From contig JAJDTP010000016.1 in NCBI GenBank assembly GCA_022827095.1, positions 62,001 to 126,000 on the forward strand: a stretch of 64,000 bases of DNA. The letters are read 5' to 3'. The notes beneath the pieces are model-generated. The model was given only the letters and a program-made list of their open reading frames with translations, was not told the origin of the DNA and did not search any database. The position numbers and the translations under genes are program-made. This DNA comes from Dehalococcoidia bacterium. GTDB lineage: Bacteria; Chloroflexota; Dehalococcoidia; Lucifugimonadales; UBA3495. Shown here piece after piece: positions 1 through 64,000 of this stretch; positions within the stretch are counted from its first letter, which is position 1; every line of letters starts with the position of its first letter.

Positions 1-1219
1 TCGGGCTGCGCCGCCGTAGCTCTTCTATCTGCTGGCCAATCACGCTCACGCCGGCAGCGCCGGTATCCGCATACGTACCGTGGAAGGCGAAGTACGCCTG
101 GTTCAGCTTGCGCAGCCGGTACCCGTGAGCCACGAATCGCTTGCGCCGCTCCTCCATGTACGCCTCGGCCTGATCCACCTCGCCGGCTGCCAGCAGCTCA
201 TCGACGCGGATCCTGGTGGCGCGCATCTCTTCCTGGAAATCGAAGGGGGGCGGATCGTTGCCCGACTCGCTGCCCGCAGCCGGCGCATTGTGCAGATGCC
301 CACCCGGCGAACCGGGGGCGTGCCGGTCCAGCCGCTCCCTCGCCAGTTCGCCGATCTCCCGGCCGGCTATATTGGCCACCGTCTCGTTCATCGCCGTCAC
401 GTCCCCGCCCTGGAAATACCGGCGACCCAAGGGCCGGAACCACAGCCAGTGGTGCACCCACTCGTGGGCGGCAACCTCCAGGGCGAAATCCAGGCCCGCG
501 TAGGGAATCGCAATGGACGGGTACAGCGCGATGCCCCCGGTGTTCACCACCACGGCTGAGAGGTCCGTTTGCTCTTCCACCTGAGATTCGATGCGGTCCC
601 GTTCCTTGTTGGTCAGGCCCGTTTGCATGGTCACGTTGTCCTGTCGCACGATGCGGTCGCGCGGGGACGTGACCAGGATCGTCGGGGACCCGGACAAAAC
701 GGTGTCCACCGGCGGGAACGGGCCGGTCACGGCCCAAAAGCCCAACGACTGCAGGCTTTCCGCTATGGCTGTTTCCAGGGTCTCTTCGACAGCCGGGCGC
801 AGTTGGCCCTGGCGTTCCAGAAGTCGGTTCCGCTGTTCTCGCAGGGAAGAGACGTCGTCGAGAGCGGTTGTCATCCCTGCTTGCAGTTCCAGGAGTTGAC
901 GTTCGATAGACCACAGCGATCGGCTGACCGCGAAAAATTCGTGCGCGTCTGCCACCCGTTGTTCACGTCCGAAATCCAATGGCAGGGTAGATGGTCTGTT
1001 TAGCAATCTTCTGATCCATTTGTCGGGCAGGTTGGCCAACTCCCATTCCGCCGTGCTGAACCGGTAGGGGGCGGCCGCGAAGGTCACCGCGCTCCGCTCA
1101 AAGCCCGCCATCGGGACGAGCGCCGCGCAGACGCAACACAGGACAACCACCCGCCAGTACGTCCGTGTCCAGGGCCCAAGGGGAGGCCGCTTCGTTGGAG
1201 TGGTTTCGTGGTGGTTCAT
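1..1219 (-). CDS. Membrane-anchored putative zincin-like metalloprotease, C-terminus cut by window edge
   Basis: Frame read by hand on the minus strand from ATG at 1219 to the window edge, so 406 codons are visible without a stop and the 3' end is missing. A single hydrophobic segment at residues 23-39 follows a basic N-terminus, suggesting a membrane anchor or signal peptide. A coiled-coil-like stretch lies at about 100-145. The key signal is HEWVH at residues 252-256 with a glutamate at 279 in the motif NETVANIAG, the HExxH plus downstream Glu pattern of gluzincin proteases. I do not recognise a named family. There is no clear Shine-Dalgarno, so the start could be later. The peptidase role is inferred from the motif alone. 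Confidence 0.75.
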   Translation of the reverse strand, partial: MNHHETTPTKRPPLGPWTRTYWRVVVLCCVCAALVPMAGFERSAVTFAAAPYRFSTAEWELANLPDKWIRRLLNRPSTLPLDFGREQRVADAHEFFAVSRSLWSIERQLLELQAGMTTALDDVSSLREQRNRLLERQGQLRPAVEETLETAIAESLQSLGFWAVTGPFPPVDTVLSGSPTILVTSPRDRIVRQDNVTMQTGLTNKERDRIESQVEEQTDLSAVVVNTGGIALYPSIAIPYAGLDFALEVAAHEWVHHWLWFRPLGRRYFQGGDVTAMNETVANIAGREIGELARERLDRHAPGSPGGHLHNAPAAGSESGNDPPPFDFQEEMRATRIRVDELLAAGEVDQAEAYMEERRKRFVAHGYRLRKLNQAYFAFHGTYADTGAAGVSVIGQQIEELRRRSP

Positions 1220-1273
1220 GGGTTTGCAACCGTGCGACGATCCTCACGCGTACCCAGTTTGCGGCGGGGAAAC

Positions 1274-1383
1274 GTCAGAAGCAGGATTTTCAAGATTTGA
1301 GGATTATCAGGATTGGAACCGTTCGGTGATGGAACTCTCCCAATCCTGCCCAATTATAAAATCCCGTAAATCCTGCTTCTGAC
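1274..1383. repeat. Palindromic repeat family R3, copy 1
   Basis: The outer arms are inverted: GTCAGAAGCAGGATT at the left pairs with AATCCTGCTTCTGAC at the right. The interior contains repeated AATCCTG and AGGATT words. A closely similar element lies at 63607-63715 at the other end of the window. It is non-coding, sits between the zincin-like gene and the adenosyltransferase gene, and could fold into a long hairpin in RNA. Confidence 0.8.
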
Positions 1384-1486
1384 GATTTACGAAAGCGGGT
1401 ACGCTTGAGTGCGCCGATCCAATAGCCCCGCTCCGATGGGAGTGCTAGAATACCTTGGTGTCCCATCCTCGTCCTGGAGCAAGCTC

Positions 1487-2077
1487 ATGAGCACCTCATC
1501 ATCGTCATCGCAACGCCGTAAGCGCGTTTATACCAAGTACGGCGACCAGGGCGAAACCAGTTTGCTCTACGGTGGCCGCGTCTCCAAGGCCAACCCGCAC
1601 ACCGAGGCCTACGGTATAACCGACGAGGCGGTCAGCCTCATGGGCCTCGCCCGCGCCCTCACCGACGACGACAAGGTCAAGAACATCCTGCGTGACCTGC
1701 AGCGCGAACTGTTCACCGTCGCCGCCGAGTTGGCCACCGACCCCGAGAAGTACGACCTGTTCCACCAGCACTTCACCCCCGTCACCGAGCAAATGGTGGA
1801 CAACCTGGAAGAGACCATCGACGAACTGGAAACGCATTTCCAGATGCCCCAGGTGTTCATCCTGCCCGGCGGCACGCCCTCATCGTCGGCCATGGACTCC
1901 GCCCGCACCGTGATCCGCACCGCCGAGCGCCGCGTGGTGGCACTGGCCGAGGTCGACGGCCTGACCAATCCGCTGATCCTCGCCTACCTGAACCGCCTGG
2001 GCGACCTGCTGTTCGTGCTGGCGCGGTATCACGACCGGGACATTCCCATCGAACGGGCCACCGGCGACCGGGTCTGA
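1487..2077 (+). CDS. pduO: Cob(I)alamin adenosyltransferase, PduO type
   Basis: The enzyme transfers the adenosyl group of ATP to cob(I)alamin to make coenzyme B12. The N-terminal ATP-binding signature TKYGDQGETSL follows a Ser-rich leader, and the C-terminal family motif FILPGG is followed by the Arg-rich helix with SARTVIRTAERR. The length of 196 residues fits the single-domain PduO/MMAB family. I chose ATG 1487 because GGAGC lies just upstream and the conserved domain begins shortly after it; an in-frame start at 1409 would add 26 unconserved residues. hisH follows after only 7 bases, so the two are probably cotranscribed. Confident. Confidence 0.93.
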   Translation: MSTSSSSSQRRKRVYTKYGDQGETSLLYGGRVSKANPHTEAYGITDEAVSLMGLARALTDDDKVKNILRDLQRELFTVAAELATDPEKYDLFHQHFTPVTEQMVDNLEETIDELETHFQMPQVFILPGGTPSSSAMDSARTVIRTAERRVVALAEVDGLTNPLILAYLNRLGDLLFVLARYHDRDIPIERATGDRV

Positions 2078-2084
2078 TCTCATC

Positions 2085-2723
2085 ATGCCCTCGGCAGAGA
2101 CCGGCGGCGCTCGTCTCGTCGTAATCGATTACGAATCCGGCAACCTGCGCAGCGTCGCGCGGGCGGTGGAGAAAGCCGGCGTCGTACCCATCGTGACTTC
2201 CGATCCGGCCGCGTTGGAAGGCGCCGACGGCGTGATCCTGCCCGGAGTGGGTTCCGGCCCGGCCGCCATGTCTGCCCTGCAATCCCGTGGGCTCGTCACC
2301 CCGTTGCTGGACTACATCGCCAGCGGCCGGCCGTTCCTGGGCGTCTGTCTCGGCCTGCAACTCCTCCTGGACGCCACCGACGAGGGCGACGCCGACTGCC
2401 TGGGCCTCGTTCCCGGGCGGGTCTGCCGTTTGCCCCATGGCCTGAAGGTGCCGCACATGGGATGGAACACCGTGGAGTTTCAGTGGGAACACCCGCTCTG
2501 GCAGGGCATTCCCCAGGGCAGCCATTTCTACTTCGTCCACAGCTACTACGCCGACCCCGCGGCCCGGGCCGACATTGCTGGCGTTACCGAGTACGGCATC
2601 CGCTTCTGCAGCATCTACGCCCGTGACAATGTCGTCGCCACGCAGTTCCACCCCGAGAAGAGCGGCGAAAACGGCCTGCGCGTGTATGCCAATTTCATCG
2701 GGCAGGTCACGGCGGGGATTTAG
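2085..2723 (+). CDS. hisH: Imidazole glycerol phosphate synthase, glutaminase subunit HisH
   Basis: This is the class I glutamine amidotransferase that feeds ammonia to HisF in histidine biosynthesis. The nucleophile elbow GVCLGLQ places the catalytic Cys at residue 88. The His-Glu pair appears near the C-terminus in QFHPEKS. The N-terminal VIDYESGNLRSV and the HFYFVHSYY strand are typical of HisH. At 212 residues it is full length. It lies between the adenosyltransferase gene and hisA; hisF is not in the window, so its partner must be encoded elsewhere. Confidence 0.97.
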   Translation: MPSAETGGARLVVIDYESGNLRSVARAVEKAGVVPIVTSDPAALEGADGVILPGVGSGPAAMSALQSRGLVTPLLDYIASGRPFLGVCLGLQLLLDATDEGDADCLGLVPGRVCRLPHGLKVPHMGWNTVEFQWEHPLWQGIPQGSHFYFVHSYYADPAARADIAGVTEYGIRFCSIYARDNVVATQFHPEKSGENGLRVYANFIGQVTAGI

Positions 2724-2744
2724 CTCCGCATCCGGCACGTCCGA

Positions 2745-2902
2745 CTAGGCCGTGTTGATATTTTCACCGTCATTCCTGCGAAAGCAGGAATCCAGTGGTC
2801 GAATTCATAAGTAATCCTTCCCGTTTCTTCACATCACAGCCTATGGATTCCGGCTCAAGGCCGGAATGACGGGAGGGGTTTCAAAATGTCAACACGGCCT
2901 AG
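2745..2902. repeat. Palindromic repeat family R1 with terminal inverted repeats
   Basis: A MITE-like element of about 158 bp between hisH and hisA. The ends are inverted: CTAGGCCGTGTTGA at the left and TCAACACGGCCTAG at the right. Inside each end is a smaller palindromic arm, GTCATTCCTGCGAAAGCAGG on one side and a matching GGATTCCGGCTC arm on the other. The same inner arms recur at 27573, 39914, 42575, 50872 and 57064. It carries no open reading frame. Confidence 0.85.
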
Positions 2903-2920
2903 CCAGGGGTAACCACCAAC

Positions 2921-3640
2921 ATGGAAATCATTCCCGCAATCGACCTGCGCGGCGGCAACTGCGTCCGCCTGTACCAGGGCGACTACGAGCAGGAGACGGT
3001 CTTCTCCGACGACCCGCTGGGCGTTGCCGAACGCTGGCAGGCCGAGGGCGGTGAGCGCCTGCACATCGTCGACCTTGACGGTGCCCACACCGGTAACCCC
3101 GCGAACCTGGCCGCCATCACCGCCATCACCGGCCGCCTCGCCATCCCGGTGCAGGTGGGCGGCGGCATCCGCAGCGTCGACACCGCGGCAGGCCTCTTCG
3201 ACGCCGGCGCCGCCCGCGTGGTCGTCGGCACCGCCGCAGTGTCGAACCCCGACCTGGTAGAAGACTTGTGCAAGCGCTTCGGCAGCGAGCGAGTGGTCGT
3301 CGCGTTGGACGCGCGTAACGGCCTTGTCGCCATTCGCGGCTGGACCGAGATGTCCGAAATCAGCGCCACCGATTTGGCCGGCCGTATGCGCGGTCTGGGC
3401 GTCGAGCGTCTGCTTTACACCGACATCTCGCGCGACGGCACCCTGGAGGAACCCAACTACGAGGCCACGGCGGCCCTGGTGCGCGACAGCGGGATGCGCG
3501 TGCTGTCGGCCGGCGGCGTGGGCGCGGCCTCCCACGTGGAGCGGTTGATCGACACCGGAGCGGAGGCGGCAATAATCGGGCGCGCCCTCTACACCGGCGA
3601 TATCACCGTGGCCGCGGCCCTGGCGGCGGCGCAAAGATAA
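2921..3640 (+). CDS. hisA: Phosphoribosylformimino-5-aminoimidazole carboxamide ribotide isomerase HisA
   Basis: This is the TIM-barrel isomerase that converts ProFAR to PRFAR, the substrate of HisF-HisH. The N-terminal IIPAIDLRGG carries the first catalytic Asp at residue 8, and VALDAR supplies the second at residue 130. The phosphate-binding turns QVGGGIRS (about 79-85) and SAGGVGA in the C-terminal half are present. The length of 239 residues is standard. It lies downstream of hisH, separated by repeat R1, and is convergent with the acetyltransferase gene. Confidence 0.97.
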   Translation: MEIIPAIDLRGGNCVRLYQGDYEQETVFSDDPLGVAERWQAEGGERLHIVDLDGAHTGNPANLAAITAITGRLAIPVQVGGGIRSVDTAAGLFDAGAARVVVGTAAVSNPDLVEDLCKRFGSERVVVALDARNGLVAIRGWTEMSEISATDLAGRMRGLGVERLLYTDISRDGTLEEPNYEATAALVRDSGMRVLSAGGVGAASHVERLIDTGAEAAIIGRALYTGDITVAAALAAAQR

Positions 3641-3669
3641 GCGAAAGCCCCAGGCCCCCCGAAGGAGGG

Positions 3670-4293
3670 TTAGACGACGGCAGCCGCCACGGCGTCGTCG
3701 TCACCCACCGCCACGCCGCCCCGTTGGTCCAGGTATCGCTGGCGCAGGTCCAGGCGCTCGAACGACGTCTCATCCCAGTCGTCCCGATGGACTTCCATCA
3801 GGATGAAGTCGTGGGACATGCGGCGAACGTTGCGGACCGGGTTGAAACCCGACCGCTCGAAACACTTTTGCGCCCGGTGGTTCCATTCCAGGGTATGAAG
3901 GTACACCCGCCTGAGCCGCAGGTCGTCGAACATGTGGTGCAACAGCGTCACCACCGCGTCGTAGCCGTACCCGCCGCTCCAATAGTCTCGATCCCCGATG
4001 ACGATGCCCAGCTCGGCTTCCTTGGAAAGGCTGTCCAGGTCGTAGTACATGCAGTTGCCGATGAACTTGCCCCCGGCAACCTCGATGGCGAAGTGATGCG
4101 AACCCGGCGTGGGCCAGCGGATCTGGTCCTCGAACAGCTTGAGGTATCGCTCGTACTTCATGGTCAGCGGGTAGGCGGCATCCAGGCGGGCAATCTCGGG
4201 GTCGCTGCGCCAGATGTAGTCCTTCTCGGCGTCTTCCATCCGCTTGCCCCGCAGCAGCACGCGGACGCCCCGCAAAACCAGGTCCTTGCTCAT
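3670..4293 (-). CDS. GNAT-family N-acetyltransferase, RimJ/RimL-like
   Basis: A 207-residue GNAT acetyltransferase. The N-terminal LRGVRVLLRGKRMEDAE, the central EAELGIVIGDRDYWSGGYGYDAV acetyl-CoA-binding region and the C-terminal NHRAQKCFERSGF motif are the usual RimJ/RimL-type blocks. The C-terminal tail of Asp, Ala and Val residues is not conserved. Its ATG overlaps the stop of the upstream Nudix gene by 4 bases (ATGA), indicating translational coupling. The substrate (protein N-terminus or small molecule) cannot be told from sequence. Confidence 0.88.
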   Translation of the reverse strand: MSKDLVLRGVRVLLRGKRMEDAEKDYIWRSDPEIARLDAAYPLTMKYERYLKLFEDQIRWPTPGSHHFAIEVAGGKFIGNCMYYDLDSLSKEAELGIVIGDRDYWSGGYGYDAVVTLLHHMFDDLRLRRVYLHTLEWNHRAQKCFERSGFNPVRNVRRMSHDFILMEVHRDDWDETSFERLDLRQRYLDQRGGVAVGDDDAVAAAVV

Positions 4294-4871
4294 TGCTCCG
4301 CCCCTCGCCGGTAGGAATCGATCAGCGATCGGGCCGCTTCCAACACCTCGCGCTCATTGTCGTATTCGAGCAGCTCCACCGCCTCTTCGTAGCTGCACCA
4401 TTCCACCACGTCGAATTCGGCGTCGTGGTCCGAGGTGCTGCCTCCCATGGGTTCCATGAGGTAGAAGTAGACGGTCTTGTCGTAGCGGATGCCGTCGTCG
4501 TGGCCAACGAAGAAATACCGAATGCTCGTTATGGGCGCCAGGACGTTGACGTGTACGCCGGTTTCTTCCTGCACTTCGCGGCGGGCCGTCTGCTCCACGG
4601 TTTCGCCCCGCTCGGGCGTTCCCTTGGGCAGACGCCAGGTCAGCGGCGCGTCCTCGCCCTGGTAGCCGGGACGCGCGCGGGCGCACAGCAGGGTCTCGAC
4701 CAGGTCGCCGGTCTCGCGGAACACGAGCCCGCCGGCCGATACTACCTTCACGTTTGAGCGGGATCCGGTCGCGCACGGATCGGACGCCGTCGGCATCGCG
4801 TCAGCGTCGAACCCGAAGCCCGCGCTGGCAACGCGCGGCTCGTCGTCTGGAAGGAGGGTGGGGCTCGTCAT
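4290..4871 (-). CDS. Nudix hydrolase
   Basis: A 193-residue protein with a complete Nudix box: the glycine of GTPERGE, the REVQEE core and the closing TGV fit the GX5EX7REUXEEXGU consensus, so pyrophosphohydrolase activity is expected. The domain starts near residue 42 after an unconserved acidic leader. The sequence after the box, ending in a helix rich in Glu and Arg, resembles diadenosine-polyphosphate or NTP Nudix enzymes, but the substrate is not certain. It heads a two-gene operon with the GNAT gene. Confidence 0.9.
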   Translation of the reverse strand: MTSPTLLPDDEPRVASAGFGFDADAMPTASDPCATGSRSNVKVVSAGGLVFRETGDLVETLLCARARPGYQGEDAPLTWRLPKGTPERGETVEQTARREVQEETGVHVNVLAPITSIRYFFVGHDDGIRYDKTVYFYLMEPMGGSTSDHDAEFDVVEWCSYEEAVELLEYDNEREVLEAARSLIDSYRRGAEQ

Positions 4872-5065
4872 GATGTTAAATTCTGGGAAAGCATATTCAA
4901 GCCATTGTAGCCGCAGGGCCGGGAGGGGTCAAACGGCCCTGCCGGACCGGGGCAACCGAACCGTCATGCCCGTGGGGAATGCCCCCCGTACCCGAAACTG
5001 CGCCGCTTGAGTGCCGGCTAAGATCCGGTCCGGCGTCGGACTCACCGTACTGGATCATCCTGCGA

Positions 5066-5896
5066 TCACGGTGAATAGGTTTCGGGTGTAACCACATCCA
5101 CTCCACAAGAGGCCACGCCGAAGAAGAACCCGAAGACCGCCAACATCTCGTCCTCAGTCGGGGAAGGGTTGGACAGTGCCGCAATGGCTGGTCCCAGCAG
5201 TTCCTGGACGCAGGCGTATTGGTCGCTGCTTGGGTCCACCCCGCGGACTATACCAGCGAAAGCCATGGCGAAGACCAGCGAGCCGGCGGTGTCATTCGAC
5301 AGGCAGCCTAAAATGAGGACATCTTGTAGCCGTGCTTCGCCCTCGTGGAAAACCGAGCTTTGCAACGCAACGGCAAGCCCTTCCTCGCCCAGTGCGTCCG
5401 CGATGCACGCCCCCTCCTCCTCCGAAAAGACAACGAACAGGTCGCTCCACTTGGGGTCGGGGTTGGGGCCGTACGGTCCCTCCGGAATCAGCCGGTCGTA
5501 GAACTCCCGGAACAGTGTTTTGGAAACCGTTGGAACGGTTTCTTTCGGTTCCTGTTCGACCCGAAAGACCACCTGTTGCGCCTCCGGCAAATCCTCGGTG
5601 CTCCCGGGCCGGCGGACCAGCAGGTAACACACTTCATCCGGCGAACCCGGGACGTATCCCATCTCGTACCTGTCGTCCGCCCTATACGCCCGCACCGTCT
5701 CGTAGCCGTTGCTGTCCGCACTCCGTATGACGAACCACTCGGCGCCTTCGGAGTCCGTGAAAAACTGCTCTACTGGCTCAGCCGGCCAACTGGACGGACA
5801 GTCCGGTTCCCGCGCGTAAGCCGCGCCCGTGAACAGGGTGATCGCGCCCAGCGCGCCCAGGACGCAGACCGCAGCAATGATGCTTGCCGTTTTCAT
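5066..5896 (-). CDS. Exported protein of unknown function
   Basis: A 276-residue protein with a clear N-terminal signal peptide: MKTAS, a hydrophobic core to about residue 26, and an AYA-like cleavage region before REPDC. The mature part is acidic with at least five cysteines, which could form disulfides outside the membrane. Two short similar segments, EEGACIADALG and QYACVQELLG, suggest an internal helical repeat. GAGGTG lies at a good distance upstream of ATG 5896. I do not recognise a family. Confidence 0.72.
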   Translation of the reverse strand: MKTASIIAAVCVLGALGAITLFTGAAYAREPDCPSSWPAEPVEQFFTDSEGAEWFVIRSADSNGYETVRAYRADDRYEMGYVPGSPDEVCYLLVRRPGSTEDLPEAQQVVFRVEQEPKETVPTVSKTLFREFYDRLIPEGPYGPNPDPKWSDLFVVFSEEEGACIADALGEEGLAVALQSSVFHEGEARLQDVLILGCLSNDTAGSLVFAMAFAGIVRGVDPSSDQYACVQELLGPAIAALSNPSPTEDEMLAVFGFFFGVASCGVDVVTPETYSP

Positions 5897-6176
5897 ATCA
5901 ACACCTCGTTGGCTATGGACCGAGCCATCCCATCGGCGCGGTTTGAGACCACGGACCTGACCTATCGGTCACCGTGCCCGTTTAGCAACCAACCGGCTGG
6001 ATCGTATCGGCAAACCGGCCCGCTTCCTCTACGGTCACACTTTCCGGCTGGTTTTATTGGCGTCCGGGAAAGCGTAGAGAGTGAGATGACGAAACGCCGT
6101 TTGACGCCTCGACGGGGCTTGCATGGCCCGCCAAAATGGTTGAGCGTATGAGGACCAATTTTCTCGCCTGCTCGCT

Positions 6177-6440
6177 CTATCCCCCGCCAATCGCCGGCAC
6201 GAAGTGTATCTCGGCGTTCTCGCCGACCCGCTCCATCAGGCCCATGCGCGCAACTTCCCCGTCCACCGCCACCGCCAGGTTGGACCGGATCTCGCCGTCC
6301 TCCATCAGCCGGTTGGCGATGCCGGGGAACTGCGCGTCCAGTTGCTCGATCACCTGACGCACGTTACGGGCGGCAACCTCGACTTCCTTGACCCCACCCG
6401 TTGTGGCCTGCAGCATGGTTGGCACAAACACTCGGGCCAT
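6177..6440 (-). CDS. MoaD/ThiS-family sulfur carrier-like protein
   Basis: An 87-residue beta-grasp protein ending in the family-defining Gly-Gly terminus (PAIGGG), which in MoaD and ThiS is adenylated and thiocarboxylated. The FVPTML start, the VRQVIEQLDAQFPG helix and the HFVPAI strand before the di-glycine fit ubiquitin-like sulfur carriers. ATG 6440 was chosen because a strong AGGGGGTGAGG lies just upstream; a GTG at 6449 is less likely. No MoaE, MoeB or ThiF gene is adjacent, so its pathway is open. An unlinked cytochrome c gene lies upstream. Confidence 0.85.
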   Translation of the reverse strand: MARVFVPTMLQATTGGVKEVEVAARNVRQVIEQLDAQFPGIANRLMEDGEIRSNLAVAVDGEVARMGLMERVGENAEIHFVPAIGGG

Positions 6441-6499
6441 GACCCTCACCCCCTTGCGTTGTTATTGCATTCCATGATACGTCCCTGACCGTGTGCGGC

Positions 6500-6955
6500 T
6501 CAACACGCGGCAATGTCGGCGTCCGGCGCGATGATGCCGTTGGCGCGCTGCAACTCGCGAATGTAGCAGATGATGTTCGGCACATCCTCATCGGACACGG
6601 CGGGAACGGGGGGCATATTGCCGAATTGCCAGTGATGCGCCGGAACGCCGTTCCGCACCGCGCTCTGTATGGTGAAGTCCTGGTGGTGGCCTGGCTCGTA
6701 AATCTTGTGCACCAGGGGCGGGCCAAGGCCAGTGCCCGAGGCATTGGGCCCGTGGCACAGCGCGCAGTTGGCGTTGAAAACCTGCTCGCCGGCCCGTGCG
6801 TTCGCCGACAGGTCGGGTACGACCACGGCTGGAGAGCCGGACGGCGGCTGGGTGGCCTGGTAGCTCGGCGCCGGCGGTTCCCCGTCCGAACACCCCACCA
6901 GGGCCAGCGCCAGCAATGCCACGGCCAAAACGCCGAACATCCATGCACGCAGCAT
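6500..6955 (-). CDS. Lipoprotein c-type cytochrome
   Basis: A 151-residue mono-heme cytochrome c. A hydrophobic leader ends in the lipobox LVGC, so the mature protein is probably lipid-anchored on the outer face of the membrane. The heme site CALCH lies in the motif NANCALCHGPNASG, and the distal Met is probably in FGNMPPVP. The linker between anchor and domain is Pro/Ser-rich. ATG 6955 places the signal peptide at the N-terminus; an upstream start at 7024 would bury it. Its electron partner is not encoded nearby. Confidence 0.88.
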   Translation of the reverse strand: MLRAWMFGVLAVALLALALVGCSDGEPPAPSYQATQPPSGSPAVVVPDLSANARAGEQVFNANCALCHGPNASGTGLGPPLVHKIYEPGHHQDFTIQSAVRNGVPAHHWQFGNMPPVPAVSDEDVPNIICYIRELQRANGIIAPDADIAAC

Positions 6956-7027
6956 GTTCACCAACCTGGAAATAAGCGGGGAAGCCGCGCCGATGACAGG
7001 CACGGACTCGTCGCGCCCTCGCAAAGC

Positions 7028-7966
7028 CTACTTGCCCAGCGGCCCATGGAAGCGCGGCAGGATTTCCTCGCCCGCCTGCTCAAGCTGCTCCATGGACTCC
7101 GTACCGGCGCATAGTGGCCGGATCACGAACTTGAAGCCCCCGGCGTCAATGTACTCCTGGATGAAGTCGCCGATCTGCTCCGACGTGCCGACGGCCGAGT
7201 ACTCGGTGAAGTGTGCGTCCGGGCGCTGGCGGGTGACGAACTGCTCCGACCTCGCCTCGCCTTCTTTCTGGTCATCGCAGATGTAGTACCCGACGAGGAC
7301 GCCCACGTGGTCTTCTTCGATCTCGCGGTCGTACTGCTGGGCTGTCTCAAACATGATCTCCCGGCCGGAGCGGATTTCCTCGGGGGTGGCGCTGGACACG
7401 AGCCAGCCGTCGCCCACGCGTCCCACCCGCCGCGCGGCAGCCGGACTGCGCCCGCCGATCCAGACCGGTGGCGAAGGCTTCAGGAAGGTGCGGGGCGTAA
7501 CCGACACGTTGTGCGTGGTGAAGAACTCGCCCTCATGGGTGACATCTTGCTCTTCCCAGAGGCGGCGCATCAACTCGATGGCCTCGTCGGTGCGTCGCGC
7601 CCGGTCCGCCTTGGGTACTCCGCACGCCTCGTACTCGTCCGGATCCTCCTGCCCGAGGCCCACGGCCGGGAAGAAGCGGCCCTGGGAGAGCCAGTCCAGC
7701 GTCGCCACCTGCTTCGCCAGCACCACCGGATTGCGCAGCGGCAGCGCCAATACGCTGGTGCCGAACTTCAGGCGGTCCGAATAACCCGCCACCAGCGACA
7801 GGGCGACCATGGGCTCCAGGCTGAACCGGTCGCTGCAGATGCGGTCGCTGAGCCAGATCGAGTCGTACTCGTACTTGTCGCCCAGTTCCACCAGCGTGCG
7901 GAGGAAGTTGGGGTCGTCGCCTCCCTGTCCGAATGCTCCGGGCACGTAGCCGATGGCAACGCTCAT
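7028..7966 (-). CDS. LLM-class (luciferase-like, F420-type) flavin oxidoreductase 1
   Basis: A 312-residue TIM-barrel oxidoreductase of the bacterial-luciferase superfamily. Typical blocks are the N-terminal IGYVPGAFG, then FGTSVLALPLRNPVVLAKQVATLD, QGRFFPAVGLG, the insert near PKADRARRTDEAIELMRRLW, and PPVWIGGRSPAAARRVGRVGDGWL. These enzymes use F420 or FMN; the substrate is unknown. Its ATG overlaps the stop of the upstream HepT gene by 4 bases, so it appears to be expressed with a toxin-antitoxin-like locus, which is unusual. Confidence 0.88.
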   Translation of the reverse strand: MSVAIGYVPGAFGQGGDDPNFLRTLVELGDKYEYDSIWLSDRICSDRFSLEPMVALSLVAGYSDRLKFGTSVLALPLRNPVVLAKQVATLDWLSQGRFFPAVGLGQEDPDEYEACGVPKADRARRTDEAIELMRRLWEEQDVTHEGEFFTTHNVSVTPRTFLKPSPPVWIGGRSPAAARRVGRVGDGWLVSSATPEEIRSGREIMFETAQQYDREIEEDHVGVLVGYYICDDQKEGEARSEQFVTRQRPDAHFTEYSAVGTSEQIGDFIQEYIDAGGFKFVIRPLCAGTESMEQLEQAGEEILPRFHGPLGK

Positions 7967-8343
7967 GATGGTTGGCCTCCTTGGGAGTTGTCGGTAAAAG
8001 CTTCCAGTGACACGACCAGTACGGGCAAATCATTGACCACCGTGTCGTGTACAGTGTCCAGCCTAACCCTGAAGTACTGGTGAATAAGAATGTTTCGCAT
8101 CCCGATGAGTTGGTCCCAGGGATTCATCGGCAGCGAGTTCAGAGTCGCATCCGGAAGGTGGTTCGCAGCCTCGCCTACAATGGCTACCAGATAGCAGAGG
8201 GCCAATTGTTTTACCCGATCTCGCTCCAGATCCGTTAGGCTGGTGCCCCCGAGGGTGGCAATAGCTTCTCTGGCATGACTGATTATATGGTCTATCCGCT
8301 CAGCTTCAGTGGGTGGAGGCTGATTGGAACGCCGCAGGGTCAC
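7963..8343 (-). CDS. hepT: HepT-like ribonuclease toxin (HEPN, DUF86)
   Basis: A 126-residue HEPN-fold protein. The diagnostic RNILIHQY (residues 83-90) matches the HepT Rx4HxY active-site motif, with R83 and H88 as the RNase pair and Y90 as the tyrosine that MntA AMPylates in characterised systems. The upstream helices with LCYLVAIVGEAANHL are typical DUF86. It overlaps the degenerate nucleotidyltransferase gene upstream by 38 bases and the LLM gene downstream by 4, so all three are probably on one transcript. The toxin looks intact. Confidence 0.87.
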   Translation of the reverse strand: MTLRRSNQPPPTEAERIDHIISHAREAIATLGGTSLTDLERDRVKQLALCYLVAIVGEAANHLPDATLNSLPMNPWDQLIGMRNILIHQYFRVRLDTVHDTVVNDLPVLVVSLEAFTDNSQGGQPS

Positions 8344-8902
8344 GGTAAATTACCTCAAGGTCGGGGGGAAGTTCTTTGCCGTAGTCGATGGCCGTCTCAC
8401 AACCGAGTATTTCGTCCAGCTCCTTCCAGCCATCTAACGCTCCCCACGAGAATTTGGCGCCGGGAGCTAGTCCGGCCAGAAACTCAACGTCCGCGTAGTC
8501 GATTACGGACGCGCGGCTTGGGTAAGGGAACTTGGCCAGCCACAGTATTTTTTTGCGTTTGCAGAACTCGGCAATCTTCTCCCTGGGCATGGGGATGTCC
8601 ATGTAGTCGGCCCGGTCATAGACAATGCCCGACTCCCTCGGCCCGTAGCCCAGGTACATTTCGCGGAGGTACAAGTGCAGGTCGATGTTCCGGTTCAGGA
8701 TACGACCGATTTCGTCCTCCATCGTCGCCAGCATGGACAGCGACGGCACGTCGGCAGGGTTGAACTCAATCAGCAGCGCCGCCTCCCGGTCAGCGTCCGG
8801 CCCGGTGCGCAAGGGTTTATCCAGCCAGGTAAGGCGGCGGACGTGATGCTGCTGGCCCAGGGCGGCGATCTGCTCGTTTTGCGTGGCGGTGATCTCAATC
8901 AT
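8306..8902 (-). CDS. Tandem-duplicated, catalytically degenerate MNT-like (MntA-type) partner of HepT
   Basis: A 198-residue protein that I read as two minimal-nucleotidyltransferase folds in tandem (about 1-100 and 105-195). Each shows the family rhythm: a recognition helix with a short strand (VRRLTWL; KKILWLA), an acidic strand (LLIEFNP; DVEFLAG), an Leu-rich helix, an ID-strand (RNIDLHLY; CETAIDYG) and a terminal VYDR or VIYRD. Neither repeat has the GS motif or the clean DxD metal site; the first has DADRE and the second no equivalent. A strong GGAG lies upstream. Position and order match MntA in HepT/MntA operons, so an antitoxin acting by binding rather than AMPylation is likely. The fold assignment is by eye. 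Confidence 0.6.
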   Translation of the reverse strand: MIEITATQNEQIAALGQQHHVRRLTWLDKPLRTGPDADREAALLIEFNPADVPSLSMLATMEDEIGRILNRNIDLHLYLREMYLGYGPRESGIVYDRADYMDIPMPREKIAEFCKRKKILWLAKFPYPSRASVIDYADVEFLAGLAPGAKFSWGALDGWKELDEILGCETAIDYGKELPPDLEVIYRDPAAFQSASTH

Positions 8903-8944
8903 GGCGATCTATCTCCAACGCCATTGTAGCAAACGAAGCCGGGA

Positions 8945-9886
8945 CTACCCTCGTATCGGCTCCATCCCTGCCTCGGCCCGGGCGTCGTTGATGTGGTCCA
9001 GCACTCGCATGCGCAGCGGTGGCAACTCGTATCCAACGTCGGCCATCATGCGGCTGTTGTCCACCAGGTACACGTGGGGCACCGGGCGGCTGCCCGTGGT
9101 GATGCTGGCGTCGGGAATGTATGAGCGCACAATGTCGGCCACGTCCGCGATGGTCGCCAGCTCGCCGCCGCTAATGTAGATGTGATGGTTCAGCGTGTCG
9201 GCCAGGGCCACCCGAACGAAGATCTCGGCGGCGTCCTCGGAGTGGATCATTGGCGACGCTTCCCGCGGGTCAAAGTCCATGCTCACCGGCTGCCCGATGG
9301 CCGGCAGGGACATCATCAGCCCGCCGATCATGCCGGTCATGCCCGTAACCCTGCCGTGTCCGAAGACGGTGCAGATGCGAACGCCGCGAATGTCCAGCCC
9401 GTGCAGCGTCCGGTAGCGGGCGGCGGCAAAGTCGTTCACCGCCTTGGTCATGCCGTAAACGTTGATGGGAGCCGGCAGGTCGTCCTCGATCAGCGGCCGG
9501 TCCCCGAAGGTCTCCTGCACGCCATAGACGGCGATGCTGCTGGCATAGACCACGCGGCGGATATTGCCCCAGCGCGCGGCCTCGAAGATGTTGTTGGTGC
9601 CGTCGATGTTGACCGCCATGCCGGTGGCGGGCCGGTCCTCAGTGTCGGGCGGCAGCAGGGCGGCCATGTGGATGATGCGATCCACGTTATGACGGTTGAC
9701 GGCCTCCAGCACGTGGTCCAAACGGGTCACGTCGCCGCGATAGATGGATATGCGGTCCAGCAGCGGCTGCAGGTTCGCCCGCGGCGGAGCCAGGTCGAAA
9801 CAGACCACCTCCTCGCCCCGTTCCACCAGCTTGCGAATGATGCGGTTGCCGATAAACCCGGTGCCGCCGGTAACCATCACTGACAT
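8945..9886 (-). CDS. NAD-dependent epimerase/dehydratase (extended SDR)
   Basis: A 313-residue extended short-chain dehydrogenase. The Rossmann turn VTGGTGFIG is at the N-terminus. HMAALLPP and the active-site YASSIAVYG with YGMTK (YxxxK) follow in the expected places, and the substrate-binding C-terminal domain ends near residue 300. The family includes UDP-sugar epimerases; the specific substrate is not apparent. It is transcribed toward the HepT locus but separated by about 40 bases. Confidence 0.88.
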   Translation of the reverse strand: MSVMVTGGTGFIGNRIIRKLVERGEEVVCFDLAPPRANLQPLLDRISIYRGDVTRLDHVLEAVNRHNVDRIIHMAALLPPDTEDRPATGMAVNIDGTNNIFEAARWGNIRRVVYASSIAVYGVQETFGDRPLIEDDLPAPINVYGMTKAVNDFAAARYRTLHGLDIRGVRICTVFGHGRVTGMTGMIGGLMMSLPAIGQPVSMDFDPREASPMIHSEDAAEIFVRVALADTLNHHIYISGGELATIADVADIVRSYIPDASITTGSRPVPHVYLVDNSRMMADVGYELPPLRMRVLDHINDARAEAGMEPIRG

Positions 9887-9938
9887 TAATGGGCCTCCGA
9901 TTGTCGTTTGCTAAAGGGCTGCTGACCCCGGTCCGGGG

Positions 9939-10139
9939 CTATTCCCTCTGGGGCCGTTTGCTGGGCGTGCTCTCATTCTTGGGAGGCTGCCACTGCTTGA
10001 GATTTGTGCCGTTGGTTCGGGGTCGCGGCGGTCCGCCGGTGCGTCCCAGTTGAACACATGCTGCGTCGGTAGGATCAACCTCGCTCGGATCTGAGGTAAG
10101 ATTCTGACTGCAAGTGGGCTCGTCTTGTTGGCTAGCCAC
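9939..10139 (-). CDS. Small basic protein with KQWQPP motif, paralogue of its neighbour
   Basis: A 66-residue frame starting at GTG 10139, chosen because GGAGG sits 7 bases upstream inside the end of the preceding gene; the two overlap by 8 bases. The N-terminal half is acidic and Ser/Thr-rich. The C-terminal half, with GRTGGPPRPR followed by LKQWQPPKNE and a basic tail, matches the C-terminal half of the upstream small protein. Probably disordered. The function is unknown. The shared motif in two different frames is the main support that both are coding. Confidence 0.55.
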   Translation of the reverse strand: MASQQDEPTCSQNLTSDPSEVDPTDAACVQLGRTGGPPRPRTNGTNLKQWQPPKNESTPSKRPQRE

Positions 10140-10314
10140 GTTGAGCCTCCTGGTTTGCATTTCGCTTCTTCCTGTCGGCAGGTGTCGTGCCCTTGGTCGG
10201 CGGTTGCCACTTCTTGGCCTTGCCGCCAGCTGGCCTAGGCATTGGCCGGCCACCTCCGCGCCGCTTTTCCATTGGAACCGTCCTTTCGTATGGATCAAAT
10301 TCCTTGTCGTTCAT
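10132..10314 (-). CDS. Small basic protein with KKWQPP motif
   Basis: A 60-residue, Lys/Arg-, Gly- and Pro-rich protein from ATG 10314. An alternative TTG at 10323 would overlap the stop of the membrane-protein gene upstream. GAGGAG lies upstream. The segment RRGGGRPMPRPAGG followed by KKWQPPTKG resembles the C-terminal half of the next gene. No folded domain is recognisable. Tight packing with the membrane-protein gene suggests a three-gene unit. Confidence 0.6.
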   Translation of the reverse strand: MNDKEFDPYERTVPMEKRRGGGRPMPRPAGGKAKKWQPPTKGTTPADRKKRNANQEAQRG

Positions 10315-10319
10315 TGCTT

Positions 10320-11018
10320 TCAAGTCTCCTCATTTATGTGTACGGCCCTTCTGTACCAACCTTCGGCCTCTCTGGGTTCCGACGCGTTCGTTACCCATGC
10401 TGATAACACTATAGCCGTGATTTCGGCCGGGATGATGAAGTCATACGTCATCTGCTCCGTTTCATTGGGTTCGATCACTATCCCTTCCGCTACCGTCTCT
10501 TCTTTCATCAGTCGCCAGGGGAATTCGATATCCTGCCGGCCGGCAGAAGTGGCGCCAAACTCGTGCTCCATCTCCTGTACCGTCTCGTCGTCGTATGGTG
10601 ACACCACTTTCAACTGCCAGACTACCCGATCGACCCTACATAGTCCGGTGCCGGTATTCTTGGCGTTCAGTGTAACTATCACAGCGTCGTAACTCTGGCT
10701 CGCCGGAACCCTTTTCACTTGCAAATCCATAGTCAATCCGGGGATGTGTTCTCTACTCCGCCGGTAGTTGCGGTCGGCTACGTAAAGCGTCACTAGGAAT
10801 GCCGCCGCCGTACCCGATGTGCCCACCGCCATTCCCAGCCTCCCGGCATCGATTGAAGAGATACCTCGGGGCGAGGCGGCTCCTGACCAAGTGTAAATAT
10901 TCTGCGTGATAGCAATAGCCAACGTGAACGCTAGTGAAATTACAAAGGTGATGATCGCAGCTTTCGGAATCCAACTACCTGCTATAGCATCCAGAACGTT
11001 TCTGATTTCGCTCCCCAT
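10320..11018 (-). CDS. Two-pass membrane protein with soluble C-terminal domain, unknown function
   Basis: A 232-residue protein with hydrophobic segments at about 19-40 and 62-82, then a soluble domain of about 145 residues rich in beta-type sequence (for example VIVTLNAKNTGTG and PNETEQMTYDFIIP). The latter resembles an immunoglobulin-like or adhesin-like beta-sandwich but I cannot name a family. Base composition here is lower in GC than in the flanking genes, which may indicate acquisition. It is followed without a gap by the two small basic genes. Confidence 0.65.
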   Translation of the reverse strand: MGSEIRNVLDAIAGSWIPKAAIITFVISLAFTLAIAITQNIYTWSGAASPRGISSIDAGRLGMAVGTSGTAAAFLVTLYVADRNYRRSREHIPGLTMDLQVKRVPASQSYDAVIVTLNAKNTGTGLCRVDRVVWQLKVVSPYDDETVQEMEHEFGATSAGRQDIEFPWRLMKEETVAEGIVIEPNETEQMTYDFIIPAEITAIVLSAWVTNASEPREAEGWYRRAVHINEET

Positions 11019-11117
11019 ATCGTGATTCTAGCCGTGCCGGTACCATGCGGCTTGCCCGGTGTGTTTCGATTACCACGGCCCGAAGGCTACCGATCCCAGC
11101 CTATGGTAGAAAAAACG

Positions 11118-11747
11118 TTATAGGCCATTGTACCCCGGACCGCGCAAAGGGCTGTCGAAATGCTCGCCCATCTTCAGGGTGCCCAGGACGTCGTTCCAGG
11201 CGGATTTGGCGCGCTCAGTGTCCTCGGGCCAGTAACTCAGGGTGAGCAAGGCATGAATGGACTTCTGGGGGTCGCGGGTGATGGCCTGGAGGGAGTGGGC
11301 CGGACGCTTTTCGCCCGGATCGAAGAACTCCGATTCGATCCACGCCATCTCCAGGTTGCCCAGTTTGACAGTGATCGGCGAACCACGCTTGGTGTCCTCC
11401 GGACCTCGGCGCCGGCGGCGGCTGGCTCTGCCGCGACGGGCCGGCGCATCGTCGGAGGTCACATCCTTGATCAATTGGTGCAGGGGTAAACTGCTCCAGT
11501 CAATGTTCATGCCGTACCCTGCATAGAATATAGTGACCTCCAGCCCCATCGTGTCGTCGGGGTGCGGAGCATCACGGAACTTCACCGACTTTCGGGAAGG
11601 CTCCACCAGCCATTCCTGGGGGATTTCAAAGCGCAGCGCGCCCCGGTCGGCAATGAACACCTTGTTCCCCGGCTTGGCCGTCCATCCGTGGTTCTCCGGG
11701 AGATTGAAAACCTCTTTTCGCCAGTTCTCGTTTTGTTCCATGGTCAT
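11118..11747 (-). CDS. Conserved-looking hypothetical protein
   Basis: A 209-residue soluble protein; no signal peptide or membrane segment. The N-terminal half (GNKVFIADRGALRFEIPQEWLV and a predicted beta strand near GLEVTIFYAGYG) is separated from the C-terminal half by a very basic linker, ARRGRASRRRRRG at about residues 105-120. The C-terminal half contains MAWIESEFFDPGEKRP and ends in a helix. ATG 11747 is preferred because GGGGAG lies 8 bases upstream. I do not recognise a family; the FEIPQEWLV strand recalls lipoprotein-type fit domains, but this is a guess. Confidence 0.65.
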   Translation of the reverse strand: MTMEQNENWRKEVFNLPENHGWTAKPGNKVFIADRGALRFEIPQEWLVEPSRKSVKFRDAPHPDDTMGLEVTIFYAGYGMNIDWSSLPLHQLIKDVTSDDAPARRGRASRRRRRGPEDTKRGSPITVKLGNLEMAWIESEFFDPGEKRPAHSLQAITRDPQKSIHALLTLSYWPEDTERAKSAWNDVLGTLKMGEHFDSPLRGPGYNGL

Positions 11748-11850
11748 AACTGTACTCCCCGACATCCGCAAAGGCAGGGCCTGATGACGCCATTATAGAC
11801 GACGCCGAGGAGGTTGACGGAGCAGTCCGATAACTACTGGACTGCCCCGG

Positions 11851-12675
11851 CTAACCGTTCCCGCTGCCCACGTCCCACCGTCCCGTCACCAGCAGCGTCA
11901 GGCCGCAGAACACCGTGATGTACACCAGCGTAGCCGGCAGGAACAGCCACGCGCTCAGGTCATCGTCCCGACCCATCACGCCGCCCGACGTGCCGTGGAG
12001 CGTCCAGCGAACATACTCGGACAGCGAGATGTCCAAAAATAGATCCGCGATCAGGCCCGCCACCGGATATACGGTGAACTCGATAATCAGAATGGCGACG
12101 GCCGCTCCCATTCCGAAGGCGGTGGACCGCCCCAGCGTGCACAGCAGGGCCGCCAGACCGGTATAGGCAATCGAGACCAGCCAGGCGCTGGCGAATGATC
12201 CCACGGTCGCCAACCATCCATCGGGCATGTCCAGGAACAATCCGCCTGGCACGGTGCCGGATTCCCCGGCCACGAGGCCAACCACGGCGGCCAAAATCCA
12301 CGCCGCAATCCATAGGACCGCCAGGATGATGGCGACCAGGGAGAGCTTGGCGATCATCAACTGCCAGCGTGGTTGCCCTCGGGCCAGCAGCGGACGCAGA
12401 GTCCCCCAGCCGTGGTCACCGCCGAAGATCATCGCCGCCAGGATGATCCCCAGGAAAGGACCCAGCCGGGACAGTACCTCGAACGCCAGGAGCGGGAAAC
12501 CGTGCGACGCGATAGACAGGTCGATGGGCGTCAGATGCAGCAGCGCCGTCGCCACTGCCAGCGCGCCGATTACGGCCGCGCTCGACAAGCCGAGGATCAC
12601 CCATGCGCCCGGTCGCCGGGACAGGCGGAACCACTCCCAGCGCAGCGTGGTTACGATGGCGCTGGCGTCCCTCAT
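11851..12675 (-). CDS. ABC-2 type transporter permease
   Basis: A 274-residue integral membrane protein with six hydrophobic spans and the IFGGDHGWGTLRPLLARGQPRW loop typical of ABC-2 permeases (the GxxRxxLxRxxxR region between early spans). Its start overlaps the stop of the ATPase gene by 4 bases, so the two form one exporter. The exported substrate is unknown; this family includes drug, bacteriocin and polyketide exporters. Confidence 0.88.
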   Translation of the reverse strand: MRDASAIVTTLRWEWFRLSRRPGAWVILGLSSAAVIGALAVATALLHLTPIDLSIASHGFPLLAFEVLSRLGPFLGIILAAMIFGGDHGWGTLRPLLARGQPRWQLMIAKLSLVAIILAVLWIAAWILAAVVGLVAGESGTVPGGLFLDMPDGWLATVGSFASAWLVSIAYTGLAALLCTLGRSTAFGMGAAVAILIIEFTVYPVAGLIADLFLDISLSEYVRWTLHGTSGGVMGRDDDLSAWLFLPATLVYITVFCGLTLLVTGRWDVGSGNG

Positions 12676-13625
12676 TCGGACTCGCCGTCGGCGTCACCCG
12701 TGACTTCCATGAACCCGGCTTCCAGGGAGCCTCCCAGGGGTCTCAGGCCCGACACGTAAATTTCCGCGGCGGCGAGGTCGCGGCTGATTTCCCACTCGCG
12801 TCCCGGCGTGACCGCCACCTCCAGGCCGTCCTCGGACCGGCTCCTGATTTCCCAGCCGGCATCCGTGAGCGCAGCGTCCGCCCGGCCGTCATCGGTGGTG
12901 CGAACCAGCGCCGACCCCGAGGTGCCCATACCGGCAACCGGGCCACAGTACAGCAGCTTGCCCCGCCGCATTACGGCAACCTGGTCGCAGACCTGTTCCA
13001 CCTCGTTGAGCAAATGGCTCGCCAGGATCACAGTGCGGCGCCCGTCAGCAGCCAGGCCCCGGATGAGATCCCGCACTTCGACTATCCCGACCGGGTCCAG
13101 CCCGTTGGTCGGCTCATCGAGAATCAGCAACGACGGATCGCCCAGCAGGGCGGCGGCGATCCCCAGCCGTTGTTTCATACCGGTGGAGCAGGCGCGGAAC
13201 TTGCGGCGCGCCGCCTCGCCGCCCAGGTTGACGGTGTCCAGCAGGTCGTCAATTTCCGCGTCGCCGCCGTCGGCGCCATATACTCCCTGCAGGCACCTCA
13301 GGTTGTCCCGGCAGGACATATAGGGCCAGAAGATGGGGCGTTCGATCAGCGCGCCAACCATGTGCAACCCTTGCTCGTGACCGGCCGGCCCGTTGTGCCC
13401 GAGCAGGGTCACCGTCCCGTCGGTGGGTCGGATAAAGCCCGAAACCATCGACAGCAGCGTTGTCTTGCCCGACCCATTGGGCCCGAGCAGCCCGAACACC
13501 CCGCCCGAAGGCACGTCCAGGCTCACGCCGTCCACCGCCGTAACCCGCCCGAACCGCTTGGTCAGGCCTGATACCGAGACGGCCGGCACGGCCCCCTCCG
13601 AACGCTCGGGAAAGTTAGCGGTCAC
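12672..13625 (-). CDS. ABC transporter ATP-binding protein
   Basis: A 317-residue ATPase with Walker A GPNGSGKTT, a signature loop in the variant form CSTGMKQR, Walker B LLILDEPTNGLDP and a switch histidine in ILASHLL. The C-terminal 90 residues are the extra domain of ABC-2-linked exporters. It heads the two-gene operon with the permease. An ABC-2 exporter (type V fold) is the likely assembly. Confidence 0.93.
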   Translation of the reverse strand: MTANFPERSEGAVPAVSVSGLTKRFGRVTAVDGVSLDVPSGGVFGLLGPNGSGKTTLLSMVSGFIRPTDGTVTLLGHNGPAGHEQGLHMVGALIERPIFWPYMSCRDNLRCLQGVYGADGGDAEIDDLLDTVNLGGEAARRKFRACSTGMKQRLGIAAALLGDPSLLILDEPTNGLDPVGIVEVRDLIRGLAADGRRTVILASHLLNEVEQVCDQVAVMRRGKLLYCGPVAGMGTSGSALVRTTDDGRADAALTDAGWEIRSRSEDGLEVAVTPGREWEISRDLAAAEIYVSGLRPLGGSLEAGFMEVTGDADGESE

Positions 13626-13634
13626 GGCCGGCGA

Positions 13635-14837
13635 TCAGACCAGGACGTCGAAGCCGTAACCGGCGTGGTTCAGCGCGCCGTCCGCAAACCGGGACAGCTT
13701 CAACGGCGAGATATCCATGGTCGTGGCCGCGCCGCTTCCAATCAACTCGGCCATCATCACGCCAACCATGGGCGACAGCTTGAACCCGTGGCCGCTGAAG
13801 CCGGTGCACAGGTAGAGCCCGTCCACGCCGTCGATGCGATCCATGATGGGATGGGAGTCCGGCGTGTTGGTGTACAACCCGGCATATCCCGCGGCCAGTT
13901 CCGCGTCGGCGATGGCGGGGATCCGGCGAGCCAGCCGCTGCCACACGTCTTCGATGAACGACGGGCTGGCGCGCTGGGCGAATACCTCCGGATCCTCCAC
14001 AACGTCCGAGTGGTTGCCGTTCCCCACCAGCGTGAGGTCCTGCCCCTCGGGCCGGAAGTAGATCCGGTTGCCGATGTCGGCCCCGCCGGGATGGTACGGC
14101 ACCACGTCCAGCGGTCGCCGGAAGTGCAGCACCTCATGGCGCGTTGCCACCAGCGGCACCTCGATGCCGTGGGGAGCCAGGAACCGCGCCGTCCAAGGGC
14201 CCGTTGCCACAACGGCGATGCCGGTCTCGATGCGTTCACCGGAGGCGGTTCGCACCGCAACGACGCGGCTGCCGTCTTCGCTGGTCTCGATGGCTTCCGC
14301 GGGCGTTTGCAGCCGGACGGTTACGCCCTCGCTTCGGGCGCGGGTGGCGTAGGCGTAGGCGGTGCCCGAGGCATCGGCGTGACCCGAATACGGCTCGTAG
14401 GCGATGCCCGCCGCGTCGGCAACCTCGAACCCGGGCGCCAGTTCCGCCGCGTCCGCGGCGCTGATGATGTCGGTGATCACGCCCACGGACTGCTGCGTGG
14501 CAATGTTCGCGCGAAAGGACGGCAGGTCGTCCGCTCCGGCAAACACCAGGTAGCCGGTGCGAGTGTAACCGCACTCGCCGCCGATCATGTCGGCGAAGTT
14601 GCGGAAGATGTGCAGGCTCCGCCACGCCAGTTCGGCGTTGACGGCGGTGGAGTAGTGCATGCGCACGGCGCCGCTGCTGCGCCCCGTGGACCCGCTGCCC
14701 AGTGTGTCGCGTTCCAGCAGCACAATGCGCCGCAGACCATGGGCTGCGGCAGTCAGGGCCAGGTTGCAGGCGATGCTGCAACCCATCACCCCTCCCCCGA
14801 TGATTACGACGTCAGCGGTTTCCTTTGCGCTGGTCAT
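13635..14837 (-). CDS. FAD-dependent oxidoreductase, DAO / sarcosine-oxidase-beta-like
   Basis: A 400-residue D-amino-acid-oxidase-superfamily flavoenzyme. The ADP-binding turn VVIIGGGVMGCSIA is at residues 9-22, the second FAD contact is near LLERDTLGSGSTGRSSG, and the C-terminal CTGFSGHGFKLSP is the classic end motif of sarcosine/dimethylglycine oxidases. It probably oxidises a secondary or tertiary amine. Its ATG overlaps the stop of the PaREP1/HEPN-like gene upstream by 4 bases. Confidence 0.92.
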   Translation of the reverse strand: MTSAKETADVVIIGGGVMGCSIACNLALTAAAHGLRRIVLLERDTLGSGSTGRSSGAVRMHYSTAVNAELAWRSLHIFRNFADMIGGECGYTRTGYLVFAGADDLPSFRANIATQQSVGVITDIISAADAAELAPGFEVADAAGIAYEPYSGHADASGTAYAYATRARSEGVTVRLQTPAEAIETSEDGSRVVAVRTASGERIETGIAVVATGPWTARFLAPHGIEVPLVATRHEVLHFRRPLDVVPYHPGGADIGNRIYFRPEGQDLTLVGNGNHSDVVEDPEVFAQRASPSFIEDVWQRLARRIPAIADAELAAGYAGLYTNTPDSHPIMDRIDGVDGLYLCTGFSGHGFKLSPMVGVMMAELIGSGAATTMDISPLKLSRFADGALNHAGYGFDVLV

Positions 14838-15325
14838 TCTGCCGGGGCTTCCGATGGGAAGAGTTCTCGGAGGAGATCTATCGCTGTCGATACCGCGTCC
14901 ACCCGTCGCACAACTGTTTCGTCGGGGAGGTCGTTTTCGTAGAAATGGACATGCAAGCTATGAGCTGAGTTTGCGCCGGCGTCCAAAACAACTCCGGAAG
15001 GAGGATCAACTCGGGATACCAGCGCCACCAATTGCTCAGAGACTCGCAGTATGTTCGTATGGCTGCGAACCCGCAAATTGCGTTCAGCGGCAATTGCCTT
15101 GACGGTCTGGGAGTACGCTCCCCAGGATTTCTCTGCCGCCTGCCGGTAGTCACCTTCGTCCAGACTTTTGCGAACGTGCTCTCGATGATGGGACAAGTTG
15201 CCCCGGTAAGTCGATGCGACCCCCGCCGAATCGGCGGCGGACAAGACGACATCCGGTCGATTTGGCAAGCCGGCGCGAATCGCGTCGCTCACTTGCTCAA
15301 GTGAAAGTTTTGCTGATCCTGCCAT
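14834..15325 (-). CDS. PaREP1/HEPN-like helical protein
   Basis: A 163-residue mostly helical protein. The segment RQAAEKSWGAYSQTVKAIA followed by a charged RSHTNI and, later, ANSAHSLHVHFYENDLP matches the layout of the PaREP1 family, a HEPN-related group common in archaea and Chloroflexota. HEPN proteins are often RNases or toxins, but I do not see a clear Rx4-6H active site here. Coupled by a 4-base overlap to the DAO oxidase gene, so a role as a stand-alone toxin is doubtful. Confidence 0.62.
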   Translation of the reverse strand: MAGSAKLSLEQVSDAIRAGLPNRPDVVLSAADSAGVASTYRGNLSHHREHVRKSLDEGDYRQAAEKSWGAYSQTVKAIAAERNLRVRSHTNILRVSEQLVALVSRVDPPSGVVLDAGANSAHSLHVHFYENDLPDETVVRRVDAVSTAIDLLRELFPSEAPAE

Positions 15326-15380
15326 ATCGTTCTAACGCAATCCCCATAACGAATCATATCACGGAGAGGATTTAGCGAAG

Positions 15381-15782
15381 TCATCCGCGCTCCCGCGACC
15401 GGCGCACCCGAAAGCTCGCGCCCCGCTGTTTACGCATCCAGCGCAGGAAGTCCGCGACCCGTGGGTTCGATCTGAGCAGTGCCACGCTGTACATCTCCTC
15501 GGCCAGCGTGGTCACCGAAAACATGGCATGGACCTGTCGGTGGCACGTGGAGCACAGCAGCGCGGTAGGGCCGTGATTCCCGCCCCGAGCCCGGGGGATC
15601 AGGTGATGGACGGTGAACCGCTCCACAGCCCGTTCACATAGCTCGCAGGAGTCACGGTCTCCCCGGGCGCGTCGCGGTCGCACTACCGCCCCGTCTTCGG
15701 GCGAATTTTCCTGAGAGACGGGTGCAGCGGCTTGCTCTTTCCGCGCGCCGCGAGAACGGGTGCGCGGGGGCCGCCTAGCCAT
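15381..15782 (-). CDS. HNH endonuclease-domain protein
   Basis: A 133-residue protein with a compact HNH fold: CELC, then VHHLIPRARGGNHG, then CSTCHRQVHAMF. The two CxxC pairs probably bind structural zinc, the HH is the catalytic strand and the N of GGN is the HNH asparagine. The N-terminus is long and basic, perhaps DNA-binding. It begins 8 bases inside the end of the upstream hypothetical gene. Role unknown; could be a small restriction or repair nuclease. Confidence 0.85.
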   Translation of the reverse strand: MARRPPRTRSRGARKEQAAAPVSQENSPEDGAVVRPRRARGDRDSCELCERAVERFTVHHLIPRARGGNHGPTALLCSTCHRQVHAMFSVTTLAEEMYSVALLRSNPRVADFLRWMRKQRGASFRVRRSRERG

Positions 15783-16263
15783 TGCCGCCCTGGCCGGACG
15801 TGTCCAGGAACCGCCAGCCGGGCAGGTCCACCTGCCACTGGGAGTCTTCCAGCAGCATCGGGATCATCAGGCCCGACATCAGCCGGCTGTGTTGCACCAC
15901 GGTCTCGTCGGTCACACCGAAGGGCAGGAACACGAACGCGTGCTCGTCGTCCACGTAGCGAGTGGGAGCCGCCGCCAGTTCCGACAGGTCTTCCAGCGGC
16001 CACAGGCGCAGGACGGTGGTGCGGAAGTCGTCCATCATCGAATCCCGCATCGGGTGGTCGGGATCGTAGGCCGCGCGGTAGGCCACCTGCATATCGATGT
16101 TCAGGCGGGTGGCCCAAACGCCCATGCGCATCCCGCGGGTTTCTTTGGACAGCATCGACCAGGCCAGGTCCATGTCCCCGTCACGGATCGATTCCGCGAA
16201 CAGGCCGGCGCGCTGCCCCACCTCGTCGGGTTCCTGGCTGCGGCGTTGTCCTGGCATTCGCAT
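15775..16263 (-). CDS. Hypothetical protein
   Basis: A 162-residue soluble protein with a helical N-terminal half (LFAESIRDGDMDLAWSMLSKETRG) and a C-terminal beta-rich part ending DSQWQVDLPGWRFLD. The pattern of a helix followed by AWSMLS and a terminal QWxVDLPG resembles SnoaL / lumazine-binding-like folds, but I am not certain. It overlaps the HNH gene by 8 bases, suggesting one transcript. Confidence 0.65.
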   Translation of the reverse strand: MRMPGQRRSQEPDEVGQRAGLFAESIRDGDMDLAWSMLSKETRGMRMGVWATRLNIDMQVAYRAAYDPDHPMRDSMMDDFRTTVLRLWPLEDLSELAAAPTRYVDDEHAFVFLPFGVTDETVVQHSRLMSGLMIPMLLEDSQWQVDLPGWRFLDTSGQGGNG

Positions 16264-16308
16264 GCTGATTATCCTTGGTGCGGTTGGAACCGGGTGAGCG
16301 AAGATCGT

Positions 16309-18051
16309 TCAGTACCCCACTGCGTACCCGTCGTAGCGCGGGTCGGCGGCGCCGTGCAGCGCTCCGGTTTCGGGGTCGATGTACAGCGCCATTTCCCGGC
16401 CGGTCACGCCGTCCCACGCGCCCAACTCGTGCACCGGGTGGCCCATTGCCCGCAACTGACGCAGCGCGTCCGCGTCAAAGCGATTTTCGATGAGCAATCT
16501 GTCCACTGCGGTATGGGGAACCGTGGACTCGGTGCCGTCGCCCACGTGCTTCCAGCGCGGGGCTTCCACGGCTTCCTGCACCGTCATCCCATAGTCCACC
16601 AGGTTGGTGATCACCTGCATGTTGCTCTGCACCTGGCAATCAGCTCCGGGCGTACCCAGCACGTAGGTCAGGCGACGGCTTGAAGAGCCACTGCCGTTAC
16701 CCGACGACGGCCGGCGGAACACCATCACCGGGTTCATCGTGTGCCGCACGCGCTTGCCCGGCTGCAGGCAGTCCACATGGTCCGGGTCCAGGTGCCAGTA
16801 GGTCATGCGGTTGTTCAGCAGGATGCCGGTATCGCCGGCCACCAGCGAGGAACCCCAGCCGCTCTGGATGCTCTGCAACTGGCACACTGCGTTGCCCGCC
16901 CGATCCGCCACCACGAAACACGTGGTGTCTTCCTGCTCGGAGCGCGGGCCGCGACGCCGCGCGCCCACGCCGGCCGGCGAACGCCGTTGACCCGCCGGTT
17001 GGTGCGGCCAGGGATCTCCGGCGGTAACGTTCTCCGCCGCCCGCCCCAGGTCGATGGTGGCCGCCCGCTCCTGCGCGTACTCGGCGGACAGCATCCCGGC
17101 GACGGGCACGTCAATGTAGTCAGGGTCCGCCACGTAGGCCTCCCGGTCCGCGAACGCCATCTTCTTGGCTTCCACCATCAGGTGGATGGACTCGGCCGAA
17201 CCGAACCCCAGGCTCGCCATGTCGTGCTGACGGATGACGTTGAGTTCCTGCAGCAGGATGTGTCCGCTGGAGTTGGGAGGAGCCTCGTAAACCGTGTAGT
17301 CCCCGTAGTCGGTGGAAATCGGGTCCTGCCAGCGCGCCGAGCAGTCGTTCAGGTCGGCCATGGTGAGCAGGACGCCCTGCTCGTCGCTGAACCGGGCGAT
17401 GGCTTCGCCGATCGCTCCCCGGTAGAACACGTCGCGTCCCTGCGCCGCGATGGCCGACAGCGTGCGCGCCAGGTTGGCCTGCCGCAGAATGTCTCCCGCT
17501 CGGAGTGGCTCCCCGGATCCGTCCCGTGTGAAGATCGCCCGGCTGGTGGGAAACTCGCACAGCAACGAGTCGCCGGCAATGGCCGACGCCAGGTAGTGAG
17601 TAACCGGAAAGCCGTCGTCGGCCAGGGCGATGGCCGGAGCAAACACCTCGGTGAGCGGTAGCGAACCGTACTCGGCATGAACGTCCAGCCACGCGTTGAG
17701 CAGGCCCGGCACCGACACGCTCAGGATGCCTTTCATCGGGATGCCGTCGCGATATCGCTCCAGGGTGGCCGCGTAGGGCGCGGCCCCGGTTCCGTTGGAC
17801 AGCCGTAGTGAGTCGTCCTCAGCCCGGTAGGTCATGACGAATCCGTCGCCGCCGATGCCAGACATCAGCGGTTCGACGACGTTGAGGACCGCCGCCGTGG
17901 CGATGGCGGCGTCGAAGGCGTTGCCGCCCTTTTGCAGAACGGATACTCCGGCTTGGGCAGCCAGCGGATGGCCGGCGCAAACCATGCCGTTGCGCCCCAT
18001 GACCACCGGTCGGTGGGCCGAGTAACGGATACCGTGGGGTGAGCCTGACAT
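16309..18051 (-). CDS. ggt: Gamma-glutamyltransferase family protein
   Basis: A 580-residue Ntn-hydrolase precursor. The N-terminal GMVCAGHPLAAQAGVSVLQKGGNAFDAA and SGIGGDGF blocks are hallmark GGT sequence. The autocleavage site is DTTCFVVAD, so the first Thr would become the nucleophile of the small subunit; the usual His after the TT is Cys here. No signal peptide is seen, so it may be cytoplasmic, as in many environmental GGT-like acylases. A Pro/Arg-rich insertion just before the cleavage site (GRRGPRSEQE) is unusual. Transfers or hydrolyses a gamma-glutamyl or related acyl group. Confidence 0.93.
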   Translation of the reverse strand: MSGSPHGIRYSAHRPVVMGRNGMVCAGHPLAAQAGVSVLQKGGNAFDAAIATAAVLNVVEPLMSGIGGDGFVMTYRAEDDSLRLSNGTGAAPYAATLERYRDGIPMKGILSVSVPGLLNAWLDVHAEYGSLPLTEVFAPAIALADDGFPVTHYLASAIAGDSLLCEFPTSRAIFTRDGSGEPLRAGDILRQANLARTLSAIAAQGRDVFYRGAIGEAIARFSDEQGVLLTMADLNDCSARWQDPISTDYGDYTVYEAPPNSSGHILLQELNVIRQHDMASLGFGSAESIHLMVEAKKMAFADREAYVADPDYIDVPVAGMLSAEYAQERAATIDLGRAAENVTAGDPWPHQPAGQRRSPAGVGARRRGPRSEQEDTTCFVVADRAGNAVCQLQSIQSGWGSSLVAGDTGILLNNRMTYWHLDPDHVDCLQPGKRVRHTMNPVMVFRRPSSGNGSGSSSRRLTYVLGTPGADCQVQSNMQVITNLVDYGMTVQEAVEAPRWKHVGDGTESTVPHTAVDRLLIENRFDADALRQLRAMGHPVHELGAWDGVTGREMALYIDPETGALHGAADPRYDGYAVGY

Positions 18052-18142
18052 CAGGGAGACGCTCCTTGTGTTTGGGTTGCGGGTCGGTCAGCGCCGCCGT
18101 GCCGCACCGATGGGGTCGGGCCCGTGCGACGCGACAACCGTG

Positions 18143-18958
18143 TCAGGATGCCGGCGCGCTGACCGGTCGTATCGAGGCCAGCATATCGATGGACACGCCT
18201 CCCCTGGAGAAGAATACCTCCAGCTCGGGCGAATACATGCCGCCGGAACTCCGCAGGGTGTTGAGCAGTGTGTCCGTTCCGATGCTCAAAATGGAGGAGG
18301 GCTCGTGCTGCACCGTACCCAGGTTCTTGGCGCCGCACAGATCCAGCGCGGCAAAGATCGTGTCGTGGAGAAACGCTTCATCCAGATCCGTATTGTCCAG
18401 CAGCGCCAGGTTGAAGTTGGCATGGGCCAAGTTCGCCTGGGCCAGGGTGGCGTCTGTGAACACCGTCTTGTAGAAGGTGGAGTTCGACAGGTTGGCGGAC
18501 TGCATGTCGGCCCAGGTCAGGTTCGCTTCTGAAAAGTCCGAAAAGCTGGAATAGGTGCCGCGCAGCACCGCGTAGCCCAGGTCGGCGCCCCGCAGGGTAA
18601 GCTGGCTCAGGTCGGCCCGCGCCAGATTCGCCCCCTGCAGTTGGGCATAGGACAGGTTGGCTTCCCGCAGGTTCGCCCCCTGCAGGCTCGCGCCGCGCAG
18701 GTCCGCGCTCTGCAGATTGGCTCCGCTCAGGTTGCAGAAGTGCAGGTCGGCGCCGCGCAGGTCGGCGTCGCCCAGGTCGGAGCCGCTGAAGTCCAGATGC
18801 GTCAGGTTGGCCCACGACAGATCCGCTCCATGCAACCGCGCGTTGGCGAAGGATGTGCCGGTGAGGTCCGCGCTGGTCCGCAAATCGTTCCAGCTCGACA
18901 CGTCCTTGCGCAGTCGGCTCAGGCATTGCTCTTTCGAGACGGTGGGCCAGATTTTCAT
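18143..18958 (-). CDS. Pentapeptide-repeat protein
   Basis: A 271-residue protein whose residues 28-190 consist of A(D/N)LXX-type pentapeptides (for example GADLS, GANLQ, RADLS), predicted to form a right-handed quadrilateral beta helix. The C-terminal 80 residues are different and contain FAALDLCGAKNLG. Some pentapeptide proteins mimic DNA and protect gyrase, but nothing here indicates that. No signal peptide. Confidence 0.85.
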   Translation of the reverse strand: MKIWPTVSKEQCLSRLRKDVSSWNDLRTSADLTGTSFANARLHGADLSWANLTHLDFSGSDLGDADLRGADLHFCNLSGANLQSADLRGASLQGANLREANLSYAQLQGANLARADLSQLTLRGADLGYAVLRGTYSSFSDFSEANLTWADMQSANLSNSTFYKTVFTDATLAQANLAHANFNLALLDNTDLDEAFLHDTIFAALDLCGAKNLGTVQHEPSSILSIGTDTLLNTLRSSGGMYSPELEVFFSRGGVSIDMLASIRPVSAPAS

Positions 18959-19063
18959 GACGGGACTCCTGCTTGAATGATTATCCTATGATGACAACCT
19001 TCGCTTTAGTTATTCAACAGCCCGCGCTGCCGTTATGGGCCTTTGACGGGCTGCGATGCGAAA

Positions 19064-19089
19064 GCCCCGGCAGCCGGTAGCGCCGGGGC
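19064..19089 (-). terminator. Rho-independent-like terminator after the IscA-like gene
   Basis: A perfect 8-bp stem, GCCCCGGC with GCCGGGGC around a 10-base loop, followed on the minus strand by TTTCG. It lies about 60 bases past the stop of the IscA-like gene. The U-tract is short, so termination strength is uncertain. Confidence 0.45.
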
Positions 19090-19149
19090 AATTGACTCTA
19101 TTGTCGGCGACCCCGGGCGCGGCCGGGGACTGCCGGAGATTGCGACGGT

Positions 19150-19530
19150 CTAGTGACCGCCGCAGCCGCCACCGCATCCACCGCCGCCGCATCCACATCC
19201 GCCGCCGCCACAACCACAGCCACCGCTGCCGCATCCGCCGCCACCGGCGTACATGGGGTTGTTGATGACGAACCCGACCCGGCCGCCGAACTCTTCAATG
19301 TAGTCGATGGTGGCTTCTTCCAGGAACGGCGCGCTGTCGGAGTCCATGAGGAACTCCATGCCGTCCATGCGCAGAACGGTGTCGTCAGGCTGGTGCTCCT
19401 TCTCCATGGTCAGCATGTACTGCAGGCCGGGGCCGGCGGGCATGGCGACCACCCGCAGGGCGGAACCGGCCTCGTCCTCGGCGGTGATAACTTCCTTGAG
19501 TTTCTCGATGGCCAGAGGGGTAACGTTCAT
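19150..19530 (-). CDS. IscA/HesB-like protein with Cys/Gly-rich C-terminal tail
   Basis: A 126-residue protein with an A-type Fe-S carrier fold: VTPLAIEKLKEV, LRVVAMPAGPGLQYML, an acidic strand, and FGGRVGFVINNP. The usual first cysteine of IscA (in the GGCSG motif) is absent; the equivalent stretch is AGPGLQY. The usual C-terminal CGCG is replaced by a Gly-rich tail (residues 95-126) with seven cysteines at 100, 105, 107, 112, 114, 119 and 123 and a terminal His. ATG 19530 has AGGAGC upstream. It may be a metal or cluster carrier of a different type. Confidence 0.82.
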   Translation of the reverse strand: MNVTPLAIEKLKEVITAEDEAGSALRVVAMPAGPGLQYMLTMEKEHQPDDTVLRMDGMEFLMDSDSAPFLEEATIDYIEEFGGRVGFVINNPMYAGGGGCGSGGCGCGGGGCGCGGGGCGGGCGGH

Positions 19531-19660
19531 CGTCGTCGCTCCTGAACAGCGCAAGTAACGGGAACTCCGCGCGGAATCCCCACCTTCTCATAGTAAGCAA
19601 AGCCTATCACGGGCAACAAGGGGCGTCAAACGCAGCGCTCGTGTTAGGCCCGTGCAAAAA

Positions 19661-19764
19661 TGTCATTGCGAGCGCAGCGCGGCAATCTCGTTGGCGCAGG
19701 AGAGTCGGTTGGGGCAGACATTGCTGTTGCGGCGTCGAGATTGCCACGGCGCAAGCGCCTCGCA
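19661..19764. repeat. Dispersed repeat family R2, copy interrupted by the IS110 element
   Basis: Starts TGTCATTGCGAGCGCAGCGC and contains the inverted middle arm CGAGATTGCCACGGCGC. It matches the intact copy at 58450-58561 up to GCCTCGCA and then stops. The missing end, AATGACAAC, reappears at 20968 on the far side of the IS, so this copy was split by the insertion. Confidence 0.8.
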
Positions 19765-19790
19765 GTATCTGTGTTGGGTGTCAAGGGGTA

Positions 19791-20735
19791 TCAGACTGCT
19801 GGTCGGTGATCAGGTTGCCAGGGGGTGCTGCGACGGGCTACGGCGTGGAGTTGCAGCAGCAGTTTGCGCATGGTCGCCACCAGCGCCACTTTCCCCGGCT
19901 TGCCCCGCTCTCGCAACCGGTGGTAGCAGGCTCCCAGTCCCGTCTTGCTGCGGGACACGGCCAGGCTGGGCAGATACAGTACCCGCTTGATCCTGGTTCG
20001 TCCCCCTCGGGTGGCTCGGTAGCCTCGCTTTTGTCCGCTGTCTTTGGACCAGGGGGCCAGGCCACACAAGGACGCCAACGCCTTCCCATCCCACTGCCCC
20101 AACTCGGGCAGCCCGGCGATCAGGGTTGCCGCCGTCTGCGGGCCCACTCCGGGCACGCTGCAGTAGAGTTCAAGGAGCTGGTTGAACTCCACGTTCTCCC
20201 GCAACAGACCCTGGTATTCACGCTCCAGCTCCCCGATCTCCGCATTCAACCACTGGATGTGGCGCTCGATGGAGCTACCAGCGCCGGTCCGGCGCGTCTG
20301 GGACAACCGGTTCTTCTCCTGGGTGCGCTGTTCCACCAACTGCTCCCGTCGTCCCAGCAACTCCTGCAACCGTACCCGGTCCTGGGAATGGGCCAGGGTG
20401 GCCGACGGTTGGAACACCCGGCCGTACCGGGACCGGACCACCGCGTCCAAGCGGTCGGTCTTGGCCTGGTAACCCCAGGCCCGAGCAAAGTCCCGCACCT
20501 GGTTGGGGTGGGCGATGTGCACCGGTATCCCAGCCTGACGCAGACCTTCCACCACCAGCAGTTCGTACCCGCCCGTGGCTTTGCATATCGCCAAGACCTC
20601 TCCCCACCCACTCAGCCACTCCACCAACTGGGCCACCCCAACGGTGGTGTTGGCAAAACGCCGCCCCTGGCCTTGGTCCACCGACACGTCCAGTTGTCCC
20701 TTGCCCACGTCGATACCTGCCATTGCTCGGATCAT
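19791..20735 (-). CDS. IS110-family transposase, catalytic Glu replaced by Lys
   Basis: A 314-residue transposase with an N-terminal DEDD (RuvC-like) domain and the C-terminal Transposase_20 domain. Asp 9 in GIDVGK and Asp 94/97 in KTDRLDA are present, as is the C-terminal serine in SKDSG (S233). The second acidic residue, Glu in the family motif EATG, is Lys 52 here (CKATGGY; codon AAA for expected GAA), a single-base change likely to abolish activity. ATG 20735 has GGAGG at good spacing; a longer frame to 20789 is unlikely. Otherwise full length. Confidence 0.93.
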   Translation of the reverse strand: MIRAMAGIDVGKGQLDVSVDQGQGRRFANTTVGVAQLVEWLSGWGEVLAICKATGGYELLVVEGLRQAGIPVHIAHPNQVRDFARAWGYQAKTDRLDAVVRSRYGRVFQPSATLAHSQDRVRLQELLGRREQLVEQRTQEKNRLSQTRRTGAGSSIERHIQWLNAEIGELEREYQGLLRENVEFNQLLELYCSVPGVGPQTAATLIAGLPELGQWDGKALASLCGLAPWSKDSGQKRGYRATRGGRTRIKRVLYLPSLAVSRSKTGLGACYHRLRERGKPGKVALVATMRKLLLQLHAVARRSTPWQPDHRPAV

Positions 20736-20739
20736 CTGT

Positions 20740-20960
20740 CGCCTCCGCCTGACCTGGTGTGATAATGGCGGCGCTGCGGCTCTCCACACTTGCCATGCGG
20801 GTCTCAGGCCCGTCTATCCGTTCGGAGCGGCCCGGCGCCTTCTGGGAGGGGTGTCCTACTGCGAGACGGTGCAGTCCAGCCCCAGGGCCAGCTCACCCAA
20901 TGACAGACGACCCGCCCCTCCCTCTACCCTACAGATTGGCCCACCCACAGGGCCCGGTAA
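20740..20960 (-). ncRNA. Candidate IS110 bridge RNA region
   Basis: About 220 non-coding bases between the transposase start and the outer end of the IS. In IS110-group elements this longer non-coding end encodes the bridge RNA that pairs with target and donor DNA. The stretch is rich in short self-complementary words, such as GCCCG and CGGGC, but I could not fold it. The assignment rests on family knowledge and position only. Confidence 0.35.
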
Positions 20961-21051
20961 ACATACAAATGACAACTGAAAGACCCTGGGCTATGCTAAC
21001 CTCGTTGGTACCGATAAATGTATGGATTTCTCCGAGAGGAGCATACACACT

Positions 21052-21597
21052 ATGAAAACCATGATATTCGCGATAATGGGCCTGGCGATGCTGATGCTGG
21101 CCGCCGCCTGTTCGAGCGAGGCTCCGGCGGGGGGATCCCAACCGTCGGAGACAGTCGAAACGATCTACGATTTCAATATAGCGCTGTACCAGGGCAGTGA
21201 TGAGTTGGGCTCGGAAACAGTGACGGTTTCCGACCTGCGCGGCACGCCCGTTGTGCTGAACTTCTGGGCGGGCCTGTGTCCACCATGCCGTGCGGAGATG
21301 CCCGAATTCCAGGAGTTCGCCGACGAATACGAGGGCCGGGCGACGCTGGTTGGGGTGGATTTGGGCCAATCCTTCGCACTGGGCAGTGAGGCAGAAGCAA
21401 TCGCTTTACTCGGCGAACTGGGCGTGACCTACCCGGCCGGTGCACCTGACGATGAAAATCTGGCGCGTGAGTTGGGCGTCCTGGGCCTGCCCGCGACCTT
21501 TTTCGTCGCGGCCGACGGCAGCCTGCATCGCAAGTGGCAGGGAGTGCTGAACGGCGACAAACTTGCTGAGATCACAGACGAAATGCTGGCGCAGTAA
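21052..21597 (+). CDS. TlpA/ResA-like thioredoxin lipoprotein
   Basis: A 181-residue extracytoplasmic thioredoxin. The N-terminal hydrophobic leader ends in the lipobox AAAC-SS, so it is probably lipid-anchored. The redox site is WAGLCPPCRAEMPEF (CPPC), and the cis-Pro loop is GLPATFFVAADG. These proteins reduce disulfides outside the membrane, often for cytochrome c maturation. ATG 21052 was chosen over the 21022 start because it begins the signal peptide directly. Upstream of an LLM gene by 21 bases. Confidence 0.92.
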   Translation: MKTMIFAIMGLAMLMLAAACSSEAPAGGSQPSETVETIYDFNIALYQGSDELGSETVTVSDLRGTPVVLNFWAGLCPPCRAEMPEFQEFADEYEGRATLVGVDLGQSFALGSEAEAIALLGELGVTYPAGAPDDENLARELGVLGLPATFFVAADGSLHRKWQGVLNGDKLAEITDEMLAQ

Positions 21598-21618
21598 GCC
21601 GCCAACGGGAGAAATGGT

Positions 21619-22572
21619 ATGGCAGACAACACGATCACCTTCGGTCTCAACCTGAGCGTGGACAACTTCTGGGACCTGCCAGATTTCGCCAGGCGGGCGG
21701 AGGACCTGGGATACGACCGGGTGGCGATAGGGGAGCACGTCATGGACGGCAACCCGCCGCGTCCCACGGTGATGGGGCTGCCGGCCATGGCGGCGGCGGC
21801 CGGAGCGACCACACGGCTGCGTGTGCTCACGGGGATCGTGATCGCGCCGCTGTACCATCCGGTGATGCTGGCCAAGCTGGTGGCCACGGTGGACCAGATT
21901 TCCGGCGGGCGGTTGGACTTCGGGATTGGCATCAGTGGGCAACGGGACACGCGGGCGGAGTTCGACGCGCTGGAGATTCCGGTCAACACGCGGGGTCGGC
22001 GCACTGACGAAATGCTGCGCGCCATGAAGCAGTTGTGGCAGGAGGACCACGTCTCCCACCACGGGCGGTTCTTCAACTACGACGACGTGACGCTGGAGCC
22101 CAAGCCGCACCAACAACCCTACCCGCCCATCTGGGTGGCAGGACGCAGCGATGCGGCGGTGCGTAGGGCGGCGATCGCTGGTGATGGGTGGTATCCGTAC
22201 CTGTTCACAGTGAACCGGCTCCGGCGGTCCAACACCAGCGTGCGGGAGATGGCAGAGCACTCGGGCCGGGATTTGAGCCGGTTCCACTGGGGGCTGAACC
22301 AGCCCACGGCCATTGATGAGGATCCGGACAAGGCGCTGGAGACGGCGATTGCCCACGTTGGGCAGCGGTACGTCACGCCGGAGCGCAGCGCGGAGGACAT
22401 CGCGCGGGCGCTGTGTATCACGGGGAACGCCGAGGACTGTATCGGCGCGGTGCAGGAGCGGATCGACGCGGGCGTGCGGGATTTCGTGTTCGGGTTCCTG
22501 GCCGGCGATGCCGACGACTACTTTCGGCAGATGGAGCTGTTCTCCAACCGGGTACTGGCGCATTTCAAGTAA
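21619..22572 (+). CDS. LLM-class flavin oxidoreductase 2
   Basis: A 317-residue luciferase-family enzyme. Diagnostic blocks: FGLNLSVDNFWDLPDFARRAEDLGYD, the LTGIVIAPLYHPVMLAKLVATVDQISGGR region, FGIGISGQ, and PPIWVAGRSDAAVRRAAIAGDGWYPY. The GISGQRDT and TRGRRTDEML loops lie where the F420 or FMN phosphate binds. Follows the TlpA-like gene closely and may be cotranscribed with it. Confidence 0.9.
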   Translation: MADNTITFGLNLSVDNFWDLPDFARRAEDLGYDRVAIGEHVMDGNPPRPTVMGLPAMAAAAGATTRLRVLTGIVIAPLYHPVMLAKLVATVDQISGGRLDFGIGISGQRDTRAEFDALEIPVNTRGRRTDEMLRAMKQLWQEDHVSHHGRFFNYDDVTLEPKPHQQPYPPIWVAGRSDAAVRRAAIAGDGWYPYLFTVNRLRRSNTSVREMAEHSGRDLSRFHWGLNQPTAIDEDPDKALETAIAHVGQRYVTPERSAEDIARALCITGNAEDCIGAVQERIDAGVRDFVFGFLAGDADDYFRQMELFSNRVLAHFK

Positions 22573-22597
22573 CCGCCGCCGGTCCGGCGGGGTTATA

Positions 22598-23077
22598 ATG
22601 CTGCCAGATTTCAGGACGGTATTTGTCGCGCTGTGGGCGCCGGCGCTGGCCGGTGCGCTGGCGATCACGTCAACGTGGCTGGTGTGGTATTTCACGGCGA
22701 TACCCTGCACCATTGAGACTGCGGCTGAGTCGAAGTGCCGGCTGGGTCCTGTGTCAAGCTACATCTCAACAACGGTACTTCACCATTGCTTCATTCACGG
22801 CAGCATTGCCGCAGCCATCGTCGGAGGGCCTGACATCATGCTTTTCTTGCGCGAACGGCACCGCAACAACCAAATGATGGAATTTATACAGACCACCCTG
22901 GAGCAGATGGCAGAAGAGCGTCGGCAAGCCGCTGATGAACGTCGCCAGACTGAGGAACGGGCTGCCGAGGAACGTCGCCAGGCTGCGGCACAGGCGGCCG
23001 CTCAGCAGGAGGCGTTTCTGGAAGCGCTAAACCGTCTGACCGAGGCTGTCATCCAGAACGGGCGCAATCGTCAATAG
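22598..23077 (+). CDS. Two-pass membrane protein with basic coiled-coil tail
   Basis: A 159-residue protein from ATG 22598. Two hydrophobic segments at about 7-30 and 58-80 precede a charged coiled-coil-like tail made of EERRQAA-type repeats (about 105-145). It lies 25 bases after an LLM gene and before another. Function unknown; the pattern of two spans and a repeat-rich cytoplasmic tail recalls small stress- or partition-related membrane proteins, but nothing specific. Confidence 0.6.
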   Translation: MLPDFRTVFVALWAPALAGALAITSTWLVWYFTAIPCTIETAAESKCRLGPVSSYISTTVLHHCFIHGSIAAAIVGGPDIMLFLRERHRNNQMMEFIQTTLEQMAEERRQAADERRQTEERAAEERRQAAAQAAAQQEAFLEALNRLTEAVIQNGRNRQ

Positions 23078-23111
23078 CTCAGATGGCTCAGACAATCACC
23101 GAGGCTTGGGC

Positions 23112-24122
23112 ATGAAATTCGGCATTTACAGTTCCATCGCGGACCCGCCGGCCGGGGAGAACCTGGCGTTGCGGGTGGATGAAGTCGTGGCGGAGGCAAA
23201 GCTGGCCGAGTCGGTGGGGTTTGATTCCTGCTTTTTCGGCGAGCACCACCAGGACCGGGACGGCTTTTTGCCGTCGCCGCTGATCGTGTCGGCGGCGGTG
23301 GCGGCGCAGACCACGACGCTGAACCTGGGGACCTCGGTGATCCTGCTGCCGCTGCACCACCCGGTTCACCTGGCGGAGGACGTGATCACGCTGGACATCG
23401 TGTCGCGAGGGCGATTCATCCTGGGCGTGGGCCTTGGTTACCAGCCGGTGGACTTCCGCACCTTTGACATCGCCATCGAGCAGCGGGTGAACCGGTTTGA
23501 AGAGGAGGTCGAGATCATCCGGCAGTGCTGGAGCGGTGAGAGGTTTTCGTTCTCCGGCGAGCACTTCAACCTGGATGACCTCACCATCACGCCCAAGCCG
23601 TACTCGGATCCGGCGCCACCGCTGTGGATCGGGGCGAGCCGCACGCCGGGAGCGCGGCGGGCCGGCCGGATCGCGGACGGTTTTGTGGCGGGGCCGAGCA
23701 CGGACCTGGAGAACACCATCGCGCTTACCGGCGCCTACCAGCGGGCAGCGGAGGAGGCCGGCAAGGAGCCGGTGCTGTGCCTGATGCGCGACGCCTGGGT
23801 CGCCCCGACGCGGGCCGAGGCGGAGCGGGTGTACGGGCCGGAAGTGATCGACGCCTACAAATACTACTGGCGCAACGGGCTCAACGAGTTCCGACAGTAC
23901 ACGGAGGAGTCGCAGATCAACATCGACAATCTGGGCCCGGACCGGCTGATCCTGGGCGAGCCCCAGGAGGTGGTGGACGAGTTCCACCGCTGGAAGGAGG
24001 CTACAGGAGCCGACTATTTCCTGCTGCGGCTGCGCCACGCGCACTCGGGCGGGCCGCCCCACGAACGCATCATGGAGGCGATCCAGCTCTTCGGCGAGGA
24101 AGTGATTCCGCACTGCCAGTGA
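23112..24122 (+). CDS. LLM-class flavin oxidoreductase 3
   Basis: A 336-residue luciferase-family enzyme. It begins MKFGIYSSIAD and carries SCFFGEHHQDRDGF, GTSVILLPLHHPVHLAEDVITLDIVSRGRF, GVGLGYQPVDF and PPLWIGASRTPGARRAGRIADGF. The EHH motif near residue 50 resembles luciferase-alpha-type monooxygenases. ATG 23112 is favoured over a TTG six bases upstream. One of five LLM paralogues in the window. Confidence 0.9.
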   Translation: MKFGIYSSIADPPAGENLALRVDEVVAEAKLAESVGFDSCFFGEHHQDRDGFLPSPLIVSAAVAAQTTTLNLGTSVILLPLHHPVHLAEDVITLDIVSRGRFILGVGLGYQPVDFRTFDIAIEQRVNRFEEEVEIIRQCWSGERFSFSGEHFNLDDLTITPKPYSDPAPPLWIGASRTPGARRAGRIADGFVAGPSTDLENTIALTGAYQRAAEEAGKEPVLCLMRDAWVAPTRAEAERVYGPEVIDAYKYYWRNGLNEFRQYTEESQINIDNLGPDRLILGEPQEVVDEFHRWKEATGADYFLLRLRHAHSGGPPHERIMEAIQLFGEEVIPHCQ

Positions 24123-24137
24123 GGCAAGCGGAGACCG

Positions 24138-24353
24138 TTGAGCAAACATCGACGAGAGATTGTTATGTCCATTCTCACGGCAGTTGCCATTATTATTCTG
24201 GTGCCCGTCGCTTATCTCCTGTGCTTGGGAGCGGCCTACTGGCTGGGAAGTTTGCCTAAACGCAGCGAGTTCAACGCACTGGAAAACAAAGTGCACGAAC
24301 TACAGAAAGAAATCAGGGAAGCCAAATCTATGATGGCTCGCAGCCGTCGATGA
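24138..24353 (+). CDS. Small single-span membrane protein
   Basis: A 71-residue protein beginning at TTG 24138 with GGAG just upstream; ATG 24165 is an alternative. One strong hydrophobic segment (SILTAVAIIILVPVAYLLCL) is followed by a short coiled-coil-like tail (EFNALENKVHELQKEI). It lies 16 bases past the LLM gene. Unknown role; a small membrane adaptor is possible. Confidence 0.5.
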   Translation: MSKHRREIVMSILTAVAIIILVPVAYLLCLGAAYWLGSLPKRSEFNALENKVHELQKEIREAKSMMARSRR

Positions 24354-24437
24354 GACGGGTTTGGCATCATTGCCATTTTCGATGCCAGGCTCCGCCAACG
24401 GGAAATCACGCCGCAACCACCTTCAGGAGAATTCATC

Positions 24438-24998
24438 ATGCCTCGTTTCCCCATCGCGTCCCGGGATGCCGTGCCACCGGAACAAGTTGACGCTTTTGAC
24501 GCTATCGTATCCGCGCGCGGCGGAGCGGTGCCTGAGTTCGGGCCCATCGCCGTTCAGCTCCACGTGCCTGAGATCGCCCAGCGGGGCGAGGTCCTGCGGG
24601 ATTACCTCCGTGCTGGGGGTTCGACCCTGCCCGACAACGTGGCGGAGCTGGCCATGATAACCACCGCCCGGGAGTTGGACTGCCAATTCATCTGGCACGC
24701 CCACGCCGCCGCCGGACGCCGGGCGGGCCTCAGCGACGCGCTGGTGGACGCCTTGCGCGACAAACAGGAATTGCCGCCGTTGTCGTCCGCTGAATCCGCG
24801 GTCATCAACTACGGCCGGGAATTCTTCCGCACGCGGCGAGTGTCGCAGGCGACGTTCGACGCGGCGCGGGCCGAGTTCGGCGACCGGGGGCTGATCGAGC
24901 TGACCAACCTGATGGGGTACTACTCGGTGCTGGCGTTCAACATCAACGCCTTCGAGCAGTTGCCGCCGGCATCGGACGAGCCGTTTTTGCCGGTGTAG
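24438..24998 (+). CDS. Carboxymuconolactone decarboxylase-like (AhpD fold) protein
   Basis: A 186-residue all-helical CMD-family protein. The core motif ELDCQFIWHAHAAAGRRAGLS is the AhpD-type active-site helix; the usual CxxC pair is reduced to a single Cys and a His pair, so peroxidase activity is doubtful. RREFFRTRRVS and the terminal LMGYYSVLAFNINAFEQLPP are also family-like. It resembles the partial protein at 63725-64000. Starts at a well-placed ATG after AGGAG. Confidence 0.85.
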   Translation: MPRFPIASRDAVPPEQVDAFDAIVSARGGAVPEFGPIAVQLHVPEIAQRGEVLRDYLRAGGSTLPDNVAELAMITTARELDCQFIWHAHAAAGRRAGLSDALVDALRDKQELPPLSSAESAVINYGREFFRTRRVSQATFDAARAEFGDRGLIELTNLMGYYSVLAFNINAFEQLPPASDEPFLPV

Positions 24999-25009
24999 GT
25001 GCCAGAGTT

Positions 25010-26086
25010 TTGGCCGAGAAAATCTACATACGCAACGACAGCGGTGGGTTGGAACCGCTAGTCGAGGAGCGATTCGAAACGGAAGAATTGCTCCAGGAGT
25101 TGATTGGACAGCACCCCGAGCTACTGGCGGGCGAGCAGATGCGTCCGGCGGACCCGCTGCGTTGGATCCTAATCAAGCGGGAAATGCCGGTGGAAGGCTG
25201 GGCAGTTGATCACTTGCTGGTTGACCAGCACTCTCGCCCCACACTGGTCGAGGTAAAACGGGGTTCAAACCGGGAAATTCGCCGCAACGTAGTGGGGCAG
25301 ATGCTGGACTATGCGGCCACCGCGGCAAGCGTATGGTCGGAACGCGATATACGGCAGGCTTTTGAAGAGAGCTCGGACGATCCGGACGGTGAAATCGGTG
25401 CTTTGATTGGTGTCGACAACGAACCTAACGTTGACACTTTTTGGGAACAAGTGGCGACCAACCTAGACGCCAATCGGTTACGTTTGCTTTTCGTAGCGGA
25501 CGAAATACCCGCCGAGTTGGAGAGGGTGGTCAAGTTCCTGAACGAACAAACCCGGGACAACCTTGAGGTTTTGGCGGTAGAAGTTAAGCAGTACCCTGGG
25601 TCGTTCGGTCATGCACTAGTTTCACGAGTAATCGGACAGGTGGACGCGCCGAGCAGCAGTAATACCAGAAGCCCGAATTTGAGCCGCGATGAACTTCTTG
25701 ATGCATTCCGTCCGGATGTGCGTGATGCGATGCTTTCGTTACTTGATTCGGTAACGAATGCCGGTGGAGAGTTGCGCTATAGGAGAACCGCCATCACGGT
25801 CAGGGGACGCAGTTCCAGGTGGGAGCGACCCCTATATCTGGCCCGGTTTTACGTACCGGACGGGGGCCGTTTCGAGTTTACAGTCGATTACACGGACGGA
25901 CTCCCCGAAGAGTTGCGCACGTTCCAGAAAGAGTACGTAGGCCAGTTCAGCGGCGACGAGTTCATATCCGCCTTTAATCGTAACTGGGGTGAAGGGTGGG
26001 TAGTCAATTCCGACAACTTTGTTAAGCACATTGATTTGTTGATTGGCCGATTGTGCTCTGCCTTGTCCGAGTTGGCGGAGTTGTAA
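25010..26086 (+). CDS. NucS-like / DUF91 PD-(D/E)xK nuclease-domain protein
   Basis: A 358-residue protein starting at TTG 25010. The N-terminal half carries a PD-(D/E)xK-like nuclease core: AVDHLLVDQHSRPTLVEVKRG, with the Asp and the ExK pair, followed by the VGQMLDYAA helix typical of NucS/EndoMS C-terminal domains. The C-terminal half is not recognisable. GC content is lower than in the neighbours, consistent with acquisition. A related protein is at 38600-39832. Possibly a mismatch- or restriction-type nuclease. Confidence 0.75.
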   Translation: MAEKIYIRNDSGGLEPLVEERFETEELLQELIGQHPELLAGEQMRPADPLRWILIKREMPVEGWAVDHLLVDQHSRPTLVEVKRGSNREIRRNVVGQMLDYAATAASVWSERDIRQAFEESSDDPDGEIGALIGVDNEPNVDTFWEQVATNLDANRLRLLFVADEIPAELERVVKFLNEQTRDNLEVLAVEVKQYPGSFGHALVSRVIGQVDAPSSSNTRSPNLSRDELLDAFRPDVRDAMLSLLDSVTNAGGELRYRRTAITVRGRSSRWERPLYLARFYVPDGGRFEFTVDYTDGLPEELRTFQKEYVGQFSGDEFISAFNRNWGEGWVVNSDNFVKHIDLLIGRLCSALSELAEL

Positions 26087-26101
26087 ACAGGCGGTGTAAC
26101 G

Positions 26102-27559
26102 ATGGATCCCCTAATCGCAACGGCCCTTGATACCGCCCGGGCTCGTGGGGCGGAGTATGCTGACATCCGGCTGGTGTCCAACCGGGAGCAGCGGATTGTG
26201 GTGCGGAATGGGGTGGTGGAGACGATGACGGCCGATGAGTCGGTGGGGCTGGGGATACGGGCGGTGTATCAGGGGGCGTGGGGGTTCGCTTCGACGCGGG
26301 AGTTGACTGGCGAGGCGGCGGACCAGGCGGCGGCGCAGGCGGTGCAGATCGCGCGGGCGTCGGCGAGTCAGAACGGGGCGGGAATGGCGGTTGCGCAGTT
26401 GTTGGGCTCGCCCGTGTCCAGCCGGGGCAGCTACGTTACGCCGATCAGCGTCGATCCGTTCGCGGTGCCGCTGGAGGACAAGCTGGCCCTGCTGCTGGAG
26501 GCGGACCGTGAGATGGCATCGGTTCCGCAGGTCACGGCGCGGATGGCCAACGTGGTGTTCATACGGGAGGAGCGCACCTTCGCCAACACCGAGGGGGCGC
26601 TGGTGACGCAGACCATCTACGAGGCCGGTGGGGGAGTGCAGGCCACCGCAGTGGGCAACGGCGAGACCCAGCGACGCTCGTATCCGCAGTCCCACGGGCG
26701 GCAGCAGGGGTGCGCCGGGCGGGAGTACGTGGTGGCGATGGACCTGCCGGGGAACGCACGGCGCACCGCGGAAGAGGCCGCCGAGTTGCTGACCGCCGAG
26801 CCGTGTCCGTCGAACATCCACACCGACCTGATAATCGACAGCAGCCAGTTGGCGCTGCAGATCCACGAGTCCTGCGGGCATGCGGTGGAGCTGGACCGGG
26901 CGCTGGGGGACGAGGCTGCGTTCGCCGGCACGTCGTTCCTGACGCCTGACCTGCTCAACGATTTCCGGTACGGGTCGGAGCAGGTGAACATCACCGCCGA
27001 CAGCACCAGCGCCACCGGACTGGGCACCTTTGGCTGGGACGACGAGGGGTTGCCGGCGCAGGCGACGGATATCATCCGCAACGGGCAATTCGTGGGCTAT
27101 CTGATGAGCCGTGAGTCGGCGACGCTGCTGGGTAGGGATTCCAATGGGTGTATGCGTGCGTCCTCGTGGAACCGGATCCCTCTCATTCGCATGACCAATG
27201 TGAGCCTGGAGCCGGGCGAGTGGACGCTGGAGGACCTGATCGCGGACACCGACGACGGCATCTACCTGGAGACCAACCGGTCGTGGTCGATTGACGACCG
27301 GCGGTACAACTTCCAGTTCGGCACCGAGGTGGGGCGAGAGATCAAGAACGGCAAGCTGGGTCGGCTCCTGCGCAACTGTACGTACACCGGGATCACGCCG
27401 GAGTTCTGGCGGAGTTGCGATGCCGTTTGCGGGCCCGAGCTATGGCAGCTGTGGGGAACGCCCCGCTGCGGCAAGGGGCAGCCCGGCCAGATCGCGCACA
27501 CCAGCCACGGCGCCAGTCCCTCGCGGTTCCGCAACGTGCGCGTCGGCGTGATGCGCTAG
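26102..27559 (+). CDS. tldD: TldD-like metalloprotease subunit
   Basis: A 485-residue TldD-family protein. The zinc site is the HExxxH motif HESCGH in IDSSQLALQIHESCGHAVELD. The family-typical GTFGWDDEG and TDDGIYLETNRSWS blocks are present. It is followed by a TldE-type gene, as expected for the TldD/TldE complex, which in other bacteria cleaves peptides such as microcin precursors. The C-terminal Cys/His-rich stretch (residues 430-470) is more divergent. Confidence 0.9.
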   Translation: MDPLIATALDTARARGAEYADIRLVSNREQRIVVRNGVVETMTADESVGLGIRAVYQGAWGFASTRELTGEAADQAAAQAVQIARASASQNGAGMAVAQLLGSPVSSRGSYVTPISVDPFAVPLEDKLALLLEADREMASVPQVTARMANVVFIREERTFANTEGALVTQTIYEAGGGVQATAVGNGETQRRSYPQSHGRQQGCAGREYVVAMDLPGNARRTAEEAAELLTAEPCPSNIHTDLIIDSSQLALQIHESCGHAVELDRALGDEAAFAGTSFLTPDLLNDFRYGSEQVNITADSTSATGLGTFGWDDEGLPAQATDIIRNGQFVGYLMSRESATLLGRDSNGCMRASSWNRIPLIRMTNVSLEPGEWTLEDLIADTDDGIYLETNRSWSIDDRRYNFQFGTEVGREIKNGKLGRLLRNCTYTGITPEFWRSCDAVCGPELWQLWGTPRCGKGQPGQIAHTSHGASPSRFRNVRVGVMR

Positions 27560-27572
27560 CCGCCAAAACAAC

Positions 27573-27710
27573 CGTCATTCCAGCGAAAGCCGGGATCTAC
27601 AAACGGTCAGGTGTCTGATTTCTCTACCATAATTGTAGATTTCGGTACTGGATTCCCGCTTTCGCGGGAATGACGGGTTTGTAATTTCAAGTGCGTGACT
27701 CCTATGACAG
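27573..27710. repeat. Repeat family R1, copy between tldD and tldE genes
   Basis: Arms GTCATTCCAGCGAAAGCCGG and GATTCCCGCTTTCGCGGG face each other about 70 bases apart; the right end continues with GTGACTCCTATGACAG, shared with the copy at 42543-42712. Non-coding. Confidence 0.75.
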
Positions 27711-27741
27711 TGAAATGTCAACATGATCCAGGTAAAACAAA

Positions 27742-29076
27742 ATGCTCGGCCCCGACTACATCCACTCCCTCTTGCGGGAGGCGCTACGTCACTGCCCGTC
27801 GGACGGGGATGGCGACATCTACCTGACGGCCACGGAGCAGGCGCTGACGCGCTTCGCCAACAACCGCATCCACCAGAACGTGGCGCACCAGGACGCCATC
27901 GCGCACGTGCGAGTGGCGGTGGGCAAACGCCAGGGCCGGGCGGTGACCAACAACCTGTCCGGTGCCGGGCTCGCCGATGCCGTGCGGCAGGCCAGCGAGT
28001 ACGCCCGGCTGATGCCCGAGGATCCTGATTTTCCAGGATTGCCGGAACCGTCGCCGGCGCAATCGGTGGCGGCGTACGACGAGGACACGGCGGATTGCAA
28101 TGCCAACCGGCGCGCCGCTATCGCCGGGATGGTGTGTCACAAGGCAGCTGACCTTTCGCTGGACGCCGCGGGGTTCTGCCGCACCGGCGCCACCGAACTG
28201 GCGGTGGTCAGCACGCGGGGCGCGGACGCCTACCATATAGGTTCTTTCTCGGGTCTGCTCGTCACCGCGCGCAGCGACGACTCCGCCGGCTGGTCCAAGG
28301 GCGGCGGCTGGCGAATGGATGCGATTGACGGCGAGGCGCTGGCAGACGAGGCAATCGGCAAGGCGGTGTGGGGCCGCAATCCCCGGGACTTCGAGCCGGG
28401 GGAGTATCCGGTTGTGCTGGAGAACTACGCGGTGGACGACATGCTGGAGGCGCTGAGCTTCTACGGCATGGGCGCGCAGATGGTGCAGGATGGGCGCAGT
28501 TGGATGAGCGACTTGCAAGGACAACCTGCAATGAGCCCGTTGGTGTCCATCTATGATGACGGGCTGGATCCGGCCGGGTGGCCGGTTCCCTTCGATGCGG
28601 AGGGGGTGCCCAGGCAGCGGGTGGACGTTGTGACCGACGGCGTGGTGCAGGGGCCGGTGTACAACACGTACACTGCTGCCAAGGCCGGTGTGGGATCGAC
28701 GGGGCACCAGCGTGGAGCGACGGGAGGGCCGACGGCGACGAACTTGTTCATGAGGCCGGGCGACCGCACCACGGAGGAGCTGATCGCGTCGGTGGACCGG
28801 GGGCTGTACATCACGCGCTTCTATTACACGCGGCTGTCGCACAACCGGGGATGCGTGATGACCGGCATGACGCGGGACGGCACGTTCCTGATCGAAAACG
28901 GCGAGATCACCACGCCGGTGAAGAACCTGCGGTTCACTCAGAGCTACGCGGAGGCGCTGGCCGGGTGCCAGGCGCTTTCGAGTCCGGCGCACCTGAACCT
29001 GAACGAGGCGGGCGTGGCGATACACGTGCCGGCGGCGCTGCTGGGAAGTTGGCGCTTTACGGGGCAAACGGTGTAA
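27742..29076 (+). CDS. pmbA: PmbA/TldE-like protease subunit
   Basis: A 444-residue TldE/PmbA-family protein, the partner of TldD; it lacks the HExxxH site, as expected for this subunit. Typical blocks are RFANNRIHQNVAHQDA in the N-terminal third, PGEYPVVLENYAVDDMLE, and TNLFMRPGDRTTEELIASVDRGLYITRFYYTR near the C-terminus. The two genes are separated only by repeat R1, so they probably form one transcript. Confidence 0.9.
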   Translation: MLGPDYIHSLLREALRHCPSDGDGDIYLTATEQALTRFANNRIHQNVAHQDAIAHVRVAVGKRQGRAVTNNLSGAGLADAVRQASEYARLMPEDPDFPGLPEPSPAQSVAAYDEDTADCNANRRAAIAGMVCHKAADLSLDAAGFCRTGATELAVVSTRGADAYHIGSFSGLLVTARSDDSAGWSKGGGWRMDAIDGEALADEAIGKAVWGRNPRDFEPGEYPVVLENYAVDDMLEALSFYGMGAQMVQDGRSWMSDLQGQPAMSPLVSIYDDGLDPAGWPVPFDAEGVPRQRVDVVTDGVVQGPVYNTYTAAKAGVGSTGHQRGATGGPTATNLFMRPGDRTTEELIASVDRGLYITRFYYTRLSHNRGCVMTGMTRDGTFLIENGEITTPVKNLRFTQSYAEALAGCQALSSPAHLNLNEAGVAIHVPAALLGSWRFTGQTV

Positions 29077-29108
29077 CCTAATGCAAGTCAAGCATAGGGT
29101 TTGAGGTT

Positions 29109-29486
29109 ATGCAAACGACGCTGAACATCGACGAAGTCATAGTGGAACGGCTGCACGCAGAGGCGAAGCGCCGGGGCACGACCGCATCGGCGCTGGCGGA
29201 GGCCGGCATTCGCCAAATCCTCGACGAGGAGCCTACTCCGGATGAGAAGCGGCATGCATTGCCGGAGTTGCCGGAATCCTTGCATGGCCCTAGTCTTGTT
29301 GACCCATCAGGAAAAGAGGAATACCACCGTTGGTATGAGGAGTATTTCGGAGAGCCGGCCCCCCAAACGGCTGAGGAGTTGATGGAAAGGTTGCCCAAGT
29401 GGGAGGGTGGCGAGCTGCTGGTTGACATCTCCAACAAAGAGGAACTCCGACGCGTGATGGACAAGCACGATGGTTTTCGATACTAA
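29109..29486 (+). CDS. VapB-like ribbon-helix-helix antitoxin
   Basis: A 125-residue protein with an N-terminal RHH-type segment (QTTLNIDEVIVERLHAEAKRRGTTASALAEAGIRQIL) and a longer, acidic C-terminal part that would wrap the toxin. Its end overlaps the PIN toxin gene by 17 bases, the classic VapB-VapC arrangement. The C-terminal part is longer than in most VapB proteins. Likely binds its own promoter with the toxin. Confidence 0.82.
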   Translation: MQTTLNIDEVIVERLHAEAKRRGTTASALAEAGIRQILDEEPTPDEKRHALPELPESLHGPSLVDPSGKEEYHRWYEEYFGEPAPQTAEELMERLPKWEGGELLVDISNKEELRRVMDKHDGFRY

Positions 29487-29901
29487 CGTACTGGTTTATT
29501 CCGCTCGAGGCGATACGGAATTTCACGACGCGTGTCGGCAGCGCATCGCAGAGGCTGGCAACATACCTTCTTCTGGATTGCTGACGTGGAATATCTGCTA
29601 CGAGTTCTTTCGGGTGGTTACGCATCCACAGGTATCCAGCCAACCCTGGAGCCTGGACGAAGCGCGGCGCTACATTATCAGCTTGTTGGCGGGACTGGGT
29701 TTCAGCCTGTTGCTTCCCACAACCGATCATATGTCAGTGTTAGCTCAGACAGTATACGAACTGCCCGAAGTTCGCGGCAGCCGCGTTCATGATCTGCATA
29801 CCGCCGTGCTGATGCGCGAGCATGGAATCAATCAGATCTGCACCTTGGATAGCGACTTCCGACGTTTTCCCTTTGTCGAAGTCGTAGATCCGCGACAGTA
29901 G
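29470..29901 (+). CDS. vapC: VapC-like PIN-domain ribonuclease toxin
   Basis: A 143-residue PIN domain. The acidic triad fits D4 (MVFDTNVLVY), E45 (CYEFFRVV) and D108 (HDLHTAVLM), with TLDSDF (D127/D129) at the fourth position. VapC toxins cleave RNA, typically tRNA. All key residues are present, so it is probably active. The gene overlaps its antitoxin and is followed by the GatC-like gene. Confidence 0.88.
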   Translation: MVFDTNVLVYSARGDTEFHDACRQRIAEAGNIPSSGLLTWNICYEFFRVVTHPQVSSQPWSLDEARRYIISLLAGLGFSLLLPTTDHMSVLAQTVYELPEVRGSRVHDLHTAVLMREHGINQICTLDSDFRRFPFVEVVDPRQ

Positions 29902-29914
29902 CTATGGAGCAGCT

Positions 29915-30112
29915 ATGAGCGATTTGAACAACGAGGAGATCCAAGCACTGGCCAAGGCGGTGGGGCTCACGCTGAGCGAGCCGGAGTTGAGCCAGGTCAC
30001 GCATAGCCTGAACGCGATGCTGGAGGAGATGGCTGCCATCAACCCGCCCGGGTTCAACCTGGAGGAGTATGTGGCAGTTACGCATCCCGCCGACATGGAG
30101 GTGGCAGAATGA
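29915..30112 (+). CDS. GatC-like small protein
   Basis: A 65-residue helical protein resembling GatC, the small subunit that wraps the amidase GatA in the tRNA-dependent amidotransferase: LNNEEIQALAKAVGLTLSEPELSQVTHSLNAML and a Pro-rich tail. It overlaps the amidase gene by 4 bases (ATGA), so the two are coupled. In the absence of GatB it is more likely a stability factor for this amidase than part of tRNA amidation. Confidence 0.72.
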   Translation: MSDLNNEEIQALAKAVGLTLSEPELSQVTHSLNAMLEEMAAINPPGFNLEEYVAVTHPADMEVAE

Positions 30113-31542
30113 CGCCCGCTGAAATACCGTTCCTGCCCGCATCCGAGCTGGCCGCCGCGATCCGCGCCGGTGAGGTGTCGGCCGTCGAGGCGACAGACGC
30201 CTACCTGGCCCGCATCGACGCGGTGGGCGACAAGTTGAACGCCTACATCACGGTGTGCGCCGACGAGGCCCGCGCCGACGCAAAACGGCTGGATGAGGAA
30301 GCCGCTGCCGGCAACTTCCGGGGGCCGCTGCACGGCGTGCCTGTGGGAGTAAAGGACCAGATCTACGCCGCCGGTATACGCACCACCGACGCTTCCAAGA
30401 TCCGCGCCGATTTCGTTCCGGACACAGATGCCACGGTGGTGGCCAAGCTCAAGGACGCCGGCGCGGTGATCATCGGCAAAACCAACATGAGTGAGTTCGC
30501 CATGGGCGACCCGATCAGCAGTTGGTTCGGGCCGGCCCGCAATCCGTGGGATACGAACCGGAACCCGGGCACGTCTAGCACCGGCAGCGGGTCCGCAACG
30601 GCGGGGTTCCTGTGCGCCACGTCGCTGGGCGAGGACACCGGCGGCTCGATACGCGGGCCGGCGGCCAATTCGGGCCTGGTGGGCATCCGGCCCACCTGGG
30701 GGCGGGTGAGCCGCGCGGGGGTCGACGGCGCGAGCTGGTCGACGGACACCATCGGACCGATTTCGCGCACGGTAACCGACTGCGCGCTGACGCTGGGCGT
30801 CATAGCCGGCCATGATCCCAAGGACCGCTACAGCCGGACCGAACCGGTGCCCGACTACCTGGAGGGGCTGGATTCCGGCGTGCGGGGGCTGCGCATCGGC
30901 GTGGTGCAGGAGCTGATGGGCGGGCATGGTCTGTCGCTGAACGAACAGAGCCGGGAAGCCGCGGCGGCGGCCGCCGAGGTGTTCGGAGAACTGGGAGCGG
31001 AGGTGGTGCCGGTGAGCCTGCCGATGGCTCCGGTGACCGGCCCCATCGTGCGCACTATCACCAGCACGGAACGGGTGAGCCTGAACCCCGAATGGCTGCG
31101 GGAACGGTTCGAAGACTACCATCCCAACACGCGGGTGGCGTTTGCGATGGGCAACCTGATACCGGGGCAGGTGTACTACAAGGCGCTGAAGCTGCGGGCG
31201 TTGGTGCGCCGGCAGGTGATCGAGGCGTTCCGCAGCGTCGACCTGCTGATCCAGCCCACATCCAGCGGACCGGCCGGCCTGCTGGCCGACGAGCCGGCGA
31301 TGATCGACAACAAGGAGATGGCTGCCGCCGCATTGAGGGATGGCAGCTTCCGCGGGCTGTACAGCCTGAGCGGATGCCCGGCGCTGAGCATTCCGTGCGG
31401 GTTCACCAGCGACGGCGAAGGCGCGTTGCCGTTGGCGCTGCAGATCGGCGGCCCGCACCTCGGCGAGGCGAATATATTTCGGGCTGCTTACGCCTACGAG
31501 CAGGCCACTCCGTGGCACGAGAGGCGTCCGCCGGAACTATAG
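30109..31542 (+). CDS. Amidase-signature hydrolase (GatA-like)
   Basis: A 477-residue amidase-signature enzyme. The catalytic lysine is in PVGVKDQI, the cis-serine in the loop STGSGSATAG (replacing the usual GGSSGGSA) and the nucleophile in DTGGSIRGPAA, giving a Ser-Ser-Lys triad. It hydrolyses an amide or transamidates; the substrate is not evident. It is coupled to the GatC-like gene. The loop variant suggests a small-molecule amidase rather than GatA proper. Confidence 0.9.
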   Translation: MTPAEIPFLPASELAAAIRAGEVSAVEATDAYLARIDAVGDKLNAYITVCADEARADAKRLDEEAAAGNFRGPLHGVPVGVKDQIYAAGIRTTDASKIRADFVPDTDATVVAKLKDAGAVIIGKTNMSEFAMGDPISSWFGPARNPWDTNRNPGTSSTGSGSATAGFLCATSLGEDTGGSIRGPAANSGLVGIRPTWGRVSRAGVDGASWSTDTIGPISRTVTDCALTLGVIAGHDPKDRYSRTEPVPDYLEGLDSGVRGLRIGVVQELMGGHGLSLNEQSREAAAAAAEVFGELGAEVVPVSLPMAPVTGPIVRTITSTERVSLNPEWLRERFEDYHPNTRVAFAMGNLIPGQVYYKALKLRALVRRQVIEAFRSVDLLIQPTSSGPAGLLADEPAMIDNKEMAAAALRDGSFRGLYSLSGCPALSIPCGFTSDGEGALPLALQIGGPHLGEANIFRAAYAYEQATPWHERRPPEL

Positions 31543-31651
31543 AGGCGTCCGTCTACCGGCTTCCGGTATTTCCAGGAATGCCGGAGCAGAGGTTCCGGGC
31601 ATCCGGCGGATGCGGTGGTGTATGCTCTGCCGAGCAAACACTGTATTCGGT

Positions 31652-32917
31652 ATGAGCAAACATCAGATGGGATCTAAATCTCTGGTCGCGGCGCTCGCCA
31701 TCGTCGCGGCACTGGCAGCCCTGCTTGCAAGCGCCGCCTGCGCCGGGTCGACGGGGCCGGCATCAGAAGCCGACGGAACCGGCGGATCAGCGCCGAGTGC
31801 GGCGGAGTCAGCGGATCAGATGGACCAGGGCGTGTTTGACGACCGTGTCCTTTTCGGGCAGTCCGCCGCCTTCAGCGGACCGGCCCAGGACTTGGGCAAC
31901 GAAATGCGCCTTGGGATACAGGCTGCATTCCACGAAGCGAACGAGGCCGGAGTCGTGCACGGCCGCCGCCTGGAGCTGGAGTCCCTGGATGACGGGTACG
32001 AATCGGACGCCGCGTTCTCCAACACGCAGCAACTGCTGTACGAGAGGAAGGTGTTCGCGCTGATCGGGGCGGTGGGCACGCCAACTTCGCGGTCTGCTTT
32101 CCTGTCAGCCAACTCCGCCGGCGCTCCCTTCCTGGCTCCTTTCACCGGCGCGGAATTCCTGCGCGACCCGGAATTGGACAACATCCTGAACCTGCGGGCG
32201 TCCTACTACCAGGAAACCGAGGAGATGGTGGAGCGTCTTACCGAGGATCTGGGGTTCACGCGGATTGCGGTGTTCTACCAGAACGACTCGTTCGGACAGG
32301 CCGGGCTTGCGGGCACCATCCAGGCTCTGCAGCGCAGAGGCCTCGAGCCGGTCGGGTCAGGATACTACGAACGCAATACCGGGGCGACGACCGCCGCGGT
32401 GTTCCACATCGTTGAAGCGGATCCGGAGGCGGTGATCATGGTCGGCGCCTACGCGCCGGTGGCGAAAACGATCCAGGCCGTCCGCGAACAAATCGATCCG
32501 GTGTTCATGGCGATCTCGTTCGTGGGCAGCAAGGCGCTGGCGGAGGAATTGGGACCCGACGGCGCCGGCATCTACGTGACGCAGGTGGTCCCTTCCCCGG
32601 ATGATGCCAGCATCGCCGTGGCTGCCAGATACCAGGCGGCCCTGGCGGCCTACGACCCGGAGGCGACGCCGAGCTTCGTGTCGCTGGAGGGTTACCTGGC
32701 CGGGCGGCTGGCGATTGCGGGAGTGGACGGGTGTGGACCAGACCTCACGCGGGATTGCTTTCTCAACGCCATCCGGAACAAGCAGAGCGTCGGTATCGAC
32801 GGATTTCAGCTCGTGTACGGGCCAGGTGATAACCAGGGATCAGACGCGGTATTCATCACCGTATTGGGAAATGACGGCCAGTACCGCCAGGTGGACAGGC
32901 TCGCGGGCGGGCGCTGA
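31652..32917 (+). CDS. Branched-chain amino-acid-type substrate-binding lipoprotein 1
   Basis: A 421-residue periplasmic-type binding protein (Peripla_BP_6 / LivJ fold). The N-terminal leader ends in the lipobox SAAC-AGS. The mature domain begins near VLFGQSAAFSGPAQDLG. The motifs FALIGAVGTPTSRSA, PFTGAEFLRDPELDN and FYQNDSFGQAG are typical of the family. It is closely similar to the next gene. No permease or ATPase is nearby, so it may serve a sensor or a transporter encoded elsewhere. Ligand unknown. Confidence 0.9.
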   Translation: MSKHQMGSKSLVAALAIVAALAALLASAACAGSTGPASEADGTGGSAPSAAESADQMDQGVFDDRVLFGQSAAFSGPAQDLGNEMRLGIQAAFHEANEAGVVHGRRLELESLDDGYESDAAFSNTQQLLYERKVFALIGAVGTPTSRSAFLSANSAGAPFLAPFTGAEFLRDPELDNILNLRASYYQETEEMVERLTEDLGFTRIAVFYQNDSFGQAGLAGTIQALQRRGLEPVGSGYYERNTGATTAAVFHIVEADPEAVIMVGAYAPVAKTIQAVREQIDPVFMAISFVGSKALAEELGPDGAGIYVTQVVPSPDDASIAVAARYQAALAAYDPEATPSFVSLEGYLAGRLAIAGVDGCGPDLTRDCFLNAIRNKQSVGIDGFQLVYGPGDNQGSDAVFITVLGNDGQYRQVDRLAGGR

Positions 32918-32991
32918 ACCGGCGTCGTGGACAGGCATCGAGCGCATCATCGCCCGATCCGGGGCCGGGCAAATTTTCATGTGTAAACGAG

Positions 32992-34311
32992 ATGGACAGG
33001 GATGTGATGACGTCCAGACACTTCGACGAGGGCGCAGCAATAGCGCGTCCGACCAGGATTGCGGTCCGACGCCTGGCGTTCGTGGGACTGGCATTCTTGC
33101 TGCTGGTCACATGCCTGGGTATCGCGTGTCAAACTGAACGTCAGGCAGGCGGCCCGGCGGAAAGCGACGACGCGCCAACAGTCGGGGCGACGGCGGTGAC
33201 AGGCCCCGGAGGCCACGGCGATCCCGGCATATTTCATGATGAGGTCATATTTGGCCAGTCCGCCGCTTTCACCGGAGCGGCGCGGTTCCTGGGCACGGGA
33301 ATGCGGTTGGGCATCGAGGCGGCGTTTCACGAGGTGAACCAGTCCGGCGGCGTTCATGGACGCCACCTGGCGCTGGAAACGCTGGACGATGCCTACGAGC
33401 CCAACTACGCGTTGGCCAACACCAAGTTGCTGATCGAAAACCGCAAGGTGTTCGCGGTGATCGGCGCGGTGGGGACGCCCACTTCGCGCGTGACGGCGCC
33501 GTTGGCTCGCGAGGCCGGCGTGCCGTTCATCGCCCCGTTCACCGGCGCCGCGTTCCTGAGGGATCCGGAACTGGACAACGTGCTCAACCTCCGCGCTTCG
33601 TACTACCAGGAAACGGAGGAGATGGTGGAGCGGCTCACGGAAGACCTGGGAGTGACGCGGGTCGGGGTGCTTTACCAGAACGATTCCTACGGCCAGAACG
33701 GGCTGGACGGGACGACGCTTGCACTGGAGAGGCGCGGTCTACAGCCGGTGGCGTCCGGGCATTACGAGCGCAACACCAACGCGGTAAAGTCGGCGGTGAC
33801 CAGCATCATGGCGGCAGAACCGGAAGCGGTCATTATGGTCGGCTCTTACGCGCCGGTGGCGCGGACGGTTGAACTGGCGCGGCGAGAGGCTGATCCGGTG
33901 CTCATGGCGGTATCGTTTGTGGGCAGCCGCGCGCTGGCCGACGCCTTGGGCGCTGAGGGTGAGGGGGTGTATGTCACCCAAGTTGTGCCCCATCCCGACG
34001 ACAGCATCCCTATAGTAGCCAGGTATCGGGCCGCACTGTCCGACTACGATGCCCGGGCGGAGCCTGGCTTCGTTTCCCTGGAAGGCTACCTGGCGGGACG
34101 GCTGGCCATCGCCGGCCTCGAGGCCTGCGGCCGGGAACTGAGCCGGGACTGCTTCGTCAAGGCCCTGCACACGCCGGAGCCCATTGACATCGACGGCATG
34201 CGGCTCAAGTTCGGGCCACGGGACAACCAGGGCTCTGATGAGGTGTTCCTGACGGTGATGGGGGCGGACCGGGCATACCTGCAGGTGGAGAGGCTGGCGG
34301 ACGGGCAGTGA
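32992..34311 (+). CDS. Branched-chain amino-acid-type substrate-binding lipoprotein 2
   Basis: A 439-residue paralogue of the preceding gene, clearly a tandem duplicate: both share GQSAAF, FAVIGAVGTPTSR, PFTGAAFLRDPELDN, NLRASYYQETEEMVERLTE and YQNDSYGQNG in order. The leader is different but again ends in a lipobox (LGIAC-QT). An internal start at 33007 (MTSRHF) is possible. Orphan: no transporter components are in the window. Confidence 0.9.
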   Translation: MDRDVMTSRHFDEGAAIARPTRIAVRRLAFVGLAFLLLVTCLGIACQTERQAGGPAESDDAPTVGATAVTGPGGHGDPGIFHDEVIFGQSAAFTGAARFLGTGMRLGIEAAFHEVNQSGGVHGRHLALETLDDAYEPNYALANTKLLIENRKVFAVIGAVGTPTSRVTAPLAREAGVPFIAPFTGAAFLRDPELDNVLNLRASYYQETEEMVERLTEDLGVTRVGVLYQNDSYGQNGLDGTTLALERRGLQPVASGHYERNTNAVKSAVTSIMAAEPEAVIMVGSYAPVARTVELARREADPVLMAVSFVGSRALADALGAEGEGVYVTQVVPHPDDSIPIVARYRAALSDYDARAEPGFVSLEGYLAGRLAIAGLEACGRELSRDCFVKALHTPEPIDIDGMRLKFGPRDNQGSDEVFLTVMGADRAYLQVERLADGQ

Positions 34312-34520
34312 CGTCCTATTCTGCAAACTGAGCCTCGCCATACGAGAAAACCGTTGTCGTTAAATGCCAGAGCGTCAGTCGTAGCACCCGCAAGGTACTC
34401 CGCCCGACGCCGGTTTGACGGTACGATGCCGTTAGGAAGTTGTCAATCGGCCCGGGGCAGGATCCGCCAGTGCAGGAGGGTGTGATACCCTAAGAGCCCC
34501 AGTGAGTGGAGGTGCAAAAC

Positions 34521-34826
34521 ATGAGCGCCCAACCTATCAGCATTGACTTCACAGTCGTGGTGTCTTTCGAAAAGAAAGACGACCGCTACATAGCGTGCGC
34601 TGACCAATTTGGCATGATCGCATTCGGCAAGACGAAAACCGAGGCGGAAAAGCACATCAGCGAGGGCATTGAGTTGCTGAACTCCCATTTCCGGGAACGC
34701 GTGAATTGGCAGGAAGAGGTCATACGATACCTGGAGGCCCGTGGGGTCGAGTATCAAATCCGTACTGAAGATGATGATGCGCTCGAAACGGTGGAAATAC
34801 CCATGCGCTTTGGAGTAACCGTTTGA
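34521..34826 (+). CDS. HicB-like antitoxin
   Basis: A 101-residue HicB-fold protein. The N-terminal strand-rich part (FTVVVSFEKKDDRYIACADQFG, then AFGKTKTEAEKHISEGIELL) matches the degraded RNase-H-like fold of HicB; the C-terminal part has no clear DNA-binding domain. ATG 34521 has GGAGG at good spacing. The stop overlaps the next start (TTGA). Confidence 0.72.
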   Translation: MSAQPISIDFTVVVSFEKKDDRYIACADQFGMIAFGKTKTEAEKHISEGIELLNSHFRERVNWQEEVIRYLEARGVEYQIRTEDDDALETVEIPMRFGVTV

Positions 34827-35071
34827 TACCAGCATTCGTGTCCCCGGAAACAGCCGCCAAGGGATTGCAAGCATTGGGGTGGAGGGTTATGAAAGACGAG
34901 GGGCAGTGGGTCTTTTACATCAACCCGACATATCCGGACGACCCAGCATCCCCTTTATTCCTCTCCTTTCACGATGGCGACATACCGAAGGTCTATTTCA
35001 TACAAGCCCTCCGCAATGCTGGGATCGAGCCTGACGAGTTCGCAACGGCGCTGTCACAAAGTACACGGTGA
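34823..35071 (+). CDS. HicA-like protein lacking the catalytic His
   Basis: An 82-residue protein with HicA layout: SPETAAKGLQALGWRVMKDEGQWVFYINP, then HDGDIPKVYFIQALRNAGIEPDEF. The usual HicA RNase motif (GSHh, catalytic His) is replaced by EGQW, so RNase activity is unlikely unless another His acts. Starts at TTG 34823, coupled to the HicB-like gene. Likely a remodelled or inactive HicA. Confidence 0.65.
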   Translation: MIPAFVSPETAAKGLQALGWRVMKDEGQWVFYINPTYPDDPASPLFLSFHDGDIPKVYFIQALRNAGIEPDEFATALSQSTR

Positions 35072-35248
35072 AACTGGAAGCGCGGGCGTTACAGAAGGGT
35101 AGGGGACATCCCTGCCGTCTTGTTGGTGGGAGATCAGCGCGATTTTCCGTGGTTCAGGGGCATGACACGGCGGGCCTCGCCCCCCCGATCTATCTGATGG
35201 CGCAAGGCGACACGCAGCACTGTCGCCCTTCGACCAAGCAGAGAGTAA

Positions 35249-36844
35249 TTACCCTCCGTAAACGGTCTTGCCGCCGACGATGGTGCGCTCGACGATGATG
35301 TCCTTGATGCCGAAGGGGTCGATGGCGGTGGGGTCCTCGGCGAGGACGACCAGGTCGGCCAGCTTGCCGACTTCGATGCTGCCCTTGATGCTTTCCTCGA
35401 AGCCGGCGTAGGCGCCGTTCTGCGTGTAGATGCGCAGGGCGTCCTCTACGGAGATGCGCTGGTTGGTTCCCCACTCGCGGCCCTCGCTGTCGGTGCGGGT
35501 GACGCAGCTTTGGATGCCCATCAGCGGCTCGAAGGGACCGGGCGGGTAGTCGGTGGCGCCGGTGGACATGACGTTGTAGTCCATGAACGACCGCTGGGCA
35601 AACATCCACCGGAGGCGATCCTCGCCGTAGAACTGCATCTTCTCACCGTGGTAGTAGACGTAGGTGCAGAAGGGCGTCGCCACGGTTCCAAGGTTGTGCA
35701 TGCGGGTGAGCAGGTCGGGGTTGACCAGGGTGCAGTGCTCGACGCGATGGCGCGGGTCGGGCCTGGGGAACGCCTTCTGGGCAGCCTCGTAAGCCCGGAG
35801 CACCAGGTCGATGGTTGAGTCGCCGTTGGCGTGGATGCACACCTGGAAGCCGGCGGCGTGCATTTCCATGACGTTTTCGGCGATCTCATCGCCGGTCATG
35901 GTGAGGATGCCGTGGTCGCAGCAACTGCCGACGTAGGGCTCGGACAGGTAGGCGGTGCGCGAGGCAATCGCGCCGTCGGCGACCATCTTGATGCCGCCAA
36001 TGCGCAGGCGGTCGTCACCCATGCCAGCGGTGATGCCGGCGTCACGCAAGGCGGGGAAGTAGCGGTGCCACATCAGCGCGTAGACGCGCAGGGTTAGGTC
36101 GCCGTTGTCCCGGCCCTCCTGGTAGGTGCGCAGCTCGTAGTCGGTGACGCGGGCGTCGTGGACGCTGGTCAACCCGGCCTGGTTGAGCATCTCGCAGATG
36201 ACGCGCAGGCCCTCCCGGCGGGTGTCCTCGGACTCGACGGGGAGTTGGTTTTCGCGGAGGTCGTCGGCGGCGCGCTCATAGATCACGCCGTCCAGGCGGC
36301 CGGTGTCGGCGTAGCGACCCAGCCGTCCGCCCGGAGGATCCTCGGTTTCGTCGTTGAAACCGGCCAGTTCCAGGGCCAGGGAGTTGCCGAAGTAGACGTG
36401 GCCGGCCCGGTGGGACACCAGGATGGGGTGCTGGGTGCTGACGGCGTCCAGGTCTTCGCGGCGCAGGAAGCGGTTCTCGGCGGTCTTGGTGTCGTCGAAC
36501 TTGAAACCCTGGACCCATTCACCAGCCGGAGTGACGGCGACCCGCTCGCGCAAGGCGTCCTGGATGTCGCCGATGGTGGGCAGCGAGCAGTCGGCGGCCA
36601 TGACGTGGCGGGTGCCGCTGCTGAGCACGTGGATGTGGGCGTCGATGAAGCCCGGGAGCACGGTCTTGCCGGGCAGTTCGATGACTTTCGTGCTGGGCCC
36701 GATTAGCGTCTCCAGGTCGGAGTCGCTGCCCACGCCGATGAACCGGCCGTCACGCATGGCAACCGCGGTGGCCCTGGGTTGGTTGGGGTCGATGGTGATG
36801 ACGTTGGCGCGACGGATGACGGTGTCGGCGTGGTAGGCGGTCAT
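35249..36844 (-). CDS. Amidohydrolase family protein (YtcJ-like)
   Basis: A 531-residue amidohydrolase. The metal-binding GFIDAHIHVLSSG, CIHANGDSTID and RVEHC motifs are present, and the C-terminal KLADLVVLAEDP is the usual composite beta-sandwich end. Related enzymes act on amides, N-formyl compounds or aryl amides; the substrate is not clear. Ends about 180 bases after the HicA-like gene on the opposite strand. Confidence 0.92.
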   Translation of the reverse strand: MTAYHADTVIRRANVITIDPNQPRATAVAMRDGRFIGVGSDSDLETLIGPSTKVIELPGKTVLPGFIDAHIHVLSSGTRHVMAADCSLPTIGDIQDALRERVAVTPAGEWVQGFKFDDTKTAENRFLRREDLDAVSTQHPILVSHRAGHVYFGNSLALELAGFNDETEDPPGGRLGRYADTGRLDGVIYERAADDLRENQLPVESEDTRREGLRVICEMLNQAGLTSVHDARVTDYELRTYQEGRDNGDLTLRVYALMWHRYFPALRDAGITAGMGDDRLRIGGIKMVADGAIASRTAYLSEPYVGSCCDHGILTMTGDEIAENVMEMHAAGFQVCIHANGDSTIDLVLRAYEAAQKAFPRPDPRHRVEHCTLVNPDLLTRMHNLGTVATPFCTYVYYHGEKMQFYGEDRLRWMFAQRSFMDYNVMSTGATDYPPGPFEPLMGIQSCVTRTDSEGREWGTNQRISVEDALRIYTQNGAYAGFEESIKGSIEVGKLADLVVLAEDPTAIDPFGIKDIIVERTIVGGKTVYGG

Positions 36845-36854
36845 AGGGAAACTC

Positions 36855-37388
36855 CTACAAGAGTGCGAGTGCTAAGAACAGTGTTGCGACGGCCATTGTT
36901 ATCACAACAATACCAAACAATCCACATCCGCCGCGCCGGCGCTGTGCATACTGCGGTTCTTCCGACCACCCGTCGTCGAATGGGATCGGCGCCAATCCGG
37001 TGATTTCCTGAAACCGTTCCGCCTGCTGGTCACGCAACGATTTCATCGCGGCTTCGAACCGGGCCGCGTCGCGCCGGGAACGGAAAGGGCGCGAGCGCCA
37101 GAGGAGTTCGGGTTCTCCGCCGGCAGTGGACTCAACCTCGCCGGCCCGGTGAGCGCCGAACCGCGCGCCTAGGTTGGCAGTTTGTCCTACGTAGTGCCCG
37201 TAGTCCGTTCCGAGTACATATACGTAGAACTCGGTGCGACCCAGTTCGGCGTCGCGGGCTTCCTGTCCCGCCAGGTGCTCGGGGTCGTGCCAGTGGCTTA
37301 ACCGACGACGCCGATTACACTCATAGCACCGAGTGTAGTCGCCCCGCACCCGTCGCCCGCAATCGGAGCAGGTTCGGAACCTCGCCAT
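36855..37388 (-). CDS. Zinc-ribbon, GIY-YIG nuclease and membrane-span fusion
   Basis: A 177-residue protein. Residues 7-24 form a zinc ribbon with CSDC and CYEC. A GIY-YIG-type domain follows: FYVYVL at 54-59, GHYVGQT at 64-70 with the tyrosine pair, and arginine in NLGARFGAH at 72-80. The C-terminal 20 residues are a strong hydrophobic segment, predicted to tether it to the membrane. Such a fusion is unusual. Nuclease activity is inferred from the motif only. Confidence 0.75.
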   Translation of the reverse strand: MARFRTCSDCGRRVRGDYTRCYECNRRRRLSHWHDPEHLAGQEARDAELGRTEFYVYVLGTDYGHYVGQTANLGARFGAHRAGEVESTAGGEPELLWRSRPFRSRRDAARFEAAMKSLRDQQAERFQEITGLAPIPFDDGWSEEPQYAQRRRGGCGLFGIVVITMAVATLFLALALL

Positions 37389-37409
37389 CGTCAGCTTACG
37401 TTTTCCCCT

Positions 37410-37772
37410 CTACACATTTTGGGATAATCCGGCAACTATCGTTTCCAGCGTAGGGATGATGCCCGGCAGAGTTACGGTCACGGTATGCCATAGCCTATTT
37501 CGGTCCATTGGGTCGGTGTCGTGAGCGATCCGGTTTCTAAAGTCTGACAGCGTGTCTCGCTCCTGCTGCAGTCGCGCGTTCCAGAACTGGCGGTTGCGAC
37601 GAGTTGTTTCAGCGGCGGTTCATACGTTTTGAACCAAATGGGCCAAAGCCAGCTCCAAAATCCGGTCGTTGTCCAAGTCGGCGCACTCCCGGTTCTGTGC
37701 CAACCTGGCGGCTTCTTGAGCATAGCGCAGCATTGTCCGGGCGTAATCCTCGGGATCAATCAACCTGGGCAT
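37410..37772 (-). pseudogene. HepT-like gene with in-frame premature TGA
   Basis: One frame of 121 codons, ATG 37772 to TAG 37410, is interrupted only at codon 51 by TGA (37622-37620). Before it: MPRLIDPEDYARTMLRYAQEA and ILELALAHLVQNV, the HepT start. After it: TAAETTRRNRQFW and SDFRNRIAHDT, the Rx4H motif with Thr where HepT has Tyr. A GGA-to-TGA change would restore LVQNVG, matching the HepT VGEAA region. The gene overlaps the degenerate partner gene by 17 bases, as in the locus at 7963-8902. Confidence 0.75.
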
Positions 37773-38240
37773 AGATAACCTCAGACCGTTCCAACTCCGG
37801 CTGCCGACGTTCTTCCCAAATCTGTTCGGGCGTTATCAGCGACACGTTGCAGCCGGCGATGTCAGAAACCAATTGCTCCAATAAGTGTATTTCCGCGCTC
37901 TGAGCAGTGTCGGAGTCGAAACGGACGATAGCGGTTCTTTCCGCTCCCGGGGGCATCCAGCCGCGTTGCGGCTCGGCTTGCCAGGCCAGCCAGACGATGC
38001 CCTGGCTTTCGCAGAGTTGCTCCAGGGCGCTGGCTTCGACCACGGAGGCTTGCCAGTGAATTTGCCCGGTGTCGCAAAGTGGTCCAGCATCTTGGTAACG
38101 GCATGGAAGGTAACGTATCCCGGTTCGCCGATACCGGCGCGCCAGTTGGCATGAAGATGCTCCGGCCGGAACATTTCCGGCGCAGATTCGGCGTTAACTC
38201 CAATCCATTCCAAGGGGACTTGCCCGACGGAAAAACCCAT
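37756..38240 (-). pseudogene. Degenerate MNT-like partner of HepT, probably frameshifted
   Basis: The C-terminal frame (37756-38043) reads ASALEQLCESQGIVWLAWQ, PPGAERTAIVRFDSD, NVSLITPEQIWEE and SEVIYAQ, the same degenerate nucleotidyltransferase rhythm as the protein at 8306-8902, with no GS or DxD site. Upstream, a different frame starts at ATG 38240 with a strong AAGGAG and reads MGFSVGQVPLEWIG to HFATPG. The two join smoothly if one G was lost in a G-run near 38070. Either a fusion gene with a frameshift or two overlapping genes; I favour the first. Confidence 0.5.
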
Positions 38241-38282
38241 TGAGAGGTCTCCTTCCGTCTTGGCCCACTCGGAATTAACCTG

Positions 38283-38576
38283 ATGAGTGTTGAGGAGGCT
38301 GACGGGCGCAAGTGGGTGGACTTTGATGTGGGAGACCGCTCGGAGGCCACCTTCTTACGCCATTACGAGCGGCTGCCTGAGGCGGAGAGGTATCGCACGG
38401 ACGCCGGCCGGCATGAGGTGGTCAAAGGTAGTGAGGTGAACCGCAATGAGGGGCTGCACTCCCGGTTGAGGGACGGACTGAACCGGTTGCATCGCCAGAC
38501 CAAGAGATACCGCAAGAGCATGGCCATGCTCAGCGACTCCATCGCGCTGGTCTGTGTAACCCTCAAACTCATCTAA
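38283..38576 (+). pseudogene. IS1-like transposase remnant (C-terminal part)
   Basis: A 97-residue frame resembling the C-terminal half of IS1-type (InsB) DDE transposases: WVDFDVGDRSEATFLRHYERLPE, YRTDAGRHEVV, then the NRNEGLHSRLRDGLNRLHRQTKRYRKS end motif (IS1: ...RIESNN..LRxRLxRLxRKTxxFSKS). The N-terminal half and the zinc ribbon of IS1 are missing. It borders the decaying HepT locus. Probably a leftover of an insertion that truncated the region. Confidence 0.7.
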
Positions 38577-38599
38577 TACCAAGACACGTTGGGAATACC

Positions 38600-39832
38600 T
38601 CATCTTGGTCTGGGTTTCCGGTGCAGTTCGCTTTCTGGAATAAGTTGAGCTTGCCTGAATACGTTCCTGGCCAAGTCAGTTAATGTATCTTTGTGTTCTT
38701 CCCACTGTTCCAACGTACTAAGACAAAACTTGACCTCTGGACAATACTCCGCCGGATCATCCTCCGCCCTGGGAAATTCTACGGGGCCGTTGTCTCCATA
38801 GCTGTAATCTTCACGAAATGGGTCCCAAGTGTCCAAATCAAGGCCCGCTGCCTTCCATTTCGTCGCTGCCTGCTCGAATTCATCCTTGCACAGGTCGGCA
38901 TATGCGCCAAAGAAGATTACTCTGAATTCTTTTCTCTGATCGTCGATTTCTATGGCCGCCGTGCTGTGTCGCCTTCCCAAGATCTGGAAGTTTAGCCGGT
39001 TGGGCCAAGATGCAGCCCTCTCATTGTGGGCCTTCAGCCCCTTGCGGCCATCGACCATCTTTCGCAAGCGGCGGAGGGACGCTTCTGTAAACATTGCCTC
39101 AAACTCAGCCTCCGCCGAGTCCCAAATTTTTCGGATACCGGGCAAGCTGTCTTCAAGCGCATCGACTCGTTCGAGGAGGAACGCCTTTCCCTCTCGTTGC
39201 CTTTCGGCCATAATTGATGCAGCAGGCATCGGTCGTTCGGGTGGCTCTACCGTCACTTGTCGTGCCAACAGAGTTTTCCCTGATTGCTCAAAGGCTTGGA
39301 AAGAAACCATGGATATGTCCACTCCTTTTTCAGATAGAAACTTAATGATCCGGGCTGTGGCCTCATCCTCACCAACCCCGACTACAACAAGGCGCACTGG
39401 GCGAATTTCGTTTAAGGGCAATCCTCCTGTCTTTTCCTCGTACCATTGAGCGAAATTTTCGATCTTTACCGTACCCGAGTTGCCGGAGCGGTCGGACAAG
39501 TGTTGCGCGAGTTCGCTTTCGCTCTCAGATTCAAGATAAGACCCATAATCCAAAATCTGGGCTATGGCGTCTCGGCTCGCTGCCCCACGCTTTAGCTCAA
39601 TGACTGTGAGGCGCCCTTCTTCATCCACTCCAACCAGATCCATGCGGCCCGCAAAATTTGCACCGCTATACTGCCGCGCTACCACGGAGAAATTTTCCAT
39701 AAGGACGTCAGGGCTTTTGACCAGTGCGTCTTCCAGCCTACTCTCGGACTTAACCCTGTCCAGTGGCTCCAACGGTTCCAGCCTGCTTGTAGAGTCGTCG
39801 AATTCCCACACTCTTATTTGCTTCGTTACCAT
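38600..39832 (-). CDS. NucS-like / DUF91 PD-(D/E)xK nuclease-domain protein 2
   Basis: A 410-residue protein with a PD-(D/E)xK-like core in the N-terminal third: GRMDLVGVDEEGRLTVIELKRG with the Asp and ExK, followed by AIAQILDYGSYL. This matches the NucS C-terminal nuclease layout and the protein at 25010-26086. The rest, up to a charged C-terminus with LDTWDPFREDYSY, is not recognisable. The base composition is clearly lower in GC than in the flanks, pointing to recent acquisition, and the gene lies next to an IS remnant. Confidence 0.78.
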   Translation of the reverse strand: MVTKQIRVWEFDDSTSRLEPLEPLDRVKSESRLEDALVKSPDVLMENFSVVARQYSGANFAGRMDLVGVDEEGRLTVIELKRGAASRDAIAQILDYGSYLESESESELAQHLSDRSGNSGTVKIENFAQWYEEKTGGLPLNEIRPVRLVVVGVGEDEATARIIKFLSEKGVDISMVSFQAFEQSGKTLLARQVTVEPPERPMPAASIMAERQREGKAFLLERVDALEDSLPGIRKIWDSAEAEFEAMFTEASLRRLRKMVDGRKGLKAHNERAASWPNRLNFQILGRRHSTAAIEIDDQRKEFRVIFFGAYADLCKDEFEQAATKWKAAGLDLDTWDPFREDYSYGDNGPVEFPRAEDDPAEYCPEVKFCLSTLEQWEEHKDTLTDLARNVFRQAQLIPESELHRKPRPR

Positions 39833-39913
39833 GTGGCACCTACTGTTTATTTATAGGATTGGCATACATTTGTAAAGGAATTATATCGAGTTTTGCCCAA
39901 CCAGTGAAAGTCC

Positions 39914-40012
39914 TCGTCGTTCCCGCGGAAGCGGGAATCCAGAGGATCCTGATACTGGCAGATGTGCCGAGGCTTGGCAAGGCGGATTCCCGCCTTCGCT
40001 GGAATGACGGGT
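39914..40012. repeat. Repeat family R1, diverged copy
   Basis: Arms TCGTTCCCGCGGAAGCGGG and GATTCCCGCCTTCGCTGG face each other across about 55 bases. It lies in a 350-base non-coding stretch (39833-40181) upstream of the nuclease gene; apart from this repeat and an isolated TATAAT near 40089 I see nothing there. Confidence 0.7.
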
Positions 40013-40181
40013 TGTAGGGCGTCGGGCAGTTGAGGTGCGATTACCCAGTCTCAGGGGGCTGTTTTAATAATGTGCGGGTAAAATTCGATATAATTCCCTT
40101 GCGATATGGATGCTGGGGATGCTGGCTTCCCCGCTGAGAGTGGCCAGGGACTGCCGGGGCAAGGTGGCCATGGGCGCGGCT

Positions 40182-40934
40182 TCACTTGGCGGTGTAGCCG
40201 CCGTCGATGACGAGCTCGCTGCCGGTCATGAAGGACGACTCGTCGGAGGCCAGGAACAGCGCGCCGTAGGATATGTCCTCGGTGGTTCCGACGCGGCCCA
40301 GGGGGATGTTGTCGATTCGGGCCTGGATCTCTTCGTGGGTCTGGTCGCCCATGCCCTCGCGGCGCATGTCGGTGTCGACGCTGCCCGGGTGGATGGAGTT
40401 GGCGCGGATGTTTTCGGAGGCGTACTGGATGGCGGTGGATTTGGTGAAGAGGCGAACGGCTCCCTTGGTGGCGATGTAGGCCGGCGGACCGATGGAAACA
40501 AGGCCGCTGATGGAGGAGATGTTGATGATGCTGCCGCCGCCGGCGCGGCGCATGGCCGGAATCACCGCCTTAGTGCCGAGGAACACACCCTTGGCGTTGA
40601 TGTCCATGATATTGTCCCAGTCGTCGGCGGTAGTCTCCTCGATGTCCTTGCGGAGCACAATGGCGGCGTTGTTGACGAGGACGTCCACCTTGCCGAACTG
40701 CTGCTCGGCGGTTTCGATGGCGCGCTGCCAGTCGTCCTCGCTGGTGACGTCGAGGTGGAGGTAGACGGCCTCGCCGCCGAGTTCGCGGATCTCGGCTTCC
40801 ACCTGCATACCAAGCTCGTCGCGAATGTCGCCGATGACCACCTTTGCGCCCTCACTGGCGAACATTTTGGCCTCGGTGGCGCCCTGACCACGGGCGCCGC
40901 CGGTGATGATAGCAACTTTGCCTTCCAGCCTCAT
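40182..40934 (-). CDS. Short-chain dehydrogenase/reductase (SDR)
   Basis: A 250-residue classical SDR. The cofactor turn IITGGARGQG, NNAAI, SSISG and the YIATKGA catalytic YxxxK are in place; the C-terminus LVIDGGYTAK is typical. The D in IGDIRDE after the second strand suggests NAD preference. Substrate unknown. Begins 4 bases inside the end of a small membrane-protein gene. Confidence 0.92.
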   Translation of the reverse strand: MRLEGKVAIITGGARGQGATEAKMFASEGAKVVIGDIRDELGMQVEAEIRELGGEAVYLHLDVTSEDDWQRAIETAEQQFGKVDVLVNNAAIVLRKDIEETTADDWDNIMDINAKGVFLGTKAVIPAMRRAGGGSIINISSISGLVSIGPPAYIATKGAVRLFTKSTAIQYASENIRANSIHPGSVDTDMRREGMGDQTHEEIQARIDNIPLGRVGTTEDISYGALFLASDESSFMTGSELVIDGGYTAK

Positions 40935-41245
40935 GGTGTAGCCTCCTGATTTTCCTGTTCGATGCGAGCGAGCGCTACTTCATCGTGTCGGTACAGCATC
41001 CAGAATACGATTCCGGTATTGAAACAGACAGCTGCGGCAATGGACAATACATAAACGGCCAACTCGATCAGGGCTTGTTTGGCGGCGTTTTGCGACGCCG
41101 TGTCACCAATCAAGTCAATAAGTTGGCCGAATAAAAAGGTGAAAAACAGAGAGAGGATTGCCAAACCAACTCCGGTCCAAAGCCTCGCATATCCCAAGTT
41201 TCTCTCGTAAGACCGCTTTCGCCTAGCGTAGTGAGGACAGCTCAT
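40931..41245 (-). CDS. Small two-span membrane protein
   Basis: A 104-residue protein with two hydrophobic segments (about 23-45 and 62-88) and a charged tail. It starts with MSCPHYARRKRS. Overlaps the upstream small membrane gene by 23 bases and the SDR gene by 4, so three genes are packed together. Unknown function. Confidence 0.6.
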   Translation of the reverse strand: MSCPHYARRKRSYERNLGYARLWTGVGLAILSLFFTFLFGQLIDLIGDTASQNAAKQALIELAVYVLSIAAAVCFNTGIVFWMLYRHDEVALARIEQENQEATP

Positions 41246-41444
41246 TGTTGCCTATCCGCAACGTTGCATAAGTGAAAGCCGGGAATACCATTGCCGTTCC
41301 CAGGACAAGAGCGGCCACGACGACCGCTGCCGGCGACCATTGACCCGCTTGGACTCTGTCCAGAGCGAAGTCCCACACCAGCCATGTGAGTATAAGCAAC
41401 AGGACGCTGCCAGTTGCCAGGACTAATTTTCTACGTCCACTCAT
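41223..41444 (-). CDS. Small two-span membrane protein
   Basis: A 73-residue protein from ATG 41444, preceded by GAGGTG. Two hydrophobic segments, VLATGSVLLLILTWLVWDFAL and VVVAALVLGTAMVFPAFTYA. First gene of a short packed run with the next membrane protein and the SDR. Unknown function. Confidence 0.55.
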   Translation of the reverse strand: MSGRRKLVLATGSVLLLILTWLVWDFALDRVQAGQWSPAAVVVAALVLGTAMVFPAFTYATLRIGNNELSSLR

Positions 41445-41512
41445 AGTGTCACCTCGAACTTGCCATGGTCGCAAGCCCATACATTTGATACAGCGTAGCA
41501 CATATCCCCCAC

Positions 41513-42451
41513 CTACGCCGATTCCTCAATCGCCCGTTCGGCGAACTCGGGGCGCACTATGCTCTCGTAGGGATGGGGATCGCGGACGAGGCCGCCGGAG
41601 ATGAGGGCGTCGCGCATGCGGTCGAAACCGTGGCGGGTGATGGTCGGATCTGTGGCCCACACGCCGGCGTCCTTGTAACGTTGGACGCCCTCAGCGAGGG
41701 TTTCGCGGTCGTACTCAGGGAACACGGGGGCGATGCGGTCGGCGACGGCCTCGGCGGGGCTTTCGGCGACCCAGCGCTGGGCGCGGGCGTAGCCGTTGAC
41801 GAAGCGCTGCGCCGTCTCGGGGTTTTCGTTGAGCCAGGCCGGCGTAACCGCGAAGCTGCTGTAGCAGACGAATCCGCTCTCGTTACCCAGGGTGGCTGCG
41901 ATGTAGCCGGAGCCCTCGCGCACCAACTGGACCGCGAATGGGTTGGGAACCTGGAGGTAATCGGCGTCGCCGTTGCGGAAGCGGCCGAGCATTTCCTCGG
42001 CGGACAGGCCGCCCATCAGGTTCACGCTGGACGGGTCGACGCCGTGCCAGCGCATGGCGGCCTGGAGGGTGGTGTACGGCACCGGCGTGAAACCCACGGG
42101 GATCAGAGTGGAACCGGCCAACTCGGCCCAACGCCAACCGCCGGTGGGGCGCTTGGAAAGGAGGAAGAATCCGTCGCGCTGGTTGATCTCGGCGATGTGC
42201 AAAGGCGGGTCGGCGCTGCCGGCGTCGAGGTCCATGAAACTGCGGCTGATGCCGCTCTGAGTGATGTCGATGTCGCCGGCCTTTAGGAGGTCGGTGCTGG
42301 TCTGGCCGGCGGGTATGTGGGAGAAATCGACATCGATACCTTGTTCTTCGAGGAAGCCTCCTTCTACAGCAACATATATCGTTGTGTAGAACATGTTGCG
42401 GAAGGCTACGCGTAGCCGGATGCGGTCACCATTACCTTGCTGGGTCATCAT
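41513..42451 (-). CDS. NMT1/THI5-like substrate-binding protein
   Basis: A 312-residue binding protein of the NMT1/THI5 (SsuA/TauA-like) type: RVAFRNMFYTTIYVAVEGGFLEEQGIDVDF near the N-terminus, ITQSGISRSFMDLDAG, and later EEMLGRFRNGDADY. No signal peptide is seen, so it is either cytoplasmic or anchored another way. AGGAG lies 4 bases before ATG 42451. No permease or ATPase gene is adjacent. Could bind sulfonate, nitrate or a pyrimidine-like compound. Confidence 0.85.
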   Translation of the reverse strand: MMTQQGNGDRIRLRVAFRNMFYTTIYVAVEGGFLEEQGIDVDFSHIPAGQTSTDLLKAGDIDITQSGISRSFMDLDAGSADPPLHIAEINQRDGFFLLSKRPTGGWRWAELAGSTLIPVGFTPVPYTTLQAAMRWHGVDPSSVNLMGGLSAEEMLGRFRNGDADYLQVPNPFAVQLVREGSGYIAATLGNESGFVCYSSFAVTPAWLNENPETAQRFVNGYARAQRWVAESPAEAVADRIAPVFPEYDRETLAEGVQRYKDAGVWATDPTITRHGFDRMRDALISGGLVRDPHPYESIVRPEFAERAIEESA

Positions 42452-42512
42452 GTTCTCCTGTTGAATATCACACGTAACCGGTTTTGATTGAGAGAGACAC
42501 GGCTGATACCTC

Positions 42513-42544
42513 AACGAGATTGCCGCGCTGCGCTCGCAATGATA
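42513..42544. repeat. Repeat family R2, fragment
   Basis: A short fragment with AACGAGATTGCCGCG and GCGCTCGCAATGA, the right-hand arm of R2. It abuts the R1 copy that follows. Together they fill most of the 308-base gap between the binding-protein gene and the ABC exporter. Confidence 0.65.
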
Positions 42545-42712
42545 TAGGACTTACGCAGGCGAAAGCCTTTACACTCATCATTCCCGCGAAAGCGGGAATC
42601 CAGTGGCCGAAATCGTTAGCAGTTTTCCAGATTCGTTCACTATAAAGTCAATGGATTCCTGCTTTCGCAGGAATGACGGGTTTGTAATTTAACGAGCGTA
42701 ACTCCTATGACA
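42543..42712. repeat. Repeat family R1, copy with imperfect terminal inverted repeats
   Basis: Outer ends TATAGGACTTACGC and GCGTAACTCCTATGA are imperfect inverted repeats. Inner arms CATTCCCGCGAAAGCGGG and GATTCCTGCTTTCGCAGG are about 70 bases apart. About 170 bp, non-coding, MITE-like. Confidence 0.8.
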
Positions 42713-42759
42713 GCTTTGTCCGGCTGGACGGGCGCGAGCCGGTTAAGTAGTTTGACGGG

Positions 42760-44724
42760 TCATGCGGGCACGGGCAGGCGCAGGTTGCCGCCGGCCATTA
42801 CGGCCACGCCGTCCTCGCTGGTGTATTCGACGCGGCCGCCCTCGAACTGCTCGTCGTAAAGCTGAGCGTACAGGCCGCCCAATGCAAGCAATTCGTAATG
42901 GGTGCCCTGCTCCACGATGCGGCCGCGGTCGACGACGAAAATGACGTCGGCGGACATGATGGTGGAGAGGCGGTGAGCGATGGCGATGGTGGTGCGGCCC
43001 TGCATCAGCGGTTCCAGGGCGGCCTGCACGTAGCGCTCGCTGGTGGTGTCCAGGGACGAGGTGGCCTCGTCCAGGATGAGCAGGCGCGGGTCGTGCAGGA
43101 TGACACGGGCGATGGACAGGCGCTGACGCTCGCCGCCGGACAAGCGGTAGCCGCGTTCGCCGACCACGGTGTCGTAGCCGTCGGGGAACTCCATGACGCG
43201 GTCGTGGATGTAGGCTGCTTTGGCGGCCTCGTGCAACTCCCGCTCCGTGGCGTCGGGGTTGCCGTAGAGCAGGTTTTCGCGGATGGAGGCGTGGAAGAGG
43301 TAGCTATCCTGGGAGACGTAGCCGACGATGCGGGCGAGGCTCTCCAGCCGGATCCGCCGCACGTCGATCCCATCGATGCTAACCGTGCCCGAGGTGGAGT
43401 CGTACAGGCGCGGGATGAGGTAGGAGATGGTGGTCTTGCCGGCGCCGCTGGGGCCAACCAGGGCGGCCAACTGGCCGGGTTTCACGTCCAGGTCTACGCC
43501 GTCAAGGGCCCAGAATACCTGCCCGTCGTCCTCGATGTTGTAGCCGTCGGCCAACAGGGTGGCCGGATGGTAGTTCATGCGCACGTCGCGCAGCGCCACC
43601 GCGCCGGAGACCTTTTCGACGGGCAGGTCCACCGCGTCCGGCGCATCGACGATATCGGGCCGGATGTCCAGGTAGCCGAAGATGCGCTCGAACAGGGCCA
43701 GGGACGATTGCAGTTCCACGGAGGTGCGCAGCAGGGTGCTGATGGGGAAGTACAGGCGGGTCTGCAGGGTGGTGAAGGCGACGATGGTGCCGGCGGTGAT
43801 GCCCGTCTGGCCGATGCCGCCATACAGGATGTAGCCGGCCAACACGTACACCACCACCGGGGTCAGCGAGAAGAAGATCTGCATGCCGGCCCAGACGACC
43901 TGGCCGGTCATTTCGCGACGGATCTCCAGGTCGGACAGGCGCACGTTCTGGTCGTGGAAGCGGGTCACCTCGCGGTTCTGGGCGCCGAAGAGGCGGGTGA
44001 GCATGACGCCGGACACCGACAGGGTCTCCTGGGTGATGGCGGTCATCTCGGCGGTGGACTCCTGGACGCGGGCCGAGGCAGCGCGGCGGCGCTTGCCCAC
44101 CTTGTAGCTGAACACCGCGAAGATGGGCGTGATTCCAACGGCGACCAGGGTCAGTTCCCACGACAGCACGGCCATGGCGACCAGGGTGCTGATCAGGATG
44201 ACCACGTTGGACAGGATGCTGCTGACGGTGCCGGTGACCACGACGCGGATACCGGCCACGTCGTTGGAAACGCGGCTCTGGATCTCGCCGGTACGCTGGG
44301 AGGTGAAGAAGCCCAGGGACAGCGTTTGGAGATGCGAGTACAACCGGTCGCGCAGGTCGCGCATCACCCGCTGGCCCACCTGCTGGGTGAGCCAGGTTTG
44401 CAACACGCCCAGGCTGCCTGTCACCACGACCACCGCGGACATGGCGGCGGCCAGGGTCCAGAGCAGGTTCAGGTTGGGGCCGCCGTCCACGAAGAGGGCG
44501 GAGTCGAACACGACCCGGATCAGGACCGGGTTGACGACGCCGAGGCCGGCGGTAACCAGGATCAGCAGGCCGATGGCGAGGACGCGGGGCCAATAGGGCT
44601 GGAACGCCTGGGCGATACGCCGGTTGAGGTGGGCTACCCGACGGCTGGGGCGGTCGCGATTGGAGCTCGCGGCCCGCCGGAAACCCTGGGGCATGTTTTC
44701 ACGCACGGGTCGCAACGCAGTCAC
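42760..44724 (-). CDS. ABC exporter with fused transmembrane and ATPase domains (MsbA/LmrA-like)
   Basis: A 654-residue half-transporter. Six hydrophobic spans occupy residues 35-340 (TMD), and the ATPase domain has Walker A VGPSGAGKTT, signature LSGGERQRLS, Walker B LLILDEATSSLD and a switch His in IAIAHRL. It acts as a homodimer exporting lipids or hydrophobic drugs. Not linked to obvious partner genes. Confidence 0.95.
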   Translation of the reverse strand: MTALRPVRENMPQGFRRAASSNRDRPSRRVAHLNRRIAQAFQPYWPRVLAIGLLILVTAGLGVVNPVLIRVVFDSALFVDGGPNLNLLWTLAAAMSAVVVVTGSLGVLQTWLTQQVGQRVMRDLRDRLYSHLQTLSLGFFTSQRTGEIQSRVSNDVAGIRVVVTGTVSSILSNVVILISTLVAMAVLSWELTLVAVGITPIFAVFSYKVGKRRRAASARVQESTAEMTAITQETLSVSGVMLTRLFGAQNREVTRFHDQNVRLSDLEIRREMTGQVVWAGMQIFFSLTPVVVYVLAGYILYGGIGQTGITAGTIVAFTTLQTRLYFPISTLLRTSVELQSSLALFERIFGYLDIRPDIVDAPDAVDLPVEKVSGAVALRDVRMNYHPATLLADGYNIEDDGQVFWALDGVDLDVKPGQLAALVGPSGAGKTTISYLIPRLYDSTSGTVSIDGIDVRRIRLESLARIVGYVSQDSYLFHASIRENLLYGNPDATERELHEAAKAAYIHDRVMEFPDGYDTVVGERGYRLSGGERQRLSIARVILHDPRLLILDEATSSLDTTSERYVQAALEPLMQGRTTIAIAHRLSTIMSADVIFVVDRGRIVEQGTHYELLALGGLYAQLYDEQFEGGRVEYTSEDGVAVMAGGNLRLPVPA

Positions 44725-44725
44725 C

Positions 44726-44810
44726 CGTCATTGCGAGCGAAGCGCGGTAATCTCGTCAGCGCAGCAGTCATCGCTACGGGAACGAGATTGCCGCTTCGCT
44801 ACGTTCCTTG
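44726..44810. repeat. Repeat family R2, copy
   Basis: Starts CGTCATTGCGAGCGAAGCGC and continues to GAGATTGCCGCTTCGCTACG, with an internal inverted arrangement. Non-coding, between the ABC exporter and an LLM gene. Confidence 0.75.
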
Positions 44811-44833
44811 TTATATCAATATACGATTGCGCA

Positions 44834-45718
44834 TCACCCCATGGCTTCTTTCAGACGGCGGATGGCGTCGATATGCGCGTCGGGAGAGGTCGCGCCGCGC
44901 AGGCCGGCGGCCATGTGCGTCGCGCCGATCTCCTCCCAGGACTTCAGCTCGGTGAGCCAGTCCTCGGGGTTGTTGTCGGCGGTGATGGTGATGCGGCCCT
45001 CGAAGCCTACTTCGGACGGATCACGGCCGGCGGCCTCGGCCTGGGCACGGATGCGACCCAGGATCGCCTGACCGTTGGAGTCGGGCGCGAACATGGGGAA
45101 GTATCCGTCGGCGAGACGGCCGATGCGCCGGATGGCAGCGTTGGGCGGCGTTGGCGACGTGCTGCGGCCGGCGCCGATCCAGATGGGGATGGGTCGCTGC
45201 ACGGGCAGCGGGTTGATGCCGGCGTGGGTGATGTCGTGGTACTTGCCGTGGAAGTCGATGACGTCCTCGGTCCAAAGCTGGCGGAGAACCTCGATCTGCT
45301 CGTCGCAGCGGCTGCCCCGGGTGGCGAAGTCCACGCCCAGCGCCTCGTACTCCACCGAGTTCCAGCCCACGCCGATGCCCAGCCGGACCCGCCCGCCGGA
45401 GAGCACGTCGACCTCGGCCGCCTGCTTGGCGACCAGGGCAGTCTGCCGCTGGGGCAGGATCAGGATGCCGGTGGTCAGGCCGATCTTCTTGGTGACGGCG
45501 GCCAGGTAGGCCATCAGGGTGAAGGGCTCGTGGATGTAAGACTCGTGCGAGTAGGGAAAATGCGGCACCTCCGGATGCTTCTCCGGCACGGCGCCGAGCA
45601 CGTGGTCGAGGATGCGCACGTGGGCATAGCCCAGGTCCTCGGCGGCCTGGATGTAGTCACGCAACGCGCCGAAGTCGTCGCCGATCTCAACAATGGGAAC
45701 CGAAACGCCAATCTCCAT
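44834..45718 (-). CDS. LLM-class flavin oxidoreductase 4
   Basis: A 294-residue luciferase-family enzyme from ATG 45718, which has GGGAGG upstream; the longer frame to 45811 adds an unlikely leader. Blocks: MEIGVSVPIVEIG, the long DHVLGAVPEKHPEVPHFPYSH insert, LTTGILILPQRQTALVAKQAAEVDVLSGGRVRLGIGVGWN, and PIPIWIGAGRS. This form (with DHV and the GVGWN turn) is common in F420-dependent enzymes. Confidence 0.92.
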   Translation of the reverse strand: MEIGVSVPIVEIGDDFGALRDYIQAAEDLGYAHVRILDHVLGAVPEKHPEVPHFPYSHESYIHEPFTLMAYLAAVTKKIGLTTGILILPQRQTALVAKQAAEVDVLSGGRVRLGIGVGWNSVEYEALGVDFATRGSRCDEQIEVLRQLWTEDVIDFHGKYHDITHAGINPLPVQRPIPIWIGAGRSTSPTPPNAAIRRIGRLADGYFPMFAPDSNGQAILGRIRAQAEAAGRDPSEVGFEGRITITADNNPEDWLTELKSWEEIGATHMAAGLRGATSPDAHIDAIRRLKEAMG

Positions 45719-45743
45719 GGTGAACCTCCCGTTAAATGCAACA

Positions 45744-45771
45744 GCCCCGCCATCGGAGCGATGGTTGGGGC
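45744..45771 (-). terminator. Hairpin between a small gene and LLM 4
   Basis: An imperfect inverted repeat, GCCCC / GGGGC outside and CCATCG / CGATGG inside around GAG. It lies 40 bases after the stop of the gene at 45812 and 26 bases before the start of LLM 4 on the same strand, so it could end the first transcript or sit in the leader of the second. No strong U-tract follows. Confidence 0.35.
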
Positions 45772-45811
45772 CATTATAGCGGGTGGCGTGGTCCGGGGTA
45801 GGCGTGGGCAA

Positions 45812-46081
45812 TCAGCTCGCATTTGCCGGCCAACAGAATCCCTCCAAGGCGGGCCTCTTACCCGTACTCCGTACCACTGCTATGACATCTATGACGTGAC
45901 CGCATCTGAGATGGCCTGCGCTCTCAGGCTCCATCAGAATGAGGTCGCACCAAACGCTGGTGGAAAGGACTTTGACATCAATGGTTGTACCCTTGGTAGA
46001 TTCCTGTAGACCGTTGAGACCCACGGCGCATTCCAATCGTACAAGGTTGCCAATTTCAAAGTTTGGTTGTATCGTTGGCAC
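45812..46081 (-). CDS. Small hypothetical protein
   Basis: An 89-residue protein from GTG 46081, which has AAGGAG six bases upstream. Contains GNLVRLECAVGLNG and VWCDLILMEPES, probably beta-rich; the start and the beta pattern recall small SH3-like domains. Unknown function. Confidence 0.55.
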   Translation of the reverse strand: MPTIQPNFEIGNLVRLECAVGLNGLQESTKGTTIDVKVLSTSVWCDLILMEPESAGHLRCGHVIDVIAVVRSTGKRPALEGFCWPANAS

Positions 46082-46280
46082 GATGTTCTCCTTCTTTCTG
46101 GCGTGAAAAGCGCGCTAGATGCGGCTTGGTCGTTTTGGGAGGATGTTCGCCCCGGCTGGAGGTCGTAGTCGAGCTGGGGCTTTTCTTGTGCGTGGAGGAC
46201 TGCGCATTACCTGCCCACCCCCCCCGTTCTGCCTGCTGTGCATGTTATCACCACTGTCGTTTGGCGTGTCAACTGGAATC

Positions 46281-46309
46281 TTGTGTCGTTTTGTGGCATT
46301 TCGACACAA
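46281..46309. promoter_or_regulatory. Perfect 8-bp inverted repeat, operator- or hairpin-like
   Basis: TTGTGTCG and CGACACAA are perfect inverted repeats around a 13-base centre, in the 240-base gap between the small gene and the HARE-HTH gene. Just beside it TGCTGCC and GGCAGCA flank the HARE-HTH stop. Either could be an operator or part of a terminator; no distinction is possible from sequence. Confidence 0.3.
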
Positions 46310-46321
46310 TATGCTGCCGTG

Positions 46322-46888
46322 CTATGGCAGCACTTCTCTGGTGTCTGGTGTCAGCCTGTACATGCCGCTGCCAACTCTCTGGAAACGGGGGTCTCTGCTG
46401 AACCTTGCCAGCAACACCGCCGCCGGGTCTTTGCCGATTACGGAAATTCCCATTTCCGTCACCTTTTCGTAGATTTGACGGTAGTGCAAGGGGCGTCCAT
46501 GCTGACGCAACACCTCCAAGGTTGCCTCTACCGACTCTGCCAACGCAGGTGAGCGTCGTGTCTCTTCCAAATCTAAGTCGTCTGAACCAGGCTCAACCGG
46601 GTCTTCGGTCTGGCTCGGAGTGCTGGCTGCCGTATCTGGTGTAGAGGAGAAAGTTGCTTCGCCGTCATGGTCTAGCAGGCTATCCAAGGCTGCCACTTCC
46701 TTGATAAGCCTTTCCCGCTGCACTTGGAGTTCTGCTATCTTGGCCTCAACTCTTTCCAGATTGCTTACACGCCATCGGCGCGCCTCTGTGAAAGTCAACA
46801 GCTCCGTATCCTGAGGGCACTCGTCAGGTGATACGTTGCTCCCAGCCTCGAATCCCTCAATAGATTCGGTGGCAAGCCAATCGGTCAT
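46322..46888 (-). CDS. HARE-HTH domain protein
   Basis: A 188-residue protein with three parts: an acidic N-terminus, a coiled-coil segment at about 45-75 (SNLERVEAKIAELQVQRERLIKEV), and a C-terminal HARE-HTH winged-helix domain (TLEVLRQHGRPLHYRQIYEKVTEMG, then DPRFQRVGSGMYRL). HARE-HTH occurs in RNA polymerase delta, restriction and chromatin proteins and is thought to bind DNA. The region is lower in GC than the flanks. Possibly a regulator or an orphan restriction-linked subunit. Confidence 0.78.
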   Translation of the reverse strand: MTDWLATESIEGFEAGSNVSPDECPQDTELLTFTEARRWRVSNLERVEAKIAELQVQRERLIKEVAALDSLLDHDGEATFSSTPDTAASTPSQTEDPVEPGSDDLDLEETRRSPALAESVEATLEVLRQHGRPLHYRQIYEKVTEMGISVIGKDPAAVLLARFSRDPRFQRVGSGMYRLTPDTREVLP

Positions 46889-47009
46889 TGCGTCACCCAC
46901 CTGTTGTCTTGTCGTGTTCGCAGTTGGCCTGTACGAGGCTCACACCGGCATTATATAGCACAGAGTAGGCAGTACGCAACAGCAACTGCGGACGGTCTGT
47001 CGCAAGCGC

Positions 47010-47270
47010 TCATTCCTGAAACCGCTCTGGTATCCGGCCGCGACGCCGGCGGGCTTCGTCAAACTCGGCGCGGGTGAGGCCAATCTGCACGAGGATGGAA
47101 CCCATAGTCACCGGGTCAACGTCGCCGCGGTGTCTGGGTACAAAAGTTGCCAACCCCAACCTTTGGTGTCGGAAGACCGTATGGTTGCCGCCTTCAGACT
47201 CGCTGAAATTGAGCCGGCGCAAAAGCCTAATGACTTCTCGCGCATTGACGCCGGGAATATACGGCGGCAT
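47010..47270 (-). CDS. hicA: HicA-like toxin, pair 1
   Basis: An 86-residue HicA-fold protein: MPPYIPGVNAREVIRLLRRLNF, then the catalytic-type segment EGGNHTVFRH, and TMGSILVQIGLTRAEF. HicA is a double-stranded-RNA-binding-fold mRNA interferase; the His in GGNH is the expected catalytic residue. The C-terminal RRRRGRIPERFQE is an extra basic tail shared with pair 2. Gene order on this strand is hicB then hicA. Confidence 0.85.
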   Translation of the reverse strand: MPPYIPGVNAREVIRLLRRLNFSESEGGNHTVFRHQRLGLATFVPRHRGDVDPVTMGSILVQIGLTRAEFDEARRRRGRIPERFQE

Positions 47271-47274
47271 CGAG

Positions 47275-47604
47275 TTATCCCGCCGACACCGGCGGGCTTA
47301 TCAGCTGCGGCGCAACCTGGTGAATCTCGTATTCCCAGCCGTCGCGATCGCATTCCGCAACCAGTTCGGCGATTTTGGCTTTTCCCAACTGGCGCAGTTC
47401 CGTGCGACGCGGTTCAATGTCGTCGCCGGGCAGCGGGTACATCAGGCCCATCGCCATGGCGTCGGCGATCATCGCCAGCGCGTCCTGCTGGTCGGTGCCC
47501 TGGGATACCGCGCCGGGGATGCCGGGGCAAAGCGCCGCGTAACCGACGCCGGAGTAGATGAGGATGACATCGTACAGGTCGTTGCTGTCGTTTGTGTTTG
47601 TCAT
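47275..47604 (-). CDS. hicB: HicB-like antitoxin, pair 1
   Basis: A 109-residue HicB-fold protein: YDVILIYSGVGYAALCPGIPGAVSQGTDQQDALAMIADAM is the defining degenerate RNase-H-like fold. The C-terminal part is a helix followed by an extended stretch, with no clear RHH or HTH. Starts at ATG 47604 with AAGGAG upstream. 4 bases separate it from its toxin. Confidence 0.85.
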   Translation of the reverse strand: MTNTNDSNDLYDVILIYSGVGYAALCPGIPGAVSQGTDQQDALAMIADAMAMGLMYPLPGDDIEPRRTELRQLGKAKIAELVAECDRDGWEYEIHQVAPQLISPPVSAG

Positions 47605-47635
47605 TGTCGCTCCTTCTCATCCCCGCGACGGGCGC

Positions 47636-47896
47636 TCATTCGTGGAACCGCTCCGGTATCCGGCCCCGACGCCGGCGAACCTCGTCGAACTCGGCGAGGG
47701 TGAGGCCAATCTGAATGAGGATACCTCCGACTGTCCGGGGAGACACATCGCCACTGTGCCGTGGTATTTCCGTAATCAGTCCCAATCGCCGATGGCGAAA
47801 AACGGTATGGCCGCCGCCCTCGGACTCACCGAAATTAAACCGTCGTAAGATCCGCACCAGTTCCCGTCGACTTACCCCCGGTATGTACGGCGGCAT
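47636..47896 (-). CDS. hicA: HicA-like toxin, pair 2
   Basis: An 86-residue paralogue of the pair 1 toxin, sharing MPPYIPGV at the start, the central GGGHTVFRHRRLG and the terminal RRRRGRIPERF tail. The catalytic His is present. It follows hicB of pair 2 by only 3 bases. Confidence 0.85.
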   Translation of the reverse strand: MPPYIPGVSRRELVRILRRFNFGESEGGGHTVFRHRRLGLITEIPRHSGDVSPRTVGGILIQIGLTLAEFDEVRRRRGRIPERFHE

Positions 47897-47899
47897 AGG

Positions 47900-48235
47900 C
47901 TATCCAGTCTCAACCAGTGGATACATCAGCTTCGGGGAGACCTCGCAGACGTAATACTCCAGGCCCTCTTCCTCGCATTCCGCCACCAGTTCCGCGATTT
48001 TGGCCTTCCCTATTTCACGTAGTTCTGCCTGACGCTCCGGGATGTCATCTCCCGGCAATGGGTACATTTGCGCCATGGCCATGGCGTCGGCAATCATTAC
48101 CAACGCCTCCTCCTGATCCTTGCCTTGAGAAATGGCGCCTGGGATGCCGGGGCAGAGGACGGCAAAGTCGTCGTCCGATTCGATGAGGATGACTTCGTAA
48201 AGGTTGTTGTCTTGTTTTGCCGTTGGCATAGCCAC
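47900..48235 (-). CDS. hicB: HicB-like antitoxin, pair 2
   Basis: A 111-residue paralogue of the pair 1 antitoxin: YEVILIESDDDFAVLCPGIPGAISQGKDQEEALVMIADAM. It retains the family fold. The gene lies 1 base after the pair 3 toxin stop and 3 bases before its own toxin. Confidence 0.85.
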   Translation of the reverse strand: MAMPTAKQDNNLYEVILIESDDDFAVLCPGIPGAISQGKDQEEALVMIADAMAMAQMYPLPGDDIPERQAELREIGKAKIAELVAECEEEGLEYYVCEVSPKLMYPLVETG

Positions 48236-48236
48236 C

Positions 48237-48449
48237 TCAGTAAAGCTCCTCGAACTGTTCGCGGGTCAGCCCGGCCCTGCGGGCTATTCGGTACATTGTG
48301 AAGGAGTTGATCGGATTTTGGCGCGGGATTTCCAAACGGGTTGCGCCATCGGACATTATGATATGACCGCTTTGGCGAATTACCGAATAGCCGATTTTCT
48401 CAAATGCCGCCACCACGCGCCGGTGGTTTTTGCCCGGTATTGCCGGCAC
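48237..48449 (-). CDS. hicA: HicA-like toxin, pair 3
   Basis: A 70-residue, shorter HicA of a different subtype: MPAIPGKNHRRVVAAFEKIGYSVIRQSGHIIMSDG, with the His in SGH. GTG 48449 is the likely start. It lacks the basic tail of pairs 1 and 2. Its hicB precedes it by 2 bases. Confidence 0.8.
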   Translation of the reverse strand: MPAIPGKNHRRVVAAFEKIGYSVIRQSGHIIMSDGATRLEIPRQNPINSFTMYRIARRAGLTREQFEELY

Positions 48450-48451
48450 GG

Positions 48452-48805
48452 CTATTGCCCCGAATATGGAGCGGGCGTGACTACCGCTTCCGCGGTTGGG
48501 AACCCGGCCGCCATCAGCTCTTGGTAGTAGCTGACGACTTCATCGTAAGCGGCCCCCCTCGCCGGCTTCACGCCATCGACCAACGCTTCGTAGATGGCGT
48601 CGGCAATCATGTCCAGCGCATCCTGCGGGTCACGGCCGGCGCTGCACACGTCCATGGACGGGCAGAAAACTGCCCAAGGATTGCCGGGGCTGTCGCCGCT
48701 GGTGTCGCATACCAGCAAAACTTCGTAGCCTTGGGCCGGCCATTCGCCGGCAGCCCATTCCGCTGCCAGGGATTCGTCCGCTCGGGTTAGCAATGCCAGC
48801 GCCAT
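48452..48805 (-). CDS. hicB: HicB-like antitoxin, pair 3
   Basis: A 117-residue HicB-like protein. The core YEVLLVCDTSGDSPGNPWAVFCPSMDVCSAGRDPQDALDMIADAI matches the family but with an insertion, and the N-terminal 25 residues are extra. It is the first gene of the three-pair array and may carry the common promoter, since no clear gaps separate the later genes. Confidence 0.78.
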   Translation of the reverse strand: MALALLTRADESLAAEWAAGEWPAQGYEVLLVCDTSGDSPGNPWAVFCPSMDVCSAGRDPQDALDMIADAIYEALVDGVKPARGAAYDEVVSYYQELMAAGFPTAEAVVTPAPYSGQ

Positions 48806-48848
48806 GATGTCACCTCGCTCTTGGACGATGATAGCATCGCTGCTCTTG

Positions 48849-49664
48849 TCAGATCATGAAGTTCATCTCGCTGACGATGCGTTCGCCCAGCGCCTGGTCA
48901 CCCTCGATGGCTACCGAGCCGTTGCTGAGAACGTGCTCCGCCGTCCAGCGGCCGGTGCCCAGGGCGTTGAAGGGTTCGAGGCCCATGGTGAGCTTCACCG
49001 TGGGAGAGGCGGGGGCGGCGTCCATACGGTGGGCGCGGCCGGCGTCCATGTTCAGGGCGATGGTACTGCCGACCTCGCCGGTGATCTCGAAGACCACGGT
49101 GGCGCCGTCGTCGGGCCTGACCTTGCGGCCCACCACGAAGGGCATGGCCATCGCGGTGCGGCCGTAGGCGTGCTGCGCCACCGGGCCGCCCAGATGGCCG
49201 GGGATGGCAAGGGTCCGGCGCATGTCCTGTTCGTGGACCCAGGCGTCGTAGATGCGGATAGCCAGGAGATCGGTGTAGGGGCCGCTGCCCAGTGGGTTGG
49301 GCGTGTCGGCGGCGAAGTCGGCCTCGGTCATGGCGCGCAGGACGTTCAGGCGCTCAGCGGTGACCTCACGGAACTCGGCCAGCACCTCGGCGCCGCTGAA
49401 CTGGCGACGATAGTCGACCAGCACCTCGTTGCCCTGCCCGACCTCGTTGCGCACGTGGGAAGTGTCCGCCGGTTCGTGGGCCGGCGCGGGGCGGCCCAGC
49501 AGACGACACTCGCTGCCCACCAGGTGCGAGACCTGGTCCTGCACCGACCAGCCGGGGCACTCGGTGGGCAAGGACCACTGGTCCTGGGTCAAACCGCCGC
49601 ACAGCCCGTCAATGGACTTCCACACCGCTTCCATGAGATCAACCATCTGTTGGGACATCTTCAA
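48849..49664 (-). CDS. DinB/MDMPI-like protein (maleylpyruvate isomerase family)
   Basis: A 271-residue protein. The N-terminal domain is a DinB-like four-helix bundle of the mycothiol-dependent maleylpyruvate isomerase (MDMPI) type: WSLPTECPGWSVQDQVSHLVGSE (metal His), and DAWVHEQDMRR (second metal His). The C-terminal domain is the usual MDMPI C-terminal/SCP2-like part. These enzymes bind a metal and often a small thiol; the reaction is unknown here. Not mycothiol-linked by context. Confidence 0.85.
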   Translation of the reverse strand: MKMSQQMVDLMEAVWKSIDGLCGGLTQDQWSLPTECPGWSVQDQVSHLVGSECRLLGRPAPAHEPADTSHVRNEVGQGNEVLVDYRRQFSGAEVLAEFREVTAERLNVLRAMTEADFAADTPNPLGSGPYTDLLAIRIYDAWVHEQDMRRTLAIPGHLGGPVAQHAYGRTAMAMPFVVGRKVRPDDGATVVFEITGEVGSTIALNMDAGRAHRMDAAPASPTVKLTMGLEPFNALGTGRWTAEHVLSNGSVAIEGDQALGERIVSEMNFMI

Positions 49665-49745
49665 CTGCTCCGTGAAAAGAATTTCGCGCCAGCGGCGCGT
49701 TTTTTTGAAAATCTACAGCACGCTGCCGTGCGATTTGCGCGACCA

Positions 49746-49973
49746 TTATCGCACCCAGCGGCACTCCGGCAGGTGGCCGCGATACCCACGGTCGGGACAG
49801 GTGCAGGGTATGTCGTCGCGCTTATGGTAGCCGAGGGACGTCAGCCACCCGTCGAACCCGGGGTAGAACCCGTAGCCCTCGTCGATGGAGCGGTAGCCGG
49901 CGCGCAGGGCGGCGAGGATCTCGTCGGCCTGCGGGACGGTCAGGTCGGCGTCCACGGTGTTTGCGCTGGTCAT
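49746..49973 (-). CDS. Small Cys-containing protein
   Basis: A 75-residue protein with DEILAALRAGYRSIDEGYGFYPGFDGWLTS and, at the C-terminus, CTCPDRGYRGHLPEC, which could bind zinc. It lies next to another tiny gene and the Rieske oxygenase subunits on the same strand and may belong to that operon. Unknown function. Confidence 0.6.
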   Translation of the reverse strand: MTSANTVDADLTVPQADEILAALRAGYRSIDEGYGFYPGFDGWLTSLGYHKRDDIPCTCPDRGYRGHLPECRWVR

Positions 49974-49978
49974 GGCCG

Positions 49979-50182
49979 CTAATCCGTCATCAGTTCGAGC
50001 ACGTCCTGCGCGAAGACCATGTCCTCCTCGCCCACCTGGTCAGGATCGTCGGGGCTGGTGAGGTAACGGACGAACAGCCACACGCCGTCGCGGGGGTTGG
50101 AGACCACTTCGGCGGTGGCTCCGCTGTAGAGCCCCACCTTCTGGCCCGGCTCAACTTCAAACAGGTTTACGATGTCAGCCAT
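49979..50182 (-). CDS. Small hypothetical protein
   Basis: A 67-residue protein: EPGQKVGLYSGATAEVVSNPRDGVWLFVRYLTSP and an acidic tail. The strand-rich pattern resembles a small SH3-like or KOW-like fold. 5 bases separate it from the downstream small gene; both lie just downstream of the Rieske beta gene. Unknown function. Confidence 0.58.
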   Translation of the reverse strand: MADIVNLFEVEPGQKVGLYSGATAEVVSNPRDGVWLFVRYLTSPDDPDQVGEEDMVFAQDVLELMTD

Positions 50183-50201
50183 AAAGCACCCTCATTCCAG
50201 C

Positions 50202-50298
50202 CCGCTGTCATTGCCAGCGAAGCGCGGCAATCTCGTCGGCGTAGCAGTCATCCTTCACCAGATTGCCGCGTCGCTGCGCTCCTCGCAATGACAGCGGG
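50202..50298. repeat. Repeat family R2, copy
   Basis: Begins CCCGCTGTCATTGCCAGCG and ends CGCAATGACAGCGGG, so the ends form a 12-base inverted repeat. Contains GAAGCGCGGCAATCTCGT and an opposed arm. It separates the small-gene pair from the Rieske beta gene. Confidence 0.78.
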
Positions 50299-50308
50299 AC
50301 GCCGTCGA

Positions 50309-50854
50309 TTAGAAGAAGAACGTCAGGTTTTTGGCGAGGAGCACGTTCTGGTCGAGGAAGACCTGCCGCTGGGCGATGCGCCACTGGCCATCCACCCGGC
50401 GCAGCCGGTCCTCGCGGCGGCCCACCAAGATGTCGGTCTCGGTGGCGACGCGGTTGCGATAGATTATGAACCGGCAGCGCAACGACACCTCCCCGGCGTC
50501 GGCTGCGCTGGGCGTGGCCTCCGTTATTTCGACGTTGGTTACCAGGTGGGAGAGGCGTGACAGGGGTTCCTCGGCCCAGTGGACGCCGGTGAGGATCTGA
50601 CGGACCCGCTGGGTCAGCGTGGTCTTGCCCTCGTCGAACCAGTTGATGTCCTGTCCCTCGCGGGTGAACTCGCGCTCCAGCTCGCCGAACTTGACGTTGC
50701 GGCGCATGGGCACCCAATACCGTACATCATCCGAGAGCAAGTCCAGCCATTCCTCGTACCGACGGTCATCCAGCAGGTTGGCCTCGTGGTACAGGAACGC
50801 CTCGACGTCCTGCTTCAGCAGGAGCAACGCCAGGGGGTCGTTGGCAACAACCAT
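50309..50854 (-). CDS. Aromatic-ring-hydroxylating dioxygenase beta subunit
   Basis: A 181-residue protein of the small-subunit type (NTF2-like fold): FLYHEANLLDDRRYEEWLDLLSDDVRYWVPMRRN, VTNVEITEA and RRVDGQWRIAQRQVFLDQ. The small subunit is structural in alpha3beta3 Rieske dioxygenases. ATG 50854 was chosen for GGAGA upstream. It lies downstream of the alpha subunit gene, separated by a repeat R1 copy. Confidence 0.93.
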   Translation of the reverse strand: MVVANDPLALLLLKQDVEAFLYHEANLLDDRRYEEWLDLLSDDVRYWVPMRRNVKFGELEREFTREGQDINWFDEGKTTLTQRVRQILTGVHWAEEPLSRLSHLVTNVEITEATPSAADAGEVSLRCRFIIYRNRVATETDILVGRREDRLRRVDGQWRIAQRQVFLDQNVLLAKNLTFFF

Positions 50855-50871
50855 AATGTCTCCGACAATCA

Positions 50872-50992
50872 CACCGTCGTTCCTGCGAAAGCAGGAACCC
50901 AGAAAAAATCCTGCGACCGGAACGTTGAACGGATTGATACCCTCCGTATTCCCGCTTTCGCGGGAATGACGGCATGTGTCAACACTCTCTAG
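50872..50992. repeat. Repeat family R1, copy
   Basis: Arms CGTCGTTCCTGCGAAAGCAGG and TATTCCCGCTTTCGCGGG enclose about 55 bases; the right end runs TGTCAACACTCTCTAG into the stop of the alpha-subunit gene, so the repeat supplies that stop codon context. Confidence 0.72.
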
Positions 50993-52365
50993 CAGGCCGA
51001 GCCGTTGTTGCGCCAGGTGGCGAGTCCGTCCCAGTCACGGGCGGCCATAAACTCACGCCAGCGGCTGTAGAAGCCACGCTGGTTCTGCTCGCCGGCGCGG
51101 GCTTTGGTGGTGTCGAGCACGGTGCCGTCCAGCTTGAGCCCGCCGTCCTCGAAGTCGGTGACTGCGTAGCCCATGCCCATCTGGTAGTTGTAGTCGTAGC
51201 GGCGGGCCATGGCGCCGCGGCTGGCGGCGTGGGCGTAGTTCCAGTTCTCCATGTCATCCTGCTCGGTCAGACCGGCGGGACCGGAGTAGCGGATGTAGTA
51301 CTGGCGCAGGAACTCCTTGACTTCGGGCGGCGCGGAGGCGTCGACTAGGAACCAGCGCCAAACCTCGGTCTGGTCGGGGCCGCGCGGATGCCACACGGCG
51401 ATGCTGCGTGGCTGGCGGGGCAGGTAGGACATGTTGGGGAAGATGGTCCCCGGGCCGGCCAGGATGCGCCACAGCTGGCCCTGTCGTTCCTTGCGAGCGA
51501 TCTCGCACTGGTAGAAATACTCGGACACGATGGGGTCGTTCTGGTAGGACGGTACGGGCTGCGCATCCTCGGGTCGGAGGAACATGACGGTGCCATGACC
51601 GCGCTCCGGGAAGGAGACGTCCAGGGACTTGGCGCCCTCCCGCTCACTGTTGTCGCGGCGGCCCTGGCCGGAGGGGCCGATGCCGACGAGGTCGACGGAG
51701 CGGTGGCTGATGTTGTGGTAGCGGTCGCCGATGAAGTTCTCGGCAGGGAACTTCCAGTTGCTGGGGACCATCCACTTCTCGATGCCGCCGATGATCTCGG
51801 TGCCGCCCTCGCTGCCGTCCCACCCATCGAAGAGGATGTCGAGGTAAGTCCGGAAACCGCCGATGTACTCGAGGAAGTCGGGGGCGTTGGCGTCCCAGGT
51901 GGCCCAGATGCCGCCCTTGTAATTCACCATCCGGGGCACGCGGATCAGACCCCACTGGGACTTGTCCAGCTCCTCATGATAGGCGTCCTTATAGAAGGGC
52001 ACGCCGACCAGGGCGCCGTCGGTGGCGAAGCTCCAGCCGTGGTAGGGGCAGGTGAAGATGGGGGTGTTGCCTTCGTCGTAGCGGCAGACCTTCATGCCCC
52101 GGTGCATGCAGGAGTTGAGAAACACATGGATCTCGCCCTGGCGGTCACGGCACAGGATCACCGACTCCTCGCCCATAGACGATACGAAGAAGTCACCGGG
52201 CTTGGAGACCTGGCTTTCGTGGCCGACGAAGAGCCAGGCGCGGGTGAAGATGCGCTCCTGTTCCTCGGCGTAGATGTCGGAATTTACGAAGATCTCGCGG
52301 CTGACCATACCGTTGTCGCGGTCAACCAGGCCGCTGTAACTGCTGGGCTGGAAAGTGATCGCCAT
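50989..52365 (-). CDS. Rieske aromatic-ring-hydroxylating dioxygenase alpha subunit
   Basis: A 458-residue oxygenase large subunit. The Rieske [2Fe-2S] site is CMH at 86-88 and CPYH at 106-109. The mononuclear iron His pair is in GDRYHNISHR, with a downstream Asp/Glu expected. ATG 52365 has a GGAGGG-type site just upstream. It activates O2 to hydroxylate an aromatic or other substrate, fed by a ferredoxin/reductase not encoded nearby. The operon is alpha, beta, then two tiny genes. Confidence 0.95.
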   Translation of the reverse strand: MAITFQPSSYSGLVDRDNGMVSREIFVNSDIYAEEQERIFTRAWLFVGHESQVSKPGDFFVSSMGEESVILCRDRQGEIHVFLNSCMHRGMKVCRYDEGNTPIFTCPYHGWSFATDGALVGVPFYKDAYHEELDKSQWGLIRVPRMVNYKGGIWATWDANAPDFLEYIGGFRTYLDILFDGWDGSEGGTEIIGGIEKWMVPSNWKFPAENFIGDRYHNISHRSVDLVGIGPSGQGRRDNSEREGAKSLDVSFPERGHGTVMFLRPEDAQPVPSYQNDPIVSEYFYQCEIARKERQGQLWRILAGPGTIFPNMSYLPRQPRSIAVWHPRGPDQTEVWRWFLVDASAPPEVKEFLRQYYIRYSGPAGLTEQDDMENWNYAHAASRGAMARRYDYNYQMGMGYAVTDFEDGGLKLDGTVLDTTKARAGEQNQRGFYSRWREFMAARDWDGLATWRNNGSAC

Positions 52366-52567
52366 GTTGTCCCCTCCGGGCGCGGCTTGCATAGCCGAAT
52401 GGTATCACACCGTGTGCGTTGGATGTTTCCCGCGGGCCATTCCTTTGGGGATGTCAGCGGGGCGCGCTCACCATCAATAGCGCGGAATAATAGTGACATT
52501 CCCACACAGCCGACCCGCTTCGGTTATTGCTGCGCTGTCACGGAAGGAATTTTGTCGGGTTGGTACA

Positions 52568-52960
52568 ATGGAAACGAACGAGGGCAGTCGGTCAACGTGG
52601 AGATTTGTCGATGGTTTGCTGGCCGTTACGGCCAGTATGGCTATTGCGGTGGCAATCAGTTACTGCCAGAGCTGTGCCGGGTTATGGGGTATCGGTTTCT
52701 TTAAAGGGCTGACCGAGAAGGACGATGGCGTGATCATACTGGGGACGCTGCTGCTGTTCCCCTCCACCGTCGCGCTGTATGGAGTTTTGCAGATGTGGTT
52801 CGCCGCGAAAGAAGCCGTTGAGAAAAGGGCCATGGAGAGAGGGCGCAGGCATGAGCGCGAACGCATCAAAAAGGTGCTGGCGGAACGGGGGATAACGCTT
52901 CCCCCTGAAATCGCCAGCATTCTTGCCGACGAATCTGACGCCGACCGGCCGCAGCGGTAG
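52568..52960 (+). CDS. Two-span membrane protein with basic tail
   Basis: A 130-residue protein from ATG 52568. Two hydrophobic segments, FVDGLLAVTASMAIAVAI and VIILGTLLLFPSTVALYGVL, then a charged helical tail (RAMERGRRHERERIKKVLAERG). Ribosome site weak. Divergent from the Rieske operon. Its layout resembles the protein at 22598-23077. Unknown function. Confidence 0.55.
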   Translation: METNEGSRSTWRFVDGLLAVTASMAIAVAISYCQSCAGLWGIGFFKGLTEKDDGVIILGTLLLFPSTVALYGVLQMWFAAKEAVEKRAMERGRRHERERIKKVLAERGITLPPEIASILADESDADRPQR

Positions 52961-52966
52961 TGACCG

Positions 52967-53860
52967 CTACGTCTGCCCCAACTCAACACCCGCCAGCGCT
53001 TCCAGCACCCGAGCGACTATAGGGTAGCCCTCGTCTCCCCAGCCCTCGGCCTGGGCTTGCTTGTACAGCGCATCCGCGACCGAGCCAGTGCCGGCCGGAG
53101 CCTCGAGCCGTTCCGCCATGGCGCAGGCCAGGGCCACGTCTTTAGCCACGATGTCCAGGGTGCCGCCGGCCGCAAACGATCGATGCAGTATGCTGTTGGG
53201 GATCGCGTTGAACGCCCGACTGGCGCCGGCGCTGACCGGCACGATCTCCGCCAGGACCGCCGGGTTCACGCCGCCCATGCGCGCCATCAACATCCCCTCG
53301 ATGGCGGCGATCAGGTTGGTGTAGCCCATGTACTGGGTCGCCAGCTTGGCGACGCAGCCGGCGCCGGCCGGCCCGACGTAGAACACTTGGGCCGCGACCG
53401 AGTCCAGCGTGGTCCGGACGCTTTCGAACACCGCAGCATCGCCGCCGACCATCATGGTCATGGTGGGCGGACGGCCGCTCACCGGCGCGTCCAGCATGGT
53501 CAGGCCGCGCTCCACGCAGGCGGCGGACACCCGGCGGGCGACATCAGGGTCGTTGGTGGTGGTGTCCACCAGCGCCGCGCCGTCGGGCATGGCGGACAGC
53601 ACGCCGGCCTCGTTGCCCAGCAGGACGGACTCGACCTGGGTTGGACCGGGCAGCGAGGTCCAGACGACCTGACAATCGGCCACCGCTTGCTCGGCGCTGT
53701 CCGACCAGTGGGCGCCGCGATCCAGCAGGGGTTCCGCCGCCTGTCGCCTGATGTCGTGGACTGCCAGGTCGACGCCGGCATCCAGCAGGCAACCGGCCAT
53801 GAGGCTGCCCATGGTGCCGACGCCGATGAATGCTTGCTTGTTGGGCAGTACGGCGCTCAT
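52967..53860 (-). CDS. NAD(P)-dependent beta-hydroxyacid dehydrogenase
   Basis: A 297-residue protein of the 3-hydroxyisobutyrate dehydrogenase family. The Rossmann FIGVGTMGSLMAG is near the N-terminus, DAPVSGRPPTMTMMVGG is the family motif, and VAKLATQYMGYTNL holds the catalytic lysine. ATG 53860 was chosen for GGGGTGAG upstream. It follows the DUF3574 gene closely on the same strand. Substrate unknown. Confidence 0.9.
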   Translation of the reverse strand: MSAVLPNKQAFIGVGTMGSLMAGCLLDAGVDLAVHDIRRQAAEPLLDRGAHWSDSAEQAVADCQVVWTSLPGPTQVESVLLGNEAGVLSAMPDGAALVDTTTNDPDVARRVSAACVERGLTMLDAPVSGRPPTMTMMVGGDAAVFESVRTTLDSVAAQVFYVGPAGAGCVAKLATQYMGYTNLIAAIEGMLMARMGGVNPAVLAEIVPVSAGASRAFNAIPNSILHRSFAAGGTLDIVAKDVALACAMAERLEAPAGTGSVADALYKQAQAEGWGDEGYPIVARVLEALAGVELGQT

Positions 53861-53875
53861 GCTCACCCCATCCAA

Positions 53876-54307
53876 TCAGTAGACTGCGGCGCAGGCCGGC
53901 AGCGACGTGTAGAAGACGGCCTGCTGATCAAACTGTGCCTTGTATATATCGGATATGTTTCGGACGGCAGCGACGCTGTCCCCCACGCCATCGGCGGGAA
54001 CCAGGACGTTGAGGACCTTGGTTGACTCCCGGTAGAGACGACCTTCCGCGGTGTCAAACCACTGGCCGCGAGCGTCGAGCACCGTCAGCCCGTCGGGGAA
54101 ATGGGGTGTTACCGTGTCCGCCAGGAAAGATTGCCACTCTTCTTCGGTAAGTGTTACCCCGCTGCCTTTTTCCAGTCCAAAATACACATTGATTTCAGTG
54201 AAGGAATCCATGCCGCCGGGACAGACGGTATCGCCGCCGGCTGCGCAGCCCGCCACCAAGAGCAGGCACGCAACGGCGGCGGCGACGCACGTTGCCGGAA
54301 ATCGCAT
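53876..54307 (-). CDS. DUF3574 lipoprotein
   Basis: A 143-residue lipoprotein: the leader ends in the lipobox VAGC-AAG. The mature part is DUF3574: NVYFGLEKG, LTEEEWQSFLADTVTPHFPDGLTVLDARGQW and AVFYTSLPACAAVY. ATG 54307 gives the signal peptide; a longer frame to 55252 is antisense to the LLM 5 gene and artefactual. Lies 5 bases after the LLM 5 gene, so one transcript. Confidence 0.85.
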   Translation of the reverse strand: MRFPATCVAAAVACLLLVAGCAAGGDTVCPGGMDSFTEINVYFGLEKGSGVTLTEEEWQSFLADTVTPHFPDGLTVLDARGQWFDTAEGRLYRESTKVLNVLVPADGVGDSVAAVRNISDIYKAQFDQQAVFYTSLPACAAVY

Positions 54308-54312
54308 CGGGC

Positions 54313-55479
54313 CTAGTAGTGGTCCACCAGCGGTATCTCGTGCAGGGCAGGGATGACCTCGCGGCCGATCAGTTCGATGGAGCGCATCACGTCCTCGTGG
54401 GCCATGGCTCCCTCGTTGCCGTAGATGTGCAGGTAGCCGGGGTTGAGGCGTTCGACGATCATGGACAGCTTTTCCCGCACGGTGTCGGGGCTGCCCACGA
54501 TGATGTTGTTGGCCTCCTGCAGTTCCTCGTAGGTCATCATGCGACCAAACCCGCCGGCGCCGGGCAGCGTCCGCTGGATGTTGACCGCCTCGCGGGACTG
54601 GTACCCGGGCGGGTCGTTGTGCTCGCGGGGGCCACGGTTGCGGTGCTCCTGGGTCCAGAGGAACTCGCGGCCGATCTCCTGGGCCTTCTCGTCGGTGTCG
54701 GCGCAGAAGATGCGCAGCAGGTAGCCGAAGTGCTCGGGTCCGGGCTCGAACCCGGTCTCCCGGGCGGTGTCGATGTACACGTCCCGCAGGCGATGGGTGT
54801 GGTCGAGCAGCGATCCCAGGTTCATGTAGGGGTGCTCGTGGCGCGCCGCCCATACGACGCTCTCCGGACTGCTGAAGCCGGGGAACCAGATGGGCGGATG
54901 AGGCTTCTGCATGGGCAGCACCCACGGGTTCACTTTCCGGTAATGGTAGTACTCGCCCTCGTAGCGGAACGGGCCGGGCTCGGTCCAGCACTTGATGATC
55001 AGGTCGTGGGCTTCCTCGAAGCGGTCGCGGTTCTGCGGCGGCGCGATGCCGCCCTGGAGGGTCTCCACCGCCGTTCCGCGCACGAAGCCGGAGATGATGC
55101 GGCCGCCCGAGATGCAGTCCAGCATGGCGATTTCCTCGGCCATGCGGATGGGATCGTTGACGGCGATGACGTTGCCCAGGATGGCGATCTTGGTATTTCG
55201 CGTCACCTTGGCAATTACAGCCGCGTCGATGTTGACCGCTGGCTTCATGCACCAGTACGAGGCGTGGTGCTCGTTGGACATGATGCCATCGAAGCCGTTC
55301 TGGTCGGCCCAGGTGTACTGCTCGTGGTACTGGTTGTAGAGGATGTGGGCCTTTTCGGGGTCGAAGTGCGAGTTGGAGAAGTCCAGGCGCCCCGACTCGT
55401 ACTGTGACACCTCATCGTCGGTGACGTAGCCGTAGGGCTGTTCGGAAAACCAGAAAACTTCCACATGGTCTTTGGGCAT
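54313..55479 (-). CDS. LLM-class flavin oxidoreductase 5
   Basis: A 388-residue luciferase-family enzyme, longest of the five. Begins MPKDHVEVFWFSEQPYGYV and has MSNEHHASYWCMKPA (EHH motif), ILGNVIAVNDPIRMAEEIAMLDCISGGRIISGFVRG, and PPIWFPGFSSPESVVWAARHEHPY. The EHH and the longer insert resemble luciferase-alpha and alkanal-monooxygenase-type enzymes. ATG 55479 has AGGAGG upstream. Confidence 0.9.
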   Translation of the reverse strand: MPKDHVEVFWFSEQPYGYVTDDEVSQYESGRLDFSNSHFDPEKAHILYNQYHEQYTWADQNGFDGIMSNEHHASYWCMKPAVNIDAAVIAKVTRNTKIAILGNVIAVNDPIRMAEEIAMLDCISGGRIISGFVRGTAVETLQGGIAPPQNRDRFEEAHDLIIKCWTEPGPFRYEGEYYHYRKVNPWVLPMQKPHPPIWFPGFSSPESVVWAARHEHPYMNLGSLLDHTHRLRDVYIDTARETGFEPGPEHFGYLLRIFCADTDEKAQEIGREFLWTQEHRNRGPREHNDPPGYQSREAVNIQRTLPGAGGFGRMMTYEELQEANNIIVGSPDTVREKLSMIVERLNPGYLHIYGNEGAMAHEDVMRSIELIGREVIPALHEIPLVDHY

Positions 55480-55510
55480 CAGGAGCCTCCTCGCTGTGGG
55501 CCGGCGGAAA

Positions 55511-55530
55511 GGGCCCGGAACGCCGGGCCC
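55511..55530 (-). terminator. GC-rich hairpin upstream of LLM 5
   Basis: A perfect 8-bp stem, GGGCCCGG with CCGGGCCC around a 4-base loop, followed on the minus strand by TTTCC. It lies 30 bases before the LLM 5 start and 250 bases after the broken HEPN gene. Either a terminator of the upstream unit or a leader hairpin. Confidence 0.45.
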
Positions 55531-55782
55531 GGTGGTCGATGGGCGCAGTATAGGGAGGGGTGGGCGGGGTTGCAAATGGGAGGATCCGCTTGGACCTGGC
55601 GACCAAGCGAGAGAAATTCAGTCACTCGCAAACCGCAAGAGCGACACTCGAAGAAAGTCTGTCGGTTGACGGAAATCTACGCGCCCAACAGGCCTAATGA
55701 TCAGGAGGAGGTTCATCCACTTCGATTGCAGGCTGATCAGCTTACCTGTGTCCGCACGGTTTGAGGATCTTGACTCTACTGC

Positions 55783-56274
55783 TCAACTTCTCCGCACAAA
55801 TAGCAGGTGCGTGGCGAATCGTCGGCGTTCTTGGGGCGTCGTAGCCAGGAACGCTTGGGTAGCGTCGCGGGCGCGCCGGATGTTCCGCATGGTCTGCGTT
55901 CGGGTCAAGGGCGTGGCCGGGTTAGGGTTGTAATCGGCCTCGTGGCGTTGGGCTTGCAGTTCGATAAAAGTTTCGGCGAAGTCCTGTATGTCGGTGTGGA
56001 AAGTTGCCATTCGGCTCGCGTTGAGCATCTGGTTCCGGGCAGTCCCGTGGTTAAGCACCCGTTGCGTAGCGGTCTATTCTTCGGTCCTGCGAACGGCTGC
56101 TCCTGATCCGATTAGCGTGTCCGCGTTGCTGTTGGCGAGTGCATGGAACATGGCGTAGTAGGCGGCGCTGTTCGCTTTCCTGAGATGGGTCTGCTGCGGC
56201 CTGCCTCTGGTCTCACCGTGTAGCGGCGCCCCGGCCAGCATGTCGGCCAGTTCGAGCAGTTGCTCCCAGTTCAT
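55783..56274 (-). pseudogene. HEPN-domain gene interrupted by an in-frame amber codon
   Basis: A single 164-codon frame from ATG 56274 to the stop at 55783, broken at codon 67 by TAG (56076-56074). Upstream: MNWEQLLELADML and LRKANSAAYYAMFHALAN, the HEPN start. Downstream: TATQRVLNHGTARNQMLNA, FAETFIELQAQRHEADYNP. A TGG-to-TAG change would restore the usual EW before a helix. The two parts are otherwise perfectly in frame, so this is probably a nonsense mutation, or a case of readthrough. Confidence 0.72.
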
Positions 56275-56280
56275 GCGTTG

Positions 56281-56616
56281 CTACTCCTCGTAGCATTCAG
56301 GGTTTGACATCTCTGACCACTCTCTGTATTCGGTGGCTTCGACGTAAGATTCCGTGGTGAGGTGGACGCCCCACTTCGCGAGATTGTCTCGGTTCCTTCT
56401 CTTGAAACCGTTCAGCCACGCCGGGATCAGGAGGTCTCCGTTCCCGGAGTAGACGACCACGATGTGGTGGTATGGGTCTCCGTATTGATCCTCGCCCGGC
56501 GTGATCCTGACTTCGTCGATCGAGATGCCTTCGGTGGTGATGTGCTCCAGATCCTGGAGGACGATCTGAGTTACGCTTTGTTCGGCCTCAGGGCTCAGTA
56601 TTTTTGCTGCTGTCAT
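56281..56616 (-). CDS. Partner of the HEPN gene, unknown family
   Basis: A 111-residue protein with GGAGG before ATG 56616. The N-terminus is helical (SPEAEQSVTQIVLQDLEHI); the centre has ISIDEVRITPGEDQYGDPYHHIVVVY, then LIPAWLNGFKRRNRDNL. It ends 6 bases before the HEPN gene, suggesting a two-gene toxin-antitoxin-like unit in which this would be the antitoxin. No known fold recognised. Confidence 0.62.
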   Translation of the reverse strand: MTAAKILSPEAEQSVTQIVLQDLEHITTEGISIDEVRITPGEDQYGDPYHHIVVVYSGNGDLLIPAWLNGFKRRNRDNLAKWGVHLTTESYVEATEYREWSEMSNPECYEE

Positions 56617-57247
56617 GGAGCCTCCGGTGTCTCGGGGCACACTGGTGAAAGTGGTTGAGCGGTCCATCAGGGGCGGTTGTCTTGTCGAGCGTTACCATCC
56701 TATATGCCTTGCATTTTATCAAGCGGCAACTCTCGGGTAATGACGGAATCAGGCAAAGATTTGGATGGTTGGACTAATTGCCACATTCGTTAATGCGCTG
56801 GTCGACCTCCGGCCAGGCTACCGTGAGTCGGAAGAGAGAAGTTCCTCACACGAGTAAGGTCGTGCAAAATTCCGCCAGGGGTTCGGGTTGTCATTGCGAG
56901 GCGCTCGCGCCGTGGCAATCTCGTGGGTTCGCAGTTGCTCGCTGCGGCCCGACACTACATCAACGAGATTTCCACTCTTAGCTCGCAATGACCAAATGGG
57001 AGACTGAATGACCCTGTAGCATAGCCCAGGGCCATTCGATTATTGCTCTGCGACCACCAGTATCCGTCATTCCGGCGAAAGCCGGAATCCAGGTATCCTT
57101 TGCGTCTGAAAATCCCGCCCATCCTGTACATCCATGCAAAGAAACCATTTGAAACGGAATGCTGCCAGCATAGCCACTTTGCCTTGTTAAGCGCGCTCCG
57201 CTGGGTTATCATCCCTGCGCCCGGCTTCGGCCCCGCTCCGGTCGCCC
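56617..57247. other. Gene-free stretch with repeats R2 and half of R1
   Basis: About 630 bases with no supported gene. It contains an R2-like copy at 56889-56992 (TTGTCATTGCGAGG, then GAGATTTCC and CTCGCAATGA), a half copy of R1 at 57064-57093 (CGTCATTCCGGCGAAAGCCGG), and a word AATCCCGCCCATCCTG that resembles part of family R3. Nothing else stands out. Confidence 0.65.
56889..56992. repeat. Repeat family R2, diverged copy
   Basis: Outer arms GTCATTGCGAG and CTCGCAATGAC are inverted. The middle differs more from the other R2 copies. Non-coding. Confidence 0.7.
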
Positions 57248-58387
57248 ATGCTCTCTTTGCCGCAATTATCACCGACTGCGTCCCGCCGGTTCCGTTTGCT
57301 GGCCGCGCTGGCCGTCGCCGTCATCGCGCTGGTCGTGATCTGGCAACTGCTGGCCGTGCTTCTGCCGTTCCTGCTCAGCGGTTTGTTGGCCTACCTGCTG
57401 TTGCCGTTGGTGAACGCCGCGGAACGACGGACCCCGTTCGGCCAGCGCTGGCCCCGGGTCACGCGGATGGCGACTTCCGGCCTGATCCTTCTGCTCTTGC
57501 TGCTCCTCCTCCTGTCCGTCATTGCCGTCGGGGTGCTCCGCCTGGTCGATCAATCGACCGCTCTAGTGGAGCGCGCCCCCGATCTCGTAGCCGAAGTAAA
57601 GCACATTTACCACGCCTTCATGGCCGAGTACGAAACACGGGTCCCGCCCGACATACGCGCGATGATCGATCCTCGAGTGGACGAATTGCGTCAGGTGTTG
57701 GTCAACGGGCTCGAAGAGGCCCTGTTCCGGCTTGTGGGCATCCTGCAATCCGGAGTCGGGTTGGTTGTATCCTTGGTCACCGTCCCGATAATTCTCTTCT
57801 ACCTGCTGTACGAGCCGGACGGGTTGGGCAGAGGCGTCCGCAGATTGCTGCCCCGCTCGATACGCGACGATCTGTGCGAAATCGTGCGGCTGTCAGGCGC
57901 ATCGATCGGAGCCTATCTACGAGTGCAACTGGCCCTCGGCGCAATGATCGGGATCGTGACCGGCCTGGCATTGTGGGCGCTGGGAGTGCCGTTGGCTCCC
58001 ATACTGGCCATCGTGGCCTTCTTCGGCGAATTGATTCCCATCGTCGGTCCCACCATATCACTGGTCTTTGCCATCGTCGTGATGCTGGTGACGGATTGGA
58101 CGAAAACGCCGCTGGTAATCGCCCTGTACCTGGTGTTGCAGGCGTTGCAGAACATCCTCATCGCCCCGAGGATGCAGGGCCAGGCCCTGGGCTTGCACCC
58201 GCTGGCCGTCGTCCTCGCCCTGGCGATATTCGGACTCTTCCTCGGCTTCTGGGGCGTTCTGGTCGCCGCTCCGTTCACTGCCGCCGGCTACCGCGTGCTC
58301 AGCTACGTCGTTCAGGAATGGGACGCGGCGAACCGATTCCCCGATCCCCAGGATGAAGCCGTCCCAGACGATCCAACACAGTCCTGA
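57248..58387 (+). CDS. AI-2E family transporter (PerM-like)
   Basis: A 379-residue membrane protein of the AI-2E/PerM family. Around eight hydrophobic segments; the soluble stretch near VDQSTALVERAPDLVAEVKHIYHAF is typical, as are the later GELIPIVGPTISLVFAI and QGQALGLHPLAVVLALAIFG blocks. Family members move autoinducer-2, lipids or sodium; the substrate cannot be told. Isolated gene. Confidence 0.92.
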   Translation: MLSLPQLSPTASRRFRLLAALAVAVIALVVIWQLLAVLLPFLLSGLLAYLLLPLVNAAERRTPFGQRWPRVTRMATSGLILLLLLLLLLSVIAVGVLRLVDQSTALVERAPDLVAEVKHIYHAFMAEYETRVPPDIRAMIDPRVDELRQVLVNGLEEALFRLVGILQSGVGLVVSLVTVPIILFYLLYEPDGLGRGVRRLLPRSIRDDLCEIVRLSGASIGAYLRVQLALGAMIGIVTGLALWALGVPLAPILAIVAFFGELIPIVGPTISLVFAIVVMLVTDWTKTPLVIALYLVLQALQNILIAPRMQGQALGLHPLAVVLALAIFGLFLGFWGVLVAAPFTAAGYRVLSYVVQEWDAANRFPDPQDEAVPDDPTQS

Positions 58388-58449
58388 AAGCCGCAGCATT
58401 CGGGAAACCGCAACTGGTAACGCGTAACTGTTCAGGGCTGCGGAGAACG

Positions 58450-58561
58450 TGTCATTGCGAGCGAAGCGTGGCAATCTCGTTGGCGTAGGGGAGTCTTTCA
58501 GGGCTGGTGTTGCTATGGTGGCGTCGAGATTGCCACGGCGCAGGCGCCTCGCAATGACAAC
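58450..58561. repeat. Repeat family R2, intact reference copy
   Basis: Runs from TGTCATTGCGAGCGAAGCG to CTCGCAATGACAAC, with internal GGCAATCTCGTTGGCG opposed to CGTCGAGATTGCC. It is the closest match to the copy split by IS110 at 19661/20968. Confidence 0.8.
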
Positions 58562-59043
58562 CTTTTCAACTCTGAACAGTTACGAGTGACAACATCTCCT
58601 TGCCCCGTGCAGAACGTATGCTCTATCATCAACTTGCAGGCGATGAATCCGTTCCACCAACCAGGTTCCCAGCGTTCACGGCCAACCCATCAGCATCCAA
58701 GTCGCTAACGGCCTCTGCACGAGACTGCCGCCGGCCACTCTAACCGGTGTAGTCTCCTCGGCCACCGGGCCCGCCACAGCCCGCCATGCTCCAGGCATGG
58801 GCAATAAGAGCAAAAACCCCAGCGCAAATCCTCCGGCCGTAGGGCTGATAACCGCTCGGAACCTGGTCAACACTCTGGAAAACATCGCCTGCACACCCTG
58901 AACCCTCGGAGGAATTCAATAGCCACATTATTCTGAAGTACCGCGCCGGCAGCAGTCATCGCCTGTCTGCTGCTGGCGCCACATCTGCAACCCAAGCGTT
59001 GCTCTGTTCCTCTACGTCCTCATGCGTACCCGGTTGGCAACGA

Positions 59044-59113
59044 ATGTCATTGCGACCCCGCACTTGATGCGCAGCGTGGCGATCTCGTCGGCGCAGAACC
59101 GTTGCTACGCTGG
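59044..59113. repeat. Repeat family R2, partial copy
   Basis: Starts TGTCATTGCGACC and contains GTGGCGATCTCGTCGGCGCAG, then ends near GCTGGCGTTAG. Only the left half of R2 is present. Confidence 0.6.
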
Positions 59114-59215
59114 CGTTAGCGCACCGTGCCCACCCGCGATAGCGCCTTCCTGTGCGCTGGTGTACAATCGGCTCAATTCTTGCCGTTTGTCCTGCTGCCG
59201 CGAGGGGGATTTTCG

Positions 59216-60517
59216 ATGCGTATCCTGCTGATTGCCACCAACCGCCACAACCGGGTTATGAGCCGGATGCGGGCGCAGCCCATCCCCATTGGCCTGGCCT
59301 ATGTCGCCGGCCACCTCGACCGTTCCCGGCACGAGGTGAAGCTGGTCGACCTGATGTTTGCCGATGAGAACTACCTGGATGAAGTCGAGCGCACCGTCCT
59401 GGACTTCAAGCCCGAGATGGTGGGCATCTCCATCCGCAACCTCAGCAACCACAGCTACATCGACCCACAGTGGCAGTTGCCCATCACCCGGAGTGTCATC
59501 GAGCGCATCCGAACGATTTCCGACGCCACCATCGTCTGCGGCGGCCCTGCTTTCAGCATCATGCCGCAGCAGGTCTTCGATTTCGTGCAGCCCGATATCG
59601 GCATCGCCGGCGACGCCGGCGAGACCTTCTCCGAGCTGGCCAACCGCGTCGAAATCGGCGAGCCCGATTACCGGGGCATGACCGGCGTTCTCTACCGGGA
59701 AAACGGCGAAATCGTCTACAACGGCATGCGCTGTTCGTCCGATTTCGGCAGCCGCCCCAGCCTCGACGACCTCGACATGCCCAAATACGCCAAGGCCGGT
59801 TTCGGCGTCAGCGTGCTCACCAAGCTGGGCGGGTTCTACTATCCCACTTCCGCTGACGACATGCGCACCCCCGAGGGCGCCTGGCGCGTGATCCGCCCCA
59901 TCGACGAGGTAGTCGAGGAGGTGGCCGAGGTCACCACCCGCTACGGCTTGAAGAAGATCTTCTTCGTCGATAACTGCTTCAACGTGCCCCTGGAACACGC
60001 CAAGGAACTCTGCAATGCCCTGATGGAATCCGAGGTCAAGGTGCGCTGGAACACCTGCCTCGCCCCCTACGCCTGCGACGCCGAGCTCATCGGCATGATG
60101 AAGCAGGCCGGCTGTGGCCTCGTCATGATGGGCGGCACCCGCGGCGGCGACCCCCACGAGGGCGACAACGATACGTCGCGCTACGCCTCCCTCAAGGAGA
60201 CCACCGAGCTGTGCGAGGCCGGCGACCTCCACTACACCATCAGCCAGCAGTTCGGCGAGCCCGGTGAAACTCGGGAGTCCGTCGAGAATAAGCTGGAGTT
60301 CCTGCGCGGGCTCAAGCCCTCGTTGGCCAACCTCCGCGTCGGCGTCAGCGTCATGCCCGGCACCGACGTCGCCGCCCGCTGCATTGAGGAAGGCATCATC
60401 AAGGACGAGACCGAGCTCATCGCCCCCACCTTCTACATGGCCGAAGAGGTCCGCCCCTGGCTGGTCGACTACCTCCGCGAGCTCGTCGACGTCAACCCCC
60501 GCTGGAACCTGATGTAG
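59216..60517 (+). CDS. B12-binding/radical-SAM-like protein without the CxxxCxxC motif
   Basis: A 433-residue protein with the architecture of cobalamin-binding radical SAM enzymes. Residues 1-150 are the B12-binding-like Rossmann domain (VKLVDLMFADENYLDEVE, VCGGPAFS, IAGDAGETFSELAN). The rest is a partial TIM barrel, with the later IFFVDNCFN and GEPGETRES blocks of radical SAM. At the expected cluster site (residues 200-214, LTKLGGFYYPTSADD) there is no cysteine; the family has CxxxCxxC there. ATG 59216 has GAGGGGG upstream. It may use another cofactor or be a binding protein. Confidence 0.85.
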   Translation: MRILLIATNRHNRVMSRMRAQPIPIGLAYVAGHLDRSRHEVKLVDLMFADENYLDEVERTVLDFKPEMVGISIRNLSNHSYIDPQWQLPITRSVIERIRTISDATIVCGGPAFSIMPQQVFDFVQPDIGIAGDAGETFSELANRVEIGEPDYRGMTGVLYRENGEIVYNGMRCSSDFGSRPSLDDLDMPKYAKAGFGVSVLTKLGGFYYPTSADDMRTPEGAWRVIRPIDEVVEEVAEVTTRYGLKKIFFVDNCFNVPLEHAKELCNALMESEVKVRWNTCLAPYACDAELIGMMKQAGCGLVMMGGTRGGDPHEGDNDTSRYASLKETTELCEAGDLHYTISQQFGEPGETRESVENKLEFLRGLKPSLANLRVGVSVMPGTDVAARCIEEGIIKDETELIAPTFYMAEEVRPWLVDYLRELVDVNPRWNLM

Positions 60518-60568
60518 ATTCCCAAATGTCTAACCGTCAGGTCTGATTCATTTTGGGGAGACTTGACC

Positions 60569-60772
60569 ATGACTGCCGCTGAATGGAGTAAATCCCTTAT
60601 CGGAGCCGGGCTTCTCATAATTGTCACGGCTGCCATAATCTACTGGATTTGGCCGGACTGGATGGCCCAACGTGCGGTCGCCGGCCGGCTGGGGTCCTTG
60701 CTAATTATGGGCGGAGGCGGCGCACTGATGTCATTGATGGGCTTGTATTTGGCTACTACCCATGCGCGGTAA
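60569..60772 (+). CDS. Small two-span membrane protein
   Basis: A 67-residue protein from ATG 60569 with GGGGAG upstream. Two hydrophobic segments (LIGAGLLIIVTAAIIYWIW and LLIMGGGGALMSLMGLYLA). Overlaps the next small membrane gene by 11 bases. Unknown function. Confidence 0.6.
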   Translation: MTAAEWSKSLIGAGLLIIVTAAIIYWIWPDWMAQRAVAGRLGSLLIMGGGGALMSLMGLYLATTHAR

Positions 60773-61085
60773 CTGGGCTTGGCTGGCCCTTTGGGTGCTG
60801 ATCTCGAGCTACTTCATCGGCACATTCTCATTGTTGTTGTTGGCCTACGGTTATGCCGATGTCCTGGCTGGTATCTTGGCTCTAGCTATGGCCACATCAG
60901 GGATATGGTCCTCTGCAAAAGGTATGGCTCGCTTGAAACGTTCGGACAGCCTCTCTGACACTCAATTGGAAGCCGCCTACCGCTACCGCAACGCCGGCAT
61001 CGCTTTGGGCCTCATCGGCTCGGCCTGCTGGTGTTATCTTGGGAAACATTCCTGGGCCGCTTCATCAGTCCTTAACCGTCCGTAA
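60762..61085 (+). CDS. Small three-span membrane protein
   Basis: A 107-residue protein with hydrophobic segments at about 5-28, 32-50 and 78-95. The middle loop is charged (RLKRSDSLSDTQLEAAYRYR). Its end touches the DUF1800 gene region. Unknown function. Confidence 0.6.
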   Translation: MRGNWAWLALWVLISSYFIGTFSLLLLAYGYADVLAGILALAMATSGIWSSAKGMARLKRSDSLSDTQLEAAYRYRNAGIALGLIGSACWCYLGKHSWAASSVLNRP

Positions 61086-61102
61086 TGCAAAGGAATGCGA
61101 CG

Positions 61103-62554
61103 ATGACATTGACGCAACAACCGCAACTCGGTGCCGCCCGCATCGCCCTGGCCAACGCCGAGACCATCCGAGCCGCGCACCTCCTGCGCCGTGCCGGTTT
61201 CACCCCAACCCGCGCCGAAATCGATCGCGCCGTGGGGCGCGGATACGAGGCCACCGTCGACGAGCTGCTGCATCCCGAGGACCGGCCCGATCTGGAAATC
61301 GAGGACCTTATCCGCCGCTACCACGTCGACCAGAACAGCCTCATGCTACTGGAGAGTAGCCAGGGCTACTGGATGTATCGCATCATCAACAGCCAGCGCC
61401 CGCTGGAGGAGAAGATGGCCCTGTTCTGGCACGGCCTCTTCGCCACCGCCTACGGCAAGCTCAACCACGCCAAGGCGGTCGTCAACCAGACCCACACCTT
61501 CCGCCGCCACGGGCTGGGCAAGTTCGCCGACATCCTGGTCGAGCTGTCCCGCGACCCCGCCATGATCTTCTGGCTGGACAACAAGGACAACCACCGCGAC
61601 GCGCCCAACGAGAACTACGGCCGCGAACTTCTCGAGCTGTTCTCCATGGGCATCGGCAACTACACCGAGGCTGACGTCAAGGCCGCCGCCCGCGCCTTCA
61701 CCGGCTGGACCATCGACAACGCCGAGTACATGAGCATCCGCGCCAGCCGCGACTCCTTCTGGCCTTACGGCCGCATCGATTGGCAGTTCCGCTACCGCGA
61801 GGACGACCACGACGACACCGAGAAAACCTTCCTCGGACACACCGGTCCCCTCAGCGGACAGGACGTCATCGATATCATCGTGCAGCAGCCGGCCACCGCT
61901 CACTACATCGCCGGCAAGCTCTACAACTTCTTCGTGTCCGACCGTCCCGACGAGGAAGCCATCGGCATCATGGCCGACGAGTTCACCCGCACCGGGGGCG
62001 ATATCCGCGCCGTCATGCGCCGCATGTTCCTGTCGGATTTCTTCGCAGATGAGGCCGTCCGCCTGGGCCGCGTCAAGAGCCCCGCCGAGTTGGTGGGCGG
62101 CACGGCACGCCTGGCCGGCAGCCACCAATCTCCGGAGTGGACCATCTCCAACCTGGCCATGGACGTCAACTTCATGGGCCAGGAGATCCTGAACCCGCCC
62201 ACCGTGGAGGGCTGGCACACCGGCATGGAGTGGATCGACACCGGCAACCTGGTCGAGCGCATCAACGCCGCCGGCGCCGAGATGCGCGATACCGCCCGCC
62301 CCGGCGTCCGCGCCATCATCGACCGCGTCAAGACGCGAGGCGACCGGCTGGAGCCCCGTCAGCTTGCCGAAGCCTGCCTCGACGCCATGGGCATGTTCGA
62401 GGTGTCCGATGGCACCATGGACAGCTTGGTCGCGCTCGCCGCCCCGTGGGGCGAGATTCGCTTCGACCGCGCCGACAGCATCGGTTGCGCCGAGGAGCGG
62501 GTCGTGGAGATGCTGCAACTCATCGTGGCATCCCGGGAGTACCAACTGGCATGA
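61103..62554 (+). CDS. DUF1800 family protein
   Basis: A 483-residue DUF1800 protein. Signature segments: HLLRRAGFTPTRAEIDRAVGRGY, RPLEEKMALFWHGLFAT, and NENYGRELLELFSMGIGNYTEADVKAAARAFTGW. Family members are widespread in environmental bacteria and often pair with DUF1501 proteins; the function is unknown. ATG 61103 has AAGGA upstream. The stop overlaps the NHL gene start by 4 bases. Confidence 0.92.
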   Translation: MTLTQQPQLGAARIALANAETIRAAHLLRRAGFTPTRAEIDRAVGRGYEATVDELLHPEDRPDLEIEDLIRRYHVDQNSLMLLESSQGYWMYRIINSQRPLEEKMALFWHGLFATAYGKLNHAKAVVNQTHTFRRHGLGKFADILVELSRDPAMIFWLDNKDNHRDAPNENYGRELLELFSMGIGNYTEADVKAAARAFTGWTIDNAEYMSIRASRDSFWPYGRIDWQFRYREDDHDDTEKTFLGHTGPLSGQDVIDIIVQQPATAHYIAGKLYNFFVSDRPDEEAIGIMADEFTRTGGDIRAVMRRMFLSDFFADEAVRLGRVKSPAELVGGTARLAGSHQSPEWTISNLAMDVNFMGQEILNPPTVEGWHTGMEWIDTGNLVERINAAGAEMRDTARPGVRAIIDRVKTRGDRLEPRQLAEACLDAMGMFEVSDGTMDSLVALAAPWGEIRFDRADSIGCAEERVVEMLQLIVASREYQLA

Positions 62555-63576
62555 CCACCACCATGACCGCAACATTCACTTACAGCCACACCGTGGGCTT
62601 CCTCGCCTATCGCGGCCGAGGCTTCATCCACCCTGTTGACCTGACCTTGGGCGGCAACGGCGTGATGTACGTGCTCAACCGAGGCGGGGCAGAGTCGGTG
62701 ACCCGCCTGGACCTCAAACGGGTTTGCGTCTGCACAGCGGATGAGGGCTATATCGGCGAATGGGGAACCGGTGGCACCGAGGACGGCCAGTTCTGGTGGC
62801 CATCGGCCATTGTCCGGACTGGTGACGGCAGCCTCTACGTTGCCGACGAGGCCCTCCAGCGCATCATCGTGTTCAGTCCCGAAGGCGAGTTCATCCGCCA
62901 TTGGGGTGAAGTCGGCGACGCTCCAGGCCAGATCAATCGCCCCGCCGACATCGCCGTCGCTCCCGACGGTTCGCTGCTGATCAGCGACGGCATGAACCAC
63001 CGTATCCAGCGCTTCACCGTCGACGGCGAGTACCTGGGAGGTTGGGGCGGCTACGGCGCCCAGGCCGGCCAGTTCAACACGCCTTGGCGGTTGGCCTGCG
63101 ACGCCGACGGTAACGTCTTCGTCGCCGACTGGCGCAATGACCGCGTTCAGGCCTTCACCCCCGACGGCCGCTTCGTCGGCCAGTGGGGAGTGTCCGGAGA
63201 CGGAAAGGGACAGTTGAACCGCCCTTCCTCGGTGGCTGTCGACGACGAGGGCTACATCTACGTGAGCGACTGGGGCAACGAGCGGGTGCAGATCTTCGCC
63301 CCGGACGGCGAGGTGGCCGCCATCCTGCTGGGCGACGCGACAACCTCATCGTGGGCAGATGATTACTTGGCGGCCAATCCCGACGAACAGAGGGCTAGGC
63401 GCGAAGCGGATCTGGCCCCCGCAGTCAACCCGTGGCGCGATCATCGCCGCGAGACCTCCGCCGGAGTCGAAAAGTTTTTCTGGGGACCCAGCGCGATCAA
63501 CCTTGACGCCCAGGGCCGCATCTACGTCGTCGACTCCTGCCGCCACCGCGTCCAGATCTACCGCAAGAATTCGTAA
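62551..63576 (+). CDS. NHL-repeat beta-propeller protein
   Basis: A 341-residue protein with NHL repeats forming a six-bladed propeller: repeats read GQFWWPSAI, GQINRPADIAV, GQFNTPWRLAC, GQLNRPSSVAV, each followed by a VADE / ISDG / VADW / VSDW-type strand. The C-terminus (ARREADLAP and SCRHRVQIYRK) closes the propeller. It is coupled to DUF1800 by a 4-base overlap, so the two probably act together. No signal peptide seen. Confidence 0.9.
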   Translation: MTTTMTATFTYSHTVGFLAYRGRGFIHPVDLTLGGNGVMYVLNRGGAESVTRLDLKRVCVCTADEGYIGEWGTGGTEDGQFWWPSAIVRTGDGSLYVADEALQRIIVFSPEGEFIRHWGEVGDAPGQINRPADIAVAPDGSLLISDGMNHRIQRFTVDGEYLGGWGGYGAQAGQFNTPWRLACDADGNVFVADWRNDRVQAFTPDGRFVGQWGVSGDGKGQLNRPSSVAVDDEGYIYVSDWGNERVQIFAPDGEVAAILLGDATTSSWADDYLAANPDEQRARREADLAPAVNPWRDHRRETSAGVEKFFWGPSAINLDAQGRIYVVDSCRHRVQIYRKNS

Positions 63577-63606
63577 GTCCTAATGCGCACCCGCTTTCGC
63601 AAATCA

Positions 63607-63715
63607 TCAGAATCAGGATTTGCTAGATTTAGGGATTGTCAGGATTGGGACTGCTCTGTCGTGGGTTTCTCTCAATCCTGCTAAATCCTGAAATCCCGTA
63701 AATCCTGATTCTGAC
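63607..63715. repeat. Palindromic repeat family R3, copy 2
   Basis: Outer arms TCAGAATCAGGATTT and AAATCCTGATTCTGA are inverted; the inside repeats AATCCTG-like words. Highly similar in length and plan to the copy at 1274-1383. Confidence 0.8.
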
Positions 63716-63724
63716 GTTTTCTCG

Positions 63725-64000
63725 CTACCCCGCTACCCGCTGCAGCAGCGGTTCCGTCCGGTTCGGCGGCAGGTCCGTCTCAAAGGTGTTGATGACCATC
63801 GCCAGCATGGTGTAGTTGCCCAGCACCAGCGTCAACTCGATGGTGCCCTGCTGCCCGAAGATCTCCAGCGCGCTCTGGTAGCCGCCCCGGCTCACCTGGT
63901 GGTTGCGCAGGATCTCCCGTCCCAGGTTAATCACCGCCGACTCGTCCGGCGCCAGCTCCGGCAGGGCGGTCTTGTCCCGGATGGCATCGACCACGGCGGC
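63725..64000 (-). CDS. Carboxymuconolactone decarboxylase-like protein, N-terminus beyond window
   Basis: Only the C-terminal part (about 92 residues) is visible; the frame runs off the window edge. It contains ELAPDESAVINLGREILRNHQVSRGGYQSALEIFGQQGTIELT and NYTMLAMVINTFETDLPP, matching the C-terminal half of the CMD-like protein at 24438-24998 (SAESAVINYGREFF). Active-site residues lie outside the window. Confidence 0.82.
   Translation of the reverse strand, partial: AAVVDAIRDKTALPELAPDESAVINLGREILRNHQVSRGGYQSALEIFGQQGTIELTLVLGNYTMLAMVINTFETDLPPNRTEPLLQRVAG

Follow-up and report, generated by a model that had tools for sequence, protein, structure and literature searches.

A gene in the window (the whole 64,000-nucleotide stretch of DNA analysed here) encodes a real, conserved and apparently undescribed branch of the cobalamin-dependent radical-SAM (B12-rSAM) scaffold that lacks the cysteine motif of the iron-sulfur cluster, and whose function we infer below. 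The absence of the motif is not due to chance or error. The three-cysteine motif CxxxCxxC of the radical SAM superfamily was found at none of 75 distinct homologous places, which are spread over 63 genomes of the same order and have 39-100% identity to the window protein. These are all the places with E ≤ 1e-60 listed in the family and order searches. The features discussed are collected in Table 1.

Table 1. Features of the cluster-less gene and its surroundings, numbered from the first letter of the window
Feature	Position	Strand	Basis and remarks
Cluster-less B12-rSAM-like protein, 433 amino acids	59216..60517	+	Sequence, profile matches and predicted fold; genus dN/dS 0.06
Ribosome-binding site AGGGGG	59203..59208	+	7 bases 5' of ATG
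N-terminal Rossmann cobalamin-binding domain	59216..59665	+	Residues ~1-150; PF02310 at residues 22-141 (2.3e-16)
Arg74, predicted counterpart of TsrM Arg69 beneath the cobalt	59435..59437	+	HMMER alignment to 6wte
Loop LGGFYYPTSAD in place of CxxxCxxC	59825..59857	+	Residues 204-214; alignments; pLDDT below 50 at residues 208-221
Cys254, position of TsrM Glu273	59975..59977	+	In the 75 places: 52 Gly, 17 Cys, 3 Ala, 1 Ser, 1 Gln, 1 Glu
Degenerate loop following strand beta4	60131..60169	+	Residues 306-318; D-S conserved in motif-bearing relatives gone; low pLDDT, high in control
DUF1800 protein	61085..62554	+	Downstream, same strand; a constant neighbour in the genus but not in the family
NHL-repeat beta-propeller protein	62554..63576	+	Adjoins DUF1800; one-base overlap with the DUF1800 gene
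Copies of repeat GTCATTGCGAGCGAAGCGTGGCAATCTCG	19662-19690, 42515-42543, 44727-44755, 50207-50235, 56964-56992, 58451-58479	both	

The window protein

Translation of the frame at 59216-60517 (+) bears out the first-pass annotation, which had described a full-length protein without frameshift and without a CxxxCxxC: the frame is open across 433 amino acids to its stop, and the motif is absent. The strong ribosome site that it reported is present as well, and a G-rich stretch 5' of the ATG also occurs in the genus relatives inspected. Likewise, the N-terminal B12-binding-like domain folds as a Rossmann domain in the predicted model and passes the Pfam cut-off for PF02310 (B12-binding; 60.1 against 32.1 bits), and the same profile is matched by 47/47 family members at E up to 0.1. 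The cut-off of PF04055 (Radical_SAM) is missed by the window protein (18.0 against 29.5 bits).

The best NCBIfam models are all B12-rSAM equivalogs or subfamilies (TIGR04072, BzaD, PhpK, tryptophan methyltransferase), each matched below its cut-off. TIGR04072, a B12-binding/radical SAM model for ladderane-type lipid biosynthesis, comes first (2.7e-57, residues 23-413) and is matched by 47/47 family members; the window protein falls short of its equivalog cut-off (194.3 against 360 bits) and lacks the cluster motif. TIGR04385 (BzaD, the radical SAM protein of B12 lower-ligand biosynthesis) follows at 1.3e-34 over residues 2-411, again below the cut-off (120 against 450 bits). BzaD carries the cluster motif. 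The equivalog cut-off of TIGR04428, the model for the tryptophan 2-C-methyltransferase TsrM, is missed more widely (73.7 against 500 bits).

No description of a cluster-less B12-rSAM family, in SAR202 or elsewhere, was found in open-licence PubMed Central text, nor any text there that brings SAR202 and radical SAM together. The terms B12, cobalamin and radical are absent from one SAR202 paper (PMC6946804), as are B12, cobalamin and radical SAM from another (PMC10444878).

Loss of the cluster motif across the order

The loop LGGFYYPTSAD had been assigned to the cluster position, and it indeed aligns exactly with the CxxxCxxC of motif-bearing relatives, opposite (T)KRGCxxxCxxC in these and LTKNGCxxxCxxC in TsrM and TsrT. 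At none of the 75 places does the loop (residues 198-226), a stretch of 17-34 residues, hold a cysteine. A CxxC or CxxxC pair occurs somewhere in 41 of the 75 members and is thus not general. Some genomes have two or three paralogues, all of which are without the motif. The first-pass annotation had proposed checking orthologues, since an intact motif in close relatives would reduce the loss to a mutation in a single genome; with no motif-bearing sequence among the 75, a single-genome mutation is ruled out.

The gene is present in 46 of 50 genomes of the family. In the sample of the order, 59 of 197 genomes gave a match at 1e-10, some of which are remote radical-SAM relatives only. The motif was found in 29/29 fetched loci of the phylum search and in 29/29 of the class-wide profile search; these 58 loci are part of the remote matches (29 per search), and one of those from the phylum search (L032) belongs to the same order as the window genome. 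When genome contigs were scanned with the single window protein, only close relatives were matched, at identities of at least 86%. The profile searches covered Chloroflexota, and cluster-less members may also exist beyond this phylum. No homologues were found in viral contigs. The plasmid search gave seven weak places, and the three of them that were fetched all bear the motif.

Predicted structure

A fold prediction with inspection of the loop had also been suggested, and a fold other than radical SAM would have spoken against the claim. The AlphaFold2 model of the window protein (47-row family alignment; pLDDT 85.8, pTM 0.86) is a complete B12-rSAM fold, including the partial TIM barrel of radical-SAM proteins, and its cluster loop is disordered. 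The best whole-length structural match is TsrM (PDB 6wte, 6wtf; Foldseek 1e-24, TMq 0.80; Z 30.6, 2.7 Å over 405 residues, 23% identity), which is also matched by the PDB profile search at 7.6e-38. The next solved relatives are AprD4 (Z 25.9), OxsB, CysS, MgmA and TokK, which share the two-domain architecture of the window protein (Z 19-26). All five are known as radical-SAM enzymes carrying a cluster, whereas the window protein has no cluster motif.

Values of pLDDT below 50 occur at residues 208-221 in the cluster loop and at residues 308-311 and 313-316 after strand beta4, the latter loop being, as we take it from the general fold, at the SAM site. In a motif-bearing control (L133, 30-row alignment) the equivalent blocks reach pLDDT 88-90 and 96. 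By this comparison, predicted order has been lost from both loops on the cluster and SAM side.

Retained and lost residues

The same two loops stand out in the alignments. Sites were counted as conserved when the same residue stood in 85% or more of the 34 motif-bearing relatives, and were then scored in 62 family rows. The family retains 16 of 22 such sites in the B12 domain and 28 of 49 in the remainder. On the cluster strand with its loop 1 of 10 is left, and in the beta4 loop none of 6. Erosion is therefore selective (1/16 sites retained in the two loops against 44/71 elsewhere; Fisher's exact test, P = 4e-5, both loop regions having been picked after the alignment was seen).

Around the putative cobalamin site, Arg74, Asn75 and the segment GG..F...P are conserved in both the cluster-less and the motif-bearing groups. 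Arg74 is Arg in 62/62 family rows and 34/34 motif-bearing rows, and in 73 of the 75 places (the other two are one gap and one X). Its counterpart Arg69 blocks the lower cobalt face in TsrM and has been proposed to stabilise cob(I)alamin, according to the relevant passages of PMC13331322 and PMC8992657; beneath the cobalt, the former source places a Trp in TokK and an Asn-held water in OxsB, not an Arg. A TsrT locus, recovered by tblastn, aligns at the Arg position as TsrM does. By sequence alignment, the likeness to TsrM appears to extend to an equivalent Arg at the lower face of the cobalt, as well as to a TK ahead of the cluster loop. Since residues 74-75 are Arg-Asn in all 34 aligned motif-bearing relatives, this pair is not specific to non-radical enzymes, and the class-level relatives that carry the Arg-Asn segment retain the cluster motif, unlike the window family.

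TsrM has CX3CX2C and, on the cluster, Glu273, which the part of PMC8992657 dealing with the site gives as a ligand of the unique iron. The window family has none of the three cysteines, and mostly a Gly in place of the Glu (Glu in 1/75). This latter change is by itself not diagnostic, as Gly is also present there in two motif-bearing loci (L015, L016). The barrel half has two charged residues, Lys359 and Arg374, that do not vary within the family (75/75) and that are atypical of motif-bearing relatives.

Descent and selection

The tree and the alignments show one ancient, order-wide clade descended from class-1 cobalamin-dependent radical-SAM enzymes. In a tree that combines 28 of the 53 family rows with 37 motif-bearing ones, the cluster-less sequences lie on one side of a single branch (support 100/99; 200/200 bootstrap trees), in agreement with the descent from a radical SAM enzyme suggested in the first-pass annotation. 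A single fully supported clade is best explained by one old event, so all three cluster cysteines were, most simply, lost once. The conservation alignments and the tree leave out four rows of the family that contain masked residues (L071, L078, L101, L102); alignment A1 comprised 47 rows, and alignment A2 was made without L139 and L158.

The closest motif-bearing sister differs between two methods, being L133 by profile score and the long-branched L015/L016 by tree (99/93). The latter two come from other Chloroflexota classes and combine the motif and the Arg-Asn segment with a Gly where TsrM has Glu273; they are possible intermediates.

Selection was measured among seven sequences of the genus (21 pairs), with dN/dS of 0.060 for the whole protein, 0.062 for the B12 domain and 0.049 for the barrel. 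These ratios show the rest of the scaffold to be held under strong purifying selection, and agree with the earlier view that the protein is maintained. A pseudogene is ruled out by the whole-protein value.

Genomic context

The host genome measures 3.79 Mb, and its close relatives are metagenome assemblies of Chloroflexota, Dehalococcoidia and SAR202. In the genus the DUF1800 and NHL genes follow the cluster-less gene; they also neighbour L073 and L112, and several relatives have such a pair nearby. Families f96 and f118 have a DUF1800 gene as well, at a distance of several kb at most. A conserved operon was considered and rejected, as the neighbours in f96 and f118 are not orthologous to the DUF1800 of the window in the tree. 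These genomes carry multiple copies of DUF1800 (12 places in genome G000), which together with the non-orthologous neighbours leaves an association at the genus level only. Other than in the genus and at the L073/L112 pair, no orthologous fixed neighbour was found. Neighbours vary between lineages, and no conserved operon partner pointing to a substrate was found among them; unshared immediate neighbours include phosphofructokinase, thiolase-like, enolase superfamily, SMP-30, amidohydrolase, luciferase-like, Nudix and FHA genes. The ORF picker behind this survey was crude, and failed to call the central gene at two of the 54 loci (L006, L100).

Several other arrangements were observed. A short hydrophobic ORF (60762-61085) lies between the B12 protein and DUF1800, with similar ORFs in L002 and L008 (138 and 102 amino acids). 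In family f118 (L090-L092, L095) the cluster-less gene sits amid repeated genes (ORF cluster 26, 14 copies in four loci), which we take to be Uma2-like, and in L092 and L095 it lies 19 bp ahead of a Nudix-type gene. The window also holds a dispersed repeat, GTCATTGCGAGCGAAGCGTGGCAATCTCG, in six copies on both strands with at most three mismatches, where none is expected.

No Rfam family, cobalamin riboswitches included, reached its cut-off in the window. Across the host genome there are five cobalamin riboswitches, and the B12-binding domain is matched five times, four of them above the cut-off and the window protein among the five; thus cobalamin belongs to the metabolism of the host. COX1 was found in 12/12 genomes that encode the cluster-less protein and in 1/14 that encode motif-bearing relatives, a contrast confounded with phylogeny because the cluster-less side is one clade, and some of the motif-bearing genomes are incomplete assemblies. 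Oxygen damages radical-SAM clusters, as stated in the pertinent section of PMC9576991, and an aerobic shift could have favoured the cluster-free form. The host nevertheless retains twelve other radical-SAM places above the Pfam cut-off, so cluster loss is not generally forced by oxygen.

Possible function

A family-wide and well-conserved loss of the iron-sulfur site suggests that B12 is probably used without radicals. Our preferred reading, to which we give an even chance, is a protein descended from B12-rSAM enzymes that would bind cobalamin, have no cluster and probably employ polar cob(I)alamin or methyl-cobalamin chemistry, both the binding and the activity being drawn from conserved residues and fold. 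Base-off cobalamin would be held in the N-terminal Rossmann domain, as suggested by Arg74, Asn75 and GG..F...P. By analogy with TsrM Arg69, Arg74 would lie beneath the cobalt and favour four-coordinate cob(I)alamin or a labile methyl-cobalamin. The protein would make no 5'-deoxyadenosyl radical, which is impossible when the cluster and the SAM anchor are absent, and with the beta4 loop eroded SAM may not bind. Most likely, a methyl group would be moved between the corrinoid and a small molecule in the retained barrel, where Lys359 and Arg374 are newly invariant. Reduction and remethylation of the corrinoid would be supplied from outside, and the oxygen-stable cofactor set would suit an aerobic host. 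From Lys359 and Arg374 one may guess that a small anionic molecule would receive a methyl group or be demethylated.

The main rival is a non-catalytic corrinoid carrier, store or sensor, with the barrel serving as a lid or a partner-binding surface. It accounts for a cobalamin domain retained while the two loops of the cluster and SAM site were erased, and the lack of a fixed operon partner fits a stand-alone carrier. A passive lid would however be expected to drift, whereas the barrel is under a constraint that matches that on the B12 domain (dN/dS 0.049 against 0.062) and has acquired invariant charges in all 75 places, and we consider this explanation unlikely. The first-pass annotation had thought of a non-redox cobalamin or ligand-binding protein; given the invariant Arg, an active chemical role for cob(I)alamin or methyl-cobalamin is at least as likely as passive binding. 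More doubtful still is that cobalamin binding has been lost too, leaving a plain ligand-binding protein or a non-cobalamin enzyme on the old scaffold. AprD4, which has the fold without cobalamin, offers a precedent, being the second-best structural family and a profile match; the PF02310 match throughout the 47 members and the Arg74, Asn75 and GG..F...P residues kept in both groups argue against such a loss.

Very improbable is a radical-SAM enzyme that still assembles its cluster on other cysteines, for instance Cys266, Cys300 and Cys333, although their conservation is high (75/75, 71/75 and 73/75 places, respectively). The first two, Cys266 and Cys300, show the same degree of conservation in motif-bearing relatives, and are thus scaffold residues; the three lie in separate secondary-structure elements, and the SAM-site loops are disordered in the model. 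That close relatives are metagenome assemblies might raise the concern of an assembly or sequencing artefact, or of a decaying pseudogene. The chance of either is negligible, since the orthologues refute it: the motif is missing in 75/75 places from many assemblies, some of them single-contig, and dN/dS is 0.06.

Returning to the cluster-free, cobalamin-binding reading, its more specific form is that these proteins are cobalamin methyltransferases or demethylases standing at the end of a TsrM-like polar route, in an aerobic lineage, with an Arg-supported cobalamin site and a re-tooled barrel pocket. We offer it tentatively, as somewhat less probable than its opposite.

Significance

What the [4Fe-4S] cluster does in TsrM is 'still unknown' in the words of the section of a review that treats it (PMC8992657). 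A widespread, conserved natural clade with a TsrM-type cobalamin site and no cluster would allow a direct test of which parts of the chemistry depend on the cluster. If the protein is cluster-free and oxygen-stable, its purification may be far easier than that of its relatives. For the family itself, the finding would mean that a radical scaffold has shed its radical chemistry throughout, not in one genome, and has done so in an aerobic lineage whose motif-bearing relatives are mostly without COX1.
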